The notes under the pieces are model-generated. The model saw nothing but the letters and a program-made list of their open reading frames with translations, made no database searches and was not told the origin of the DNA. DNA of 64,000 bases from Rhodoluna lacicola. GTDB taxonomy: Bacteria > Actinomycetota > Actinomycetes > Actinomycetales > Microbacteriaceae. A program made the position numbers and the translations under genes. The DNA is taken from positions 1,054,001 through 1,118,000 of the forward strand of contig NZ_CP007490.1 of the NCBI RefSeq assembly GCF_000699505.1, written 5' to 3'. Positions 1-64,000 of the stretch are shown here, in pieces (position 1 is the stretch's first letter; the number at the start of each line of letters is the position of its first letter).

Positions 1-654
1 CGCGAAGATGGCAAAGAGGGCGATGTCTTTTCATTGATTGGCCCAAAGCGATTTGATGCGCCTTGGAAAGAAATTGAAGCGCAGGGATACATCGCCCCTG
101 CTGCGTGTTTTGAAGTTCGAATTGATTTACCAGATGAAGAACGCATGGAATACGCAATTTCAAGTCAAGAAGACCGATACCGAATCGCAGCAACATCAAA
201 AACTAGAATTCCTGTAATTCAAAAACTTCTCAAAAAGCATGCCGGTGAGCCAACCTTGATCATTGGCCAGTACCTGGATCAAATTCACGAGGTGTCGGCG
301 GCCATCAATGTTCCAGAGATCACCGGAGAAACCCCGGTTGATGAACGCGAGCGCCTATTCGAGCAATTCCGCAGCGGCGAAATTTCTACCCTCGTAGTCT
401 CAAAGGTGGCCAATTTCTCGGTCGACCTGCCGGAGGCATCGGTGGCGATTCAAATCTCTGGCTCCTATGGCTCACGACAAGAAGAAGCGCAGCGCCTGGG
501 CCGATTGCTGCGCCCAAAGGCAGACGGCCGCACCGCCAGCTTTTACACACTTATCTCGCGCGACACCGTGGATCAGGACTTTGCTCAGAACCGTCAGCGC
601 TTCCTAGCCGAGCAGGGCTACAGCTACGAGATTCTGGACGCACACAGCCTGTAA
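1..654 (+). CDS. DNA repair helicase, XPB/ERCC3 type (3' part only)
   Basis: The left edge of the window cuts this gene; the frame is open from the first base and 217 C-terminal residues are visible. They match the second RecA-like lobe of the XPB-type superfamily 2 helicases common in actinobacteria, which unwind DNA in repair. The segment has the TLIIGQY strand that opens lobe 2, a VVSKVANFSVDLP stretch in the position of motif V, and QEEAQRLGRLLRP, the motif VI arginine-finger sequence. Walker A and the DEAD-like box lie outside the window. The gene ends 65 bases before a response-regulator gene on the same strand; no terminator stands out in the gap. The family call is strong, while the exact repair role in bacteria is known only by analogy. 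Confidence 0.88.
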   Translation, partial: REDGKEGDVFSLIGPKRFDAPWKEIEAQGYIAPAACFEVRIDLPDEERMEYAISSQEDRYRIAATSKTRIPVIQKLLKKHAGEPTLIIGQYLDQIHEVSAAINVPEITGETPVDERERLFEQFRSGEISTLVVSKVANFSVDLPEASVAIQISGSYGSRQEEAQRLGRLLRPKADGRTASFYTLISRDTVDQDFAQNRQRFLAEQGYSYEILDAHSL

Positions 655-719
655 AACCTTTCAGGTGACACACCAGAGCCTTACAGCGTTCTCTCAGCAA
701 ACTCTCTGAGACTAAAGCC

Positions 720-1418
720 ATGGAAAACGTAAAGGTACTAATCGTCGATGACGAACCAAACATCCGCGATCTCCTATCAACCAGCCTTAGATTCGCTGGT
801 TTCAGCGTTCACGCCGTTGCAAACGGCGCCGATGCAGTCCACGCCGCAGAGAAGGGCGAGCCAGACATCATTTTGCTAGACGTGATGCTGCCAGATATGA
901 ATGGTTTCAGCGTCACCAAGAAACTTCGCTCAATGGGCATCAATGCCCCGGTGCTCTTTCTCACCGCTCGCGATGAAACAGAAGACAAGATCACCGGCCT
1001 TACCGTTGGTGGCGATGACTACATGACCAAGCCATTTAGCTTGGATGAAATCGTTGCTCGCATCAACGCGATTCTTCGCCGAACCAAAGCGGCCGAGGTC
1101 GAGGAATCGGTGTTGGAAGTTGGTGAGATCAAGATCAACCAAGACGCACACGATGTATTCGTTAACGGCACCCTGGTTGACCTAAGCCCAACCGAGTACA
1201 AACTGCTTCGCTTCTTGATGTCTAACCCAAACCGCGTGCTGACCAAGGCGCAAATTCTTGATCACGTCTGGGAATATGATTTCAACGGAGAAATGGGAAT
1301 CGTTGAATCTTACGTTTCCTACCTTCGCAAAAAACTCGACCCACTAACCACCGAACCGCTGATTCAAACCAAGCGCGGAGTTGGCTACATGTATAAGTCA
1401 GCCAAAAACGGAAAGTAA
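720..1418 (+). CDS. OmpR-family response regulator
   Basis: DNA-binding response regulator of a two-component system. The receiver domain (about residues 4-115) has the acidic pair D10/D11, the phosphorylated D54 in ILLDVMLPD, T82 and K104. The C-terminal winged helix (about 130-228) shows the OmpR-type signature around LSPTEYKLLRFL, and ends with the KRGVGYMY wing. Length (232 aa) is typical. The cognate kinase gene starts four bases after the stop, so the two are co-transcribed. The start is an ATG with no clear Shine-Dalgarno; GAGACT lies six bases upstream of it, a weak version of the leaderless layout seen elsewhere in this window. The target genes cannot be deduced. It resembles the MprA/TcrX class, but the specific name is not assigned. 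Confidence 0.95.
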   Translation: MENVKVLIVDDEPNIRDLLSTSLRFAGFSVHAVANGADAVHAAEKGEPDIILLDVMLPDMNGFSVTKKLRSMGINAPVLFLTARDETEDKITGLTVGGDDYMTKPFSLDEIVARINAILRRTKAAEVEESVLEVGEIKINQDAHDVFVNGTLVDLSPTEYKLLRFLMSNPNRVLTKAQILDHVWEYDFNGEMGIVESYVSYLRKKLDPLTTEPLIQTKRGVGYMYKSAKNGK

Positions 1419-1422
1419 AAAC

Positions 1423-2910
1423 TTGAGCTCAAAGTTCGGCCAGGCCTGGGAACGCATTTCACTGCGTACCAAGCTGACCGCGCTTTCAGTTGCGATTATT
1501 GGTGTGCTGGTTTTGGTTTCAAGCCTTGGCACCATCGCGCTGCTAAGAACTTATTTGCAGGCGAACGTTGACGGTCAACTAATCTCGACTGCGGCAACGC
1601 TTAGCGACGAAGATCCAACACTACTTGAAGATCGACTGGCAACTCACCAGTTGCAGTTGCCAAGCTTGCCGAGCGACTTTTACATTGCCTACCTAGACAC
1701 CGACGGTTCGCTGTTGATTGGTTTGGTTTCATCCGCCGGTGGCAATTCAAACGACGTGCCAAATACCTCAAACTTTTCCTCAAAGTATGTTCTGGCCACC
1801 AAGGGAATTCCGTTTGAAGTAAACGGTAAAGGGCAGATTTCTGACGACGCCGGCACACGCGGTTGGCGCATGGTTGCCGTGCCACTAAACGGCATGCCAG
1901 GTTCGCTTGTGGTTGCACTTCCTACCGGAGCCAACAGCGCGCTGCTTGCTCAATACGGATTGATTGGCGGCGGCTTTGGTGCGCTACTGCTGATTCTTTC
2001 TGGCCTTAGTATTTGGTTGACCATCAATTCTGCCCTCAAGCCGTTGAACGAAGTTGAGCGCACTGCCGAGGCGGTTACCGAGGGCGATATTTCAAAGCGT
2101 TTGATTGAGCAGGATGGCGACACAGAAATTGCCCGCCTGAATCGCTCACTCAACACGATGCTCGACGGCATTCAAACCGCGATGCAAGATCGCTCCAAGA
2201 CGCTAGATCAGATGCGCCGGTTTGTATCCGATGCCAGCCACGAGCTTCGCACTCCCCTGGTATCGGTGCGTGGTTACGCAGAGCTTTACCGCATGGGGGC
2301 GCTCAAGAAGCCGGAGCAAATCGGCGAGGCAATGGAACGAATCGAGAGCGAAGCGGTTCGCATGAGCGGATTGGTCGAGAGCCTACTAACTCTTACTCGC
2401 ATGGATGAAGCAACCAAGTTGGAACTGAAAAAGACCAACATGGTTTCGCTGGCAATCGACGCCGCAAAAGATGCATCGGTGGCCGATGGCAAGCGAAAGA
2501 TTGTGGTTACTGACCTTGATGGCAAAGCAATCGCCGATGACGCAGTTGTTGAGGCAAAGGTTGACGCAAATTCAATGCGCCAGGTGCTCACCAACCTGCT
2601 GGCCAACGCCTCGCGTTTTTCACCGGCCGGTGCACAAATTGAAATTGCACTCGACAACAGCGCCAAGGCTGATGGTCGCCGTCACCTGGTACTTGAGGTT
2701 CGCGATCACGGTGAGGGAATTCCTGAACAACTTCGCGAAAAGATTTTTGAGCGCTTCTACCGCGTTGATAATTCACGCAACAGCGAAACCGGTGGTTCTG
2801 GTCTTGGGCTGGCGATTGTTTCAACTATCGTTGCTCGTCACGGAGGAACCATCGTTGCCACCGAGACCCCTGGTGGTGGCGCCACGTTGCGTGTAGCCAT
2901 TCCTGCCTAA
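1423..2910 (+). CDS. Sensor histidine kinase (HAMP, HisKA, HATPase)
   Basis: Membrane sensor kinase that phosphorylates the regulator encoded just upstream. I chose the TTG at 1423 as start, with GGAAAG about seven bases before it; the open frame reaches back to a TTG at 1381 but that would overlap the regulator by 38 bases. From the chosen start (495 aa): TM1 about 19-41, an extracytoplasmic sensor loop of about 135 residues, TM2 about 178-202, a HAMP linker, the phospho-acceptor His near 273 in DASHELRTP, and an ATPase domain with N-box NLLANASRF and a GGSGLGLAI G-box. All catalytic motifs are intact. The sensor loop has no recognisable domain, so the stimulus is unknown. Confidence 0.93.
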   Translation: MSSKFGQAWERISLRTKLTALSVAIIGVLVLVSSLGTIALLRTYLQANVDGQLISTAATLSDEDPTLLEDRLATHQLQLPSLPSDFYIAYLDTDGSLLIGLVSSAGGNSNDVPNTSNFSSKYVLATKGIPFEVNGKGQISDDAGTRGWRMVAVPLNGMPGSLVVALPTGANSALLAQYGLIGGGFGALLLILSGLSIWLTINSALKPLNEVERTAEAVTEGDISKRLIEQDGDTEIARLNRSLNTMLDGIQTAMQDRSKTLDQMRRFVSDASHELRTPLVSVRGYAELYRMGALKKPEQIGEAMERIESEAVRMSGLVESLLTLTRMDEATKLELKKTNMVSLAIDAAKDASVADGKRKIVVTDLDGKAIADDAVVEAKVDANSMRQVLTNLLANASRFSPAGAQIEIALDNSAKADGRRHLVLEVRDHGEGIPEQLREKIFERFYRVDNSRNSETGGSGLGLAIVSTIVARHGGTIVATETPGGGATLRVAIPA

Positions 2911-2990
2911 CGTACTTCTTGACCGGCTGGCTTTTCCACAGAACCGGGCTGAGCGCCCTACAGCAGCGGTTCAACACCGATGATGTTCGC

Positions 2991-3278
2991 ATGACTAATT
3001 TCAGCGTGGACAGCGAACAGGTAATGGCCGCCAATGTTGCCATTCAAAATACAATCAGCAGACTCACTCACGAGTCAGACACCCTGCATGCCCAATTGCA
3101 AAACTTGCAAAGCAGTTGGACTGGTGTGGCGGCTAATAGTTTTCAAGAACTGGCACTGCGCTGGCGAGCAACCGCTTCGCAAGTTGATTCGCAGCTTGGC
3201 GAACTTGGAAATGCGCTAAGCATTGCCGCTGCTCAATACTCGGAAATCGAATACGCCAACCAAAGGCTTTTTCTTTAG
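2991..3278 (+). CDS. WXG100-family (ESAT-6-like) protein
   Basis: A 95-residue helical-hairpin protein with the WXG turn in SSWTG and a helical heptad pattern on both sides, as in WXG100/ESAT-6 proteins secreted by type VII systems. The open frame runs back to 2919, but the internal ATG at 2991 gives the usual family length and begins MTNFSVDSEQV, typical of WXG100 N termini. No Shine-Dalgarno is evident. No EccC ATPase, EspG or second WXG100 gene lies in the window, so this is an orphan copy next to the two-component genes. Membership is clear from length and motif. Whether it is secreted cannot be told from sequence alone. Confidence 0.8.
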   Translation: MTNFSVDSEQVMAANVAIQNTISRLTHESDTLHAQLQNLQSSWTGVAANSFQELALRWRATASQVDSQLGELGNALSIAAAQYSEIEYANQRLFL

Positions 3279-3305
3279 TTGCCATTGAATGTCAGACGCC
3301 GAAGT

Positions 3306-3341
3306 TAAAAGAAAACGGGCGGTTCCCGAAGGAACCACCCG
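3306..3341 (-). terminator. Intrinsic terminator of groEL
   Basis: Read on the minus strand this is an 11-bp stem with one G-T pair and a four-base loop, followed by TTTTCTTTT. It lies about 50 bases after the groEL stop codon. Confidence 0.85.
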
Positions 3342-3392
3342 CTCATAGTAGATCAGACTATAAGTTGTTTTCTTTGCTCTAAACCAAAAGGT

Positions 3393-5018
<1,626 letters not shown>

Positions 5019-5035
5019 TCAATCTCCTATTTGTT

Positions 5036-5062
5036 TTGGCACTCAAGCCTGTCGAGTGCTAA
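5036..5062 (-). promoter_or_regulatory. CIRCE operator, copy 1 (HrcA site)
   Basis: TTGGCACTC, nine bases, GAGTGCTAA: the canonical 9-9-9 CIRCE layout with one mismatched position in the outer arm. It is 24 bases upstream of the groEL start codon, where a bound HrcA repressor would block transcription. Confidence 0.95.
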
Positions 5063-5072
5063 TAACTCTATT

Positions 5073-5099
5073 TTGGCACTCTCACCCCTAGAGTGCAAA
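5073..5099 (-). promoter_or_regulatory. CIRCE operator, copy 2 (HrcA site)
   Basis: A second 9-9-9 element, TTGGCACTC, nine bases, GAGTGCAAA, centred 37 bp from copy 1 (about 3.5 helical turns). Together they form a tandem HrcA operator for groEL. Confidence 0.92.
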
Positions 5100-5147
5100 T
5101 ACGTACCCCGGTTAGGCGAAAACCCTCATCGGTGGGGCCTGAAATCT

Positions 5148-5183
5148 AAAAATCCCCTCTCCGCTATGCGGGAGGGGATTTTC
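5148..5183 (-). terminator. Intrinsic terminator of the cold-shock gene
   Basis: AATCCCCTC pairs with GAGGGGATT around a short internal stem; on the minus strand the hairpin is followed by TTTTTAGA. It lies directly behind the csp stop codon and insulates csp from the groEL promoter. Confidence 0.85.
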
Positions 5184-5200
5184 AGCAAGCTTGTCGTAGC

Positions 5201-5401
5201 TTAGATTACGTGTACTGCGTCAGCCTGAGGGCCCTTGTCGCCGTTCTTAACTTCGAACTCTACGCGCTGGTTTTCCTTCAGTTCCTTGTAGCCGTCTGAC
5301 TGGATTGCTGAGAAGTGTACGAATACGTCCGCTCCACCATCCTGGGTAATGAATCCAAAACCCTTTTCAGCGTTGAACCACTTTACGGTTCCTTGTGCCA
5401 T
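5201..5401 (-). CDS. Cold-shock protein CspA family
   Basis: A 66-residue single cold-shock domain, an RNA-binding beta-barrel that melts mRNA structure and acts as an RNA chaperone. RNP1 (KGFGFI, residues 13-18) and RNP2 (VFVHF, 26-30) are intact, as is the N-terminal GTVKWFN strand. Length is exactly that of stand-alone Csp proteins. The ATG has AGGAG six bases upstream, and just before it the leader can fold into a two-tier stem. Monocistronic, with its own terminator. Regulation through leader structure is inferred, as in other csp mRNAs. Confidence 0.97.
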
Positions 5402-5407
5402 TGTTTA

Positions 5408-5458
5408 CTCCTGTTGCTATGGGAACAACCCGAAAAATCCCCGGGTTGAGTCGCATAG
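5408..5458 (-). promoter_or_regulatory. Structured 5' leader of the csp mRNA
   Basis: In the minus-strand transcript CTATG pairs with CATAG as an outer stem, and CAACCCG pairs with CGGGTTG as an inner 7-bp stem with a nine-base loop. The ribosome-binding site AGGAG follows five bases after the outer stem. This could change ribosome access with temperature, as known for csp leaders. Confidence 0.5.
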
Positions 5459-5576
5459 AAAAGAGCTTGTGCTACGGATACTGCTACGACCAAGTTCAAC
5501 ACTAGCCCCTAAGGGGTACCCCCGCGCAAGCGTTTTCCTGGGATTGGTCAATAGGTTATAGAACGGTTATAACCGG

Positions 5577-6098
5577 CTATTCCTGAGGAAGCTTGTAATT
5601 TGAGCCCAAAACAACGGTGATCGGGCCGGCAAACTCCGGCGAAATAACAACTTCCGGGTTGCCGATCTTGGCGGCAATGGCTTCGGCATCGGCTCGGAAT
5701 AGCTCATCGGTGATCGTAATCACGGTGGTCTTAATCTTTACCGGCTTTTTATCGGCATCAACCAAGACAGAGGCTCCGGTCACGTTGTAACCGGCATCTT
5801 TCAGAATTTGCCCCGCTGCCCCAGACAGATTCTCGTCACCGCCGTCAAGAACCACAACGCCCGGGCGGGTATCGGTGGAGGCTGAAGGAGAAGCGTTGGA
5901 ACTTGGCAGGTAGCCATCAAACACCGATGAATTTTCGACGTACTTTAGTGTGCCGTAGCCAACTCCGGCGACCACAGCAGCAGCCACGAAAATTCGAACC
6001 CATTCGTAGATTCGGTCTTTTGCAGTTCGGCGAGCGCGGTGCCGACCTCCGTGAACGGTTGCCGAATCGAACTCATCGATTGGGAACTTTTTTGCCAT
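5577..6098 (-). CDS. LytR C-terminal-domain membrane protein
   Basis: A 173-residue protein with a basic cytoplasmic N terminus, one membrane span (about residues 33-52), a Ser/Pro/Thr-rich linker, and a C-terminal LytR_C-like domain starting at RPGVVVLDGGDENLSGAAGQ and ending VVLGSNY. In actinobacteria this domain occurs alone or fused to LytR-CpsA-Psr ligases that attach polymers to peptidoglycan; here the catalytic LCP domain is absent. A role at the cell wall is an inference. The ATG has AGGA only three bases upstream, and TATAGA about 14 bases upstream may be the -10 of a very short leader. It is divergent from msrB with about 70 bp between starts. Confidence 0.8.
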   Translation of the reverse strand: MAKKFPIDEFDSATVHGGRHRARRTAKDRIYEWVRIFVAAAVVAGVGYGTLKYVENSSVFDGYLPSSNASPSASTDTRPGVVVLDGGDENLSGAAGQILKDAGYNVTGASVLVDADKKPVKIKTTVITITDELFRADAEAIAAKIGNPEVVISPEFAGPITVVLGSNYKLPQE

Positions 6099-6167
6099 GG
6101 ATCCTGCTTATCTATAAAGACTCATTTGAGTCGATTACCTAATATTAGGTGAGCGAAGGAGCACAAC

Positions 6168-6569
6168 ATGAACTATCCGGTAAACAAGACTGACGAGCAG
6201 TGGCGCGAGGAACTGAGCGAGTTTGAGTACCACGTGCTTCGAGAAGCTGGCACTGAGCGCGCCTACACCGGCGAATTGCTCGAGGAGCACCGCGAAGGCA
6301 TTTTCTCTTGCCGCGGTTGTGGCGCTGAGCTCTTCCGCAGCCACGCAAAATTTGAATCGCACTGCGGGTGGCCAAGTTTTTATGAACCAAAAGAAGGCGA
6401 CGCGGTTGAACTCATTGAGGACCGCTCACACGGAATGGTTCGCGTTGAGGTTCGCTGCAAAGCTTGCGGTTGTCACCTAGGCCACGTGTTTGAAGATGCG
6501 CCGCAGACACCTACCGGTGATCGCTACTGCATCAACAGCGTCAGCATCACCTTCACGCCAGACAACTAG
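6168..6569 (+). CDS. msrB: Peptide-methionine (R)-S-oxide reductase
   Basis: Reduces the R epimer of methionine sulfoxide in proteins, reversing oxidative damage. All family marks are visible in 133 aa: the zinc-binding pairs C48/C51 (CRGC) and C97/C100 (CKAC), the HCGWPSF segment with candidate resolving C66, the HLGHVF strand, and catalytic C121 in RYCINSVS. Full length and cytoplasmic, with no signal peptide. The start has a good GAAGGAG seven bases upstream. A small membrane-protein gene follows nine bases later. Confidence 0.97.
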   Translation: MNYPVNKTDEQWREELSEFEYHVLREAGTERAYTGELLEEHREGIFSCRGCGAELFRSHAKFESHCGWPSFYEPKEGDAVELIEDRSHGMVRVEVRCKACGCHLGHVFEDAPQTPTGDRYCINSVSITFTPDN

Positions 6570-6578
6570 GCTCAAGAC

Positions 6579-6764
6579 ATGAGTAAGAAAAATAATGTTA
6601 CCGATGGAGGCGTTGGCGCCTTCATGTTCCTGGCCTTTATTGGTGCCGCCGTCTATTTCATTTCAAGAGCCAACGGTTTTTGGGATGGGGTGCTGGGATT
6701 TCTAAAGGCGCTGGTGTGGCCAGCGTTCCTGGTCTACGAAGTCCTCAAGGATTTGCTCGGCTAA
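6579..6764 (+). CDS. Small membrane protein, 61 aa, unknown
   Basis: I do not recognise this family. The protein has a short polar N terminus and two hydrophobic stretches (about residues 13-31 and 37-58) joined by a loop with SRANGFW. It starts nine bases after the msrB stop and ends just before a terminator, so it is probably co-transcribed with msrB. The Shine-Dalgarno is weak. The hydrophobic pattern and position argue that it is a real gene; no function is proposed. Confidence 0.6.
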   Translation: MSKKNNVTDGGVGAFMFLAFIGAAVYFISRANGFWDGVLGFLKALVWPAFLVYEVLKDLLG

Positions 6765-6766
6765 AA

Positions 6767-6798
6767 GAAATGCCTCCCCTTAGGGAGGCGTTTCTATT
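6767..6798. terminator. Bidirectional terminator, msrB unit and tRNA-Thr
   Basis: AAATGCCTCCC pairs with GGGAGGCGTTT around a tiny loop. T-rich tails on both sides (TTTCTATTT on plus, TTTCTTTT on minus) let it serve the msrB side and the convergent tRNA. Confidence 0.85.
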
Positions 6799-6802
6799 TA
6801 AG

Positions 6803-6878
6803 TGGAGCCGACCAGGGGACTCGAACCCCTAACCCTCGCATTACAAGTGCGATGCGCTACCAATTGCGCCAGGTCGGC
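6803..6878 (-). tRNA. tRNA-Thr (TGT)
   Basis: A complete cloverleaf: acceptor GCCGACC/GGTCGGC, anticodon stem TCGCA/TGCGA with loop CTTGTAA giving anticodon TGT, T-loop TTCGAGT, discriminator T, and an encoded 3' CCA. It reads the ACA/ACG family. The other tRNAs in the window lack an encoded CCA. Confidence 0.97.
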
Positions 6879-6881
6879 CGA

Positions 6882-6895
6882 TAGCCCTAGGGCTA
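6882..6895. promoter_or_regulatory. 14-bp perfect palindrome upstream of tRNA-Thr
   Basis: TAGCCCTAGGGCTA is a perfect palindrome four bases upstream of the tRNA 5' end, in the region where its promoter -10 would lie. It may simply contain the -10, or be an operator. Confidence 0.4.
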
Positions 6896-6899
6896 CCTT

Positions 6900-6929
6900 T
6901 TCTGAAGTTCAAAACTTCAGAAGTTTTTA
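6900..6929 (+). terminator. Plus-strand terminator facing the dsbA-like gene
   Basis: A perfect 10-bp stem, TTCTGAAGTT with AACTTCAGAA and a three-base loop, is followed on the plus strand by GTTTTTAT. No plus-strand gene ends here, so it would stop read-through antisense to the dsbA-like gene. The minus-strand side has no T tract. Confidence 0.6.
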
Positions 6930-6931
6930 TA

Positions 6932-7774
6932 TTAGTTGACTACATAGCTCTGCAAGAACTGCGCAAAGCGTGCCGGGCTAAAGAAGTCAGAATTGACCTC
7001 GGTCTTGAATACCTGGTTGTTGATCATTACGAACGGGGTTCCCTCAAGCTTGTACTGGGTGCCCGGTACGTTCTCGTTCAGAGCCTTCGTGGTGATGTCA
7101 GAAATCCAAGTGCCGTAGCGCTTTTCATCAATACAGTCCTTGATTTCGGCCTCATTCAAAACCCCAGCCTCTTTGGCGGTCTCAAATAAAGCGTTGTTGT
7201 CTGGACCGGCGGTGCCCTCAACCGGCTGCTTCTTGAACAGCAAGCCGCTGAACTTGAAGAACGAGTTTGGAGAGTTTTCGGCCACACAGATAGCGGCGTT
7301 AGCGGCACGACTTGAGTACTCATTTGGTGAGCCTCGGCCGTCTAGGAATGAGATTGGGTGGATTTCTACGGTCGCTGTTCCTGACTTAACCCAGCTTTCA
7401 ATCTGAGAAGCATTCGGCAACTCAAAGGCCTGGCAAACCGGGCACTGGTAGTCAAGATAAATCTGAATGTTTGGCACATTGGCGCCAGCTTTGCCCGGGG
7501 CCGGGGTGTAGTCGGCGGTAAAGGCTTCTAGGTTGGTACCAATCTTGATGCCGTCATTGAACATCATGTTCTTTGGAACTACAACTTCTTTGTTTGCTCC
7601 AGAAATGAGCGCGAAGGCCACAAGAGCCATAACCGCTACCAGGGCGCCACCGACTCCAAACTGGAGGGCAAGACGCTTACGCTGTTCACCTTTTTTGTGC
7701 TGTTCGCGAAGTTCCTTGGCCTTGGCTCGGGCTGCCTCACGCTGTTCTGAACGAGTTTGCTTTTCGCGGGTCAA
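6932..7774 (-). CDS. Membrane-anchored DsbA-like thioredoxin
   Basis: An extracytoplasmic thiol-disulfide oxidoreductase of the DsbA/thioredoxin_4 type common in Gram-positives. It has a strongly basic, charged N-terminal tail, one membrane span (about residues 38-58), and a thioredoxin domain whose active site is CPVC (about C111/C114) after YLDYQ. The cis-Pro region is in LEGTPFVMIN. I start it at a TTG with AGGA six bases upstream; the frame also offers a GTG at 7798 without a Shine-Dalgarno. A TGGTATAAA extended -10 lies at 7826-7834. It probably supports disulfide formation in secreted proteins; a partner VKOR or DsbB gene is not in the window. Confidence 0.9.
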   Translation of the reverse strand: MTREKQTRSEQREAARAKAKELREQHKKGEQRKRLALQFGVGGALVAVMALVAFALISGANKEVVVPKNMMFNDGIKIGTNLEAFTADYTPAPGKAGANVPNIQIYLDYQCPVCQAFELPNASQIESWVKSGTATVEIHPISFLDGRGSPNEYSSRAANAAICVAENSPNSFFKFSGLLFKKQPVEGTAGPDNNALFETAKEAGVLNEAEIKDCIDEKRYGTWISDITTKALNENVPGTQYKLEGTPFVMINNQVFKTEVNSDFFSPARFAQFLQSYVVN

Positions 7775-7861
7775 ATCGGGTCCTAACGTTGTTGTCACAA
7801 TTGGATGACATTGGGGAACTTCTAGTTTATACCAGCCAAAACGGATGCCATAATGGCTGTA

Positions 7862-7921
7862 CCTGGCGGCGCCGCTGCCAGGGTTCTATTCACAACGGAT
7901 CGTCCGGCACGTACCTGCCGG
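7862..7921 (+). promoter_or_regulatory. Two hairpins in the leader of the sugar-ABC ATPase gene
   Basis: CCTGGCGGC pairs with GCTGCCAGG (8 of 9) around GCC, and CCGGCA pairs with TGCCGG around six bases, ending just before GAAGGAA and the start codon. A CATAAT -10 candidate at 7849 would put both in a leader of about 75 bases. Confidence 0.45.
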
Positions 7922-7934
7922 TGAAGGAAATATC

Positions 7935-9011
7935 ATGGCATCAGTGCAATTTAAAGCAGCCACCCGCCTATACCCAGGTGGAACCAGAGCTGCAGTAGAC
8001 AAAATCAACCTCGACATCAAAGATGGCGAATTCCTCGTGCTCGTTGGCCCATCGGGCTGCGGTAAGTCAACTACCCTGCGTATGTTGGCCGGCCTCGAAG
8101 AGGTAAACGACGGACACATCTTTATCGGTGACCGTGACGTGACCGACGTGCCACCAAAGGACCGCGACATCGCTATGGTTTTCCAGAACTACGCGCTGTA
8201 CCCACACATGACCGTGGCCGAGAACATGGGATTCGCTCTAAAGATTGCTGGCGTTAGCAAAGAAGAACGTGCAGAGCGCGTTCTTGAGGCAGCCAAGCTG
8301 CTTGACCTAGAGCCATACCTTTCACGCAAACCAAAGGCACTTTCCGGTGGTCAGCGTCAGCGCGTGGCCATGGGTCGTGCGATCGTTCGCAAGCCTCAGG
8401 TATTCCTAATGGATGAACCGCTATCAAACTTGGATGCCAAGCTTCGCGTGCAGACTCGTACCCAAATTGCATCACTTCAGCGTCGCCTAGGCGTAACCAC
8501 CGTTTACGTAACTCACGACCAGGTTGAAGCTATGACCATGGGAGACCGCGTAGCGGTGCTAAAGGATGGTCTGCTACAGCAGGTTGCTACACCTCGTGAA
8601 CTATACGAAAAACCGGCAAACGTTTTCGTTGCGGGCTTCATTGGTTCACCAGCCATGAACTTGCTGCAGCTTGAGATCGTTGACGGTGGAGTTCAGTTTG
8701 GCAACACCGTGCTACCAATCGACAAGAAGTTCCTTTCAAAGACCAAGGCCAAGAGCGTTACCGTTGGTATCCGCCCTGAGAACTTGACCGTCACCAAGAA
8801 GGAAGGCATCGAAGTTGATGTTGACGTTATCGAAGAGCTAGGTGCAGACGGTTACCTTTACGGAACCAGCCACCTAAACGGCGGAAACCAAGACATCGTT
8901 GCTCGCGTTGATGGTCGCAATCACCCACACAAGGGAGACAAGATTTTCCTAAAGGCTGACGGTGGCATCGTTCACCTGTTCGACGTAGAGTCGGGCGAAC
9001 GCCTCAACTAG
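7935..9011 (+). CDS. Sugar ABC transporter ATPase, MsmK/UgpC type
   Basis: A carbohydrate-importer ATPase of the CUT1 class, 358 aa. The nucleotide-binding domain has Walker A GPSGCGKST (38-46), the Q-loop at Q84, signature LSGGQ (136-140) and Walker B FLMDEP (157-162). A C-terminal TOBE/MalK-like regulatory region (about 235-358) follows. No permease or sugar-binding gene is adjacent, so this is likely the shared energy module used by several sugar importers, as established for MsmK/MsiK proteins. GAAGGAA precedes the ATG. It overlaps the DUF4032 gene by one base, which implies co-translation. Confidence 0.95.
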   Translation: MASVQFKAATRLYPGGTRAAVDKINLDIKDGEFLVLVGPSGCGKSTTLRMLAGLEEVNDGHIFIGDRDVTDVPPKDRDIAMVFQNYALYPHMTVAENMGFALKIAGVSKEERAERVLEAAKLLDLEPYLSRKPKALSGGQRQRVAMGRAIVRKPQVFLMDEPLSNLDAKLRVQTRTQIASLQRRLGVTTVYVTHDQVEAMTMGDRVAVLKDGLLQQVATPRELYEKPANVFVAGFIGSPAMNLLQLEIVDGGVQFGNTVLPIDKKFLSKTKAKSVTVGIRPENLTVTKKEGIEVDVDVIEELGADGYLYGTSHLNGGNQDIVARVDGRNHPHKGDKIFLKADGGIVHLFDVESGERLN

Positions 9012-10318
9012 TGAGTTCACTAGACATTACGGCTGCCACGGTTGATCCAGCTCTGCTGGATCTTCCGTGGCATTTGCCTTTAGAAGAGTGGCCCGCCGAA
9101 AACATCGCGGCCCTACCCAAAGGCCTAAGTCGCCACACGGTTCGCTTTGCACATCTGAGTGATCACGTAATTGCGATCAAAGAAACCTTGCCTGAGCTGG
9201 CTAAACGCGAATACGAAATGCTCAAGAATTTGATCAAGCTTGATGTGCCTTGCGTTGAACCTTTTGCAATCATCAACAATCGTCAAAGCACCGATGGCGA
9301 GCCACTGCTATCGGTGTTGATCACCAGGCACCTAAAGTTTTCACTTCCCTACCGTGCGATGTGGTCTCAGGGTTTGCGCCCGGAAACCGCAACTCGTCTG
9401 GTGGATGCGCTAGCCCTGCTTTTAGTTCGCCTGCACATTGCCGGATTCTTTTGGGGCGATGTTTCACTTTCAAACACCTTGTTTCGCCGCGACGCCGGAG
9501 CCTTCGCCGCATACTTAGTCGACGCCGAAACCGGCCATTTGTATGACACTGGTTTATCGAACGGCCAGCGCGAAAATGATCTTGAAATCGCCCGGGTCAA
9601 TATTGCCGGTGAATTAATGGACCTAATTGCCAGCGGGCATGCAGCACCTGGCGTTGACGCAGTTGCCACCAGCGAGCGAATTGTTGCCAAGTACAGAGAA
9701 CTCTGGACCGAGCTAACCGGCGCGGAAACTTTTGAAGCCAAGGATCGTTGGAAGATTAGTCGGCGCGTTGCCCGCCTTAACGAATTAGGTTTTGACATCG
9801 AAGAGCTTGCCATCAAGGCAGACTCCGATGGCATGACGGTGAAGATTCAACCAAAAGTGGTTGATGCCGGTCACCATGCTCGCCGCTTGATTAGGCTGAC
9901 TGGTCTAGACGTTGAAGAAAATCAAGCCCGGCGCCTGCTGAATGACCTCGATCAATATCGTCGCGATAATTCTCGCCCAGGTGCCGACGAAGAAGTCTTG
10001 GCACACGAATGGTTGAGTCGATCATTTGAACCCGTGGTCACTTCCATACCTCGCGAAATGTCAGGTCGTCTGGAGCCGGCACAGATTTACCACGAGGTGC
10101 TTGAGCACCGCTGGTACATGTCGGAGCAGCAGGGGCATGATGTGCCGATGAATGAAGCGGTCACCGATTACATCAACAATGTGCTGGCCAATCGACGAGA
10201 AGAAGCTACCTACCTGTCGCCACCAACCGAGCTAATTACTCTGCCGAATGCTATTCCCTCTGGCACGATCGTGGTTGCCGATGACGACGATGAAGTGGAC
10301 TGGCGCGATCTTGTTTAA
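9011..10318 (+). CDS. DUF4032 protein with kinase-like fold
   Basis: A 435-residue actinobacterial DUF4032 protein. Its N-terminal half resembles lipopolysaccharide/aminoglycoside-type kinases: AIKE (K57) fits the ATP-binding lysine, GDVSLSNTLF (D150, N155) the catalytic loop, and YLVDAETG (D171) the metal-binding Asp. The second half (about 230-420) has no known motif and is acidic at the end. The GTG start overlaps the stop of the upstream ABC ATPase gene. That close coupling suggests, but does not prove, that it modifies or regulates sugar transport. Family call good; substrate unknown. Confidence 0.82.
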   Translation: MSSLDITAATVDPALLDLPWHLPLEEWPAENIAALPKGLSRHTVRFAHLSDHVIAIKETLPELAKREYEMLKNLIKLDVPCVEPFAIINNRQSTDGEPLLSVLITRHLKFSLPYRAMWSQGLRPETATRLVDALALLLVRLHIAGFFWGDVSLSNTLFRRDAGAFAAYLVDAETGHLYDTGLSNGQRENDLEIARVNIAGELMDLIASGHAAPGVDAVATSERIVAKYRELWTELTGAETFEAKDRWKISRRVARLNELGFDIEELAIKADSDGMTVKIQPKVVDAGHHARRLIRLTGLDVEENQARRLLNDLDQYRRDNSRPGADEEVLAHEWLSRSFEPVVTSIPREMSGRLEPAQIYHEVLEHRWYMSEQQGHDVPMNEAVTDYINNVLANRREEATYLSPPTELITLPNAIPSGTIVVADDDDEVDWRDLV

Positions 10319-10354
10319 ATAAAAAATCCCGATCATCGCTGATCGGGATTTTCT
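10319..10354. terminator. Bidirectional terminator
   Basis: A 13-bp stem AAAATCCCGATCA/TGATCGGGATTTT with loop TCGC and T tracts on both sides, lying between the convergent DUF4032 and DUF3117 genes. Confidence 0.92.
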
Positions 10355-10361
10355 ATTTGAA

Positions 10362-10535
10362 TTACTTCTTGACTACTCCGGCAAGAACCTGGTGCAGGTT
10401 CTTGGCCTCTTCGTCGTTGACTGAAACTACTAGACGACCGCCACCTTCCAGTGGCACTCGAAGAATAATCAGACCGCGTGGCTCGCGCTCGGCTTCCATT
10501 GGTCCGTCGCCGGTGCGTGGCTTCATTGCTGCCAT
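10362..10535 (-). CDS. DUF3117 protein
   Basis: A 57-residue protein beginning MAAMKPRTGDGPMEAERE and containing the family core VPLEGGGRLVV. Small proteins of exactly this form are near-universal in actinobacteria, and their function is unknown. The ATG has AGGAG eight bases upstream. It faces the DUF4032 gene across a shared terminator and is followed upstream by dapE on the same strand. Cytoplasmic, no cysteines. Confidence 0.93.
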   Translation of the reverse strand: MAAMKPRTGDGPMEAEREPRGLIILRVPLEGGGRLVVSVNDEEAKNLHQVLAGVVKK

Positions 10536-10578
10536 TGAGAAACTCCTTGAATTGCTGGCTAATTAGCCGGAAGTTCTA

Positions 10579-11661
10579 TTATCCCACGGATAACCAGGCC
10601 CTGAGTGCCTTCTCACAGGCGTAAATCTGGCTAACTGGCACGGCTTCGTCATCTGCGTGGGCCTTGCTGGGGTCACCAGGGCCAAAGTTCACCGCTGGTA
10701 CGCCCAGGGCGCTAAATCGGGCTACGTCCGTCCAGCCGTATTTGGGCCGGGCTTCCGTTTGGGTGGCGGCCACAAAGGCTTTGGCCTCGGCTCTGTCCAA
10801 CCCGGGACGAGCTCCCTCGGCAACATCCATGACGGTCATTTCCATGCCCGCAAAAACTTCTCGTAGGTGGCTCTCGGCATCGGCCGCAGACTTGCTTGGT
10901 GCAAATCTGTAATTCACCGTGACCACGCATTCGTCAGGAATCACGTTGGTAGCGATTCCACCACCGATAAGCACTGCGTTTAGGCTTTCGCGATAGACCA
11001 AGCCATCCACATCGATTTCAGCCGGCTGGTAATCCGCCAAAATTGCTAAAGCGTTGGCTGCGCCGTGAATGGCATTTTTGCCCATCCAAGGCCTAGCCGA
11101 GTGGGCCTTGACTCCGCTGAAGGTTAGGTCAACTCGCATGGTTCCATTGCAGCCACCCTCAACCTGAGCCGAGGTTGGTTCACACAAAACTGCAAACGAT
11201 GCGTCAAGAAGCTCTGGACGATTGCGCGCCAATCTGCCTAGGCCGTTTTTAGCGGCCTCGACTTCCTCGTGATCATAAAAAATCCAGGTGACATCACTAG
11301 TTGGCTGTGTGAGCGTGGCGGCCAACTTCAACTGAACCGCTACCCCGGCCTTCATATCAACTGTGCCCCGACCATACAAAACTTGTTCGCGCTCCATTGA
11401 AAGCATCTGAACCGGCAGATTATTTGCCACTGGCACGGTATCGATGTGACCGGCAATGACAACCCGGTTTGAACGACCCAGATTGGTGCGGGCCACAATT
11501 GCGTCACCGTCGCGAATTACCTCTAGGTGGGAATATTTCTGCAAAGCAGCTTCAATTGCGTCAGCCAACTGCTTCTCGTTGCCTGAAACGGATTCGATAT
11601 CGCAAATATCTCGGGTAAGTTCGACGACGTCTGCTTCAAGATTCAAAGGTGCTGTGGCCAT
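10579..11661 (-). CDS. dapE: Succinyl-diaminopimelate desuccinylase
   Basis: An M20-family zinc amidohydrolase that releases LL-diaminopimelate in the succinylase branch of lysine and peptidoglycan precursor synthesis. Metal and catalytic residues are visible: H72 and D74 in GHIDTVPV, the bridging D102 in GTVDMKAG, and E132/E133 in YDHEEVEA. A dimerisation domain occupies the middle. 360 aa, full length. It is divergent from dapD, the enzyme two steps earlier in the same branch, with only 30 bp between start codons. TAGGCT lies six bases before the ATG and there is no Shine-Dalgarno, so the mRNA is probably leaderless. Confidence 0.96.
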   Translation of the reverse strand: MATAPLNLEADVVELTRDICDIESVSGNEKQLADAIEAALQKYSHLEVIRDGDAIVARTNLGRSNRVVIAGHIDTVPVANNLPVQMLSMEREQVLYGRGTVDMKAGVAVQLKLAATLTQPTSDVTWIFYDHEEVEAAKNGLGRLARNRPELLDASFAVLCEPTSAQVEGGCNGTMRVDLTFSGVKAHSARPWMGKNAIHGAANALAILADYQPAEIDVDGLVYRESLNAVLIGGGIATNVIPDECVVTVNYRFAPSKSAADAESHLREVFAGMEMTVMDVAEGARPGLDRAEAKAFVAATQTEARPKYGWTDVARFSALGVPAVNFGPGDPSKAHADDEAVPVSQIYACEKALRAWLSVG

Positions 11662-11691
11662 AAAATGAGCCTAACTTGTAACCTTGTATCC
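11662..11691. promoter_or_regulatory. Divergent leaderless promoters of dapE and dapD
   Basis: For dapE, TAGGCT (11668-11673, minus) then CATTTT then ATG. For dapD, TAACCT (11679-11684, plus) then seven bases then ATG. Both -10 hexamers sit within a 30-bp gap, so transcription should begin at or next to each start codon. Confidence 0.6.
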
Positions 11692-12636
11692 ATGACGTTT
11701 TTAGAGAGCAATGCCTGGGGCCATGGCCTCGCCACAGTCGCCGCCGACGGCACAATTCTTGATGTTTTATATCCGGATCCAAAACTTGGCGATGCTCCTA
11801 AAACCGATGCGCTCTGGGTGGTGCCAAAGGAACTCGACGCCATGGTTGGTACCGATGAGCGCCGCCGGGTTTCAACCCAGGTGGTGCGCACCGAGGTCAA
11901 CTTGGCAGAACCAGTTACTTCAACCGCCGACGCATATCTTCGTTTGCACCTGCTGTCACTTCTTTTAGTGAAGCCAAACACAATCAACCTTGATGGCTTG
12001 ATTCCAAATCTTCCGATTGTGGCGTTTACCAACGTTGGACCAGTTGCCATCGATGAACTGGATACTTTGAGGCCTTCGTTGACTCGGGCCGGAATCAGTG
12101 TTTATGCGATTGATAAGTTCCCGCGCCTGGTTGACTATGTGACACCTAAAAAGGTTCGCATTGCTGATGCGTCTCGGGTTCGACTTGGCGCGCACCTGTC
12201 ACCGGGCACCACAATCATGCACGAGGGTTTCGTGAACTTTAATGCCGGAACACTTGGCACCTCAATGGTTGAGGGCCGCATCTCGCAGGGCGTAGTGGTT
12301 GGTGACGGCGCTGATATTGGTGGCGGTGCATCGATCATGGGAACCCTGTCGGGCGGCGGAAAAGAGCGCGTTGCAATTGGCGCAAGGGCCCTGCTTGGAG
12401 CCAACTCAGGAGTTGGAATTTCGATTGGTGATGACTCTGTGGTGGAAGCCGGGCTTTACGTAACCGCGGGAACCAAAGTCACAATTATTGACGGCGATGG
12501 CGAACGCACAGCCAAGGCGGCCGACCTTTCTGGTGTTCCAAATCTGTTGTTCCGCAGAAACTCAGTATCGGGTCGCGTAGAGGTGTTGCCTCGCAAGGGC
12601 GATGGCATCGTGCTCAACAGCATTCTTCACGGTTAG
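11692..12636 (+). CDS. dapD: Tetrahydrodipicolinate N-succinyltransferase
   Basis: Transfers succinate from succinyl-CoA to tetrahydrodipicolinate in the DAP pathway. It is the actinobacterial-type DapD: an N-terminal domain opening with the NAWGHGLATVAADGTILD region, then a left-handed beta-helix of hexapeptide repeats from about residue 165 (GAHLSPGT, GADIGGGASIMG, GDDSVVEAG). The open frame extends to 11665, but the ATG used here matches family N termini and follows TAACCT by seven bases. 314 aa. It converges on the small HhH gene with a 4-bp overlap. Pairing with dapE supports the assignment. Confidence 0.96.
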   Translation: MTFLESNAWGHGLATVAADGTILDVLYPDPKLGDAPKTDALWVVPKELDAMVGTDERRRVSTQVVRTEVNLAEPVTSTADAYLRLHLLSLLLVKPNTINLDGLIPNLPIVAFTNVGPVAIDELDTLRPSLTRAGISVYAIDKFPRLVDYVTPKKVRIADASRVRLGAHLSPGTTIMHEGFVNFNAGTLGTSMVEGRISQGVVVGDGADIGGGASIMGTLSGGGKERVAIGARALLGANSGVGISIGDDSVVEAGLYVTAGTKVTIIDGDGERTAKAADLSGVPNLLFRRNSVSGRVEVLPRKGDGIVLNSILHG

Positions 12637-12848
12637 TCTAAAAACTTTATTTTCTTAGCTCGCATAATTTGTTTGATTCGGGCCATTGCCGACTTACCCA
12701 TGCCTTGAAGGTTGGCCAGGTCTTGCTCTGAAATTTTCCTGAGGTCAGAAACCCGATACAACTTAGCATCAACCAAAGCCCTGCGGGCAGCTGCGGCGAG
12801 GCCGATTTTGTACCACTCGGAATCGAGTTCTTGAGGTTTGCTGGGCAT
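12633..12848 (-). CDS. Small helix-hairpin-helix protein, RNAP alpha-CTD-like
   Basis: A 71-residue protein whose core (about residues 14-62) reads like the C-terminal domain of RNA polymerase alpha: IGLAAAARRALVDAK, then VSDLRKISEQDLANL, then GMGKSAMARIKQI. The two-helix HhH turn with GMGK suggests nucleic-acid binding. There is no rpoA-like N-terminal domain, so it is a free-standing module. It lies 16 bases downstream of the thiL stop codon on the same strand and overlaps the convergent dapD end by four bases. Function unknown. Confidence 0.75.
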   Translation of the reverse strand: MPSKPQELDSEWYKIGLAAAARRALVDAKLYRVSDLRKISEQDLANLQGMGKSAMARIKQIMRAKKIKFLD

Positions 12849-12864
12849 TATTTTTTACGGCCGA

Positions 12865-13842
12865 CTAGCCGGTCACCGAATCCCAACCTGATTCAGGCAG
12901 GGGACTTGCACCCAGCATCACCGGCGCTGGACCTTGAGGCAAAACCAGCCCAATTGCCTTGAATGCGCGCGGCAGGGTTGCCTGGCTTGGGAAGGTCGCC
13001 AGCAAAGAGTGATCTTCACCACCACCGATAACCCACTCACCGGGATTTGCATCGATTGCACGCGCGGCTTCTTCAATCACCGCTTCAAAACCCTGCAGCA
13101 TCAGCGGATCGATTTGCAAAGTTACCGCTGAGGCTTTTGCTATCCGGCTTGCATCTTTAGCCAAACCGTCAGAAACATCCAGCATTGAAGTAGCGCCAGC
13201 TAAAGCTGCTTCTACTCCAGCTGCCACCGGGGGTTGTGGCCGACGCTGCAGATTAACCCAATCGTCATAGGCCGCGATTGCATCGGTGTTGCCACTTTGC
13301 AACAGCGCAAGGCCAGCGGCTGCGCGACCAAGTGTTCCGGCCACAGCCAAGATGTCGCCAACCTGAGCCCCAGAGCGAAGCACAGGCTCACGACCCTCAA
13401 GTGAACCGTGTGCCGCAACAGAAATCATCACCTTTTCGCTGGCGGCTAGGTCGCCGCCCACTACCCCGCAACCGGGAGCAAGTTGGGTGCAGGCATCACT
13501 AAGGCCATCGGCAAATGCCTCCAACCAAGAAATTTGAGTGCTGCTTGGAGCAGTTAGCGCAACTACAAGTGCAGTTGGCACTGCCCCCATCGCGGCCACG
13601 TCAGCAATATTGCTAGCCACCGCTTTCCAGCCAAGGTCATAGCCGGTTGACCAAGAAAGTTTGAAGTCGTGATCTTCGACCAGAGTGTCAGTCGTCACCA
13701 CGAATCGGCCATCGGGTGCGTTTATCACCGCTGAGTCATCACCCGGACCAACCAGTGCGTGCTCTGAAAGATTAAGTCGCGCAATGGTGCGCTTGAGGCT
13801 TTCGTTCTCGCCCAGCGACCCAATGGTTTCTACATTTGACAC
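12865..13842 (-). CDS. thiL: Thiamine-monophosphate kinase
   Basis: Phosphorylates thiamine monophosphate to the cofactor thiamine diphosphate. PurM/ThiL fold, 325 aa from the GTG used here. Visible marks are GPGDDSAVI near residue 33, the DTLVEDHDF metal-binding segment, VASNIADVAAMGA, and GGDLAASEK; the C-terminal half has the GGGEDHSLLATF motif. The open frame extends 44 codons further, but that stretch has no family similarity and runs through the opposing gene. TACCTT lies six bases before the GTG with no Shine-Dalgarno, the leaderless layout. The product supplies the cofactor for IlvB, among others. Confidence 0.94.
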   Translation of the reverse strand: MSNVETIGSLGENESLKRTIARLNLSEHALVGPGDDSAVINAPDGRFVVTTDTLVEDHDFKLSWSTGYDLGWKAVASNIADVAAMGAVPTALVVALTAPSSTQISWLEAFADGLSDACTQLAPGCGVVGGDLAASEKVMISVAAHGSLEGREPVLRSGAQVGDILAVAGTLGRAAAGLALLQSGNTDAIAAYDDWVNLQRRPQPPVAAGVEAALAGATSMLDVSDGLAKDASRIAKASAVTLQIDPLMLQGFEAVIEEAARAIDANPGEWVIGGGEDHSLLATFPSQATLPRAFKAIGLVLPQGPAPVMLGASPLPESGWDSVTG

Positions 13843-13865
13843 ATAACAAAGGTAGCCTGTTGGAG
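13843..13865. promoter_or_regulatory. Overlapping divergent -10 elements, thiL/DUF3515
   Basis: TACCTT on the minus strand (13849-13854) and TAGCCT on the plus strand (13853-13858) share two bases. They sit six and seven bases from the thiL GTG and the DUF3515 ATG. Only one polymerase could open this 23-bp gap at a time. Confidence 0.55.
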
Positions 13866-14327
13866 ATGAAGATTTTGAAGTCCGCTGCAAAAAAGCGGTT
13901 TGTTCTTGCCGCAGTAATGCTTGCCGCTTCCCTGACTGGATGTTCGGCGACTGTAAATTTAGAATCGGCCCCATTAGCCAATGAGCCGGCCTGTGCCGAA
14001 ATCACGGTTCGGCTGCCAGATCAAATTGGTGATCAAGCCAAGCGGGTCACCAATGCCCAGGCAACCGGCGCTTGGGGTGAGCCCGCGTCTGTAATTCTGC
14101 GCTGCGGACTGGAACCAGCAGCAATCAGCAGCCTCACCTGCGTAACCGCGAGCGACGTTGATTGGTTGGTAGATGACAGCAAGGCGCCGAGTTATAGATT
14201 CATAACCTTTGGCCGCAGCCCAGCTACCGAGGTGATTGTGGATTCCAAATTGGTTGCTGGGGTTACTGCTCTGGACACTCTTGCCGAGGCCGTACAAAAC
14301 ATTCCGGCAACCAAGAGCTGCAAATAG
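13866..14327 (+). CDS. DUF3515 lipoprotein
   Basis: An actinobacterial DUF3515 protein of 153 residues. It has a lipoprotein signal: a basic N terminus, a hydrophobic core, and lipobox LTGC with C26 as the lipidated residue. The mature part has the family pattern ACAEITVRLPD, then GAWGEPASVILRCG, a second pair of cysteines, and YRFITFGRSPATEV. The family typically sits beside thiL and ddl, as here. TAGCCT seven bases before the ATG suggests a leaderless transcript; an internal TTG at 13875 with GGAG upstream is an alternative start. Anchored outside the cell membrane; function unknown. Confidence 0.85.
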   Translation: MKILKSAAKKRFVLAAVMLAASLTGCSATVNLESAPLANEPACAEITVRLPDQIGDQAKRVTNAQATGAWGEPASVILRCGLEPAAISSLTCVTASDVDWLVDDSKAPSYRFITFGRSPATEVIVDSKLVAGVTALDTLAEAVQNIPATKSCK

Positions 14328-14348
14328 ATTGCGAATTTTTGGCTGGAT

Positions 14349-15434
14349 TTACTTCAGCAGCGCCAATTGAATTAGTTCGTCAATCAAGTCTGGATAAGAA
14401 ATGCCAGATGCCTGCCAGAGCGATGGAAACATTGATAACGGGGTAAAACCAGGCATGGTGTTTATCTCGTTGATTAGGAAACCATTTTTGGTGAGAAAGA
14501 AATCGGCTCTGGCTAGACCTTCGCAACCAAGTGCGTCAAATGCTCGCGCCGCCAAACTTTGCATTTCTTGTAATTCGGCTGCGGTGATATCTGCCGGAAT
14601 CACTAGCTGCACCGAATCTTCATCTTGATACTTGGCATCAAAATCGTAAAAGTCACGACCGGTGACAATAATCTCGCCGGCAACAGAAACCCTGGGTGCG
14701 TCGGACCCGCGGCCCTGCAAAACAGCAACCTCAACCTCGCGGCCCTCGATGCCGCGCTCAACCACGAGCTTGTCGTCTTCTTTGAACGCAGTTTCTACAG
14801 CGGCAGCAAAGTCGTTCATGCTCCTAACCTTGCTGACCCCTTTGGAAGAACCAGCGCGAGCAGGTTTAACAAAAAGCGGCAGTCCACCAAGCAGTTGCAC
14901 TTTCTCAAGGGCAGATTCTGGATCGTTCATCCAGTCCTGCAGCCTAATTACTACGTGCGGCGTAGCCGGAACTCCCGCGGCTACAAAGGCATCTTTAGAA
15001 AGCTCCTTGTCCATGCCGCGCTCGCTGGCCAGCACCCCGTTGCCAACATAGGCAACACCAACGGCCTCAAGTTCACGCTGAAGAGTTCCGTCTTCACCGT
15101 AGGGGCCATGCAAAACCGGAAAGACAACGTCAATCACGCCAAGTGATGTACGCGCTCCCTGATGGTCAATGGCAAAAAGCTCGCGCGAGCCATCGGTGGC
15201 AAAAGATACCTTACTGCCATTAGGTTCAACACTCACCAAGTTGCCTTTGCGCAGAGCCCACTTTGCTGCGTCATCTTCACCAATCTGCCAGTCGCCAGAT
15301 TTGGTAATTGCTACCGGAATCAGATTATATTTTTGACGATCGATTGCACCCATGACGCCAGCAGCGGTGGCACAAGAAATTTCATGCTCCGATGATGGGC
15401 CGCCAAATAGCAGCGCAATGTTCAACTTGGTCAT
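14349..15434 (-). CDS. ddl: D-alanine--D-alanine ligase
   Basis: An ATP-grasp enzyme that makes the D-Ala-D-Ala dipeptide for peptidoglycan. 361 aa. The N terminus has LLFGGPSSEHEISC, the substrate region HGPYGEDGTLQ, the ATP-grasp core LPLFVKPARAGSSKGVSKV, and the C-terminal metal-binding EINTMPGFTPLSMFP. Normal ligase sequence: YVGNG precedes the omega-loop region and nothing suggests a D-Lac variant. It starts three bases after the gpsA stop, the last gene of the leuC-leuD-murA-plsC-gpsA-ddl run. Confidence 0.97.
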   Translation of the reverse strand: MTKLNIALLFGGPSSEHEISCATAAGVMGAIDRQKYNLIPVAITKSGDWQIGEDDAAKWALRKGNLVSVEPNGSKVSFATDGSRELFAIDHQGARTSLGVIDVVFPVLHGPYGEDGTLQRELEAVGVAYVGNGVLASERGMDKELSKDAFVAAGVPATPHVVIRLQDWMNDPESALEKVQLLGGLPLFVKPARAGSSKGVSKVRSMNDFAAAVETAFKEDDKLVVERGIEGREVEVAVLQGRGSDAPRVSVAGEIIVTGRDFYDFDAKYQDEDSVQLVIPADITAAELQEMQSLAARAFDALGCEGLARADFFLTKNGFLINEINTMPGFTPLSMFPSLWQASGISYPDLIDELIQLALLK

Positions 15435-15437
15435 TTA

Positions 15438-16442
15438 CTATTCGCCGATTGGGCCGTCTGCACCGTGGGTCAGGTGCGGTGCGATGTCGCGCGGATTCAT
15501 TTTTCCGTCCAGCACTAACTGAACCTGCTCAACAATAGGCATGGAAATACCTTTTGTTTTGGCCAACTGCAAAATCGGCGCCACCGATGAAAGTCCTTCG
15601 GCGGTTTGAGCCATGCGGCGTTGAACCTCGCGCAGGGTGTATCCCTTGCCAAGCATTTCTCCGGCCTTGTGGTTTCGCGAAAGCGATGATTCGGATGTTG
15701 CAATCAAGTCGCCCAGACCAGCCAGACCAACCATGGTTTTTTCTTTGGCGCCATAGGCAACGGCAAATCTGGTGACCTCGGCTAGTCCGCGGGTCATGAT
15801 TGACGCCTTGGTGTTCTGTCCGTAACCCACACCGTTCACGATTCCAATCGCGACCGCAATCAGGTTTTTTAGGATTCCGCCGAACTCGGTTCCAATTACG
15901 TCCTTGTTGGTAAAAGTTGTGAAGTACTCGTTGCTTGCGGCTTCGGCAACAGCGGTGCGAGTTTCTTCGCTGACGCTAGAGGCAACCGATGCGGTTGGTT
16001 CCTCGGCGGCAATTTCAAGGGAAAGGTTAGGGCCCGAGACCACGCAAATTCGGCTTGGGTCCACTCCGGCTACTTTTTCAATTACTTCGCTCATGCGCAG
16101 TCCGGTGTCTTTTTCAACACCCTTCATCAGACTCACCACGATTGCGTCTTTAGGAAGCAGGCTGCCCCATTCCTCAAGGTTGTCGCGTAGTGATTGCGAC
16201 GGCACCGATAGGTAAACCTGAGTTGCGCCAGACAAAACCTCGGCAACGTCTGTGGATGCCGCCAGAGTTTTGGGTAATGCAATTCCTGGCAGGTAGTCAC
16301 CGTTGCGGTTATCGGTGTTGATCTCGTCAGCAATATCGTCGCGGCGAGCCCAGAGCATTACCTGGTTGGCCGGATTATCGGCAAGCACCTTGGCAAAGGT
16401 TGTGCCCCAACTTCCGGCACCCATCACTGCAATTTTGGCCAC
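15438..16442 (-). CDS. gpsA: Glycerol-3-phosphate dehydrogenase [NAD(P)+]
   Basis: Reduces dihydroxyacetone phosphate to sn-glycerol-3-phosphate for phospholipid synthesis. 334 aa from a GTG that gives the family N terminus MAKIAVMGAGSWGTTFAKVL with the dinucleotide-binding GxGxxG. The open frame extends 33 codons upstream but that would run into plsC. The catalytic Lys lies in VSLMKGVEKDTG and a second conserved segment is GGILKNLIAVAIG. It starts one base after the plsC stop, so the two phospholipid genes are translationally coupled; PlsC acts later in the same pathway. Confidence 0.96.
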   Translation of the reverse strand: MAKIAVMGAGSWGTTFAKVLADNPANQVMLWARRDDIADEINTDNRNGDYLPGIALPKTLAASTDVAEVLSGATQVYLSVPSQSLRDNLEEWGSLLPKDAIVVSLMKGVEKDTGLRMSEVIEKVAGVDPSRICVVSGPNLSLEIAAEEPTASVASSVSEETRTAVAEAASNEYFTTFTNKDVIGTEFGGILKNLIAVAIGIVNGVGYGQNTKASIMTRGLAEVTRFAVAYGAKEKTMVGLAGLGDLIATSESSLSRNHKAGEMLGKGYTLREVQRRMAQTAEGLSSVAPILQLAKTKGISMPIVEQVQLVLDGKMNPRDIAPHLTHGADGPIGE

Positions 16443-16443
16443 G

Positions 16444-17226
16444 CTATTTTCTCGCCTTCTTGAAGTTGCCGCTGGTTGTTTGACCGGCTTTGGCTGGATC
16501 CCACAATTCAAGTGGAGCCTTCTCACCGCGAAGCTCCTCAACGAGCTGGGTAATAGTTTGCATCACAAGTTTGGTGGCATCGTTTAATTGATCCGGGTTG
16601 AGCTGTCGCTTTCGATAGTCACTCAGATCGATTTCATCGCCGACCAAAATTCGCACCGGCTTCCAAAAACCTGGGCGAAATTTACTGCCGTACTGGGGCA
16701 GCACCTTTTCGCTGCCCCACTGCCCCACTGGATAAACTGGCACACCGGTTTCCAGGGCCAAACGAATCGCTCCGGACTTGCCACGCATTGGCCAGAGGTC
16801 TGGGCTGCGGGTCAGAGTGCCCTCTGGAAAAATCGCGATCGAGTGACCTGCTTTTAGATAAGCATGCGCGGCTTTTAGCGGGGTGTCGTTTCGGTGACCT
16901 GAACGGTAAACCGGAATTTGCCCGGCCGCACGCAGAATGCCACCGATGCCCGGAATTCGGAACAAGCTTTCCTTGGCCAGAAAGTGTGGTGCTCGTTTAA
17001 GTTGAACGTAAACGAAGTAGGCCACGGCTAATGCATCCAGATTGGTGACGTGATTAGAAACCAAAATGTATGAGCCGTGTTTGGGAAGCTTCTCTATGCC
17101 CTTTGGTTCAACTTTGAAAAGCAGTCGAACGATTGGAATCAAAATAGAAGCCACAAGCGCAAGTACAAAGTGACGCTCCGAAGAATTTATCTTCGGCATC
17201 GGTAATTCTTTTTTTGGCTTGGCCAT
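16444..17226 (-). CDS. plsC: 1-acyl-sn-glycerol-3-phosphate acyltransferase
   Basis: PlsC-family membrane acyltransferase that makes phosphatidic acid. The HX4D catalytic motif is H59 to D64 in SNHVTNLDA, and the glycerophosphate-binding FPEGTLTR is at about 133-140. One hydrophobic segment (about 19-36) would dock it on the membrane. 260 aa, with a basic, low-complexity C terminus. It sits four bases after murA and one base before gpsA in the same operon. Other PlsC paralogues may exist, so the exact acyl acceptor is inferred. Confidence 0.92.
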   Translation of the reverse strand: MAKPKKELPMPKINSSERHFVLALVASILIPIVRLLFKVEPKGIEKLPKHGSYILVSNHVTNLDALAVAYFVYVQLKRAPHFLAKESLFRIPGIGGILRAAGQIPVYRSGHRNDTPLKAAHAYLKAGHSIAIFPEGTLTRSPDLWPMRGKSGAIRLALETGVPVYPVGQWGSEKVLPQYGSKFRPGFWKPVRILVGDEIDLSDYRKRQLNPDQLNDATKLVMQTITQLVEELRGEKAPLELWDPAKAGQTTSGNFKKARK

Positions 17227-17230
17227 GAAA

Positions 17231-18544
17231 TTACTCGCTGTAGGTGAAGTCAGCGCCGAGGTCAGTAAGTTTTTGCAAGAAGTGCTCGTAGCCGCGAGAA
17301 ATAAGCTGCACGTTGGTCACATTTGAAGTGCCCTTGGCGGCTAATGCGGCAACCATGTGGCTGAATCCGCCGCGAAGGTCAGGCACTCGAATGTCGGCCG
17401 CGTGCAGCGGGGTGGGGCCAGAGATAACGGCTGAGTGGTTAAAGTTGCGCTGTCCAAAGCGGCACGCGGTGCCACCCAGACATTCACGATAAATCTGAAT
17501 CTGCGCCCCCATTTGCACCAGCGCATCGGTGAAGCCAAAACGGTTTTCGTAAACCGTCTCGTGAATGATTGATAGCCCCTTGGCTTGAGTCAAGGCCACT
17601 ACAAGTGGCTGCTGCCAGTCGGTCATGAAGCCAGGGTGCACATCTGTCTCAAGCACCACCGGCTTTAAGTCTCCGCCGGGGTGGAAGAATCGGATGCCAT
17701 CGTCTTCAATTTCAAAAGCACCGCCGACCTTGCGATAAACGTTTAGGAAAGTTGTCATTTCTTGCTGACGGGCACCGCCAACAAAAATATCTCCGTTGGT
17801 AGCCAGCGCAGCGCAGGCCCAAGAAGCTGCCTCGTTGCGATCGAAGAGCGCTCTGTGGTTATAACCAGAAAGCTCCTTGACGCCCTCGATGCGAATCACG
17901 CGATCGGTGTCTACAGAAATAATCGCGCCCATCTTTTGCAAGATTGCGATTAGGTCCATGATTTCTGGCTCGATTGCTGCGCCAGAAAGCTCAGTGAGCC
18001 CCTCTGCGCGCGTTGCCGTCAGCAAAACCTGCTCAGTGGCACCAACCGATGGATAAGGCAGGGAAATCTTTGCGCCCTTCAAACCCTTTGGTGCAGAAAG
18101 TCGGGTTCCGTTTTCGAGTTCTTCGATGACCGCACCAAAGTTTCGCAGAACTTCAAAGTGGTAATCAATCGGACGATCACCAATATGACAACCACCAAGA
18201 CCTGGAATGAAAGCCTCGCCCAGTCTGTGCAGTAGCGGGCCACAGAAAAGAATTGGAATGCGTGAGGATCCCGCGTGAGCGTCGATATCAATCATTCGAG
18301 CCGAAGCAACATTGCTTGGATCAAGTGACATGACGCCGTCTTCGGTGTGCTCAATTTTTACACCGTGAAGCTGAAGTAAACGAGAAACAATTTCTACATC
18401 ACTGATGAATGGGGTGTCCTTGAGAACACTTGGGCCATCGCCAAGTAGAGCTGCCACCATTGCCTTGGTGACGAGGTTTTTTGCACCCTTTAAATCAACG
18501 CGGCCTTTTAACGGCTTACCACCGGTAACTGTTATTTGACTCAT
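17231..18544 (-). CDS. murA: UDP-GlcNAc 1-carboxyvinyltransferase
   Basis: Catalyses the first committed step of peptidoglycan synthesis, transfer of enolpyruvate from PEP to UDP-GlcNAc. EPSP-synthase-like double barrel. K22/N23 in KGAKNLVTKA bind UDP-GlcNAc, and C119 in LGGCHIGDRPID is the PEP-adding cysteine, the residue that makes most MurA enzymes fosfomycin sensitive (some actinobacteria carry Asp here instead). 437 aa, complete. It starts two bases after leuD and four bases before plsC, so it lies within the operon although unrelated to leucine synthesis; this order recurs in Microbacteriaceae. Confidence 0.96.
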   Translation of the reverse strand: MSQITVTGGKPLKGRVDLKGAKNLVTKAMVAALLGDGPSVLKDTPFISDVEIVSRLLQLHGVKIEHTEDGVMSLDPSNVASARMIDIDAHAGSSRIPILFCGPLLHRLGEAFIPGLGGCHIGDRPIDYHFEVLRNFGAVIEELENGTRLSAPKGLKGAKISLPYPSVGATEQVLLTATRAEGLTELSGAAIEPEIMDLIAILQKMGAIISVDTDRVIRIEGVKELSGYNHRALFDRNEAASWACAALATNGDIFVGGARQQEMTTFLNVYRKVGGAFEIEDDGIRFFHPGGDLKPVVLETDVHPGFMTDWQQPLVVALTQAKGLSIIHETVYENRFGFTDALVQMGAQIQIYRECLGGTACRFGQRNFNHSAVISGPTPLHAADIRVPDLRGGFSHMVAALAAKGTSNVTNVQLISRGYEHFLQKLTDLGADFTYSE

Positions 18545-18546
18545 GG

Positions 18547-19146
18547 TTAGCTCCTAGCCGGTAAGGTCTTGGGGCGCCAGGCTTCTCGCTTTGCTTCAAA
18601 ATCAGTGATGGCCTGCTCGTCGCGCAGGGTTAGACCAATGTCATCAAGACCCTCGAGCAAACGCCACTTGGTGTACTCATCGATGTCAAAATGAACGACT
18701 AGTTCGCCGATTGAGGCAGTTTGCTCAATCAGATTGACCGTGATTGACGAGCCTGGGTTTGCTTCGATTGCCTGCCAAAGTTTTTCGGTATCGGCCTCGG
18801 TGATTTCGCCGGCGACTAGACCCTGTTTACCCGAGTTACCTCGGAAAATGTCAGCGAATTTGCTTGAGAAAACTGCCTTGAAGCCATAGTCACGCAATGC
18901 CCAAACCGCATGCTCGCGAGATGAACCGGTACCAAAATCAGGACCGGCAACCAGCACCTGGCCATTTTTATAGGGCTCTTGATTCAATACAAACTCAGGG
19001 TCGCTGCGCCATGCCGAGAACAATGCATCGTCAAAACCAGTCTTGGTAATTCGCTTTAGGTAGACGGCAGGGATGATTTGATCGGTGTCTACGTTTGAAC
19101 GACGCAGCGGTACTGCCACCCCGGTAAAAACTTCAAACTTTTCCAT
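18547..19146 (-). CDS. leuD: 3-isopropylmalate dehydratase small subunit
   Basis: The swivelling-domain subunit of isopropylmalate isomerase in leucine synthesis. 199 aa. Shows [15 protein letters not shown] near the N terminus and the substrate-binding [17 protein letters not shown], both diagnostic. Overlaps the leuC stop by one base, as expected for the obligate heterodimer. Confidence 0.97.
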
Positions 19147-20582
19147 TAGTTGGCTGCCCCTTCAGAATCTGCTTCCAAATCAGCCGGAGAAGAAAGCGTT
19201 CCGCGAATCGCGGTTGCAGCCGCCACCAACGGTGACACCAGGTGCGTGCGAGCGCCTTTACCCTGACGACCTTCAAAGTTTCGGTTAGAAGTTGAAGCAG
19301 CACGCTCACCCGGTGCCAATTGGTCTGGGTTCATGCCCAAGCACATTGAGCAACCGGCAAACCGCCACTCTGCACCAAAGTCTTTAAAAATTTTGTCGAG
19401 TCCCTCGGCCTCGGCCTGCAGGCGAACGCGAGCGGAGCCCGGAACCACCATAAAGCGAACGCCATCTGCCTTTTTCTTACCTTCGATAATCGCCGCGGCG
19501 GCACGCAGGTCTTCAATTCGCGAGTTCGTGCAAGAACCAAGGAATACGGTATTGACGGCAATGTCCTTCATCTTGGTGCCGGGCTTTAAGTCCATGTATT
19601 CCAGCGCGCGCAACGCGGCGGCTTTTTCATTTGGATCAGAAATGTCTTCTGGGTTTGGAACCGCATCCAGCAGACTGACACCCTGCCCTGGGTTTGTGCC
19701 CCAAGTTACGAACGGATCCAAGGTGTTCGCGTCCAAGAAAACTTCTGCGTCAAACTTTGCATCTTTATCGGTTGGCAAAGTTTTCCAATATGCAACAGCC
19801 GCATCCCAGTCGGCACCCTGAGGGGCATGCGGACGACCTTTTAGATACTCAAAGGTTGTTTCATCTGGGGCAACCATGCCCGCACGAGCACCAGCCTCGA
19901 TGGACATGTTGCAAATTGTCATTCGCGCTTCCATCGACAGCGCGCGAATTGCCGAACCGCGATATTCAAGGACGTATCCCTGACCGCCACCGGTTCCAAT
20001 TTTGGCAATCACGGCAAGAATGATGTCTTTAGCTGTGACACCCGGACGCAGAGTTCCCTCAACGTTGATGGCCATGGTCTTGAACTTTTTTAGTGGCAGC
20101 GTCTGGGTGGCAAGAACGTGCTCAACCTCGCTGGTACCAATACCCATGGCCAGCGCACCAAATGCACCGTGTGTAGAAGTGTGCGAGTCGCCACAAACTA
20201 CGGTGATGCCCGGCATGGTTAGACCAAGCTGCGGCCCAACAACGTGCACGATTCCCTGATCTACATCGCCCAGAGAGTGAATTCGGATTCCAAATTCCTT
20301 GGCGTTGCTGCGGAGCGCCTCAATTTGAGTGCGGCTGGTGGGATCGGCAATTGGCTTATCAATGTCCCAGGTTGGGGTGTTGTGGTCCTCTGTGGCAATA
20401 GTTAGATCTGGGCGACGAACCTGTCGTCCGGCCAGGCGAAGTCCGTCGAAAGCCTGTGGGCTGGTTACCTCGTGGACCAGGTGAAGATCAATGTAGAGCA
20501 GGTCAGGGGTGCCATTTTCACCCTCGGCGACCAAATGGTCGTTCCATACCTTCTCAGCCAGAGTCAGCGGCTTAGCTGTCAT
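19146..20582 (-). CDS. leuC: 3-isopropylmalate dehydratase large subunit
   Basis: The aconitase-like catalytic subunit that interconverts 2- and 3-isopropylmalate. 478 aa from an ATG with GAGG seven bases upstream; an in-frame GTG two codons earlier is less likely. The [4Fe-4S] ligands are in [13 protein letters not shown] and in [10 protein letters not shown], and the substrate segment [19 protein letters not shown] is intact. First gene of the leuC-leuD-murA-plsC-gpsA-ddl run; TAAACT about 30 bases before the start is a -10 candidate. No leader peptide or T-box is visible in the 50-bp gap to the divergent MFS gene. Confidence 0.97.
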
Positions 20583-20620
20583 TAACACACCTCAAAATGA
20601 TCGAAATCCAAGTTTACCTT

Positions 20621-20632
20621 TAGGCTGGCGAG
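20621..20632 (+). promoter_or_regulatory. Leaderless promoter of the MFS gene
   Basis: TAGGCT followed by six bases and then the GTG start codon; no Shine-Dalgarno. Same geometry as the dapE promoter. Confidence 0.5.
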
Positions 20633-21880
20633 GTGGACGAAAAAGAAGTCAATATTCTGCAGCGCAGAACGGTAAGAGTGCTTACCGGCGGGCAAATACT
20701 GGGTGGATTCGCTCTAGGCTCCACCCTTTCAATTGGATCACTTTTAGCAGCCTCTCTGTCTGGCAGCCCGGCCTGGGCCGGATCTGCAGCAACTTTCAGC
20801 ACCCTGGGCGCCGCCACCTGGGCCATTCCACTGGCCCGCCTAGCCAACTCTCACGGGCGCAAGGTTTCCTTGGCCGCCGGCGCAGCACTGGCCATTTTCG
20901 GTGCAATTTTTGTAATTACCGCAGCTGCCATTGGATTCTTTCCACTCTTACTGCTGGCACTATTTATGCTTGGCGGCGGTTCAGCCGCAGGGTTGCAGGC
21001 ACGATTCGCCGCCGTGGATCTAGATTCCGCCAGCTCGCGTTCCACCGGTCGCGACCTAGCAACCGTGGTCTGGGCAACAACTATCGGTGCTGTGATTGGA
21101 CCTAATCTTTTTGGACCCGGAGAGTTTGTTGGCCGATTGCTTGGCCTACCTCAAATGACCGGCCCATTTTTATTCACCATCGTGGCGCAGTTTTCAGCCG
21201 CTGCAGTTTTTTGGTTTGGCCTGCGACCGGACCCGCTGCTGGTGGCAAAGGATTTGAACAAAGCCAAGGGAGGGCTAAAGCCAAAGGTTTCGATTCAAAC
21301 CGCCTTTGCGACCCTGCGCGCTTATCCAACCGCGGCATTTGCGGTGGTTTCAATTGCGCTGAGCCACATGGTGATGGTTGCCGTGATGTCGATGACTCCG
21401 CTGCACATGCATCACCTGGGCTACGACCTGGTGGTGGTTGGTTTCACAATTAGTTTGCACATCGCCGGCATGTACGCATTTTCACCGATATTTGGTTGGC
21501 TGAGTGACCGGTTCGGAAAAATTCGCATCGTGCTGCTTGGTCAACTCATCTACGTCGCTGCACTGGCAACAGCCGGGTTCGGTCAAGACGATCGAACCTT
21601 GGTCACCCTTGGTTTATTTTTGCTTGGATTGGGCTGGTCTGCATCGACGGTGTCGTCTTCGGCGCTGCTTGCAAAAACGCTGCCAGCCGAAGAAAAAACG
21701 AATGTGCAGGGGCTGAGCGACACGTCGATGAACCTGGCCGGCGCGCTTGGTGGGGCAGTTTCTGGATCGATTCTGGCGAGCGTTGCGTTTTTGGGGCTGA
21801 ACGCAGCGGCTTTTATTCCGGTGAGCCTGATTCTGATATTTAGCGGCGTGGTCCGATTGAGGTCCAATCAGCAGAGTTAA
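20633..21880 (+). CDS. MFS transporter
   Basis: Major facilitator superfamily permease of 415 aa with about twelve hydrophobic segments. The loop after TM2 carries LANSHGRKVSLAAG, a variant of the family's DRxGRR motif A, and the second half repeats it as WLSDRFGKIRIVLLG. The charge pattern and lack of a substrate motif fit the drug/metabolite exporter type. It is monocistronic and divergent from leuC. The substrate is not predictable. The GTG start follows TAGGCT by six bases. Confidence 0.9.
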   Translation: MDEKEVNILQRRTVRVLTGGQILGGFALGSTLSIGSLLAASLSGSPAWAGSAATFSTLGAATWAIPLARLANSHGRKVSLAAGAALAIFGAIFVITAAAIGFFPLLLLALFMLGGGSAAGLQARFAAVDLDSASSRSTGRDLATVVWATTIGAVIGPNLFGPGEFVGRLLGLPQMTGPFLFTIVAQFSAAAVFWFGLRPDPLLVAKDLNKAKGGLKPKVSIQTAFATLRAYPTAAFAVVSIALSHMVMVAVMSMTPLHMHHLGYDLVVVGFTISLHIAGMYAFSPIFGWLSDRFGKIRIVLLGQLIYVAALATAGFGQDDRTLVTLGLFLLGLGWSASTVSSSALLAKTLPAEEKTNVQGLSDTSMNLAGALGGAVSGSILASVAFLGLNAAAFIPVSLILIFSGVVRLRSNQQS

Positions 21881-21884
21881 ATAA

Positions 21885-21919
21885 AACTCCCTCCCGAGAC
21901 TTGTCATCGAGAGGGAGAT
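21885..21919 (-). terminator. Terminator of tRNA-Glu
   Basis: CTCCCTC pairs with GAGGGAG; read on the minus strand it is followed by TTTTATTT. It lies between the tRNA and the convergent MFS stop and may act for both. Confidence 0.7.
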
Positions 21920-21922
21920 TCG

Positions 21923-21995
21923 TGATCCCAACGGGATTTGAACCCGTGCTGCCGCCGTGAGAGGGCGGTGTCCTAGGCCGCTAAACGATGGGACC
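21923..21995 (-). tRNA. tRNA-Glu (CTC)
   Basis: Acceptor GGTCCCA/TGGGATC, anticodon stem CCGCC/GGCGG with loop CTCTCAC giving CTC, T-loop TTCAAAT, discriminator A. No encoded CCA. It reads GAG. Promoter not resolved in the 18 bases to the next gene. Confidence 0.96.
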
Positions 21996-22013
21996 GTTAG
22001 AGCAACCTGTCTA

Positions 22014-22931
22014 TTATGCCACCGATGACTGGCGGGCGCTAGTTGCGTAAACCCTAAGCGCGCCCGGTGCAATCTTTGCAGTTATCGGTGCGAAACCTAC
22101 TGGCTCGCCATCAGAATAGGCAGGCATCTTGATGTTTGAACTTAATTGAACTTCAGTAGCCGAAATGAACTCCACAGCCGGGTGGGTCACGTGATCGCCG
22201 GTGTAGACCCTTGGAAATACCTTGAGCAATTCAAATCTGGAAATCTTGTTGACGATAAAGATATCCAGTTTTCCATCATCGATCTTTGAATGGGGAGCAA
22301 TTTTCATGCCGCCACCAAAAAATGGTGAGTTGCCAACCGAACAAAGCATCGCTTGAAATTCTTTTTCTTCCCCGTCAATGACCGCTTTGTAGTGAATCGG
22401 CTTAAATGAGGCCAACTCGGCAATCATGGCCCACCTGTAGCGACTGGGACCCTTTTGCCATTTCCAAATGTTCGCGCGCTGGTTTACCAAAGCCACAAAA
22501 TCCACCGATAAGCTGCCGAAATACCAGAACTCACCGATTGAGCTAGATGCTCTTACCAGATCTACGTTTCGCGGTTGCCGCAAATTATTTATGATTACCC
22601 GAACGCCAGCAACAGCATCGCCAATCGGCAGACCTAGAGCGCGAGCAGCATCATTGCCGGTTCCAGCCGCAACTATTCCAAGTGGAATCTGAGCCTCAGC
22701 ACATAGGTTCACGCAAAGATGGGCCATGCCATCGCCGCCAACCACCACCAGACCATCGATTAGATTGTCAGCGACTGCATCACGAGCTCTGGCTTCGCTG
22801 TCTTGCATAGAGCTGCCGGTAAGGTCAAGCACTTCGCTCTCACGCTGCAATTCGGAAATTACCTTTTCGCCCTCTAATCGACCAGCGCCATTGCCGGCTG
22901 CCGGATTGATGATTACGCCAAGTCGCAACAA
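22014..22931 (-). CDS. Diacylglycerol kinase-family lipid kinase
   Basis: A DagK/YegS-type kinase, 305 aa. Shows the nucleotide-binding IINPAAGNGAG near the N terminus, GGDGM (65-69) and GTGND (90-94), the three family marks, followed by a beta-sandwich domain (PFFGGGMKIAP, DGKLDIFIV, YSDGEP). It probably phosphorylates diacylglycerol or a related lipid at the membrane. The start is one of two adjacent TTG codons, six bases after the stop of the degenerate P-type ATPase gene, so the pair is an operon. That link is odd, since the families have no known functional connection. Confidence 0.9.
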   Translation of the reverse strand: MLRLGVIINPAAGNGAGRLEGEKVISELQRESEVLDLTGSSMQDSEARARDAVADNLIDGLVVVGGDGMAHLCVNLCAEAQIPLGIVAAGTGNDAARALGLPIGDAVAGVRVIINNLRQPRNVDLVRASSSIGEFWYFGSLSVDFVALVNQRANIWKWQKGPSRYRWAMIAELASFKPIHYKAVIDGEEKEFQAMLCSVGNSPFFGGGMKIAPHSKIDDGKLDIFIVNKISRFELLKVFPRVYTGDHVTHPAVEFISATEVQLSSNIKMPAYSDGEPVGFAPITAKIAPGALRVYATSARQSSVA

Positions 22932-22937
22932 TGGTGA

Positions 22938-23915
22938 CTACTTTGGGCTAAATAGAACTACTAAGGCACCAATAACGGTGACTGCAGCAACAAAGATTGA
23001 AATTACCTTTCGAGTGTTTGCGGATTTAGCTTTTTTAGAAAGAAAGATTATGCCAAGCACATCTTCCATACTTGAACCCCTTAGGTGAAGTCCGGCAGCC
23101 TTGGAAGATGTGTTGCCATCCGAATCAATTGCTATTCCTATCTGCGCCTCGGCCATTGCCAAAGCGTCTTGATCCACGCGACCAACAAAAGCCACCTTGG
23201 AACCATCTGACTTTAGTTTTCGCACCACGTCCGATTTGCGGCTAGGAATAATTTCGGCAAATACCTCGGCGATATTGAGTTGTTCAGCAACGTGCTGCGC
23301 GACACCTGTGGCATCACCGGTAACCATGGCCACTCGAATTTTTTGTTCGTGAAACTTATTCACCAGCGCTGCTGCGTCTGGGAACACCGTTTCGCCCAGC
23401 TCGATCATGCCGAGTAGTTGAGCATCACGCACGACATAAATCACGGTGTGACCAAGTTGATTAGCAGAGTCTGAACGAACTAGATCATCAACATAAATTG
23501 GAATGTTTTTTGCGGTGAGCAAGGCCGGCCCGCCAACAAATACAGCTTCAGCATCGATAATTCCAGCAACACCTTGACCTGGAATTGCGCGAACATCAAC
23601 CGCGCTTGGCAGCTCCAAGTTTTGCCGTTTGGCCTCATCAACTATCGAGGTAGCGATTGGGTGATCCGCCGATGACTCAATTGCCGCAGCGATTGACAGC
23701 AGCTCGTTTTGACTCGACAGTGGCGAGCCATACGCAAGTCGGGACTTTATCACCCGGCGAATTGGGGCGGTTAAGGTTCCAGCTTTATTGAACAAAACAA
23801 CTTCAACATCAGCTGCCAACTCAAACTGAGCGGGGTCGCTAATCACCAAGCCCATTTCTGCGGCCCGGGCACGGGTTCGTGACCCGATTTTTGGTTGTGT
23901 TTGTTCGTTCCCCAC
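22938..23915 (-). CDS. Degenerate P-type ATPase cytoplasmic-domain protein
   Basis: A 325-residue protein that aligns by eye with the P- and N-domains of a P1B-type metal-transport ATPase but cannot be a pump. The DKTGT phosphorylation motif reads NKAGT (43-47): the Asp that forms the phospho-intermediate is Asn43 and the Thr is Ala45. The GDGxND hinge reads GRVDQD (245-250). N-domain marks survive: HP at 85-86, GQGV at 113-116. TGD (199-201) and the PSRK lysine of the P-domain are also kept. The actuator domain and the ion-channel helices are absent; only one membrane span remains (about 304-322). The frame is intact over 978 bases, so it looks like a maintained protein and not a decaying gene. 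TAAGAT six bases before the GTG suggests a leaderless mRNA. It may bind nucleotide as a sensor or scaffold; function unknown. Confidence 0.8.
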   Translation of the reverse strand: MGNEQTQPKIGSRTRARAAEMGLVISDPAQFELAADVEVVLFNKAGTLTAPIRRVIKSRLAYGSPLSSQNELLSIAAAIESSADHPIATSIVDEAKRQNLELPSAVDVRAIPGQGVAGIIDAEAVFVGGPALLTAKNIPIYVDDLVRSDSANQLGHTVIYVVRDAQLLGMIELGETVFPDAAALVNKFHEQKIRVAMVTGDATGVAQHVAEQLNIAEVFAEIIPSRKSDVVRKLKSDGSKVAFVGRVDQDALAMAEAQIGIAIDSDGNTSSKAAGLHLRGSSMEDVLGIIFLSKKAKSANTRKVISIFVAAVTVIGALVVLFSPK

Positions 23916-23955
23916 ATCAAAATCTTAAGGCACAAACCTAGGGCAGAATGAGGTT
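23916..23955. promoter_or_regulatory. Divergent leaderless promoters, P-ATPase-like/MBL
   Basis: TAAGAT (23922-23927, minus) then six bases then GTG; CAGAAT (23944-23949, plus) then six bases then ATG. The second hexamer is a weaker match to TANNNT. Confidence 0.45.
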
Positions 23956-24591
23956 ATGCAAATCACCAAGTACGAGCACGCGTGCCTAGTTTTGGAGAAA
24001 CAAGGTCAGCGCGTCGTTATTGACCCCGGTTTTTACACCCGGCCCATGTCTGATTTGCAGGGAGTTCAGGCAATCGTGATTACGCACATGCACGATGATC
24101 ACTGCTACGAAGAGCAATTGGATCGGATTCTTAACAATAACCCAACTGCCAAAATTTACGGCACAGACGAAGTTTGCCAGCGGCTGAGTAGTTACCAGAC
24201 CATAGCCGTACACCACGGTGATTTTTACACCGATGGAAACTTCACCCTTGAGTTCTTTGGAGACATTCACGCCGAAATTCACCGATCGATTCCACTGATT
24301 CAAAACTGCGGTGTGCTGGTTGATTCGGAGCTTTATTACCCCGGGGATAGTTTTACGACACCAGATCAACCAATTAAAGTGCTGGCCTGCCCCACTTCTG
24401 CCCCGTGGCTTAAAATCAGTGAAGTTATGGACTTCGTTGCTGCGGTCAAACCAAGACGTTGCTTTGCTACTCACAATGCCCACCTGAGTGATGTGGGTCA
24501 CGACCTTAATAATGGCCGAGTAAAACAGGTGGTCGAAGCCCACGGCGGCAGTTTTGAATTTCTAAAACCGGGCGACACTGCGACCATTTAG
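23956..24591 (+). CDS. Metallo-beta-lactamase-fold hydrolase
   Basis: A small MBL-fold metal-dependent hydrolase of 211 aa. The metal site is H44-x-H46-x-D48-H49 (THMHDDHC), and further ligands are candidates in ELYYPGDSFTT (Asp) and FATHNAHLSD (His). The layout resembles UlaG/YtnP-like proteins that act on small phosphorylated or lactone substrates; the substrate is not predictable. Cytoplasmic, no signal peptide. It converges on the next gene with a two-base gap. GAGG only two bases before the ATG is too close to serve as a Shine-Dalgarno. Confidence 0.87.
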   Translation: MQITKYEHACLVLEKQGQRVVIDPGFYTRPMSDLQGVQAIVITHMHDDHCYEEQLDRILNNNPTAKIYGTDEVCQRLSSYQTIAVHHGDFYTDGNFTLEFFGDIHAEIHRSIPLIQNCGVLVDSELYYPGDSFTTPDQPIKVLACPTSAPWLKISEVMDFVAAVKPRRCFATHNAHLSDVGHDLNNGRVKQVVEAHGGSFEFLKPGDTATI

Positions 24592-24593
24592 CC

Positions 24594-24974
24594 TTAGCCA
24601 AGCGCCACGATGACAGCGCAAACCAAACTCAAGATGAGCACCGGAACCCAAAGGTTCCGCTCTTTCTTGCTGCGTGAAATTGAGTTCATCAAAAGCCCCA
24701 ATCCAAAGAAGCCAACCAGCGCCCAATTAACTATTGCATTCAAGTTGCTGGGCAGCAGCGCCTGCAGGGTTCCGGTCTGGGCTAGGTAGTGCCCGGCAAT
24801 TCCAAGGTTAATCAACAGGCTGATTGTGGTTGCAAATCTGAGTTTCATCGACAATCGGCCGATATTCTGACCGCCCAGGGTGTACTCGCCCATGGGTGCT
24901 CCAAGAGCTAGCGCTAACTGGAATAAAACCACACAGATTTGCACTGCGAAGATTATGTAGGCGGCGGCAATCAT
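24594..24974 (-). CDS. Four-helix membrane protein, unknown
   Basis: A 126-residue integral membrane protein with four hydrophobic segments (about 3-24, 45-66, 80-97, 107-125). The loop between helices 1 and 2 carries a Gly-rich GEYTLGGQNIGRLS, and a basic SRSKKERN precedes the last helix. I do not recognise the family. AGGAG about seven bases before the ATG supports the start. It is downstream of tRNA-Gln and gltX on the same strand. Confidence 0.7.
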   Translation of the reverse strand: MIAAAYIIFAVQICVVLFQLALALGAPMGEYTLGGQNIGRLSMKLRFATTISLLINLGIAGHYLAQTGTLQALLPSNLNAIVNWALVGFFGLGLLMNSISRSKKERNLWVPVLILSLVCAVIVALG

Positions 24975-25035
24975 GGCTGAATTCTCCTGTTAAGCAGAAA
25001 AACAGCCGAAGTTGTTTTCATTATTTGTTTCAAAG

Positions 25036-25107
25036 CTGGGGTACCTGGACTCGAACCAAGAACAAAGGTACCAGAAACCTCCGTGTTGCCAATTACACCA
25101 TACCCCA
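25036..25107 (-). tRNA. tRNA-Gln (CTG)
   Basis: Acceptor TGGGGTA/TACCCCA, anticodon stem GAGGT/ACCTT with loop TTCTGGT giving CTG, T-loop TTCGAGT, discriminator G. No encoded CCA. It sits 35 bases downstream of gltX. As no glnS is seen, it may be charged through GltX plus GatCAB; that is inference. Confidence 0.95.
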
Positions 25108-25142
25108 AGGTACTGCCGAGCCCGAGGGCTCGATTTACCATC

Positions 25143-26663
25143 TTAGCCGGGCTGGACGGTGCGAGCAAACGCCTCTAGGCGAGCGATTGTTTCTGACTTA
25201 CCCAAGATTTCCATCGACTCAAATAGCGGTGGCGAAATGCGACGCCCTGAAATGCCGGTGCGTAACGGACCAAACGCAAACCTAGGCTTTAATCCCATCA
25301 CTTCAATAAGTGCGTGGTTCAGTGCACTCTGAACTGGATCTGTTTTGAACTCGGCTTCGCCAATTTCATTCAGTGCAGCAATTGCCGCAGCCAAAACTTC
25401 TGCCACATTCTCAGGCATGCCATCTAACGCATCAGCCTCAATGGTGATTTGATCGGCTGTCTTGAACAAGAAGCTAAGTAGGTCTGGTGCTTCGCTAAGC
25501 ACAACCAGACGTTCCTGAATAAGAGGAGCAGCGGCATCAAGAATTTTTTGTTCGTCAGCAGAGAGTGTTGCACCTACTACCCCAGCGCTCTGCAGATAAG
25601 GCAACAATCTGGCCTTGAAGTCTTCATCGGTTAGCAGGCGAATGTGCGCCGCATTAATTGCGTCGGCTTTCTTCTGATCAAAGCGAGCTGGGTTTGGGTT
25701 TACGTTTTTAACATCAAATGCAGCTGCAAGTTCATCCATGGTGAAGATGTCTTGATCTGCACTCAGACCCCACCCAAGAAGAGCAAGGTAATTCAACAAG
25801 CCCTCTGGAATGAATCCGCGATCGCGGTGGTGGAACAGGTTCGCCTGAGGATCGCGCTTAGATAGCTTTTTGTTACCCTCACCCATTACGTAAGGCAGGT
25901 GGCCAAACTGCGGAATGAATTTTGTAATTCCGGCTTCAAACATTGCATTGTAAAGAGCAATTTGGCGCGGAGTAGAAGACAGCAAGTCCTCACCACGTAG
26001 TACATGGGTGACACCCATCAGTGCGTCATCAACTGGGTTAACCAAGGTGTAGAGCGGCTGGCCATTAGGGCGGACCACGACAAAATCGGGGAATGATCCG
26101 GCGGGAAAGGTGATCTCGCCACGAACCAGATCGGTAAAGGTGATGTCTACATCAGGTACACGAAGTCGCAGGGCTGGGCTGCGGCCCTCGGCACGGTATG
26201 CAGCGCGCTGCTCTTCGGTCAGGTTGCGCTCAGAATTGTCATATCCCAACTGAACCGCGCGACCGGCAGCCTTATTGCGCTCGTCAATTTCTTCACCGGT
26301 TAGATAACTCTCGTAAATATGACCCGATGCCTTAAGCTTTTCAATCACCTCTAGGTAAATGTGCCCACGTTGGCTTTGACGGTAAGGCTCGGCCGGGCCA
26401 CCAACATTCACTCCCTCATCCCAGTTCAAACCAAGCCAACTAAGCGCATCCAGAATCATTTCAAAGGACTCTTCGCTGTCGCGCTCGGCATCGGTGTCTT
26501 CAATTCTGAAAAGAAAAGTGCCTCCGGTGTGACGCGCGTATGCCCAATTAAATAGTGCGGTGCGAATCAATCCAACGTGCGGCGTACCGGTGGGTGAAGG
26601 GCAGAAACGAACCTTTACATCGGCTCCGGTGGCTGTGCTGAAAGGTGCAGTAATTGAAGACAT
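25143..26663 (-). CDS. gltX: Glutamyl-tRNA synthetase
   Basis: Class I aminoacyl-tRNA synthetase that charges tRNA-Glu. The HIGH-type motif is in [18 protein letters not shown] and KLSKR is in [13 protein letters not shown]; the C-terminal anticodon-binding region ends the 506-aa protein. I start it at the ATG with GGGG five bases upstream; the frame opens two codons earlier at a GTG. tRNA-Gln follows downstream, and the FAH-family gene lies upstream, an order that recurs in actinobacteria. Discriminating or non-discriminating specificity cannot be read from sequence here. Confidence 0.97.
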
Positions 26664-26688
26664 AATCACCCCAGTCTAAAGGACCGGC

Positions 26689-27444
26689 CTAAAGAACAGG
26701 ATTTAGCAGGGTGCCAATGCCTTCGACTTCACACTCCACAATTTGACCGGAAGAAATTTGCGAAATGCCTGCTGGGGTTCCAGTCAAGATAACGTCACCG
26801 GGTAACAGGGTCATGTTCTGACTCACATAAGAAATGATTTTTGGAACGTTGTGCAGCATGAGATCAATTGAAGCCTGCTGCTTGGTTTCACCGTCGATGC
26901 GGCTCTCAACAATTTGACCATCCGGCACGAACTCGGTTTCAATCCATGGTCCAAGCGGGCAGAAGGTATCAAAGCCCTTTGCCCTAGCCCACTGATCATC
27001 GGTTGCCTGCAGGTCGCGAGCGGTCACATCATTTGCGATTGTGAAACCCCAGACATGCTCCAGCGCATCTTTCTCAGTTACTCCGCGAGTAATTTGACCA
27101 ATAACGATTGCTAATTCGGCCTCAAGCTCAACGCGTTCGCTTTGCACCGGCAACACGATTGAATCACCTGGCCCAATGATTGCCGAAGACGGCTTTAAAA
27201 AAATCGTTGGTTCGGGATTTATTTCGCGACCCATTTCGGCGACGTGATCCGCATAGTTCTTACCGATGCAAACGATTTTTGAAGGAATCGTTGGGGCCAA
27301 CAGCTTCACATCTTTCAGCGGTACTCGTTCTCCGGTTGTGTCATAGCCCTGAACCAGCGGGTGGCCATTTAGAACCACAAGCTCTGGGCCATCAACGATG
27401 CCGAACTTGGGTTCGCCGTTCAAACTAAATCGCGCGATGCGCAT
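26689..27444 (-). CDS. Fumarylacetoacetate hydrolase-family protein
   Basis: A 251-aa FAH-fold enzyme, the metal-dependent class that hydrolyses or decarboxylates acylpyruvates. Core marks are IVCIGKNYADHVAEMG, IFLKPSSAIIGPGD, the acidic metal set in ERVELEAELAIVIG, and ILTGTPAGIS near the end. The family's usual location just upstream of gltX in actinobacteria is kept. The physiological substrate (possibly oxaloacetate or an acylpyruvate) is not determined. GGGG lies nine bases before the ATG. Confidence 0.92.
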   Translation of the reverse strand: MRIARFSLNGEPKFGIVDGPELVVLNGHPLVQGYDTTGERVPLKDVKLLAPTIPSKIVCIGKNYADHVAEMGREINPEPTIFLKPSSAIIGPGDSIVLPVQSERVELEAELAIVIGQITRGVTEKDALEHVWGFTIANDVTARDLQATDDQWARAKGFDTFCPLGPWIETEFVPDGQIVESRIDGETKQQASIDLMLHNVPKIISYVSQNMTLLPGDVILTGTPAGISQISSGQIVECEVEGIGTLLNPVL

Positions 27445-27470
27445 CTGCTACCCCTGTCTAGTTCGCTGAC

Positions 27471-28565
27471 TTAGTCGGCAAGCTTGTGCATCCAACCGTG
27501 ACGGTCGGCTACCGTTCCGTACTGAATGCCAGTTAGTTCGGCGCGCAGGCTTGAAGTAAGTTCACCCGGTTTGGCATCGGCAAATCCAATGGTTCCCTCA
27601 CGGGATTTGAACTCGCCTATCGGTGTGATTACAGCAGCGGTGCCGCAGGCAAACACCTCTACGATTTCGCCTGCGGTAATTCCAGACTTCACTTCATCGA
27701 GTGTGATTTTTCGTTCTTCAATCTTTAAGCCGCGGTCTTTGATCAACTGCACCACCGAGTCACGAGTGATGCCGCGAAGAATTGTTCCGTCAAGAGAAGG
27801 TGTGGCAACGTGTCCGTCTTTGTAAACAAAGAACAGATTCATGCCGCCGAGCTCTTCAATGTAGGTTGAGGTTTCGGCATCCAGGAACATTACCTGAGAG
27901 CATCCGTTTTCGTAGCCTTCGTTTTGTGCCAAGAGTGAAGCGGCGTAGTTTCCACCGGTCTTGGCCTCACCAGTGCCGTGCTTTCCAGCGCGAGCCGAAT
28001 CAAGAGCGATCCAAATTGAAACCGGCTTTAGACCACCGGTGAAGTAAGGACCAACGGGAGACGCGATTACGCGGAATTCGGCGCGGTGTGCGGCACGAAC
28101 ACCTAGGAAGTTTTCAGCCGCAATCTCAAAGGGCCTAATGTATAGCGTCTTCTCATCAACCGGCTCGGGAACCCAAGCACCGTCTACTGCAATGAGCTGA
28201 CGAAGCGATTCGATGAAGATCTCAGTTGGTAGCTCAGGCAGAGCCATTCTATGCGCTGACTTCTGCAGGCGCTTGGCATTAGCTTCTGGCCGGAAGGTCC
28301 AAATTGATCCGTCTTGGTGACGGTAAGCCTTGATACCTTCGAAAATTTCTTGGCCGTAGTGCAGTACTGCAGCAGATGGATCCATCAAGATCGGCCCGTA
28401 AGGGATTACCTGAGCCGAGTGCCAGCCCTTATCTTTTTCCCACACAACAACGACTTGGTGGTCGGTCAGGTTGGCTCCGAAAACGGGCGCCTTAATAATC
28501 TCTTCGCGCTCCGCATCCGGCTTTGGATTTGGGTTGCGAGTTACTTCAAATTTTAGATCGGCCAT
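27471..28565 (-). CDS. ilvE: Branched-chain amino acid aminotransferase
   Basis: PLP-dependent fold-IV aminotransferase catalysing the last step of Leu, Ile and Val synthesis. 364 aa. The PLP lysine is in GTGEAKTGGNYAASL, followed by QVMFLDAETSTYIEELGGMN and the phosphate-binding TAAVITPIG. It belongs to the long actinobacterial/mitochondrial class. leuB lies 23 bases upstream on the same strand. Confidence 0.97.
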   Translation of the reverse strand: MADLKFEVTRNPNPKPDAEREEIIKAPVFGANLTDHQVVVVWEKDKGWHSAQVIPYGPILMDPSAAVLHYGQEIFEGIKAYRHQDGSIWTFRPEANAKRLQKSAHRMALPELPTEIFIESLRQLIAVDGAWVPEPVDEKTLYIRPFEIAAENFLGVRAAHRAEFRVIASPVGPYFTGGLKPVSIWIALDSARAGKHGTGEAKTGGNYAASLLAQNEGYENGCSQVMFLDAETSTYIEELGGMNLFFVYKDGHVATPSLDGTILRGITRDSVVQLIKDRGLKIEERKITLDEVKSGITAGEIVEVFACGTAAVITPIGEFKSREGTIGFADAKPGELTSSLRAELTGIQYGTVADRHGWMHKLAD

Positions 28566-28588
28566 GATCTGCTACTTTCTTGAATCTT

Positions 28589-29626
28589 TTAGAGAAGAGC
28601 GAAAATGCTTTCGGCAACTTCTTGTGTTGAACGCTTCTTGTTTCCACGAGTGGCTAGATCAGCTGCTACTGCGTTTTCGATACGTGCTGCCGCCACCGGG
28701 TTGTTTAGGTGCTGCAACAACAACGCTGCCGAAAGAATCGCCGCAGTTGGGTCTGCGATATTCTTTCCAGCGATATCAGGAGCTGAACCATGTACCGGTT
28801 CAAACATGCTTGGGAACGCGCCATCTGGGTTGATGTTTCCCGATGCGCCAAGCCCAATTCCACCACCGATTGCGGCGGCAAGGTCTGTGATGATGTCACC
28901 AAACAAATTGTCGGTGACGATTACGTCAAATCTTTCCGGATTGGTAACCATAAAAATAGTTGCCGCATCGATGTGTAGATAGTCGTGCTTGATCGCCGGG
29001 AATTCCTCGGCGACTCGATTGACGGTGTTCTGCCATAACCAGCCGGCGTGAACCATTACGTTGTGCTTGTGCACCAGGGTTAGTTTTTTACGCTCACGGT
29101 TTGAAGCTAATTCGAATGCGTAGCGAACCAAGCGCTCGACACCAAAGGCCGTGTTAACCGAAACCTCGTTTGCCACCTCGTTTGGGGTACCAACTCGTAT
29201 CGCACCGCCGTTGCCTACATAAGGACCCTCGGTTCCCTCGCGAACAACGACAAAATCAACTTCGCCTGGATCTGCAAGTGGGCTTACCACTCCCGGGTAC
29301 AACTTAGTTGGACGCAGATTTACGTAGTGGTCAAAACTGAAACGAAGCTTCAGCAACAATTGACGCTCTAGAACGCCTGATGGAACCTTTGGGTCACCGA
29401 TAGCACCAAGCAAAATCGCATCGTGTTGTTTGAGCGATTCCAAATCGGTGTCTGTCAGGGTCTCACCCGTGGCAAGGTAGCGGCGAGCACCTAAATCAAA
29501 CTCTGTGGTTTTGAATTCAACACCCGAACCAGAAGTAACGCGGCGGATTGACTCAAGGGCGATAGCGGTGACTTCTGGCCCAATGCCGTCGCCACCGATA
29601 ACTGCAATCTTGTATTCACGCGTCAA
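28589..29626 (-). CDS. leuB: 3-isopropylmalate dehydrogenase
   Basis: NAD-dependent oxidative decarboxylation step of leucine synthesis. 345 aa, actinobacterial type. Seen are the GDGIGPEV N terminus, the substrate-binding [15 protein letters not shown], the catalytic Lys-Asp region [13 protein letters not shown], and [20 protein letters not shown]. The start is a TTG with GGGAG seven bases upstream. It is co-directional with ilvE; the gap allows a single transcript. Confidence 0.97.
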
Positions 29627-29685
29627 TTTAAGCTCCCTGTGCCCTTATTGCCCCCGAGTTTACCTCGTTTCAATGGGCTTTATTG

Positions 29686-30312
29686 CTAACGCAGCTTCGC
29701 CAAGAGGACCAGTGTGGTCGAAGGCTTCAGGCCATCCTTGGTTTGAACCTGACCATCGCGATTACCTAGAAATTCGATGTCCAGCGGGTACTGCGCTAAA
29801 AATTCACGCAGCTCGCTAGCGGTTGGCAAAACCGCAGGATCCTGCGGTCCACCAAAACCAGTCTCTAAATTTTCACGCGCGTGCCAGACACCCATCAGGT
29901 ATCCCCCACGCCTGATATTTTCGATCAGATTGTCGAGTGCATCAAAGAGATCGGGTTGTGGAATCTGCAGATAGGCACAAACACCGATGTCCACCGGCAT
30001 CAATACCGATTCGAAACCGGTGGCGTCTGCTCGGTTGGCAAAACAAAGTTCGGCTACTCTGCGCTCCTCGGCAAAAGCCAAGAATTTCGAAAGCGCCTTG
30101 CCCGAGAAATCAATGTTTTCAGCCTGCCAACCCTGCTCTGCGAACCAGACAGAATTGCGACCCTCGCCCCCGGCCAGGTCAATTACTTTTCCAGACTTGC
30201 CAATTTTTTCAATTATTGGCTGGCAATATTCCTTGACGAAACGATTTGCGTCTTTGGTGTAGATGAAATTATCAACGTCGTACTTGGCGTCCCAGTATGA
30301 CGAGTCAATCAT
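29686..30312 (-). CDS. Class I SAM-dependent methyltransferase
   Basis: A 208-aa Rossmann-fold methyltransferase. Motif I is VIDLAGGEGRNSVWFAEQG, followed by an acidic post-I position in ENIDFSG; the YLMGVWHARENLETG segment resembles small thiol or tellurite methyltransferases of the TehB type. The substrate is not predictable. It stands between leuB and the rhodanese gene on the same strand. Several long plus-strand open frames over this gene are shadows. Confidence 0.88.
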   Translation of the reverse strand: MIDSSYWDAKYDVDNFIYTKDANRFVKEYCQPIIEKIGKSGKVIDLAGGEGRNSVWFAEQGWQAENIDFSGKALSKFLAFAEERRVAELCFANRADATGFESVLMPVDIGVCAYLQIPQPDLFDALDNLIENIRRGGYLMGVWHARENLETGFGGPQDPAVLPTASELREFLAQYPLDIEFLGNRDGQVQTKDGLKPSTTLVLLAKLR

Positions 30313-30347
30313 TTTCTTATCGCCTGGTTAGAAATTAGCGAGATGAG

Positions 30348-30617
30348 TTACTTAACGATGGCTGCGCCGGTGGTCTCGGCAGCTTCATCAAGAGTTCCAC
30401 CATTAATTAGTTCACCGGTGAAGCCAAGTTCAGCCATGATTACCACGGCCTGACCCGAACGGTTTCCTGAACGGCAGTGCACAATGTAGTCGGCGGTCTT
30501 GTCTAGTTCCACTACCTTGTCGCGAAAGTCATCTGCCATGAAGTCCACGAATAGAGCACCCTCTAGGTGCCCTTCGGCAACTTCAGCTGGTGTGCGTACA
30601 TCAAGAATGAGAGCCAT
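30348..30617 (-). CDS. Rhodanese-like domain protein
   Basis: A single rhodanese domain of 89 aa. LDVRTPAEVAEGHLEGA is the N-terminal signature and the active-site loop is HCRSGNRSGQ with the reactive cysteine. Such minimal rhodaneses act as sulfurtransferases or persulfide carriers. I start at an internal ATG with AAGGA seven bases upstream; the frame opens 12 codons earlier but would overlap serA. It follows serA by 28 bases, so co-transcription is likely. Confidence 0.92.
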   Translation of the reverse strand: MALILDVRTPAEVAEGHLEGALFVDFMADDFRDKVVELDKTADYIVHCRSGNRSGQAVVIMAELGFTGELINGGTLDEAAETTGAAIVK

Positions 30618-30645
30618 GATTTTTTCCTTTTTCTGATTTTGGGGG

Positions 30646-32235
30646 TTAGCCAATGATGTCGATTGCTTTCATGACGTCAGCCTGGATAGCCACGCGCACT
30701 TCTTCAAGTACAGCCGCATCAACCGGTGAATCAACGGTGATAACTGAAAGCGCTTTGCCACCCTTTTGCTGGCGGGCAATTTGCATGGCAGCGATGTTGA
30801 TGTTTGCATCGGCAAATGCCTTGCCGTACACCGCAACAATGCCCGGGCGGTCTGAGTAAACCATGAGCACGAGGTGCTCGGCCAGGCCAAGCTCTACGTC
30901 GTAGCCGTTGATGTTGACAATTTTCTGGTGCAGCTTTGGACCAATCACGGTTCCTGAAACGGAGGCGCTGGTTCCGTCGGCAAGAGTTGCCTTGATGGTC
31001 GTGACGTTGCGGTACTCATCTGACTTGGCATCAACGGTGAGCTTGACATCAATTCCGCGCTGCTCGGCCATCAGCGGCGCGTTCACATAAGAAACCTGCT
31101 CGGTAACTGCGTTCTGGAAGAAGCCTTTTAGTCCGGCAAGCTTCAACACCGATACATCGTGCGCTGCGATCTCGCCGCGAACTTCTACCTCAATTGCAGA
31201 AACTGAACCACCGGAGATTCCGAATAGAACTTGACCTAACTTTTCGATTAGCGAAATGCCGGGTTTCACCGAGGCGTCGATGTTTCCGCCGGCAACGTTC
31301 ACCGCATCAGGAACCAGGTCTCCGGCGAGCGCAAGGCGAACCGACTTGGCAACTGAGATGCCGGCTTTCTCCTGGGCTTCATCGGTTGATGCACCTAGGT
31401 GTGGAGTCACAAGAATGTTTGGAAGGCTAAGCAGCGGCGAACCCTTTGGTGGCTCGTTGACGAATACGTCTAGGCCAGCTCCGGCAATCTGGTTGGTGCT
31501 AAGTGCTTGGTAAAGAGCATCTTCGTCGATGATGCCACCGCGTGAACAGTTGACGATTCTAAGATTTGGCTTGGCAATTTTAAATTGAGCAGCACCGATA
31601 AGTCCGGTGGTCTCAGGAGTCTTAGGAATGTGGATGGTGATGAAGTCCGACTGCTTCATCACTTCTTCAAGGCTGGCAAGCTTTACACCCATCTGCTCTG
31701 CGCGCGCAGGGGTGATGTAAGGGTCATAACCAATTAGCTCTACGCCAAAACCGGCAAGGCGTGCGGCAACCAAACCACCGATTCGACCAAGACCTACGAT
31801 TCCAACGGTCTTTTCATAAAGTTCGGCACCGGTGAACTGAGAACGCTTCCATTCGTCACGCTTCAATGAAGCATTCGCGTCAGGAATGTGACGGGCCAGG
31901 CCAAGCATTTGAGCGATGGCCAGCTCGGCAGCAGAAACCACGTTTGAGGTTGGCGCGTTTACGACCATCACACCGGCGGTGGTAGCAGCCTTAATGTCTA
32001 CGTTGTCTAGGCCAACACCCGCGCGGGCTACGACCTTAAGCTTGGGTGCTGCCGCAATTGCTTCGGCATCTACCTGAGTTGCCGAACGAACCAAGATCGC
32101 ATCTGCGTTGGCCAGGGCCTTGAGCAGGGCCGGGCGATCGGTGCCGTCTACGTTTACAACGTCAAAGTCAGGACCAAGAGCCTCAACGGTTGCTGGCGAT
32201 AGCTCTTCGGCAATTAGAACAACAGGCTTAGTCAA
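30646..32235 (-). CDS. serA: D-3-phosphoglycerate dehydrogenase
   Basis: The first step of serine synthesis. 529 aa with an N-terminal split substrate domain, Rossmann NAD domain ([16 protein letters not shown]), catalytic Arg/Glu/His in the [13 protein letters not shown] and TPHLGAST segments, an allosteric-substrate-binding domain, and a C-terminal ACT domain ([18 protein letters not shown]). This is the long, type 1 form, usually feedback-inhibited by serine. The start is a TTG with AAGGA eight bases upstream; the gene lies behind the ilvC terminator and so has its own promoter. Confidence 0.97.
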
Positions 32236-32302
32236 TGGGAAGTCCTTGATTAGTGGAAATTATGCCCGCGGCAACGGCGACGAGGTACTGGCTCAATTCT
32301 AG

Positions 32303-32351
32303 CCAAAAGAAAAGGCACCCCCGCTCGAGCTTGGCTCGTGGCTGGGGTGCC
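32303..32351 (-). terminator. Intrinsic terminator of ilvC
   Basis: GGCACCCC pairs with GGGGTGCC, with an inner CGAGC/GCTCG stem; on the minus strand TTTTCTTTT follows. Confidence 0.9.
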
Positions 32352-32385
32352 CTTCCGCAGAATACCTAGGCTGGGTGCCTCTCGT

Positions 32386-33447
<1,062 letters not shown>

Positions 33448-33465
33448 TTAGATTTGTGAAGTTTT

Positions 33466-33972
33466 TTACTTTAGAACTTTTTCGGTGATTGACTTTGAGC
33501 CTCTGCCCATTGCAAGAACACCTGATTGAACCAATTCCTTGATGCCGAATGGTTCTAGAACCTTGATGAAGGCCGCGCATTTGGCAGTGTCGCCAGTGAC
33601 CTCAATGATTAGTGCATCGCTCACAACGTCGATAACGCGTGCACGGAACAAGGTTACTGCCTCGAGCACCGCCGAGCGCGAAGCCGCATCGGTGCGCACC
33701 TTTATTAGCATGTGATCGCGCTGAACAGCCTGGTCGGCCTCTAGTTCAACAACCTTGATCACGTTGATTAGCTTGTTTAGCTGCTTGGTTACCTGCTCCA
33801 GCGGAGCGCCCTCAACACCAACAACAACGGTGATGCGAGAAAGACCAGAAACCTCTGTGGTACCCACGGCCAAAGATTCAATGTTGAAACCGCGGCGTGC
33901 AAATAGCGCGGCCACGCGAGTCAAGATACCTGGCTTGTCTTCAACCAAAAGTGAGAGTACGTGTCGTGACAT
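33466..33972 (-). CDS. ilvN: Acetolactate synthase small subunit
   Basis: Regulatory subunit of acetohydroxyacid synthase, 168 aa. The N-terminal ACT domain (HVLSLLVEDKPGILTRVAAL) binds the feedback inhibitor valine, and a second ferredoxin-like domain follows. GGGGAGGAG lies just before the ATG, and the gene starts two bases after the ilvB stop. Confidence 0.97.
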   Translation of the reverse strand: MSRHVLSLLVEDKPGILTRVAALFARRGFNIESLAVGTTEVSGLSRITVVVGVEGAPLEQVTKQLNKLINVIKVVELEADQAVQRDHMLIKVRTDAASRSAVLEAVTLFRARVIDVVSDALIIEVTGDTAKCAAFIKVLEPFGIKELVQSGVLAMGRGSKSITEKVLK

Positions 33973-33974
33973 CT

Positions 33975-35729
33975 TTACTCCTCCCCATCCCAGATCGGAG
34001 CCGCATCGCGTGCGTACTGAACTTCATCGTTTGACAGACCAGCTGCAACCATTGGCCAAACCATTGCATCGCGGCTGACAATAAAGTCAATTACTACCGG
34101 ACGATCATTAGTCTCAAGTGCCAACTTAATCGCGGCGTCAATTTCTTCTTCTTTTTCAACGCGAATAGCCAAGCAACCGTAGGCATCGGCGAGTTTTACA
34201 AAGTCGGGAATCATGACTGTGTCGGTGCCGGTATTAAGGTCAGTGTTTGAATAACGCTCGTTGTAGAACAGGGTCTGCCACTGACGAACCATTCCAAGTG
34301 AAGAGTTGTTGATAATTGCAACCTTGATCGGAATATTGTTGATGGCGCAGGTGGCCAGCTCTTGGTTGGTCATCTGGAAACAACCATCGCCGTCAATCGC
34401 CCAAACCAAACGATCTGGCTGGGCCACTTTAGCCCCCATTGCGGCAGGAACCGAGTAACCCATCGTTCCGGCACCGCCAGAGTTTAGCCAGGCGTTTGGA
34501 CGCTCGTACTTAATGAACTGTGCGCTCCACATTTGGTGCTGACCAACGCCTGCAGCATAGATTGCTTCAGGTCCGGAAAGCTCTCCGATTCGCTTAATCA
34601 CGTACTGCGGTGAAAGTTTGCCATCGTCTGCGTGGGTGTAGCCAAGTGGGTAGCGCTCAACCAAACCATTGATGAAGCTCCACCATTCGGTTAGGTCTGG
34701 CTTAGCTGCTTTCAACGCCGATGGAAGTTCGGCATTTAGCTCGGTGATAACTTCTTTAGCGTCGCCCACGATTGGAACATCGGCGAATCGAATCTTTCCA
34801 ATTTCAGCCGGATCGATATCCACGTGAATAACTTTTGCTCCCGGCGCAAAGCTCTTTACGTCACCGGTTACTCGGTCATCGAAACGCGCGCCAAGGGTAA
34901 TAAGTAGATCCGCTTTCTGCAGTGCGGTAACCGCAGGAACGGTACCGTGCATGCCCGGCATACCAAGGTTTTGCTTGTGTGAATCTGGGAACGCACCACG
35001 GGCCATCAGTGTGGTTACCACTGGAGCGTTAATCAGTTCGGCAAGTTTCAAAAGTTCTTTGTGCGCACCAGCGCGAATAACTCCGCCGCCCACGTAGAGA
35101 ACTGGCTTTTTAGATTCGGCAATCATTTGCGCCGCAGCTTGAATCTGCTTGCCATGTGGCTTAGTGACCGGCTTGTATCCGGCGAGGTCAACCTTGGGTG
35201 GCCAAACAAATTCTGCCTTGCCCTGCTGAGCGTCTTTGGTCACGTCAACTAGAACCGGACCAGGTCGTCCGGTGGTTGCAATCATTACCGCTGCGGCAAT
35301 AGTTTCTGGAATATCCTCAGCCTTGGTTACCAAGAACGAGTGCTTGGTAATTGGCATGGTGATACCAACGATGTCGGCCTCTTGGAACGCATCGGTTCCG
35401 ATTAGCTTTGAGCCAACCTGCCCGGTGATGGCAAGCAGAGGCACAGAGTCCATGTAGGCATCCGCGATAGCGGTTACCAAGTTGGTTGCCCCAGGGCCAG
35501 ATGTTGCAATGCAAACACCAAGACGACCAGATGCGGACGCGTAACCTTCAGCAGCGTGACCGGCACCCTGCTCGTGACGCACCAAAATGTGACGAATCTT
35601 TTTTGAATCCATCAAAGGGTCGTAGGTCGGCAAAATTGCACCGCCCGGCAAACCAAAGACGTCCTCAATACCAAGCATCTCAAGGCTGCGAATAATCGCA
35701 GCCGCGCCGGTTAGAACTTCGTTAGTCAT
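33975..35729 (-). CDS. ilvB: Acetolactate synthase large subunit
   Basis: ThDP- and FAD-dependent catalytic subunit, first common step of branched-chain amino acid synthesis. 584 aa. The catalytic Glu is in [15 protein letters not shown], and the ThDP-binding [18 protein letters not shown] lies in the C-terminal third. GAGGA is about ten bases before the ATG. The 50-base gap to ilvD shows no attenuator or leader peptide. Confidence 0.98.
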
Positions 35730-35779
35730 TTAATTCATTCCTCGTTAGCTTTGCATTTTTGTAGCAAGCGGAATGCGAA

Positions 35780-37471
35780 TTAGCCGCAGTACGCGCCCTC
35801 TGCTGCAGAGTGCACAAGCTTTGAATATTTCGCGAGAACGCCTCGGGTATAGCGCGGTGGAAGAGACTGCCAATTTTGCTTGCGGGCAGCCAACTCTTCA
35901 GGCTCAACGAGTAGTTCGAGCGATCGAGAAGCGATGTTGACTCGAATCAAGTCGCCATCGCGAACCAGAGCAATTGGTCCACCTTCGGTGGCCTCTGGTG
36001 CAATGTGTCCGATGCAAAGGCCGGTTGTGCCGCCTGAGAATCGTCCGTCTGTCAATAGTAGAACATCCTTGCCCAATCCCGCACCCTTGATTGCTGCGGT
36101 AATGGCCAACATCTCGCGCATGCCAGGGCCACCCTTTGGTCCCTCGTAGCGAATAACCACGACGTCGCCCGCCTTGATCTTGCCCTCGGTTAGGGCATCC
36201 ATCGCTGCACGTTCACGCTCAAATACTCGCGCTGGGCCAGTGAAGTCCTCTAGATCGAAACCTGCGGTCTTAACCACGGCACCCTCTGGGGCCATGCTTC
36301 CCTTCAGAATCGAGATTCCACCAGTTTTGTGGATTGGGTTGCTTAGGGCACGAATAATCTTGCCGTCTGGGTCTGGCGGGTTAATTCCGGCAAGGTTTTC
36401 GGCCATGGTCTTGCCGGTCACGGTCAAAACATCACCGTGCAGCAGGCCAGCATCAAGAAGCGCCTTCATAACCACTGGAACACCACCCACGCGGTCCACA
36501 TCGTTCATCACGTAGCGACCAAAAGGCTTTAGGTCACCAAGGTGAGGAACCTTGTCGGCAATTTTGTTGAAGTCATCAATGGTGAGGTCAACCTCTGCCT
36601 CGCGGGCAATTGCAAGCAGGTGAAGCACGGCATTGGTTGAACCACCAAATGCCATGAGCACGGCAATCGCATTTTCAAAGGCTTTTTTAGTCATGATGTC
36701 GCGAGCGGTAATTCCGTGACGAAGCAGGTTTACCACGGCCTCGCCTGATCGGTGTGCCCAGTTATCGCGACGACGGTCCGCTGCCGGTGGGGCTGCAGAG
36801 CCTGGCAAGCTCATGCCGAGTGCTTCAGCAATTGAGGCCATGGTGTTTGCTGTGTACATTCCGCCACAGGCGCCTTCGCCAGGGCAGATCGCGCGCTCAA
36901 TGCGGCCAAGGTCTTCTTCAGACATCTTTCCGGCCTTGCAAGCGCCAACTGCCTCAAAGGCGTCGATGATGGTTACTTCTTTTTCGGTGCCGTCTTCAAG
37001 CTTTACCCAACCAGGCATGATTGAACCGGCGTAAAGGAACACCGATGAAAGGTTCAGGCGAGCAGCGGCCATAAGCATGCCAGGCAAAGATTTGTCACAG
37101 CCGGCTAGCAAAACCGAACCGTCTAGGCGCTCAGCCTGCATAACCGTTTCAACTGAGTCGGCGATTACCTCGCGAGAGACTAGCGAGAAGTGCATTCCCT
37201 CGTGGCCCATAGAAATTCCATCTGAGACAGAGATGGTTCCAAATTCAAGAGGGTATCCGCCAGCAGCGTGCACGCCCTGCTTGGCCGCATCAGCTAGGCG
37301 ATCCAGCGAAAGGTTGCACGGAGTAACCTCGCTCCAAGAGCTTGCCACACCAATTTGAGGCTTTACCCAGTCCTCGTCACCCATTCCGACCGCACGAAGC
37401 ATGCCTCGGGCGGCAGTTTTTTCAATTCCATCGGTAACGTCGCGAGAACGTGGCTTGATATCTACAGACAT
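35780..37471 (-). CDS. ilvD: Dihydroxy-acid dehydratase
   Basis: An Fe-S enzyme that dehydrates dihydroxyacids to the keto-acid precursors of Val and Ile. 563 aa. Cluster-ligand cysteines lie in [13 protein letters not shown] and [32 protein letters not shown] is the conserved C-terminal motif. I use the ATG preceded by TAGACT and seven bases, without a Shine-Dalgarno, as a leaderless start; the open frame runs six codons further upstream. First gene of the ilvD-ilvB-ilvN-ilvC series. Confidence 0.97.
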
Positions 37472-37484
37472 AGGGACAAGTCTA
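37472..37484 (-). promoter_or_regulatory. Leaderless promoter of ilvD
   Basis: TAGACT, seven bases, ATG on the minus strand; no Shine-Dalgarno. A -35 is not clear. Confidence 0.5.
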
Positions 37485-37510
37485 TTCAATTACCCTTGCC
37501 CGTGAAGCAA

Positions 37511-37627
37511 TCAGAATTTGCCGAAGATGGCTGACAGCCCCAGCCCTACCGCAATAAAAATTGGGATTGCCATTGCCAAAAATGCTGCTCCAACAATGTC
37601 CCAGACGGAATTTGCTTCCTTCTTCAT
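37511..37627 (-). CDS. Small membrane protein, 38 aa
   Basis: A short frame of 38 residues: a charged N terminus MKKEANSVWD, then one hydrophobic helix (about 11-33) ending in GKF. The ATG has AGGAG six bases upstream, which is the main support together with the clean membrane-helix pattern. It lies between ilvD and the divergent carotenoid operon. It resembles the 43-aa single-span protein at 52283 in size and layout but not in sequence. No function is proposed; it may be a membrane microprotein. Confidence 0.6.
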   Translation of the reverse strand: MKKEANSVWDIVGAAFLAMAIPIFIAVGLGLSAIFGKF

Positions 37628-37711
37628 GCATGGCTCCTAATTTGCGGTGGTGCAGAGTTAATCAGTAAGAGTAGAAATCAGCGTAGCGGGCAAAAAATTC
37701 CGCGACGGTAT

Positions 37712-37751
37712 CGGGATTTTCCCGCAACTTTGGGCGGGTAATCTAGAAACC
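37712..37751 (+). promoter_or_regulatory. Carotenoid operon promoter with nested inverted repeats
   Basis: TAATCT (37739-37744) precedes the crtB GTG by seven bases. Just upstream lie CGGGA-TTT-TCCCG (37712-37724) and CCCGC-N8-GCGGG (37721-37738), overlapping by four bases and covering the -35 to -10 spacer, where a repressor would act. The regulator is unknown. Confidence 0.5.
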
Positions 37752-38645
37752 GTGAGCTCCCCTAACTCAAAGAAGAAATCTGGCCTGGCCCTTTATACCC
37801 AGGCGGCTGAAGCCTCATCAGCTGTGGTAATTGATAAATACTCAACCTCTTTTGGCTGGGCTACCAAATTGTTGGGTAAAGAAGACCGGCACCACGTTCG
37901 TAATATTTATGCCCTGGTTAGAGTGGCTGACGAAATTGTGGACGGAGCAGCGGCCGAGGCGTTATCAGGGGCAATTGGGGTTGACCCACACTCAATGCTC
38001 GACAAGTTTGAGCAGGAAACCTACCGCGCTGTTGAATGCGGATTCAGTACCAATCTTGTAGTGCACGCATTTGCCTACACCGCCCGTGAAGCCGGAATCA
38101 AGCGTGACCTGATTCAGCCTTTCTTTCATTCAATGCGCACCGACCTTTTCCAGCGGGTGCACGATAAGCGCAGCTTCGAGGCCTACATCTATGGTTCTGC
38201 CGAGGTCGTTGGCCTAATGTGCCTGCAGGTATTCCTGAGCCGCATCTCGGTTCGCGATGAGGAGAAGGCCGAATTTGTGGCTGGCGCAAGGGCACTTGGC
38301 GCCGCATTTCAAAAAATCAACTTTCTTCGCGACCTTTCAGCAGACTTCGACAAACTAGGTCGTTCCTACTTTCCTTTGATTAGGGTTGAGAATTTCAATA
38401 ATTCCGAGCGCGATCGACTGGTAGATGACATCAGGAATGACTTGAACACATCAAAGGTTGCACTTGCAAAGTTGCCATCCAGTTCAAAACGGGCAGTTGG
38501 CGCGGCGTTGATGTTCTTTGAGGCGCTAAACAACAAGGTTGCTGGCACCCCGGCAAATGAACTAATTAAGAAGCGCATTCGCGTTTCTGACCCGCAGAAG
38601 ATTTTTATCCTTCTAAAAGCGATGTTTGGAGTGTCCCCTAAGTGA
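37752..38645 (+). CDS. crtB: Phytoene synthase
   Basis: Condenses two geranylgeranyl diphosphates into phytoene, the first committed carotenoid step. 297 aa, squalene/phytoene synthase fold with two metal-binding Asp motifs: LVRVADEIVDG (about residues 56-66) and NFLRDLSADFDKLGR (about 190). First gene of a tightly overlapping five-gene operon. GTG start preceded by TAATCT and no Shine-Dalgarno. No crtE (GGPP synthase) lies in the window, so the precursor comes from elsewhere. Confidence 0.96.
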   Translation: MSSPNSKKKSGLALYTQAAEASSAVVIDKYSTSFGWATKLLGKEDRHHVRNIYALVRVADEIVDGAAAEALSGAIGVDPHSMLDKFEQETYRAVECGFSTNLVVHAFAYTAREAGIKRDLIQPFFHSMRTDLFQRVHDKRSFEAYIYGSAEVVGLMCLQVFLSRISVRDEEKAEFVAGARALGAAFQKINFLRDLSADFDKLGRSYFPLIRVENFNNSERDRLVDDIRNDLNTSKVALAKLPSSSKRAVGAALMFFEALNNKVAGTPANELIKKRIRVSDPQKIFILLKAMFGVSPK

Positions 38646-40243
38646 GCCAGAAAACTGCTGTTGTCATCGGAGGAGGAATCGCGGGCCTCGCGACTGCAGG
38701 AATTTTAGCTAAAGCTGGAATGAAGGTCACCGTGCTCGAGGCACGCGAAAAAGTTGGCGGCCGCGCCTACCTTTGGGAAAAAGACGGTTTCAAGTTTGAC
38801 ATGGGTCCGTCTTGGTATTTGATGCCAGATGCCTTTGATCAGTTCTTCAAACTAATGGGCACCACTGCCGCAAAAGAACTCAACCTGGTTCAGTTGGACC
38901 CTGCCTACCAAACTCGAAACGAGGGTTATGCCGAAAAACTGGTGATCAGAAAAAATCTTGAAGACAATAAAAAACTATTTGACTCAATCGAACCGGGAGC
39001 CGGTGCCCGCCTTCAGGATTACATCGACTCCGCTGAAGACACCTACAAACTCTCTATTAAGCACTTTCTTTACACAAACTTTCAGAATGCAAAGTCATTT
39101 ATTCAACCAGAGGTGCTGGCTAGGCTCGCTCGATTCCTAAAGCACCTGGTCACCCCGTTAGATACCTTTGCGGGGAAGCACGTAAAAGATGCTCGACTTC
39201 GCAAGATTCTAGATTTTCCGGCAGTGTTTTTAGGCGCGTCTCCCTATGACACCCCAAGCATGTACCACTTGATGACTCACGTTGATATGAATGTGGGAGT
39301 TTTTTATCCGATGGGTGGTTTCTACACCCTTATTGAAGCGATTGAGCGACTCGCCAAGCAGCACGGTGCAGTAGTACACACCAATTCACGTGTCACAAAA
39401 ATTGAAACCAAGAATGGCAAGGCCGTTGGCGTTTTTGCGGGCGATGTTTATTACCCAGCCGATGTTGTTGTTGGAAACGCAGACCTGCACCACATAGAAA
39501 CCCAGTTACTAAACCCCGAGGATCAGACCCTGCCTGAAAAATGGTGGGAGAACAAGGTTCCTGGGCCGTCAGCAATGTTGCTTTACCTAGGTGTAAAGGG
39601 GCGCGTGCCGCAGCTGGATCACCACACTCTGCTTTACACAGAGGACTGGGCGAAGAACTTTGAAGAAGTGTTCCGCACTCCTGCACAGAAAAAGAAATCA
39701 GGCGTGACCAGCAAGATTCCTAGTCCTGCATCGCTCTACATTTGCACCCCTAGTGTCACCGACCCATCGGTTGCTCCAGAGGGCTATGAAAATATTTTTG
39801 TCCTTGTGCCAATTGCCGCGGATCCAGAACTGGGACGTGGCGGAATCAACGGAAGCGGTGACCCAGAATTTGAGGCGGCGGCTGATCGAATCATTGAGCA
39901 GATTTCGGAGTGGTGTGAAATTCCAGATCTTGCCGAGCGAATAGTGGTTCGCCGATCGATGGGCCCAAGAGATTTTGCCGAAGATTTGAACGCCTGGTCA
40001 GGAACTGCACTGGGTATGGCGCACACTCTGATGCAGAGCGCGTTTTTTAGACCCACCAACAAGAGTAAAAAAGTTAAGGGACTCTACTACGCCGGTCACC
40101 ACAGCATTCCAGGCATTGGTCTACCAATGTGTTTGATTGGTGCTGAATTGGTTTACAAGCGTCTAGTTAATGACCGCTCCGCTGGGCCATTGAAGAACGA
40201 GATTAAGCCGGTTGGCGAGAACGGATGGAAGGGGCTCAAGTGA
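38642..40243 (+). CDS. crtI: Phytoene desaturase
   Basis: FAD-dependent desaturase converting phytoene to lycopene in four steps. 533 aa. The N-terminal dinucleotide fold is VVIGGGIAGLATAGILAKAG, followed by VGGRAYLWEKDGFKFDMGPSW, and the C-terminal FAD signature is YYAGHHSIPGIGLPMCLIGAEL. It overlaps crtB by four bases and crtYe by four. The order matches Corynebacterium-type C50 clusters. Confidence 0.97.
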   Translation: MSQKTAVVIGGGIAGLATAGILAKAGMKVTVLEAREKVGGRAYLWEKDGFKFDMGPSWYLMPDAFDQFFKLMGTTAAKELNLVQLDPAYQTRNEGYAEKLVIRKNLEDNKKLFDSIEPGAGARLQDYIDSAEDTYKLSIKHFLYTNFQNAKSFIQPEVLARLARFLKHLVTPLDTFAGKHVKDARLRKILDFPAVFLGASPYDTPSMYHLMTHVDMNVGVFYPMGGFYTLIEAIERLAKQHGAVVHTNSRVTKIETKNGKAVGVFAGDVYYPADVVVGNADLHHIETQLLNPEDQTLPEKWWENKVPGPSAMLLYLGVKGRVPQLDHHTLLYTEDWAKNFEEVFRTPAQKKKSGVTSKIPSPASLYICTPSVTDPSVAPEGYENIFVLVPIAADPELGRGGINGSGDPEFEAAADRIIEQISEWCEIPDLAERIVVRRSMGPRDFAEDLNAWSGTALGMAHTLMQSAFFRPTNKSKKVKGLYYAGHHSIPGIGLPMCLIGAELVYKRLVNDRSAGPLKNEIKPVGENGWKGLK

Positions 40244-40551
40244 GCCTGATCTATCTTGCCTCGCTTTTGGTTTCAATCGCCGGGCTTGCCGCTTTGGATT
40301 TTCGTCACGGGTTAGCAATTGCAAAGTCTAAAAAATACATCTGGCTGATTTTGATCCCCGTAGTTTTCTTTCTGACCTGGGACCTAGCTGGAATAGCTTC
40401 AGGCATCTTCTTTCGCGGCGATGCCACTCACCTAACCGGCATCCTCCTTGCCCACGAATTACCACTTGAAGAATTATTTTTCTTGATTCTGCTCAGCTAT
40501 TCGTCACTGCTTTTACTCAAGGCATTCACACGAATGGAAAAACGCAAGTGA
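40240..40551 (+). CDS. crtYe: Lycopene cyclase domain subunit, CrtYe-type
   Basis: One half of a heterodimeric C50 carotenoid cyclase. 103 aa with three membrane helices and the conserved acidic motif LPLEELFF. The GTG start overlaps the crtI stop by four bases, with AAGGGG upstream; an ATG at 40225 is less likely. In known pathways this subunit pairs with the next one to cyclise the prenylated lycopene ends. Confidence 0.88.
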   Translation: MSLIYLASLLVSIAGLAALDFRHGLAIAKSKKYIWLILIPVVFFLTWDLAGIASGIFFRGDATHLTGILLAHELPLEELFFLILLSYSSLLLLKAFTRMEKRK

Positions 40552-40844
40552 CGTATCTGGCGCTGAATTCAATTTTTCTTGGCGCTGTGATTGTCGTTGG
40601 GTTTATTCTTCGCAAGCAACTCCCATGGCGTGCTATCGCCGGTGCCACTGGAGTCCTGCTAGTTCTCACTGCAATTTTCGACAACGTCATTGTGGGCACC
40701 GGAATCGTGGCCTATGACGAGAATTTAATCTCTGGAATCAAAATTGGTTTTGCACCGATTGAAGACTTTGCCTACTCCCTGGCAGCCCCGCTGTTGATCT
40801 CGATCATCATGGCTTTATCTAAGGGAACCTCGTGGAAGCGCTAA
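40548..40844 (+). CDS. crtYf: Lycopene cyclase domain subunit, CrtYf-type
   Basis: The second half of the heterodimeric cyclase. 98 aa, three membrane helices, with the motif APIEDFAYS holding the conserved Glu-Asp pair. It overlaps crtYe by four bases and the elongase gene by thirteen. Ring type (epsilon, gamma or beta, giving decaprenoxanthin, sarcinaxanthin or C.p. 450) cannot be decided from sequence by eye. Confidence 0.88.
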   Translation: MTYLALNSIFLGAVIVVGFILRKQLPWRAIAGATGVLLVLTAIFDNVIVGTGIVAYDENLISGIKIGFAPIEDFAYSLAAPLLISIIMALSKGTSWKR

Positions 40845-41680
40845 AACAACTTTTCTGGTCCTCGCGTCCAATTTCTTGGATCAACACCGCCTACCCTTTT
40901 GGGCTGGCCTATTGGCTTGCCAGCGGAGACACCGGAATAAATCTGTGGATAGGCGTCCTCTTTTTCCTGATCCCCTACAACCTTTTGATGTATGGAATTA
41001 ATGATGTTTTTGATTACGAAAGCGATCTGCGTAATCCCCGCAAAGGCGGAATCGAAGGGGCACTGTTAGACCCAAAGTGGCACGCCTTAACCATCAGAGC
41101 TGCCGTCTTAAGCTGTGTACCTTTTGTGGCCTACCTGACCTTGGTTGGCACGTCCGGCTCAACCAGTTGGCTTTACCTTTGTCTATTCATGGTGATTGCC
41201 TACAGCGCCAAGGGATTGCGCTTCAAAGAAAAACCGTTTTTGGATTCAATCACCTCGAGTCTTCATTTTGTAGGGCCCATGATTTTTGGCTTGGCACTTG
41301 CAGAGGTTAATTTTGCGCAAAGCCAAATAATCATCGCGATTCTTGCATTTGTGCTTTGGGGCGTTGCCTCTCATGCATTTGGCGCGGTGCAAGATGTTCG
41401 CGCCGATCGCGAAGGTGGCATTTCTTCAATCGCAACTGTGATTGGAGCAAGGGCAACAGTACGGGTTTCTATGGCAGCTTACGTAACCGCCGCATTGCTG
41501 CTGTTGGGATTGGAATGGCCGTATTCACTCACATCCCTCGCCGCACTTCCCTACTTATTTATCTTGGCGCCTTTTTGGAACATCACCGATGCCACCTGCA
41601 CGCTGGCAAATTCCGGTTGGAAGAAATTTATTTGGTTGAACTTTTTAGCCGGAACCATCGTCACGCTTTTGGTGATCTAA
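40832..41680 (+). CDS. crtEb: Lycopene elongase (UbiA-type prenyltransferase)
   Basis: Adds C5 units to lycopene to build a C50 carotenoid. 282 aa with about eight membrane helices. The two Asp-rich motifs of UbiA enzymes are GINDVFDYESDLRNPRKGG and AVQDVRADREGG. Its position right after the two cyclase subunits fixes the pathway as C50. The GTG start lies inside the 3' end of crtYf. It converges with the SprT-like gene, sharing four bases at the stops. Confidence 0.93.
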   Translation: MEALKQLFWSSRPISWINTAYPFGLAYWLASGDTGINLWIGVLFFLIPYNLLMYGINDVFDYESDLRNPRKGGIEGALLDPKWHALTIRAAVLSCVPFVAYLTLVGTSGSTSWLYLCLFMVIAYSAKGLRFKEKPFLDSITSSLHFVGPMIFGLALAEVNFAQSQIIIAILAFVLWGVASHAFGAVQDVRADREGGISSIATVIGARATVRVSMAAYVTAALLLLGLEWPYSLTSLAALPYLFILAPFWNITDATCTLANSGWKKFIWLNFLAGTIVTLLVI

Positions 41681-42366
41681 CTTCCATAGACAGGTAGCAC
41701 TTCATCTCTATGGCGCCAACGAATTAAATTTCTGGCATCAAAGCCTGGGCTGCAGATTGCACAGCTGAGCATTCTGGATGGTTTGCGGTACCTGTAGTGA
41801 CGATGACCGGTAGGGCAAATTCCAATCCAGGTTGCTGTCTCAACAGCAATCTCAGTGCCAGTGAATTGCTCATTCTTGTATCCAATTGATTTTGCAACTT
41901 GCAGCCACTTCTTGGTGTGGCCAGCATTTTTACCAGCGAGCGCGTGGGCAATTTCATGGAGTACAACTTGAAGAGTTTCTTCCATGTTGTGAATGTCAAC
42001 CATGTATCGCGAGATAGAAATTACCTTGTCGGTGTAATTGCATAAACCCGCTCTACGTTTTGCACTGTCAAAAGCAAAACTCCACTCGTTCATATCCAGG
42101 TGCTCAGCCATTTTTGTTTCGGCCATGAGCCGCACGTAGTCATAACGATCACAACTCATGCGCAGATATCGGTGTTTGCCTTTTGAAAATTCACGACCGG
42201 TTTGGAAACCCACGTTTTCTAGTCGCGCGATGGTGGGCAGATCAGATATTTCAACCACCGTTTTGATCACTTCGATATTTCTTTGGTCAAAATTTTCGGC
42301 CAGCATAGAAATCAGGGATGCCTCATCTTCAATCAGCGGGGCTAGTAATTCGTCCTGAAAGGCCAT
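41677..42366 (-). CDS. SprT-like zinc-metalloprotease domain protein
   Basis: A 229-aa protein with a SprT-like domain: HEIAH at 137-141 and third ligand H150 in AGHTKKW. A C-terminal zinc-ribbon-like stretch holds CPTGH and SCAIC (about 187-206). The N-terminal ~90 residues are not part of the usual SprT core and may be a substrate-binding extension. The family includes eukaryotic Spartan, which cleaves DNA-protein crosslinks; a bacterial role is not established. TAACCT eight bases before the ATG fits a near-leaderless start. Confidence 0.85.
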   Translation of the reverse strand: MAFQDELLAPLIEDEASLISMLAENFDQRNIEVIKTVVEISDLPTIARLENVGFQTGREFSKGKHRYLRMSCDRYDYVRLMAETKMAEHLDMNEWSFAFDSAKRRAGLCNYTDKVISISRYMVDIHNMEETLQVVLHEIAHALAGKNAGHTKKWLQVAKSIGYKNEQFTGTEIAVETATWIGICPTGHRHYRYRKPSRMLSCAICSPGFDARNLIRWRHRDEVLPVYGS

Positions 42367-42490
42367 ATGTCTAAAGGTTACATTGAAGGATATTTTCAGA
42401 CCCTAAAGCGCCGATTTAGAGTTTTGAAAAATATTTATAAAACACGCTACTAAGTTAACGAAACTGCCCGCTTGCCAGTATTCACGCCAC

Positions 42491-42502
42491 TAGATTCGTG
42501 CC
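42491..42502 (+). promoter_or_regulatory. Leaderless promoter of the cytosine permease gene
   Basis: TAGATT, six bases, ATG; no Shine-Dalgarno. Confidence 0.5.
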
Positions 42503-43873
42503 ATGGCACAAAATAACACAGGCTCTGCAAAGGCAACCTCAATTGAAACTAACGACATCGCCCCAATTCCAGCGGGCGAGCGTCACGGCAAGGCGTGGCA
42601 CCTGTTCACCGTCTGGTCGTCCCCAAACCTAGAATTTGCAACCATCTTTATTGGTGCACTTGCAGTATTCGCAGGTCTAAACGTTTGGCAGGCAATCCTT
42701 GCCGTGACCCTAGGAAACGCAATTGCAGCGGTCACCCACGGTTGGTTCAGTAGCTGGGGCCCACGTCACGGTGTGCCGCAGATGGTGATTAGCCGAAGCG
42801 CATTTGGTCTTCGCGGAAACATTCTTCCGGCGGCAACGTCAACACTCGTTGCGGGTATTGGTTGGTTTGCGGTTAACACCACCTCTGGTGCTTTCGCATT
42901 GACCTCACTAACCAATTTGCCAGTTGCAGCTTCTGTAACCATCATCATCTTGGTTCAGGTAATAGCGGCTTTCATTGGTCACAACTTCATCCAGAAATTT
43001 GAGCGCTACGCGTTTTTCTACCTAGTAGTAGTTTTCGCAATCGTTGCAGTGATCATCATCTCTCAGGGTAAGTACGACGTAAACCCAACCGCAGACTTCA
43101 AGTGGGGCGCATTCTCAGTTGGTGTTGCTTTGGCTTACGGCTACACCCAGGGCTGGACTGCATTCGCCGCTGACTTCACTCGCTACCTACCAGCAAACAC
43201 CTCGCCTCGTGCAGTTGGCCTGGCAGCAGGTTTGGGTAACTTCACAGCAACCACATTGCTAATGTCTGTGGGCGCTATCGCCTGGAGCGGTGTTGTGGGC
43301 GAAGGTCTACCAACCTCAGTATTTGCCGCGGCACTGCCATCGTGGTTGGCCGTACTAACCCTGTTGGGTATCGCCGTTGGTTCTGTTTCTGCAAACGTTC
43401 TAAACATCTACTCAGGAACAATGTCATTCATTGCAGCCGGTGTGAGGCTTGGCTTCAAGACTCGTCGCGCAATCATGGTGGTCATTGCCGGTGTTCTGGG
43501 TGGCGGAATCTCTTACTTTGCAGTTGAAGACAACTTCCGCTTTATCTTTGAGCTATTCCTACTAACAGTTGGATACTGGTTGGCTCCTTGGGTTTCGATT
43601 CTTGTCGTCGACAGATTGCTTCGCAAGGGTCAAGACATTGACAAGTTAATCACCGAGGGTGCAAAGCACCGAAGCATTGGTGGCCCGATCGCATTTGTGA
43701 TTGCCACAGTTGTTTCAGTGTCTCTCTTTGCGAAAGCTGAGATGCCTACCGTCCAGTTCTATGGTGCCCTAACCGGACCTGGCCCTGAGAACGGTGACTG
43801 GACCGCCGCGGTTGGCTTCGTGCTGGCAGCAGCGATCTACTACGTGATCTACAAAGCAACAAACAAAAAATAG
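42503..43873 (+). CDS. codB: Cytosine/purine permease, NCS1 family
   Basis: A 456-aa NCS1 transporter with about twelve membrane helices. PIPAGERHGKAWHLFTVWSSPNLE at the N terminus, in the family's first helix, and SRSAFGLRGNILPA in the early helices are typical of CodB-like cytosine permeases. The cytosine deaminase gene follows 29 bases later, which supports cytosine as substrate. TAGATT lies six bases before the ATG. Together the two genes salvage cytosine to uracil. Confidence 0.9.
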   Translation: MAQNNTGSAKATSIETNDIAPIPAGERHGKAWHLFTVWSSPNLEFATIFIGALAVFAGLNVWQAILAVTLGNAIAAVTHGWFSSWGPRHGVPQMVISRSAFGLRGNILPAATSTLVAGIGWFAVNTTSGAFALTSLTNLPVAASVTIIILVQVIAAFIGHNFIQKFERYAFFYLVVVFAIVAVIIISQGKYDVNPTADFKWGAFSVGVALAYGYTQGWTAFAADFTRYLPANTSPRAVGLAAGLGNFTATTLLMSVGAIAWSGVVGEGLPTSVFAAALPSWLAVLTLLGIAVGSVSANVLNIYSGTMSFIAAGVRLGFKTRRAIMVVIAGVLGGGISYFAVEDNFRFIFELFLLTVGYWLAPWVSILVVDRLLRKGQDIDKLITEGAKHRSIGGPIAFVIATVVSVSLFAKAEMPTVQFYGALTGPGPENGDWTAAVGFVLAAAIYYVIYKATNKK

Positions 43874-43902
43874 TCATTAAGAAATAACGAGAGGCCTCGG
43901 CA

Positions 43903-44388
43903 ATGATTTCAGCAGCAATTAATTTCAAAAAGGGTGATGTGTTCGCCACCGATGAAGAAAAACTGTCTGTAGCCATTGCCGAGGCTCACCTTGGCTTGGC
44001 AGAGGGCGGCATTCCTATCGGTGCTGCACTTTTTGATGAAGCTGGCAGACTGCTGGGCAGCGGACACAACTTGCGAGTTCAAGAGGGCGATGCCTCGATG
44101 CACGGCGAAACCAGCGCATTTAGAAACGCGGGTCGTCAACGCTCGTACCGCAAGCTCACTTTGGCCACCAGCCTCTCGCCCTGTTGGTACTGCTCTGGCC
44201 TGATTCGCCAGTTTGGCATCGGCCGCGTGCTGGTTGGCGACGATAAGAACTTCATGGGTGGCCAAGATTGGGTGGCCGAGCACGGCGCCGAGGTTCACGT
44301 GATGAACGACCCCGGACTAATCAAGGTGATGGCAGACTTCATCGCCGCCAATGATGCGCTTTGGAACGAAGACATCGGCGAGGATTGA
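43903..44388 (+). CDS. Cytosine deaminase, yeast Fcy1-like
   Basis: Converts cytosine to uracil and ammonia. 161 aa of the small CDA fold, unlike the large amidohydrolase CodA of E. coli. Zinc ligands and the catalytic Glu are in MHGETSAF and SPCWYCSGL; the C-terminal part RVLVGDDKNFMGG matches the fungal Fcy1 pattern. Adjacent codB strengthens the substrate. GAGAGG is about seven bases upstream of the ATG. Confidence 0.88.
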   Translation: MISAAINFKKGDVFATDEEKLSVAIAEAHLGLAEGGIPIGAALFDEAGRLLGSGHNLRVQEGDASMHGETSAFRNAGRQRSYRKLTLATSLSPCWYCSGLIRQFGIGRVLVGDDKNFMGGQDWVAEHGAEVHVMNDPGLIKVMADFIAANDALWNEDIGED

Positions 44389-44467
44389 GCGTGGGGGAAG
44401 CTGTGCTGAGACACGCGGCCCGCAACAGCGCAGCGTTCGAGTAACCTGCAAACCAAAATTTGCCCTT

Positions 44468-44484
44468 AAAGTCAATCTGACACT
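44468..44484 (+). promoter_or_regulatory. Candidate NrtR operator 1
   Basis: AAAGTCA-ATC-TGACACT, 5 of 7 arm positions symmetric. It overlaps CTGACA-N6-TGTCAG (44477-44494), itself a perfect inverted repeat. Confidence 0.5.
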
Positions 44485-44499
44485 AAGATGTCAGTAGAT

Positions 44500-44516
44500 A
44501 AAGTCATTATGACTTT
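44500..44516 (+). promoter_or_regulatory. Candidate NrtR operator 2
   Basis: AAAGTCA-TTA-TGACTTT, a perfect 17-bp palindrome centred 32 bp (three helical turns) from operator 1 and 36 bases before the nrtR start. Confidence 0.6.
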
Positions 44517-44551
44517 TACTAGCCGAAAACCACGGCGCAGCTAGGCAAGAG

Positions 44552-45289
44552 ATGGCTCCAAGCAGCAACGGTGCAACTGCACCGGCACTTGCCGTATCCA
44601 CTGTGATATTTACGCTGCGCACTTGCCCGACCGGCGAAATGAAACTTGCCCTGGCCCTGGTAAAAAGAATTCGTAAACCGTTCGACGGCCTGTGGGCTCT
44701 TCCTGGTGGACCCTTAAATATCACTGAAGATCTAAGCGCGGCCGCTGCGCGCAACCTTTTCGAGACCACCGCGCTGCAACCCCGATACCTGGAGCAGCTT
44801 TATGCGTTTGGAAATTTGGATCGCTCCCCCGGCAGCAATGTTTTGGATCGCGTTGTCTCGATTGTTTACTGGGCACTGGTTGGTAGCGACGAAGCAGCCG
44901 AAGCAATCGAAAGCGAAAACGTTGCCTGGTTCTGGGCCGACGAACTTCCAAAACTGGCTTTCGATCACAACCTGATTGTTGAGTACGCACTTTGGCGACT
45001 AAGAAACAAATTGGAGTACAGCCGACTAGCCCATGGTTTTCTTGGTGAAAGATTTACGCTTGCTCAGCTTCGTGAAGTTTATGAGGCTGTGCTTGGTCGT
45101 GAACTCGACCCGGCAAACTTCCGCCGAATGGTGGCGGCCAATGGTGCCGTGGTTGCCACCGGTGAACGCCTTGAAGGAACCAAACACCGACCGCCGCAAC
45201 TCTACCGATACGACGCATCGGTGGAACTTGCCGACCAGGGCCCGCTTGCAACACAAAACCCAGCCATACAAACAGGAGAACAGAAATGA
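44552..45289 (+). CDS. nrtR: NrtR-type Nudix-derived transcriptional regulator
   Basis: A 245-aa regulator of NAD synthesis genes. Residues about 10-150 form a Nudix domain whose catalytic box is degenerate: the REUXEE segment reads RNLFET, so hydrolysis is probably lost and the domain senses a ligand such as ADP-ribose. Residues about 160-230 form the NrtR winged helix, with FRRMVAANGAVVATGE and HRPPQLYRY. It overlaps nadA by four bases and is the first gene of nrtR-nadA-nadB-nadC-nifS. Two palindromes upstream are likely its own operators. Confidence 0.92.
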   Translation: MAPSSNGATAPALAVSTVIFTLRTCPTGEMKLALALVKRIRKPFDGLWALPGGPLNITEDLSAAAARNLFETTALQPRYLEQLYAFGNLDRSPGSNVLDRVVSIVYWALVGSDEAAEAIESENVAWFWADELPKLAFDHNLIVEYALWRLRNKLEYSRLAHGFLGERFTLAQLREVYEAVLGRELDPANFRRMVAANGAVVATGERLEGTKHRPPQLYRYDASVELADQGPLATQNPAIQTGEQK

Positions 45290-46566
45290 CCACAGCATCG
45301 GTCAACGAACGCATTCAACTTATTGTCACGGGAAAGTCAAAGGACTCAACTTGCAGCCCTTCGCTTGCCAAGGGCCCGTGGGAATTTGATGGCGGCCCAG
45401 TGGCCTATGGTCCAGGCGCATCAAGCGAAGATGTGATTCCAACCAATTCTCCGAAGCAGGGTGCACTGCCCAATGAATATAAGAGCGCAACCGATGAAGA
45501 GTTGCACGAGCGGATTCGGGCGGCAAAGGAAACTCTTGGCGACAAAGTCGTAATTCTTGGTCACTTCTATCAGCGCGATGAGATTGTGCAGCACGCTGAC
45601 TATCTGGGCGACTCTTTCCAATTGGCGAATGCGGCGAAGGCACACCCAGAAGCCGAAGCAATTGTTTTTTGCGGCGTGCACTTCATGGCAGAGACCGCCG
45701 ATATTCTCTCGGCTGAAAATCAAGCCGTAATTCTTCCTAACCTCGCCGCGGGCTGCTCCATGGCAGACATGGCCGACATTGACTCGGTGACTCAATGCTG
45801 GGAGGAACTCACTGAGCTATTTGGCAGCGAACCCGATGCCGAAGGCAAGATGCCAGTTATTCCAGTGACCTACATGAATTCATCGGCCGCCCTTAAGGGA
45901 TTCTGCGGTGAGAACGGCGGCATCGTTTGCACCTCTTCTAATGCCGAGATTGTTTTGAAGTGGGCGTTCGAGCGTGGCCAGCGCGTGCTGTTCTTCCCTG
46001 ATCAACACTTGGGACGCAACACTGCAAAAGCAATGGGAGTGTCCCTTGAGGAGATGCCACTGTGGCACGGTCGCAAGGAACTCGGTGGCAACACTGCCGA
46101 GCAGCTAATGGATTCAAAGGTCATTCTTTGGAACGGATTCTGCTCTGTGCACAAGCGCTTCAACGTTGGCCAGATTGAAAAAGCACGCGCTGAGTTCCCG
46201 GGAGTGCGTGTGATTGTGCACCCGGAATGTCCGATGGATGTTGTGGATGCAGCCGATGAGTACGGTTCAACCGATTTCATTCGCAAAGCGGTTGCCGCTG
46301 CGACCGAGCCAACAACCTTTGCAATTGGAACAGAGGTAAACATGGTTCAGCGTCTGGCTGCTCAGTATCCGCAGCACAAAATTTTCTGTCTGGATCCGGT
46401 GGTCTGCCCTTGCTCAACCATGTATCGCATTCACCCTGGCTACCTTGCCTGGGTTCTGGAGCGCTTGGTGGCCGGCGAAGTGGTAAATCAAATTCGTGTT
46501 GATGAAAAAGTTAGCAGCACGGCGGCAATCGCACTTGAGCGCATGTTGGCGGCAAAGCCTCTCTAA
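45286..46566 (+). CDS. nadA: Quinolinate synthase
   Basis: A [4Fe-4S] enzyme that condenses iminoaspartate with dihydroxyacetone phosphate. 426 aa. Conserved segments are ILGHFYQRDEIVQHADYLGDS, VFCGVHFMAETADIL (first cluster Cys region), HPECPMDVVDAAD and CSTMYRIHPG (last). An N-terminal extension of about 70 residues with a Gly-rich patch is present, as in other actinobacterial NadA. It overlaps nrtR by four bases and nadB by one. Confidence 0.97.
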   Translation: MTTASVNERIQLIVTGKSKDSTCSPSLAKGPWEFDGGPVAYGPGASSEDVIPTNSPKQGALPNEYKSATDEELHERIRAAKETLGDKVVILGHFYQRDEIVQHADYLGDSFQLANAAKAHPEAEAIVFCGVHFMAETADILSAENQAVILPNLAAGCSMADMADIDSVTQCWEELTELFGSEPDAEGKMPVIPVTYMNSSAALKGFCGENGGIVCTSSNAEIVLKWAFERGQRVLFFPDQHLGRNTAKAMGVSLEEMPLWHGRKELGGNTAEQLMDSKVILWNGFCSVHKRFNVGQIEKARAEFPGVRVIVHPECPMDVVDAADEYGSTDFIRKAVAAATEPTTFAIGTEVNMVQRLAAQYPQHKIFCLDPVVCPCSTMYRIHPGYLAWVLERLVAGEVVNQIRVDEKVSSTAAIALERMLAAKPL

Positions 46567-48116
46567 TGAAAAAACTTGTAGTTATTGGAAGTGGTGTCGC
46601 TGGCCTAATTGCAGCGGTTGAAGCCAGTCGTACCCACGAGGTCGTTCTGGTAACTAAATCAAATCTGGCCGAGAGCAACACCCACTACGCCCAGGGTGGA
46701 ATCGCGGCAGTAACCACCGATGAGGACTCGGTTGCAGAACACATTGCAGACACACTTTCAGCCGGCGCCGATTATTGCTACGAACCTGCCGTTGAGGTGC
46801 TCTGCAAGGAGGGTCCGGATCGAATCAATGATCTAATTCGTTTTGGTGTGGACTTTGATAAGCAGGGCGCTAAGTACGCCTTGGGATTAGAAGCTGCTCA
46901 TTCGCACCCACGTATTTTGCACGCGGGTGGAGACACCACCGGGGCTGACATCAGTCGCGCCCTGGTCCAAACCCTTCGCGAAACTGCTGCCGAAATTCAC
47001 GAATACACATTTGTGGTTGATTTTGAAATTAAGGATGGCGCGGTTATCGGTGTTTGGTTGCTGGATTCTTCGGGCAAACATTTCGTTGAAGCAGATGCGG
47101 TAATTATCGCTAGCGGTGGCGCCGGTCAGCTTTACCGTCACACCACGAACCCAAGCGTGACCACCGGCGATGGTGTGGCTGCCGCCTTCCGCGCGGGCGC
47201 CGAACTTGCCGATGTTGAGTTCTATCAATTCCACCCAACCGCGCTTGCAGTGCCGGGATCATTTTTGATCTCTGAAGCCGTTCGCGGCGATGGTGCGGTT
47301 TTGATTAACAACAAGGGTGAACGCTTCATGCAGAAGATTCACCCACTTGCCGAACTTGCCCCCAGAGATGTTGTAGCTCGAGGTATTCAGGCCGAAATGA
47401 TTTCACAGGGCGGCCAACCGGTGTTGCTAGACGCAACCGCGCTTGGCGCAGACTTTCTAAACCAGCGATTCCCAAGCATTAGCAAAACCACCAGGTCTTA
47501 CGGTTTGGACTGGGGCAAGAACCCAATTCCGGTAACGCCGGCCGCGCACTACTGGATGGGTGGAATCGCCAGTGACACCTGGGGGCGAACTTCGGTAAAG
47601 GGTTTGTTTGCAGTTGGTGAGGCAGGTTGCAACGGTGCACACGGTGCAAATCGTTTGGCCTCAAATTCACTATTGGAATCAATTGTTTTTTCTCGTCGCG
47701 CGGTTCAGGTGCTCGAAGAAACTTGGCCAGACCAGGCGGCATCGGTGCGTTGGAAAGAAAGCGGATTGCTGAGCATTGTTGAGCTAGAGGACGAATCGGA
47801 TCGTGCTCCTCAAAAAGATTTGCGAGTGGTTGACCGTGTTGAATTGCAAACCCTGATGTGGGACAAGGTTGGCTTGGCCCGAACTCGCGAAGAACTTGTT
47901 TCCACCCAAGGCGAATTGCAGCAGTGGCGCTCGGCAAATATTGAGAACCGCCTGTTTACCGACTGGGAAGACGCCAACCTGTTGCTGCTATCTAGAGCGG
48001 TTACCGCCGCTGCGCTGGCTCGCCAAGAATCACGCGGTGGCCACTATCGTCTCGACTATCCGGTCACCGATCCAAACATGGCAAAGCCAATCACTATTGT
48101 TCGAAAGAAAAAATGA
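46566..48116 (+). CDS. nadB: L-aspartate oxidase
   Basis: Flavoenzyme oxidising L-aspartate to iminoaspartate for NadA. 516 aa. FAD-binding VVIGSGVAGLIAAVEASR at the N terminus, the active-site loop ESNTHYAQGGIAAV, and HPTALAVPGSFLISEAVRGDGA with HYWMGGIASD further on. The helical C-terminal domain is complete. Overlap with both neighbours implies stoichiometric translation. Confidence 0.97.
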   Translation: MKKLVVIGSGVAGLIAAVEASRTHEVVLVTKSNLAESNTHYAQGGIAAVTTDEDSVAEHIADTLSAGADYCYEPAVEVLCKEGPDRINDLIRFGVDFDKQGAKYALGLEAAHSHPRILHAGGDTTGADISRALVQTLRETAAEIHEYTFVVDFEIKDGAVIGVWLLDSSGKHFVEADAVIIASGGAGQLYRHTTNPSVTTGDGVAAAFRAGAELADVEFYQFHPTALAVPGSFLISEAVRGDGAVLINNKGERFMQKIHPLAELAPRDVVARGIQAEMISQGGQPVLLDATALGADFLNQRFPSISKTTRSYGLDWGKNPIPVTPAAHYWMGGIASDTWGRTSVKGLFAVGEAGCNGAHGANRLASNSLLESIVFSRRAVQVLEETWPDQAASVRWKESGLLSIVELEDESDRAPQKDLRVVDRVELQTLMWDKVGLARTREELVSTQGELQQWRSANIENRLFTDWEDANLLLLSRAVTAAALARQESRGGHYRLDYPVTDPNMAKPITIVRKKK

Positions 48117-48967
48117 TGTTGACCACTGAACTAATCAACAAGGTCGTGGGTGCTGCGCTTTTAGAAGATGCCCCCAACGGAGACGTGACTTCTGAACACC
48201 TAATTCCGGCTGATGCCACCGCGGTTGCCGAACTGGCAGCGCGCGAGCCGGGCACCTTCAGTGGCGCCCAGGTTTTTATCGCCGCATTTCAATTGACGAA
48301 TCCAAGCATCAAGGTTGAAATGAAAATCAACGACGGCGAAAAATTTGAAAAGGGTCAGCAACTGGCTGTAATTACCGGACCAGCCAGAGCTGTCTTGACC
48401 GCTGAAAGAATTGGTTTGAATTTTGTTCAACGAATGAGCGGAATCGCAACACTAACCGCCCAATACGTTGCAAAGGTTGCCGGCACCAAGGCCGCAATTC
48501 TTGACACCCGAAAGACCACACCTAACCTTCGGGCATTCGAGCGACAAGCTGTATTTGACGGCGGCGGGCGCAATCACCGATTCTCACTCAGCGATCAGGT
48601 GATGGCCAAAGATAACCACCTGGCGGTTCTTACCAGGGGCGGCAAAGACCTAACCACCGAATTGCGCAGGGTTCGAGGCGAACTACCCGCTGGAATAAAA
48701 CTTGAAGTTGAAGTCGACAGGCTTGAACAAATTCCTGCGGTGCTGGCAGCTGGTGTTGACATCATCATGCTGGATAACTTCAATGTGGAAGACCTAAAAA
48801 AAGGTGTTGAGTTAATCAACGGCAAGTGCGTTGTTGAGGCCTCAGGTGGCGTGAATTTGGATACGGTTGGCGAGATTGCCAAGACCGGTGTTGATGTGAT
48901 CTCTGTTGGTGCTCTAACCCACAGCGCACGCGCTTTAGATCTTGGCCTAGATATCAAAATCGACTAA
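48113..48967 (+). CDS. nadC: Nicotinate-nucleotide pyrophosphorylase (carboxylating)
   Basis: Quinolinate phosphoribosyltransferase, completing de novo synthesis of nicotinate mononucleotide. 284 aa. LDTRKTTPNLRAFERQAV and GGRNHRFSLSDQVMAKDNHL hold the quinolinate- and PRPP-binding residues, and VDIIMLDNF with ASGGVNLDTV completes the barrel. ATGATG at the start overlaps the nadB stop. Highly coupled to nadA and nadB. Confidence 0.97.
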   Translation: MMLTTELINKVVGAALLEDAPNGDVTSEHLIPADATAVAELAAREPGTFSGAQVFIAAFQLTNPSIKVEMKINDGEKFEKGQQLAVITGPARAVLTAERIGLNFVQRMSGIATLTAQYVAKVAGTKAAILDTRKTTPNLRAFERQAVFDGGGRNHRFSLSDQVMAKDNHLAVLTRGGKDLTTELRRVRGELPAGIKLEVEVDRLEQIPAVLAAGVDIIMLDNFNVEDLKKGVELINGKCVVEASGGVNLDTVGEIAKTGVDVISVGALTHSARALDLGLDIKID

Positions 48968-48981
48968 GTCACAAACAGATA

Positions 48982-50130
48982 ATGAATTTAGACATGATTT
49001 ACCTAGACATGATTTACCTAGACCATGCAGCTACTACCCCGGTCAAGCCTGAAGCGCTTCAGGCAGCTTGGCCTTGGCTGACCAGTGATTTTGGTAATCC
49101 GTCCAGCAGTCACGAACTTGGACACCGCTCCGCTGTGGCACTGGAACAAGCTCGCGCAACAGTGGCCAAGTTTTTCAATGTGCGGGCAAGTGAAGTCACC
49201 TTTACCTCCGGAGGCACCGAGAGCGACAACCTGGCAATTATTGGTTTGGCTCTAGCCAATCCACGTGGAAAACACATCGTAAGCGCACGCACGGAACACG
49301 AAGCCGTGCTTTCCGCCCTTGATTTTCTTGAGCGCATGCACGACTTTGAAATTAGCTGGCTTGAGCTTGATGAATTTGGCCAGGTGTTAAATTTTGAAAC
49401 TGCGTTGCGCCCAGACACCACGCTAGTTTCGCTAATGATTGCAAATAACGAGATTGGCACTGTGCACGACATTGCTCATCTGACCAATGAAGCGCACAAG
49501 GTAGGCGCGCTTTTTCACACCGATGCCGTGCAAGCGGTAGGTTGGATCGACCTGGACGTTAAGAAGCTTGGAGTTGATGCCCTAAGCATTTCAGGCCACA
49601 AGTTTGGTGCGCCAAAAGGCTCTGGTGTGCTGATTCTGCGTGCTGGCGCTAAGGCCGAGCCCTTGATTCACGGCGGCGGCCAAGAATCTGGGCTTCGCTC
49701 AGGAACAGAAAACGTAGCCTGGGCAGTTGCGATTGCAACAGCGTTGGAATTGCTTGCCCCGGTTGATGAAGAGGCACAGCGGGTCGCCAGGCTGCGCGAC
49801 GAATTTATCCAAAAAGTTCAACAGCTGGTTCCAAGCGCAAAACTAACTGGTCACCCAATAAATCGTTCGCCCAACATTGCATCATTCACACTGCAAGGAG
49901 TTAGTGGCGAGGCAGTCCTGCTGGAACTAGAGCGCAAAAATGTAATTGTTTCAAGTGGCTCGGCATGCGCTGCAGGTAGTGACGAACCATCACATGTCTT
50001 AGTAGCTATTGGTGTTGAAACGGAGATCGCTCAGACAGCAATTAGATTTAGCCTGGCTCATGAGACAACTGCCGATCAACTAGATGCGGCAGCGCATGCC
50101 CTGGCCGAATCGGTCGCAAACTTTATCTAG
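48982..50130 (+). CDS. Cysteine desulfurase, NifS/IscS family
   Basis: PLP enzyme that frees sulfur from cysteine. 382 aa from the outermost ATG. The PLP lysine is in SISGHKFGAPKGSG and the catalytic Cys loop in SSGSACAAGSDEPSH. A perfect 15-bp tandem repeat (48991-49020) duplicates DMIYL at the N terminus, creating ATGs at 48994 and 49009; the third gives the family start MIYLDHAATTPV, and none has a Shine-Dalgarno. It lies 14 bases after nadC; in several bacteria a dedicated NifS-like enzyme builds the NadA cluster, so that is the likely role. Confidence 0.92.
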   Translation: MNLDMIYLDMIYLDHAATTPVKPEALQAAWPWLTSDFGNPSSSHELGHRSAVALEQARATVAKFFNVRASEVTFTSGGTESDNLAIIGLALANPRGKHIVSARTEHEAVLSALDFLERMHDFEISWLELDEFGQVLNFETALRPDTTLVSLMIANNEIGTVHDIAHLTNEAHKVGALFHTDAVQAVGWIDLDVKKLGVDALSISGHKFGAPKGSGVLILRAGAKAEPLIHGGGQESGLRSGTENVAWAVAIATALELLAPVDEEAQRVARLRDEFIQKVQQLVPSAKLTGHPINRSPNIASFTLQGVSGEAVLLELERKNVIVSSGSACAAGSDEPSHVLVAIGVETEIAQTAIRFSLAHETTADQLDAAAHALAESVANFI

Positions 50131-50135
50131 CCAAA

Positions 50136-50978
50136 TTACTGGACCGCGCTGAGGCTAACTTGGTTTCCCCAAGGGTCATCTAGGTGAATGGTTTGACCGT
50201 CGTTTCTAAGGTCAACCTTGTTGTGCGAGAGTCGATCGGCAACCTCGCCGAGCGTATCGGTGTTGGGAAGAATTATTGAGACATCACGAAGCCCAAGAGT
50301 TGGCTGGCGCATACCGGCACCGCGACTTCGCCAAATATTCATAGCCATGTGGTGGTGGTATCCCCCGGCGCTAACAAAAAGTGCAGTTCCACCCCAATTC
50401 AAAGTGACATCAAAACCAAGTTTGTTCACGTAAAAATCTTGCGCCTGCTCAATTGACCCCACGCTCAAATGCACGTGACCGATATTTGAAGCGCTGTCAT
50501 CAACGCTGGCTGGCAAATTTTCACGCAGATAGGCGTTGGGATCCAAACCAAAGGTACCCATCTCAATTTGGCCGTGCTTCCAAGACCAGTTGGTGCGATC
50601 GCGATCCCAGTAGAGTTCTACGCCGTTGTTTTCAGGGTCGTCAAAATAAAACGCCTCGCTCACCAGGTGATCTGCGCTACCAGTGAATGACCCCGGATAT
50701 TTTGCAGCCACCGATGCAACCGCGTAGGCCAACTGTGCTTTGGTATCGAACAGGAAGGCCGTGTGAAATAAACCGGCTTGATTGTCGCTGGCGTGCTTCA
50801 TCTCTGGAGAGTGCTCAAGGATCAGTGCGGGATTGCTGCCGCGGCCAAGAATCGCCGAACCCGCTACCTGGGAAATAAGATCCAGGCCAACGGCGTCGCG
50901 GTAATAGGCAATCATGCGATCAAGATTTTCAACTCGCAGCGTTACCGCGCCCATAGATAGATTTGCTGGCAAACTCAT
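50136..50978 (-). CDS. VOC-family dioxygenase/glyoxalase-like protein
   Basis: Two tandem vicinal-oxygen-chelate domains in 280 aa, the CatE-like layout. The first begins GAVTLRVENLDRMIAYYRDAVGLDL, the second IGHVHLSVGSIEQAQDFYVNKLGFD. Candidate metal ligands are H in FHTAFL, VHLSVG and the Glu of NNGVELYWDRD. The aromatic or aldehyde substrate is unknown. TAGACT lies six bases before the ATG, a leaderless layout. It converges with nifS, five bases apart. Confidence 0.85.
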   Translation of the reverse strand: MSLPANLSMGAVTLRVENLDRMIAYYRDAVGLDLISQVAGSAILGRGSNPALILEHSPEMKHASDNQAGLFHTAFLFDTKAQLAYAVASVAAKYPGSFTGSADHLVSEAFYFDDPENNGVELYWDRDRTNWSWKHGQIEMGTFGLDPNAYLRENLPASVDDSASNIGHVHLSVGSIEQAQDFYVNKLGFDVTLNWGGTALFVSAGGYHHHMAMNIWRSRGAGMRQPTLGLRDVSIILPNTDTLGEVADRLSHNKVDLRNDGQTIHLDDPWGNQVSLSAVQ

Positions 50979-50990
50979 GTATTTAGTCTA
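50979..50990 (-). promoter_or_regulatory. Leaderless promoter of the VOC gene
   Basis: TAGACT, six bases, ATG on the minus strand; no Shine-Dalgarno. Confidence 0.5.
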
Positions 50991-51016
50991 GGGGGGCTAG
51001 ACAAAATTTGTCCAGT

Positions 51017-52246
51017 TTATTTTTGAATTTTTTGCCAGGCAGAGAACGATTGGATGTTGCCATCTTTGGGCTCTCGCAGCCACGGGAACGGGTGCAACTG
51101 CGCGAGGCTCTCAAACTTCGCAAAACTAGGCACGGGCGCAAAGGTCACGGCAACCTTATTTTGACTTGCGTATGAGTAAGGGTCGCCAAGATAAACAGTT
51201 AGGTTTCGGCGCTCGGATAAATCCTGAAGAGTTTCCAAATAAAAGTGAATTCGCTTCGCCGATAGTTGCAATTTAGCTAGCGCATCCCGATTGAAAACAA
51301 AGACAACCGGCAAATCTGGATTGGCAACCAAAGCAGGGTCGGCATCGCCCATGGAATCAATCGTCAATAAAACCTCGTTTGGTTCGTCACGAGTGATTAC
51401 CGTTGACGGCCCGCTTGTAATAATCAAATTAGGGTCACGCTTGAGCAAATCAATCGGCGGCACACTGCGTGCCTCAACTTCAGCCGGAAAATTTTGGATT
51501 GGGCAGTTCTTCTTTAGTGGACACTTGAAACACAAGCCGGGTGCTCTTTTTTCAACTTGCCAGCGTGCAAAACCATAGGGCTTTCCTGCCGAACCAACGG
51601 TCCACTGCCAACCAAGTAGGTTTGCCGCACGCGATCCATCCAACAGATGTTGATACATGCGCTCTTGGCCATGCAACCAACCCACACCATTGCGAACAGT
51701 CCAGTGCGAAGCCAGCCACATTCTGGTTTGGTTGACCAACCAACCATCCTCTTCGAGTTCCGAGACCACCATCTTGATGCAGGACATGTCTAAGTTCCAG
51801 CCGTCACCCTGGCCATCACGATTTTGTTCGAACCTTAGGTTCTCGAAGAATTTGGTGCCAAGTCGCGCGTATAGATGGCGAGCATATTCTTGCCAAAGTA
51901 ACTCATCGCGGTATTTTTCACGATCCTTTGCCGGTGCCCCTTCGACGGCATCCCAAACCTGCTGAAGAGTCAAGAGATTGTGCCGAATGTAGGGTGACAA
52001 AACCGTTGCCCCACGACGATTTTTTGGAAGCACCTCGGATCGATCGTCGGCATAGCGGCGAATGTCTAGGTTCTGAAGCGCAAGATTCGCCGCTGACTGA
52101 CCGCCCCTGATTGAGCTCTTGGGCCCGCCGGAATGTAGCCCAGCAAAATTCTGTTCAATTATTTTTGAAGAATCTTGATTGATTTCGATACGAGTCAGCA
52201 CACCTGGCTCAACTAGCCAGCCGAGGTGCTTATTCCTAGCCACCAA
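51017..52246 (-). CDS. Domain-swapped photolyase/cryptochrome-like flavoprotein
   Basis: A 409-aa member of the photolyase/cryptochrome superfamily with its two domains in reversed order. The FAD-binding helical domain comes first (about residues 45-235): TVLSPYIRHNLLT, LLWQEYARHLY, GWLVNQTRMWLASHWTV and DGSRAANLLGWQW match standard photolyase blocks. The antenna-type alpha/beta domain, normally N-terminal, comes last (about 288-360): EVLLTIDSMGDADPAL, VVFVFNRDALAKL and FYLETLQDLSE. Cysteines C156, C239, C242 and C248 are spaced much like the [4Fe-4S] ligands of FeS-type photolyases. In DGSRAANL the second Asp of the usual DGDxAxN is Ser. Start uncertain among TTG/GTG codons at 52246 and 52243. 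Light sensing or DNA repair are both possible. Confidence 0.8.
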   Translation of the reverse strand: MVARNKHLGWLVEPGVLTRIEINQDSSKIIEQNFAGLHSGGPKSSIRGGQSAANLALQNLDIRRYADDRSEVLPKNRRGATVLSPYIRHNLLTLQQVWDAVEGAPAKDREKYRDELLWQEYARHLYARLGTKFFENLRFEQNRDGQGDGWNLDMSCIKMVVSELEEDGWLVNQTRMWLASHWTVRNGVGWLHGQERMYQHLLDGSRAANLLGWQWTVGSAGKPYGFARWQVEKRAPGLCFKCPLKKNCPIQNFPAEVEARSVPPIDLLKRDPNLIITSGPSTVITRDEPNEVLLTIDSMGDADPALVANPDLPVVFVFNRDALAKLQLSAKRIHFYLETLQDLSERRNLTVYLGDPYSYASQNKVAVTFAPVPSFAKFESLAQLHPFPWLREPKDGNIQSFSAWQKIQK

Positions 52247-52282
52247 AGCAATACGATGGATTTACTAGATGAAAGGGCTCCA

Positions 52283-52414
52283 ATGGAAAGCAACTTTGAA
52301 CTGCCAATCAACGAAGTTACCGTCTTGCTTGGGCTAGGCGCCGTTGGAATCATCACCGTAATTAGCCTGTTTCTGTACCTGGTCGTCGACGCCGTGTTCG
52401 GCAAGGAAAACTAG
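52283..52414 (+). CDS. Small single-span membrane protein, 43 aa
   Basis: A 43-residue protein with one strong hydrophobic helix (about 12-36) flanked by an acidic N terminus MESNFELP and a C terminus DAVFGKEN. AAAGGG six bases before the ATG supports this start; the open frame extends to 52226. It is divergent from the photolyase-like gene, with the two starts only about 36 bp apart, and ends just before the tandem terminator repeats. No function is proposed. Confidence 0.6.
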   Translation: MESNFELPINEVTVLLGLGAVGIITVISLFLYLVVDAVFGKEN

Positions 52415-52435
52415 AGTCCGAATTCCCGCAAAAAC

Positions 52436-52606
52436 TAAAAAAGACGCCTCTCAGCGTCTTTTTCTTTTGCTAATTCGTTGAACTCATTTTCAGCGCACAA
52501 GCTAAAAAAGACGCCTCTCAGCGTCTTTTTCTTTTGCTAATTGGTTGAACTCATTTTCAGCGCACAAGCTAAAAAAGACGCTTGTCAGCGTCTTTTTCTT
52601 TTGCTT
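52436..52606. repeat. 67-bp tandem repeat carrying terminators (2.5 copies)
   Basis: Units start at 52436 and 52503, with a partial third at 52570. Each begins with TAAAAAAGACGC...GCGTCTTTTT, a stem with A and T tracts that can terminate transcription in both directions. Units 1 and 2 differ by one base; unit 3 differs in the loop side of the stem (CTTGTC for CCTCTC). The unit end GCGCACAAGC is the exact reverse complement of GCTTGTGCGC at 52603-52612, which includes the 3' end of tRNA-Lys. The array thus stacks three terminators after the 43-aa gene and the tRNA. Confidence 0.9.
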
Positions 52607-52607
52607 G

Positions 52608-52680
52608 TGCGCCCCCCGGGACTTGAACCCGGAACCCACTGATTAAGAGTCAGTTGCTCTGCCGATTGAGCTAGAGGCGC
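52608..52680 (-). tRNA. tRNA-Lys (CTT)
   Basis: Acceptor GCGCCTC with GGGGCGC (one T-G pair), anticodon stem ACTGA/TCAGT with loop CTCTTAA giving CTT, T-loop TTCAAGT, discriminator A, no encoded CCA. Transcription runs into the tandem terminators. Confidence 0.96.
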
Positions 52681-52756
52681 GAATCACGCCGAAACAGCGC
52701 AACGAGATAAAACTTTAGCACAAACCCAGCCTCTTTCTGGGCCGTAAATTGGCGTC

Positions 52757-52769
52757 TAGAATTGGACTT
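52757..52769 (+). promoter_or_regulatory. Leaderless promoter of bcp
   Basis: TAGAAT, seven bases, ATG; no Shine-Dalgarno. Confidence 0.55.
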
Positions 52770-53243
52770 ATGAGCGCAGAAAACAAGCTAGTAGAGGGCG
52801 CCAAGGCGCCTGCTTTCAAGGTTTTGGATCAAGACGGCAAGAAGGTTTCACTGGCCGATTACAAGGGCCACAAAGTCATTCTGTATTTCTACCCTGCAGC
52901 CTCTACCCCTGGTTGCACCAAGGAAGCCTGTGACTTCAACGACAACCTAAACCCATTCAAAAAGGCTGGCTACACAGTTCTCGGCATCAGCCCGGATGCG
53001 CCAGCGAAGTTGCTCAAATTCAAAGAAAACCAGGACCTGAACTTTTCGCTGCTTAGCGATTCAGACCTTGAGGTACACAAACTCTATGGAGCGTATGGCA
53101 CCAAGTCCATGTACGGTCGCACCTACGAGGGTGTAATCCGCTCGACGTTTGCGATTGATGATAAGGGCAAGATCACCCTGGCTCTTTACAACGTCAAAGC
53201 AACCGGTCACGTGGCCATGTTGAGAAAACTGCTTGGCATTTAG
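52770..53243 (+). CDS. bcp: Thioredoxin-dependent peroxiredoxin, Bcp/PrxQ type
   Basis: Thiol peroxidase that reduces hydrogen peroxide and organic hydroperoxides. 157 aa from the ATG; the frame opens seven codons earlier. The peroxidatic cysteine is C49 in AASTPGCTKEAC, with resolving C54 five residues later on the same helix, the PrxQ arrangement. Thioredoxin fold complete. It overlaps the convergent membrane-protein gene by four bases. Confidence 0.96.
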   Translation: MSAENKLVEGAKAPAFKVLDQDGKKVSLADYKGHKVILYFYPAASTPGCTKEACDFNDNLNPFKKAGYTVLGISPDAPAKLLKFKENQDLNFSLLSDSDLEVHKLYGAYGTKSMYGRTYEGVIRSTFAIDDKGKITLALYNVKATGHVAMLRKLLGI

Positions 53244-53659
53244 TCTTCGGAAACTGGTTCGTCGTCACTGCCCATTGTGGCCGCAACTACTTTTTTACTG
53301 AACAGTAATCCAAGCACCAACACCGATGGCAAGATCAGGCTCCAGCCGATTGCTTGACTGCCGAATTGACCACTGAAACTTCCGGTGGCAACAGCAAGCT
53401 GCACCAGTTGCCAAAAAACACCGCCCGATCTGGCCCAACGTTTGCGCTGGAGCAAGGAAAAACCCACAAAAATTACCCATGCTGCCGCGGCGGTAACTAG
53501 GGCAAATAAAGCCACGGAGGTCAAGAAGCTCCTGGTTTCCCCAGAGAGCAACGCAAGGCCCAATCGGGCGGCCAGGAAGCCCACAAACGCACCTTCAGCC
53601 CAGAGCAGAATGCTGGCAAAAACCAAGCCAGCAGGGGCTTTATCAGGCTTTATAGTCAT
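53240..53659 (-). CDS. Four-helix membrane protein, unknown
   Basis: A 139-residue integral membrane protein with four hydrophobic segments (about 11-38, 45-69, 81-97, 101-119) and an acidic C terminus. I chose the ATG with GAGGA four bases upstream; the frame continues to 53686. The pattern resembles small actinobacterial membrane proteins of unknown function. No catalytic residues stand out. Confidence 0.65.
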   Translation of the reverse strand: MTIKPDKAPAGLVFASILLWAEGAFVGFLAARLGLALLSGETRSFLTSVALFALVTAAAAWVIFVGFSLLQRKRWARSGGVFWQLVQLAVATGSFSGQFGSQAIGWSLILPSVLVLGLLFSKKVVAATMGSDDEPVSED

Positions 53660-53772
53660 GTCTTCCTCAATATTGGGTCTTGCCATCCGGGGGTCCGTGT
53701 GGCACGATTTTTACAGGAAAGAAAACCGCTTATTTAGCGTAAATCACCTTTTAGTGGTTCGTTTTCACCTCG

Positions 53773-53789
53773 TTTGACCATTGGTCAAA
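53773..53789. promoter_or_regulatory. 17-bp perfect palindrome upstream of whiB1
   Basis: TTTGACCA-T-TGGTCAAA lies 32-49 bases before the whiB1 start. It contains TTGACC, which could double as a -35, so a bound protein would block transcription. CRP/FNR-type sites have similar half-sites (TTGAC/GTCAA) but slightly different spacing. Confidence 0.6.
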
Positions 53790-53821
53790 GCATCACACGA
53801 CATAAAGGAATAGCGTCATAT

Positions 53822-54076
53822 ATGGACATGAATTGGCTAAACGAATCACGTTGCCTAACCGAAGATCCGGAACTATTTTTTCCGGTAGGTAACACAGGTC
53901 CAGCAGTTGACCAGATCGAACAGGCCAAGGCCGTTTGCCGCGAGTGCGGTGTATCTACTCAATGTCTTGAGTATGCAATCAAAGAAAACCAGGACACCGG
54001 CGTTTGGGGCGGTCTAAGCGAAGACGAGCGGAAGTCTCTGAAGCGCAAGTACGCCCGAGCAAGACGAGCCGGCTAG
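53822..54076 (+). CDS. whiB1: WhiB-family Fe-S regulator, WhiB1 ortholog
   Basis: An 84-aa Fe-S cluster transcription factor. The four cluster cysteines are C11, C39, C42 and C48, and the GVWGG turn is at 60-64, followed by a basic tail RKYARARRAG for DNA binding. Length and spacing match WhiB1, and the gene is adjacent to pdtaS, as whiB1 (Rv3219) is to pdtaS (Rv3220c) in Mycobacterium tuberculosis. WhiB1 responds to nitric oxide and binds sigma A in mycobacteria. Start could also be the ATG two codons later. Confidence 0.94.
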   Translation: MDMNWLNESRCLTEDPELFFPVGNTGPAVDQIEQAKAVCRECGVSTQCLEYAIKENQDTGVWGGLSEDERKSLKRKYARARRAG

Positions 54077-54090
54077 ACCAAAGTATTAGA

Positions 54091-54128
54091 AAATCCCACC
54101 CCAGTTTGCGGGTGGGATTTCTTTTTAT
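54091..54128. terminator. Bidirectional terminator, whiB1/pdtaS
   Basis: AAATCCCACCC/GGGTGGGATTT stem with a T tract on each side, between the convergent stops of whiB1 and pdtaS. Confidence 0.9.
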
Positions 54129-55597
54129 AAAGGCACCGATATTGCCACGCGGGCCCCACCCTCAGAAGGCGAAGACCAGTGGATGCTGCCGCGAAGTTCA
54201 CCCTCAATCAGGGTGCGAATAATCTGGGTACCAAGGCCGGCACCAACCTTGCCGTCGGTCAGTCCCTTGCCATTGTCGGAGACGGTAATCAGCAACTGCT
54301 TTTGCTTGCGCTCGGCATTTACGGCAACCACTCCGCTTCTGTCAGCAAGACCATGCTCAACCGCATTGGTCACGATCTCAGTCAAGGCAACCGCAAGCGG
54401 GGTGGCAATCTCACTGCGCAGCTGACCAAACTTTCCATCAATCAGAGTCTTGATTGAGGTGTTTAGGCTTGAGGCCACCTCGGTGGCGAGCATCAGGATT
54501 CGATCGAAGACTTCATCGAAGTTCACGTCTTGATTTAGACCTTCACTAAGGGTGTCATGCACCAGGGCAATCGCTGAAACGCGGCGCATGGCCTGTTCGA
54601 GTGATTCTTTGGCTTCGGCGCTCTGGCTTCGGCGCGATTGAATGCGAAGCAAACTTGCCACGGTTTGCAAATTGTTTTTCACGCGGTGGTGAATCTCGCG
54701 GATGGTTGCGTCTTTGGTGATCAGCTCGCGCTCCTGTTTGCGCAATTCGGTTGCATCGCGGCACAGCACGATTGCGCCAACGCGCTTGCCCGCTGCTTTG
54801 AGTGGAATTGCACGCACGGTAAGAGCCACGGTGCGCGATTCCATATCGGTGCGCCAAGGAGCACGACCGGTTAGCACCAGCGGCAGCGACTCATCAACAT
54901 TTTTACCCTTGAGAATTGGGGTAGATGCCTCGGCTAACGACTTACCCTCAAGCTCCCCCACGATTCCCAAACGATTGAAAGCCGATAGCCCGTTTGGGCT
55001 GGCAAACAAAACTACGCCATCTTCATCAAGACGAAGCAGACCGTCGTTAGCGCGCGGTGCTCCGCGGCGAGGTCCGGTTGGGTTGCTGAAATCCGGAAAG
55101 TTTCCCTCGGCAATCATTACCAGCAGGTCATTACCGCAGCCAAGGTAATTCAGCTGCAGTCGGTTGGGCATGATTACCTCAGTCAGATTTGTGTGACGTG
55201 TGACCACTGCGATTGGTTCTGGAGTGACTTCATCTGACTTGGTAGAAAGTTTGCGCCGCACAGGAACTGCACTCAAACGCGTGGTGGTTCCATCTGCTCC
55301 GGCCTGAGCCTTGGTGTCCACGGTTTGTCCGGTTTCAAATGCCTGCTTAACCTGAGCTGCCCATTCTTTGCGAATAGGTTCGCCGCTGATGTCGCGATAA
55401 AAAATTGTCGCGGCCGATGATGGTCGTGCGTGACCGGCGGCGACAAAACCGCCATCGGGGGTTGGCAACCAAAGAACAAGGTCGGCAAAGACCAAGTCGG
55501 CAACTAACTGCCAATCGGCGAGCAATAGGTTAAGCCACTCGATGTCGGCGTGCGAGGCACGACCGTGGGCTTTGTTTAACTCGCTAAGTACTGACAC
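54125..55597 (-). CDS. pdtaS: Sensor histidine kinase PdtaS
   Basis: A cytoplasmic HisKA_2/HWE-like kinase of 490 aa. An N-terminal GAF-like domain (about 1-145), a PAS domain (about 180-285) and the phospho-acceptor region REIHHRVKNNLQT with His303/His304 are followed by an ATPase domain with EIVTNAVEHGL and SDNGKGL. In mycobacteria PdtaS phosphorylates the RNA-binding antiterminator PdtaR, controlling genes after transcription starts; its partner is not in this window. The GTG start abuts the stop of the CpaE-like gene. Confidence 0.93.
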   Translation of the reverse strand: MSVLSELNKAHGRASHADIEWLNLLLADWQLVADLVFADLVLWLPTPDGGFVAAGHARPSSAATIFYRDISGEPIRKEWAAQVKQAFETGQTVDTKAQAGADGTTTRLSAVPVRRKLSTKSDEVTPEPIAVVTRHTNLTEVIMPNRLQLNYLGCGNDLLVMIAEGNFPDFSNPTGPRRGAPRANDGLLRLDEDGVVLFASPNGLSAFNRLGIVGELEGKSLAEASTPILKGKNVDESLPLVLTGRAPWRTDMESRTVALTVRAIPLKAAGKRVGAIVLCRDATELRKQERELITKDATIREIHHRVKNNLQTVASLLRIQSRRSQSAEAKESLEQAMRRVSAIALVHDTLSEGLNQDVNFDEVFDRILMLATEVASSLNTSIKTLIDGKFGQLRSEIATPLAVALTEIVTNAVEHGLADRSGVVAVNAERKQKQLLITVSDNGKGLTDGKVGAGLGTQIIRTLIEGELRGSIHWSSPSEGGARVAISVPL

Positions 55598-56458
55598 CTA
55601 ACCGAGTTTAGCGATTGCCCTCCTGGTCAATCTGCCCTGAAGTTTGCTTTGCTCACCAAGCACCTGGGTCCGGCAAAAAAGGGCAAGAGCCAGCCTTGCC
55701 TGTGAAGATCGCTTGCCCACGGTAATCGGTAGACATTCACGAATGGCTAGGTCTGCCGCTGCTGGGTCGTCTGGAATGAATCCGCTTACGCTAATCTGCC
55801 CCAAACTAGACAGCGTCTCGGCAATTTGCTGTTTGGCTGATCCACCTAAAACTGAGACGCGAAGTCGATTGACCACGGTGAGAACCAAACCTTTGGGTTG
55901 GAGTTCGGCGACCTGAGTCATGGCCGCCAAGTATCGAGCGATTGAAACCGGATCTGCCCCGCACACGGCAATTACCTTATCTGCGTACGTTACTGCCCAC
56001 CTGGCTACAGCGTTCCTATCAACCGAGCTAGCCAGGGCACCCACGCCGCCACTGAGGGGTGAGGCAACATCCAAAACGACGAAGTCAAAAACTTTACTGG
56101 CCACCATTATCAAGTCGTCAATTTTTTCGGAACTTACTTCTGCCCAGCGAGATTCGGAGCTCAGCCCTGTCATAACGGTTAGGTCGCCGCTGCCAAGCGT
56201 TAACTTGGTACTCAAACGCTCAAGCTGTTCCATGTCAAAACGATCCTGGCCAACTAGCCGACAGGCGGCAGCCAGGCCCGCGGGGTGTTCGCGAAGCCCA
56301 AGCAAAACATCCAAACTGGGGGCATAAGTATCGGCATCCAACAGGAAAACCCGCTTACCAGCATCGGTTAATTCGCTGGCGATACTCAAGGCAATCGCAC
56401 TCTTGCCAGGTGAACCCAGCGGCGACCAGACCGTAATTAACTGAGCGTCACTACTCAT
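55598..56458 (-). CDS. ParA/MinD-type ATPase, CpaE-like
   Basis: A 286-aa P-loop ATPase of the MinD/ParA class. The P-loop reads SPLGSPGKSA (12-21), lacking the signature lysine in the usual first position, and FLLDADTYAPSLDVLLGL is the switch/Walker A' segment. The C-terminal half has VLTVVNRLR, as in CpaE. CpaE-like proteins position Tad pilus machinery, but no tad genes are here. It overlaps the SAF gene by eight bases and is followed by pdtaS. Confidence 0.82.
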   Translation of the reverse strand: MSSDAQLITVWSPLGSPGKSAIALSIASELTDAGKRVFLLDADTYAPSLDVLLGLREHPAGLAAACRLVGQDRFDMEQLERLSTKLTLGSGDLTVMTGLSSESRWAEVSSEKIDDLIMVASKVFDFVVLDVASPLSGGVGALASSVDRNAVARWAVTYADKVIAVCGADPVSIARYLAAMTQVAELQPKGLVLTVVNRLRVSVLGGSAKQQIAETLSSLGQISVSGFIPDDPAAADLAIRECLPITVGKRSSQARLALALFCRTQVLGEQSKLQGRLTRRAIAKLG

Positions 56459-57077
56459 CAGCGAGAGTTGGTCGTAGCACTAGTGAAAGCTTTGAACCCG
56501 AAGACATTGCTCCCAAAACCGGACCCACAGCTTCAACCGGAACCCACAGCTCTACATCCGGTCCGGAATTGTTAAACATCTCTGTTTTCTCGAGCAGTCG
56601 GGCGACTTCAGCGCCGAGCACAAGCGCGTACGGTTCGCCAACCAGATTTTCATCATCGATAGGCGTCACCCAAATATCCACCGACGCCCCTGCGATCAAT
56701 CCGGACGAGAGACCCATGGCAGAACTCACAACAAGCGGCACTCGCTCATCGATCACGGCGCTGGCCAGCATGCTTTTGGGGATTAGCTGCCCCTTGCGCA
56801 CCGGACCAAGCAAATAGCCGCCGCTTGGCAAGTCACCCACTGACAGGTAGTTTCCAGCCGTGATGCCAAGGTTTACTTGAGCGGTTGCCGAATCAGCCAG
56901 AGCTATGGGGCTCCCGGCTGGCAGGTCGCGGCCGGCAACCAAGTATTCGCTGGTCTGATTGTTGGCGACAATGACTGCGTTCACGCCCAGAACGGACGAA
57001 GTAAGCAACAAAATTGCCAAGACAAGATTTCGCAACCTTATCCGGTGTGGTGATTTTAGATTTCTAACTTTGGCCAT
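56451..57077 (-). CDS. SAF-domain protein, CpaB/RcpC-like
   Basis: A 208-aa protein with a basic N terminus, a signal-anchor helix (about 16-38), a SAF domain (about 44-105, YLVAGRDLPAGSPI and LLGPVRKGQLI) and a beta-rich tail. CpaB proteins with this layout are periplasmic parts of Tad secretion systems. Here only a CpaE-like partner is present. It would sit outside the membrane. Confidence 0.8.
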   Translation of the reverse strand: MAKVRNLKSPHRIRLRNLVLAILLLTSSVLGVNAVIVANNQTSEYLVAGRDLPAGSPIALADSATAQVNLGITAGNYLSVGDLPSGGYLLGPVRKGQLIPKSMLASAVIDERVPLVVSSAMGLSSGLIAGASVDIWVTPIDDENLVGEPYALVLGAEVARLLEKTEMFNNSGPDVELWVPVEAVGPVLGAMSSGSKLSLVLRPTLADE

Positions 57078-57096
57078 GGTTCCAGAGAACTAAATG

Positions 57097-57612
57097 CTAA
57101 AAATCGCCGTTGAGATTATCCACAGATTCAATACTCAGTTGTTCGAGCGCAGCTATTGGCACAGCAATCGGCCGCGATGCGCTTACTCCCGGCTGGGTAT
57201 CGGTGTAAATGAAAAGTAAATTTGCCGTGACACTGTGCAATTGACCGCTGCGCACAAAATCATCGGCCCCGGCAATCCGCCACCTAATTGAACATGGGGT
57301 TGGCAACGTTTTGAGTATTCCAGCAAAATCGAGTGCAAAATTTCGCAGCTTGGGCAACTGGGGGTCTCCCTCTGAATGAAAGACCACTCTAAAAATGGTG
57401 CGCATCGGAAAGATATGCCAAATCGGGTTTACCGCATCAAGACCGGCCATAAAATCAACACCGATAATTGGTGCAATCAATTCGCGGGGCATCAATGACG
57501 CAGTTCTTAATTCGATTGCTCGAGCGTTATCGGTGAAGTTATCGCGAAGTTTCCGAATTGACTCCGCTGCAAATTGAGCTTCAAGATCCTCAAAGATATC
57601 TTCTATGTGCAT
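57097..57612 (-). CDS. Hypothetical protein, 171 aa
   Basis: I do not recognise this family. The start at 57612 (MHIEDIFEDLEAQF) is preceded by AATAAT and six bases, the leaderless pattern; the frame reaches 57660. The N terminus is helical and acidic, the middle has a hydrophobic LIAPIIGVDFMAGLD segment that could form a buried strand-helix, and the rest looks like mixed alpha/beta with no obvious signal or membrane span. It is co-directional with the SAF and CpaE-like genes, 20 bases upstream of the SAF start, so an operon is likely. Confidence 0.6.
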   Translation of the reverse strand: MHIEDIFEDLEAQFAAESIRKLRDNFTDNARAIELRTASLMPRELIAPIIGVDFMAGLDAVNPIWHIFPMRTIFRVVFHSEGDPQLPKLRNFALDFAGILKTLPTPCSIRWRIAGADDFVRSGQLHSVTANLLFIYTDTQPGVSASRPIAVPIAALEQLSIESVDNLNGDF

Positions 57613-57677
57613 CCAGAAATTATTTGCTGAGATTTTGCGATGCACAAAAGTTATGCACAAGTTTAAGAATTCTCTTG

Positions 57678-57699
57678 TGTCCGGACATAGACCGGTCTA
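57678..57699. promoter_or_regulatory. Two adjacent CCGG-centred palindromes
   Basis: TGTCCGGACA (57678-57687) and TAGACCGGTCTA (57688-57699) are perfect and abut. They fill the 17-base spacer between TTGTGT and TAGCGT, a possible promoter for the Rv3235-like gene. CAGGAAA-G-TTTCCTG (57713-57727) is a third perfect inverted repeat just before the start. Confidence 0.5.
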
Positions 57700-57747
57700 G
57701 CGTAAAAAATCTCAGGAAAGTTTCCTGTGGGAAAGAGTGGGGGAATC

Positions 57748-58215
57748 ATGTCTTCCAAGGAAGAAAACAAGGAATCAGATAACCAAGCAAGACAGCAAAA
57801 ACCAAAGAAACAGCGCATCAAAAACCTAGTTCAGGCCGAGGACTACTTTGGCCCGCAGTACAACAAAACCTCGGAATTACCCAACCCAGAAGCCAGCCTG
57901 CAGCTGCTTGCCACCGGGGTTGTCGAGGTGATTGCCGGCACCAGGCAGATCGATCAACTTGCGCGGCTGCTTTCAGACGAGGTCTATCAAAGACTCTCCC
58001 GACGCGCCATCGAGGCCAGGCAGTTGCGGGATGCCACCGGCCAGAAAACGCGCTATCAAAACTTTTCAATCCGGAACATGATGAACACCTCGCCCAGAGA
58101 TGGCGTTATCGAGTCGGTGGTTTTATTGAACGCACAGCGCAGAACGCGTGCAGTGACAATAAGACTCGAAGGCATCAACAATCGCTGGCGAGCAACAGCC
58201 GTTAGCGTGCTCTAG
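57748..58215 (+). CDS. Rv3235-like protein
   Basis: A 155-aa actinobacterial protein of the Rv3235 type. A Lys/Gln-rich, low-complexity N terminus (1-30) is followed by a core with PEASLQLLATGVVEVIAGTRQIDQLARLL and a C-terminal RTRAVTIRLEGINNRWRATA. The gene regularly lies next to secA in actinobacteria, as here, where it converges on secA with an eight-base gap. GGGGG four bases before the ATG supports the start; the frame opens at a GTG seven codons earlier. Function unknown. Confidence 0.78.
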   Translation: MSSKEENKESDNQARQQKPKKQRIKNLVQAEDYFGPQYNKTSELPNPEASLQLLATGVVEVIAGTRQIDQLARLLSDEVYQRLSRRAIEARQLRDATGQKTRYQNFSIRNMMNTSPRDGVIESVVLLNAQRRTRAVTIRLEGINNRWRATAVSVL

Positions 58216-58223
58216 CGAACTAC

Positions 58224-60890
58224 TTACCTAAAGAACGAGCTACCCTGACCATTGGCAGGCTTCTGCTGCTGGTTAGGGTTTGGCTGGCCGCTTTGCTCAC
58301 GAGGCTCATTTGCCCCGTGTGCCTCAGCCGCGCCGTCTTCGTTCGGAGCAATGTAAGTCAACTTCGATGGGTCCACCGGCGATGCTGACGGAGCAACCTC
58401 AACTTCAATGTTGAACAGATAGCCCACAGACTCTTCCTTGATGGCACCCATCATCTGCTGGAACATGCCATAACCCTCACGCTGGTATTCAACTAGCGGG
58501 TCACGCTGTGCCATTGCACGAAGACCGATTCCCTCTTTTAGGTAATCCATCTCGTAGAGGTGATCGCGCCACTTGCGGTCAACCACAGAGAGCACCACGC
58601 GACGCTCAAGCTCACGAAGAGCTTCGGCACCGATAGTTGCCTCACGCTTTGCGTAAGCAAGCTTGGCATCGCTAATCAGTTCACGGGTCAACCAGGCCCT
58701 GGTCAGCTTTGAACGGTTGCCCGCCTCGGCAAGAACCTCGCTGATCTCTAGGCCAACTGGGTAGATTGCCTTGAGGTCTGTCCAGAGGGCGTCAAGATCC
58801 CAGTCGTTACCAGCGTTGTCTGAAACATGGCCCTCAACGATTGCGTCAATAGCATCCTCTAGGAAAGACTGAACGCGCATCGCGATGTCATCACCCTGAA
58901 GAATGTGACGGCGATCGTTGTAAATCGCTTCACGCTGACGGTTTAGAACATCGTCGTACTTCAAAACGTTTTTACGAATCTCGGCGTTACGACCCTCAAC
59001 CTGTGACTGTGCGCTTTGGATTGCACGGCTAACGATCTTTGATTCAATCGCGGTGTCATCAGGAACCGATGATCGGTTCATCAACGATGCGGCAGCGCCT
59101 GAGTTGAACAGACGCATTAGGTCATCTGTTAGTGAAAGGTAGAACCTAGACTCACCCTTGTCACCCTGGCGACCGGCACGACCGCGAAGCTGGTTGTCAA
59201 TGCGGCGAGACTCGTGACGCTCTGTTCCCAAGACGTAAAGTCCACCAACCTCAAGTACCTTCTCGGCCTCAATGGCAACGGCTTCTTTAATCTTGGCAAA
59301 CTCTTCTGACCAAGCTGCCTCGTAGGCCTCTGGGTTTTCGTCTTTGTCTAAACCAAGTTTGCTCAATGCTTCAACGGTTAGGAACTCTGCGTTTCCACCA
59401 AGCATTACGTCAGTACCACGGCCAGCCATGTTGGTGGCAACGGTAACCGCACCTAGGCGACCGGCCTGGGCAACGATTGCTGCTTCACGTGCGTGGTTCT
59501 TAGCGTTAAGAACCTCGTGACGCACTCCCTCTTTTGCAAGGAGCTTCGAAAGATATTCGCTCTTCTCGACGCTGGTGGTACCAACCAAAACTGGCTGACC
59601 CAACTTGTGGCGCTCTGCAATGTCGCGCACCACCATGTTGAATTTGATTTCTTCGTTCTTGTAAATCAAATCAGGCTGGTCGATGCGGATCATCGGTTTG
59701 TTGGTTGGAATTGGAACCACACCAAGCTTGTAGGTTGACATGAACTCGGCCGCTTCTGTTTCTGCGGTACCGGTCATACCCGATAGCTTGCTGTAAAGAC
59801 GGAAGTAGTTCTGGAGAGTTACGGTGGCTAGGGTTTGGTTCTCAGCCTTAACCTCAACGCCTTCTTTTGCCTCGATTGCCTGGTGAATACCCTCGTTGTA
59901 ACGACGGCCCGCCAAGATGCGGCCGGTGTGTTCGTCAACAATTAGCACCTCGCCGTTCATCACGACGTAATCTTTGTCGCGCTTGAAAAGTGCCTTGGCG
60001 CGAATTGAGTTGTTCAAGAACGAAATCAGCGGGGTGTTTGCCGACTCGTAAAGGTTGCCGATACCTAGGTAATCCTCAACCTTGGCAATACCCGGCTCAA
60101 GAATTCCAACCGTGCGCTTCTTTTCGTCAACTTCGTAGTCAATAACCGGCTGTAGTTTTTCGGCGATCTTGGCGAACTCGCCAAACCAGCGGTTTGCCTC
60201 TCCCGATGAAGGACCAGAGATAATCAGCGGTGTGCGAGCCTCGTCAATCAGAATCGAGTCAACCTCGTCAACGATTGCAAAGTAGTGGCCACGCTGAACC
60301 ATGTCCTGTTGCTGCCAAGCCATGTTGTCGCGAAGGTAGTCAAAACCAAACTCATTGTTGGTTCCATAAGTAATGTCTGCAAGATACTGCTCGCGACGAA
60401 CGTTTGGGTCCTGACCAGAAATGATGCAACCGGTAGTCATGCCCAGGGTGCGGAATACGCGACCCATCAAATCTGACTGGTAACTAGCCAAGAAGTCGTT
60501 GACCGTAATAACGTGCACACCGCGGCCAGCAATGGCATTTAGGTAGGCAGGCAGAGTTGCTACCAGGGTCTTACCTTCACCGGTGCGCATTTCGGCAATG
60601 TTGCCTAGGTGAAGCGCGGCACCACCCATGATCTGAACGTCAAAGTGACGCATACCTAGGGTGCGTTTTGAAGCTTCGCGAACAGCCGCAAAAGCCTCAG
60701 GCAGCAGGTCGTCTAGGCTCTCTCCGGCAGCGTAGCGCTCACGCAAGACAGTGGTCTCGTTAGCCAGTTCTTGGTCTGACAGGCTGCTGAAGTCCTCTTC
60801 AAGGGCATTTACAGCAGTCGCGTAGTTGCGTAGCTTTGCCAGCAGGCGTCCTTCGCCAGCGCGCAGGACTTTATCGATGATTGATGCCAA
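58224..60890 (-). CDS. secA: Protein translocase ATPase SecA
   Basis: Motor ATPase of the general secretory pathway, 888 aa, full length. Walker A is [11 protein letters not shown] (101-111), Walker B lies in [18 protein letters not shown], and the second helicase lobe has [15 protein letters not shown]. The C terminus is Gln/Asn/Pro rich and lacks the zinc-binding CXCX8CH tail, usual in actinobacterial SecA1. A TTG start has GGAG about seven bases upstream. The expected neighbours (hpf, comF, lpqB) follow upstream on the same strand. Confidence 0.98.
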
Positions 60891-60939
60891 GATTTTGCTC
60901 CATACCGGTCAGTTGGTTCTGGGTTCAATCTTAGGCGAA

Positions 60940-60968
60940 AGCCCCCGGCCGGGTTCGGCCGAGGGCTG
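60940..60968 (-). terminator. Hairpin after hpf, likely terminator
   Basis: AGCCCTCGGCC pairs with GGCCGGGGGCT (one bulge/wobble) on the minus strand; the following T run is short (TTT). Confidence 0.55.
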
Positions 60969-60992
60969 ATGCTCAGAAAGCTCTAAGAAAGC

Positions 60993-61108
60993 GTGATTAC
61001 GCCCTAAGAGGCGAACTAGCCTCTGAGCTAGAACGAGCTACCCATTCAAAGTGATTACGCCCGCAGAGGCGACCAAGCGTCTGCGCTTGAGCGAGTTACC
61101 CATTCAGG
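60993..61108 (-). repeat. 58-bp duplicated 3' end of hpf (two extra copies)
   Basis: Two 58-bp units (60993-61050 and 61051-61108) repeat the end of the hpf gene, about 75% identical. On the minus strand, GTAATTACCCTGAATGGGTAA encodes VITLNG-stop in hpf; the next copy, GTAATCACTTTGAATGGGTAG, encodes the same peptide through synonymous codons; a third start of the unit ends VITLS-stop. The period is not a multiple of three, so the extra copies are outside the gene. Each unit also folds as a short hairpin. Confidence 0.85.
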
Positions 61109-61731
61109 GTAATTACGCCGTAATTCCAACCCTTGCGGCGGTACACCACACTGGGCTTGCCGGTCTCAGAGTCTAGGAATAGGTAGAAATCGTGGCCGAT
61201 TAGTTCCATGTGATACAGGGCGTCATCAACCGTCATGGGTGTTGCCTCAAACTCCTTGCGGCGAATCACCACCGGACTCTCGCCCATGTCTGGTGCCTCT
61301 GGCTCGCTAATTGCCGCAGCTGGGGCACCCTTGCCAAGCAACAGGTCTCCATCGGCTGGTCGAATGTCTAACTCGGCAAAATCGTGCGCGGTAAGTTCAC
61401 TGGTGCCAATCGAGCCGTGGTGGCCGTGATGAACTTTTCGACGGTCGCTTGCGCGGCGAAGGCGCTCAGAGAGTTTGCCCAGAGCAATATCAAAGGCGGC
61501 GAATTTATCGGATGCCTGCGCCTCGGCGCGAATAACATGTCCGGGCTCAAAAACGGTCAGCTCAACCTGGTCTTCTGGTCCGGTATTTCGACTGTGGTCA
61601 TGTCTGGTCACTTTGATATCTAGTGACTGAACCTTGTGCCCCAATTGCTCAACTTTGTGGGTTCGATCGGATACGTACTCTCGAAAGCGATCCGAGACGG
61701 TGAGGTTGCGGGCTGTGATTTTGACTTCCAT
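61096..61731 (-). CDS. hpf: Ribosome hibernation-promoting factor, long form
   Basis: Binds the 30S decoding centre and pairs ribosomes into inactive 100S dimers in stationary phase. 211 aa from the ATG with GAGG five bases upstream; the frame opens 34 codons earlier without family similarity. N-terminal HPF domain (about 1-100) with VEQLGHKVQSLDIKV and RRKVHHGHHG tail, then a linker, then the C-terminal dimerisation domain (about 150-211) with YHMELIGHDFYLFLD and YRRKGWNYGVI. The gene end is repeated downstream. Confidence 0.96.
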   Translation of the reverse strand: MEVKITARNLTVSDRFREYVSDRTHKVEQLGHKVQSLDIKVTRHDHSRNTGPEDQVELTVFEPGHVIRAEAQASDKFAAFDIALGKLSERLRRASDRRKVHHGHHGSIGTSELTAHDFAELDIRPADGDLLLGKGAPAAAISEPEAPDMGESPVVIRRKEFEATPMTVDDALYHMELIGHDFYLFLDSETGKPSVVYRRKGWNYGVITLNG

Positions 61732-61780
61732 GATGACCTCATATCTACGGGCAACTTTGCCCGTGAATGAAAGGTATACC

Positions 61781-62470
61781 TTAAACGGATTTCTCGCTGA
61801 CGTTTTGGCGATTTCTAGGCAAGGTTTCAGCAAAGGCTACAAAACCTATGACCTCCACCCCCGCGCTGGTCAAACACCGATAGGCCTCGGCCATGGTTGA
61901 CCCGGTGGTGACGATGTCGTCAACCAAAATCACCCGCGGGCCGTCACCGAAATCCCTGGGCAACTTGGCCACCATTGAACCCACCAAATTGATTCGTCGA
62001 TCTTGACCGCCGAGCGACGCTTGGTCGGCGACCAAGTGCGAAAAAGAAAGTATCTGTTTCACCGGCAGAAGGAATTTGCAATCCTTGGCAACCTGCCTAG
62101 CCAAGGCTTTGCCCAAAACCGTTGCCGGTTCGAATCCTCTAGCCGTAAATGATTTGCGCTTGCTTGGAATGGGAACTAGATAGGTATTTGCCAACTCAAA
62201 GTTTTGCAGCGCCTTAGACATCGCAGGGGTCATGACTTTTGCAAGAGCAGTTTGGTGACCCTCTTTGTATTCGTGAATTATCTTGGCGATCTCTGGCGTG
62301 TATTCGCAGGTTGCGAAACCGGTCAAATGATTTACCTGGTGGCGAGAAACTTTATTTGGCGCAAACCTAAATTTCTGCAGGCAATCCGAACAGACACTTG
62401 AACCGGTCGCTGCACAAATTATGCAGGAGCTTGGCAGGAAAAGATTCAGCAGTTCTTCAAAGATATCCAC
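61781..62470 (-). CDS. comF: ComF-family phosphoribosyltransferase-like protein
   Basis: A 229-aa ComF-like protein. The N terminus has a zinc-finger set C16, C19, C27, C30 (CIICA...CSDC), and the C-terminal part has the PRPP-binding loop VILVDDIVTTGST. ComF acts in natural transformation in some bacteria; in actinobacteria the role is open. It starts at a GTG and lies between lpqB and hpf in conserved order. Confidence 0.92.
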   Translation of the reverse strand: MDIFEELLNLFLPSSCIICAATGSSVCSDCLQKFRFAPNKVSRHQVNHLTGFATCEYTPEIAKIIHEYKEGHQTALAKVMTPAMSKALQNFELANTYLVPIPSKRKSFTARGFEPATVLGKALARQVAKDCKFLLPVKQILSFSHLVADQASLGGQDRRINLVGSMVAKLPRDFGDGPRVILVDDIVTTGSTMAEAYRCLTSAGVEVIGFVAFAETLPRNRQNVSEKSV

Positions 62471-62528
62471 ATCGCATGCTCGCAGAGCAGACTAACTATT
62501 TCTGGTTGCTACCTAAAGCTGTGGATTA

Positions 62529-64000
62529 CTAGTTGCCAGGGTACCTAAGGGCGTCCACATTGGTAGCCACAAGAACCCAGTTTGAGCCCCGGAACTGATA
62601 CATCGCTTGATCCTCGTCAAGGATGAAAACGGATGAGGCCTGACCAGATCCAACCATTGTTTGACCACCTCGAATGGGAGTCAGGGATCGTGTTCCTCCG
62701 CCAACCATGGCAACTAACGGCTGAGCGTATCCGTCAACCAGATCACCAAGCACGCCAATCCGAATGTTGTCCAACCAGGTGACTGACTGAGCGCTGATTT
62801 GGCCGGCAGGTTTTATTGGTGCACCAAATCCAGTTGGGTTTCCTTGTTTGTCACGAATTACCGGAGCTACATACACAGAACTGTTTTCCTTGGATCCGGT
62901 AGCTACCACGATTCGGCTTCCCTCGCCGCTAATTGAGAAGCTCCGTCGATCAAGGTTAGTTAACCAACCAGAAGAGAAAGGAACTCGATTACCGTCTGCG
63001 TTGAAAACTAAAATCTGGCGTTCGCCACTCTTTGGAATTATCCAGGAGTAGCCATTGGAATCTAGGACCGGTGATAGGTAGCCTGTGCCAGCGGCAAGGA
63101 TTCTTGGTTCCTGAACAATTTTGTCCAGCTCAGTTTTGATGATTCCATCTTTTGTTGTCAGTAGCACTGTTTTTTCAAGCGAGTTAGTTGCAAAGTCGAC
63201 CGCGTTGTATTTGGTTAGTAAATTCTTTGATCCCTTGATTTCAGCCGAACCCAAACTATCCATGTGAACCAAGGCTTGGAAATACATGGCCACCGGGTTT
63301 ACGATTTGGTTTTGTGGATTCGAGAAATTCCAAGAGTTTGCATCCAGGGCGCTTCGCTGCACAGTGACATTTACCGAGTAAACGCTGTTGAGCTGAATTA
63401 GCGTCTCGCGAATCTGGGTCTGCATTAAGCGGCGCTCTGAAGCAGAAGCCTCCAACGCTTTCGACGACAGATCCACGGTCGCGATGCCATCGGCCACCGT
63501 CACGGTGCCAAGGCTTAGTTTGGTACCGGATGGAATGGTGGAACGCACCGCAGGGCTCAGCCAATCGCTTGGACCACCAAGCAGCGCAGCTACCAGGCGT
63601 GTGCTGGTAGACGCCCTAGATGGGAACCAACGCACATCTGGAACTAGTTGCTTGAGTTGGTTGTCGAAGAAGTACAGGGCGTACGCCTTGAAAACCACGT
63701 CAAAAACCGGACGAATCACGCTGATCAAATTAGGCGCAGAGATGATGCGCCACTCCCCAGCCTCTTTGCTCATCTTGATACGAACAAACTCTTTACTTCC
63801 GGCCGGCATCGCCTGGTACTGACCACGGTCATTGATCTTCGCCGCGATCGGAACAACCACCGTGGCGGAATCATCGACTGAAAAAGTTATCGATGGGTTG
63901 CCATCCTGAATCAAGACCTCGTTGTTTGGATCCCACTTAGCCCTGAAACTTGATGACAAATATGATTTTGCAACTTCATAGTCGTTTTGCGGTCCGGTTC
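62529..64000 (-). CDS. lpqB: Lipoprotein LpqB (3' part; gene runs off the window)
   Basis: The C-terminal ~490 residues of LpqB, the lipoprotein that works with the MtrAB two-component system on the cell envelope. The frame stays open to the right edge (TGPQNDYEVAKSYL), and that stretch matches the early mature protein, so the TTG at 63959 is not the true start. Visible are a GerMN domain (about KLVPDVRWFPSRASTSTRLVAALLGGP and the following 90 residues) and a C-terminal beta-propeller-like region with repeated Gly-Ser turns. mtrB and mtrA are expected just beyond the window edge. Confidence 0.9.
   Translation of the reverse strand, partial: TGPQNDYEVAKSYLSSSFRAKWDPNNEVLIQDGNPSITFSVDDSATVVVPIAAKINDRGQYQAMPAGSKEFVRIKMSKEAGEWRIISAPNLISVIRPVFDVVFKAYALYFFDNQLKQLVPDVRWFPSRASTSTRLVAALLGGPSDWLSPAVRSTIPSGTKLSLGTVTVADGIATVDLSSKALEASASERRLMQTQIRETLIQLNSVYSVNVTVQRSALDANSWNFSNPQNQIVNPVAMYFQALVHMDSLGSAEIKGSKNLLTKYNAVDFATNSLEKTVLLTTKDGIIKTELDKIVQEPRILAAGTGYLSPVLDSNGYSWIIPKSGERQILVFNADGNRVPFSSGWLTNLDRRSFSISGEGSRIVVATGSKENSSVYVAPVIRDKQGNPTGFGAPIKPAGQISAQSVTWLDNIRIGVLGDLVDGYAQPLVAMVGGGTRSLTPIRGGQTMVGSGQASSVFILDEDQAMYQFRGSNWVLVATNVDALRYPGN

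Follow-up and report, generated by a model that had tools for sequence, protein, structure and literature searches.

What does a photolyase-like protein do when its FAD-binding domain comes first and its antenna domain last, the reverse of the usual order? This question is raised by an open reading frame (ORF) on the minus strand of the genome of the actinobacterium Rhodoluna lacicola, lying in a stretch of 64,000 nucleotides (hereafter the window; positions 1,054,001 to 1,118,000 of NZ_CP007490.1) that is part of a single 1.43-Mb contig. The features discussed below are the following, members being the 30 aligned actinobacterial proteins of this type.

51017..52246, minus strand: whole ORF, 409 aa from a TTG codon, with a likelier start at GTG 52199-52201, giving 394 aa; the gene is most likely cpf2 (rhola_00011000)
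51482..52129, minus strand: FAD-binding photolyase domain with the cysteine motif (alignment A4); the closest PDB entry is 1tez/1owl, a class I CPD photolyase (profile E 2.8e-22)
51779..51781, minus strand: Cys156 in the 409-residue numbering (Cys141 of 394), first candidate Fe-S ligand; present in 30/30 members, 4/4 Deinococcus proteins and 5/5 FeS-BCPs
51632..51634, minus strand: Ser205 in DGS-x2-AN, where the canonical DGD-x2-AN has Asp; Ser in 30/30 members
51503..51532, minus strand: Cys239-x2-Cys242-x5-Cys248, the other three candidate Fe-S ligands; present in 30/30 members, the columns being Cys in 4/4 Deinococcus proteins and 5/5 FeS-BCPs
51020..51406, minus strand: shortened antenna-type alpha/beta domain (alignment A3), assigned by profile-profile comparisons and a PDB profile search

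The Gene and Its Surroundings

Homologues aligned with the protein begin downstream of the TTG codon, and in a near relative (L003) the open frame ends short of the position matching it; the GTG at 52201, which gives a protein of 394 residues, is therefore the likelier start. PMC8591293 names a phytoene synthase (Rhola_010860), cpf2 (rhola_00011000) and a peroxiredoxin (Rhola_00011030) of this organism. If locus tags step in tens, a gene count that sets out from crtB (37752) and from the peroxiredoxin gene (52749) lands exactly on rhola_00011000, and the gene types in the window match at the corresponding steps. Because this count agrees with the published tags, the ORF is most likely cpf2, which has been published as an uncharacterised cryptochrome-photolyase family protein (PMC8591293).

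The gene stands alone, with neither a signalling nor a carotenoid partner beside it. Its neighbours were compared over 25 regions, none longer than about 13 kb, namely the window, L003-L006 and 20 others. The commonest neighbour cluster (8/25 regions) is a mix of distant ABC-transporter ATPases, and the peroxiredoxin and the glyoxalase-like gene near the photolyase gene recur in five of the 25, these being the window, L003, two genomes of the same genus and L086, which belongs to another genus of the same family. Such counts are lower bounds, since ORF picking missed the gene itself in 3/25 regions (L088, L095, L096). The carotenoid genes reported by the first-pass annotation are present in the window, about 10 kb from the photolyase gene: a row at 37752-41680 comprises a phytoene synthase, a desaturase-like oxidoreductase, two small membrane ORFs and a UbiA-type gene, and we take it to resemble C50 carotenoid clusters.

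Several other features of the surroundings may be recorded in passing. Divergent from the photolyase gene, with some 80 bp between the two, a 43-aa ORF with one hydrophobic stretch (52283-52414, plus strand) fits rhola_00011010 by the same gene counting. A 67-bp tandem repeat (52427-52605; 2.7 copies, 95% matching) lies directly before a tRNA-Lys gene and bears three terminator-like hairpins (52438, 52505 and 52572). Further along, the stretch 54125-57077 (minus strand) is conserved in two genomes of the same genus; it encodes a putative histidine kinase that includes a sensor part and a ParA/MinD-like ATPase, and holds one more gene.

A Photolyase-Like Protein with Its Domains in Reverse Order

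The N-terminal part of the protein is readily placed. Pfam FAD_binding_7 matches residues 161-219 above its cut-off (E 2.3e-7), a PDB sequence search aligns residues 46-223 with residues 205-399, the FAD part of the class I CPD photolyase from Synechococcus (E 1.8e-14), and both sequence and profile searches of PDB put class I CPD photolyases closest to this domain. Pfam and PDB searches of the protein found no domain ahead of the photolyase match, hence no N-terminal alpha/beta domain, and Pfam gave no match to the N-terminal domain PF04244 (DPRP); the sole PF04244 match in the genome lies elsewhere, in an FeS-BCP protein at C1:1330031-1330609. The antenna-type domain comes last, so that the order is the reverse of that in class I CPD photolyases. 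An intact frame with reversed domain order had been claimed by the first-pass annotation, and both points hold: the ORF is unbroken throughout, and in Pfam FAD_binding_7 is followed by DNA_photolyase (residues 311-346), the latter only at E 0.11. Its term "circular permutation" suits the order well enough, but fusion of two separately encoded domains explains that order equally well. By its predicted architecture, the protein fits the inverted-order photolyases, with an N-terminal FAD domain and a further domain after it.

That this further domain derives from an antenna domain is less easily seen. The DNA_photolyase match is below cut-off, and matches at E<=1 occur in just 3/30 members (best 0.014), so that Pfam alone is no proof of an antenna domain. 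A profile of the last 129 residues of the 30 members (A3) was compared with 177,635 PDB sequences, seven of which matched at E<10; all seven matches fall in antenna regions (E 0.85-0.99) of entries named photolyase/RE11660p or Cryptochrome-1, and they are worth about one, because the alignments are identical or nearly so. Profile-profile comparison gave clearer results. Against seven canonical antennae the C-terminal domain reached 94.7% (score 50.5), in a set holding seven of 21 fetched sequences, the other 14 having missed the first cutting pattern and one of the seven being cut short. With a wider cutting pattern, which kept 14 of the 21 and left out seven that resemble class II, it reached 96.6% (score 61.6, 106 columns). 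Column-shuffled decoys scored at most 25.8 for the first antenna set (200 shuffles, mean 12.7) and 20.7 for the wider one (100 shuffles); with the profile reversed the score was 12.2, the highest-scoring other ORF among the 67 of the window reached 21.3, and comparison with the canonical FAD domain gave 0.1%. Since both scores exceed the decoy maxima, these comparisons establish that the C-terminal domain is homologous to the ordinary antenna domain beyond chance.

Further evidence comes from Deinococcus. Three plasmid-encoded proteins of this genus have the same reversed order and a longer C-terminal domain, which matches canonical antennae at 97.8% and the domain of the actinobacterial family at 98.3% in profile-profile comparison. 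In Deinococcus sp. QL22 (L075 1096-2387), the FAD and antenna domains are encoded separately, in ORFs that share 4 nt. The product of the second ORF, annotated just as a hypothetical protein, matches canonical antennae at 96.5-97.2% (134 columns) and the family domain at 98.1%, and Pfam DNA_photolyase over residues 27-152 of 164 at E 2.3e-4, below cut-off. The Deinococcus domains thus bridge the family and the canonical antennae.

Could the C-terminal part nevertheless be an unrelated Rossmann-like domain that resembles an antenna domain by chance? The faint Pfam matches and the weak PDB matches lean that way, as do the C-terminal domains of NewPHL from six alphaproteobacteria, which reach only 2.0-27.5% against canonical antennae. 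Set against the distance between observed and decoy scores, the Deinococcus bridge and the fact that antenna regions were the sole matches at E<10 in the whole PDB set, a chance likeness appears very improbable, and the antenna domain claimed by the first-pass annotation stands. In the alignment, the helices near its third and fourth strands are shorter than those of the Deinococcus domain, a shortening that makes pigment binding doubtful.

Cysteines and Active-Site Residues

Residue counts refer to the alignment of the 30 members; three fragments (L007-L009) are included in alignment A1 and were dropped from A2. The four cysteines of Fe-S type pointed out at residues 156, 239, 242 and 248 are where they were said to be, and occupy the Cys columns of the FeS-BCPs. 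Their spacing is 84-3-6 in 27/30 members and 83-3-6 in the remaining three, including the Rhodoluna protein; in FeS-BCPs it is 88 or 89, 3 and 13. The full set is absent from the aligned alphaproteobacterial (six), Persicobacter (one), canonical (14), DASH (one) and class II (seven) sequences, and a single alphaproteobacterial protein of the six has Cys, at the first column only.

The replacement of an Asp by Ser in the FAD-site motif DGDxAxN, likewise noted at first pass, is confirmed as Ser205 and concerns the second Asp of the motif. Asp occupies this column in the Deinococcus (4/4), alphaproteobacterial (6/6), Persicobacter (1/1), canonical (14/14) and DASH (1/1) proteins. Ser at this Asp382-equivalent position could alter the flavin chemistry.

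The residues that contact the CPD in class I enzymes are largely retained, Glu115, Trp118, Asn172 and Trp215 each in 30/30 members and Met176 in 26/30; Glu, Trp and Met at these columns presumably have the CPD-contact roles that they have in class I photolyases. FeS-BCPs differ here, with His in 5/5 at the Asn172 column and Trp in 0/5 at the Trp215 column. Two Trp that align with the electron-transfer chain of class I enzymes, and presumably act in the same way, are each invariant (30/30); the third Trp of the chain could not be placed.

A Candidate CPD Photolyase

The reading that best accommodates these observations, to which we assign a probability of roughly 0.72, is that of an actinobacterial inverted-order, Fe-S-type CPD photolyase (of the SPL / Phr4-Phr6 type), composed of a FAD domain and a transposed, shortened antenna domain. 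From the class I CPD-type residues we infer specificity for CPD, and a photolyase rather than a light sensor. In such an enzyme the N-terminal domain would bind FAD and the damaged base pair, and blue light would drive the transfer of an electron from the light-reduced FAD to a CPD, which the conserved residues Glu, Trp, Asn, Met and Trp would keep in place. The four cysteines would hold an Fe-S cluster in the FAD domain, with a structural role or as an aid to electron supply. The transposed C-terminal domain would pack on the FAD domain at the usual antenna position and close the site, its antenna chromophore having perhaps been lost. Transcripts of cpf2 follow the same pattern as those of phrB, a CPD photolyase gene; the expression group also includes actR, so that co-expression is not specific to repair (PMC8591293). 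Against CPD repair stand the absence of Met176 from four of the 30 members and the invariant Ser in place of Asp. In published work, phr4 mutants are UV-sensitive, and phr4/phr5 protect E. coli after UV-C with no significant difference between light and dark (PMC9426592). This lack of light dependence is a real gap in the case for a light-dependent enzyme.

The cysteines themselves suggest another specificity. All four columns are common to the FeS-BCPs (PhrB/CryB), the prokaryotic (6-4) photolyases, with which the permuted proteins form a clade in LG+G4 trees (84.7/92 and 96.5/99), and it was because of the cysteines that the authors of PMC9426592 suggested (6-4) activity for Phr4, Phr5 and Phr6. 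A (6-4) photolyase is nonetheless an unlikely identity for the Rhodoluna protein, for all 30 members have Asn where the FeS-BCPs have His (5/5), the residues Trp118, Asn172 and Trp215 are those expected of a CPD enzyme, and the genome also encodes the PF04244-containing FeS-BCP protein mentioned above. A slightly lower probability still attaches to a cryptochrome, that is, a blue-light or redox sensor steering light responses such as those of the carotenoid genes, which the first-pass annotation had considered plausible. The organism reacts to light while a proven sensor is lacking, and cpf2 transcripts cycle with light and dark (PMC8591293). However, the repair residues are intact and fit a CPD photolyase, the carotenoid genes are about 10 kb away rather than adjoining, and the authors favour a different gene, cryB (PMC8591293), for which a gene replacement is already in print. 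No conserved signalling partner was found among the neighbours in the 25 regions, and a light sensor was rejected as the main reading on this ground; a sensor role in addition to repair may exist. Repair of CPD thus continues to be the function that we favour.

Relation to Known Inverted-Order Photolyases

Among related enzymes of the same phylum, a member of the SPL group from the actinobacterium Rhodococcus fascians has reportedly been tested biochemically. By description, SPL enzymes resemble the Rhodoluna protein in having a class I/III-like FAD domain without an N-terminal alpha/beta domain and, in some cases, an Fe-S cluster; they differ in being described without any alpha/beta domain, whereas the Rhodoluna protein has a shortened C-terminal one (Xu et al., 2021, as cited in PMC9649867 and PMC9178010). 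Both citing papers set SPL apart as a separate class, one that shows CPD activity and contains an Fe-S cluster. The picocyanobacterial Phr4/Phr5 pair and the fused Phr6 also have the FAD domain first and the photolyase domain second, and the cysteines of RS9916 Phr4 (C169, C254, C257 and C263; spacing 85-3-6) compare with 83-3-6 in the Rhodoluna protein; in contrast, Phr4 and Phr5 are often encoded by two genes, and conservation is reported for their FAD residues, as opposed to Ser in the Rhodoluna protein, a comparison again made by description (PMC9426592). The QL22 pair is a two-gene arrangement like that reported for marine Synechococcus phr4/phr5.

The inverted topology with an N-terminal FAD domain is likewise described for NewPHL in papers that cite Emmerich et al. 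(2020), and reportedly goes together with light-dependent CPD repair in single-stranded DNA. Six alphaproteobacterial proteins (L043, L044, L071-L074), taken as NewPHL by description and not by named sequences, appear to group with the family, at moderate support (89/76), but have no Fe-S Cys set, keep the Asp and end in a Z-domain that is not clearly alignable. The C-terminal domain of the family gave 0.8% against this Z-domain and 0.3% against the C-terminal domain of Persicobacter, so that neither is shown to be the same as the family domain; the Z-domain reached 44.3% against the Deinococcus domain and 27.5% against the 14 canonical antennae. FeS-BCPs share with the Rhodoluna protein the four Cys columns and a short K-P-Y loop, and differ in their N-terminal PF04244, their His in place of Asn and their Cys spacing. 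Class I CPD photolyases share the CPD-contact residues (30, 30, 30, 26 and 30 of 30) in the opposite domain order.

The arrangement is not unprecedented, for NewPHL, SPL and Phr4/5/6 are already in print. Title and full-text searches, with most subscription papers outside their scope, found no paper on the domain order of the Rhodoluna protein itself. Since inverted-order Fe-S photolyases are already known from other bacteria, the Rhodoluna protein is a genuine but not a novel case. What it adds is modest: antenna homology tested against decoys, a pair of split genes in Deinococcus, and a Ser peculiar to the family.

Spread and Descent

Of 396 genomes sampled from the phylum, 26 (that of R. 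lacicola included) encode a full-length member, at E 1.8e-119 or better; the next match (1e-17) is of ordinary photolyase type. They occur in 20 of 299 genomes of the Microbacteriaceae and in 4/7 genomes of the same genus among those listed, a patchy spread that fits loss or transfer. One genome of the Microbacteriaceae (G425) carries two full-length copies, L083 and L084, about 25 kb apart. In viral contigs, tblastn from 36 stretches found no relatives; eight phage records matched, in the FAD domain only and none over 80% of the query; and only two of 79 plasmid records with a match, both from Deinococcus, cover at least 80%.

For the FAD domain, trees were computed under LG+G4 with 61 rows (seven class II-like sequences left out) and 68 rows (those kept), and under a mixture model with 61 rows. 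In each tree one branch separates all the reversed-order proteins from the rest. Its support is moderate, with SH-aLRT/bootstrap values of 79.6/96 and 81.3/91 under LG+G4 and bootstrap/SH-aLRT values of 89/76 under the mixture model, where the long branch leading to Persicobacter is marked as uncertain. On the mixture-model tree, domain order needs one change and the cysteine set two. As a tentative history, which we hold to be possible at well below even odds, the order would have been inverted once, by joining in reverse order two separately encoded photolyase domains; Deinococcus QL22 and the Phr4/Phr5 of marine Synechococcus would represent the two-gene state; the transposed domain would then have shrunk, within the Actinomycetota, to a pigment-free lid; and the FAD domain would have kept the Fe-S cluster common to it and the FeS-type (6-4) photolyases, with CPD chemistry kept or regained. 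Were this history true, the SPL enzymes described without an alpha/beta domain would carry one at the opposite end.

What the Locus Means

With these findings, the range of inverted photolyases that bear the four cysteines widens to many families of actinobacteria, and decoy-controlled evidence indicates that their C-terminal domain is an ordinary antenna domain that has moved. The natural split pair of QL22 lends itself to domain-complementation tests. For R. lacicola, the uncharacterised cpf2, listed in print as a possible light sensor, gains a specific and testable job, that of a putative Fe-S CPD photolyase.
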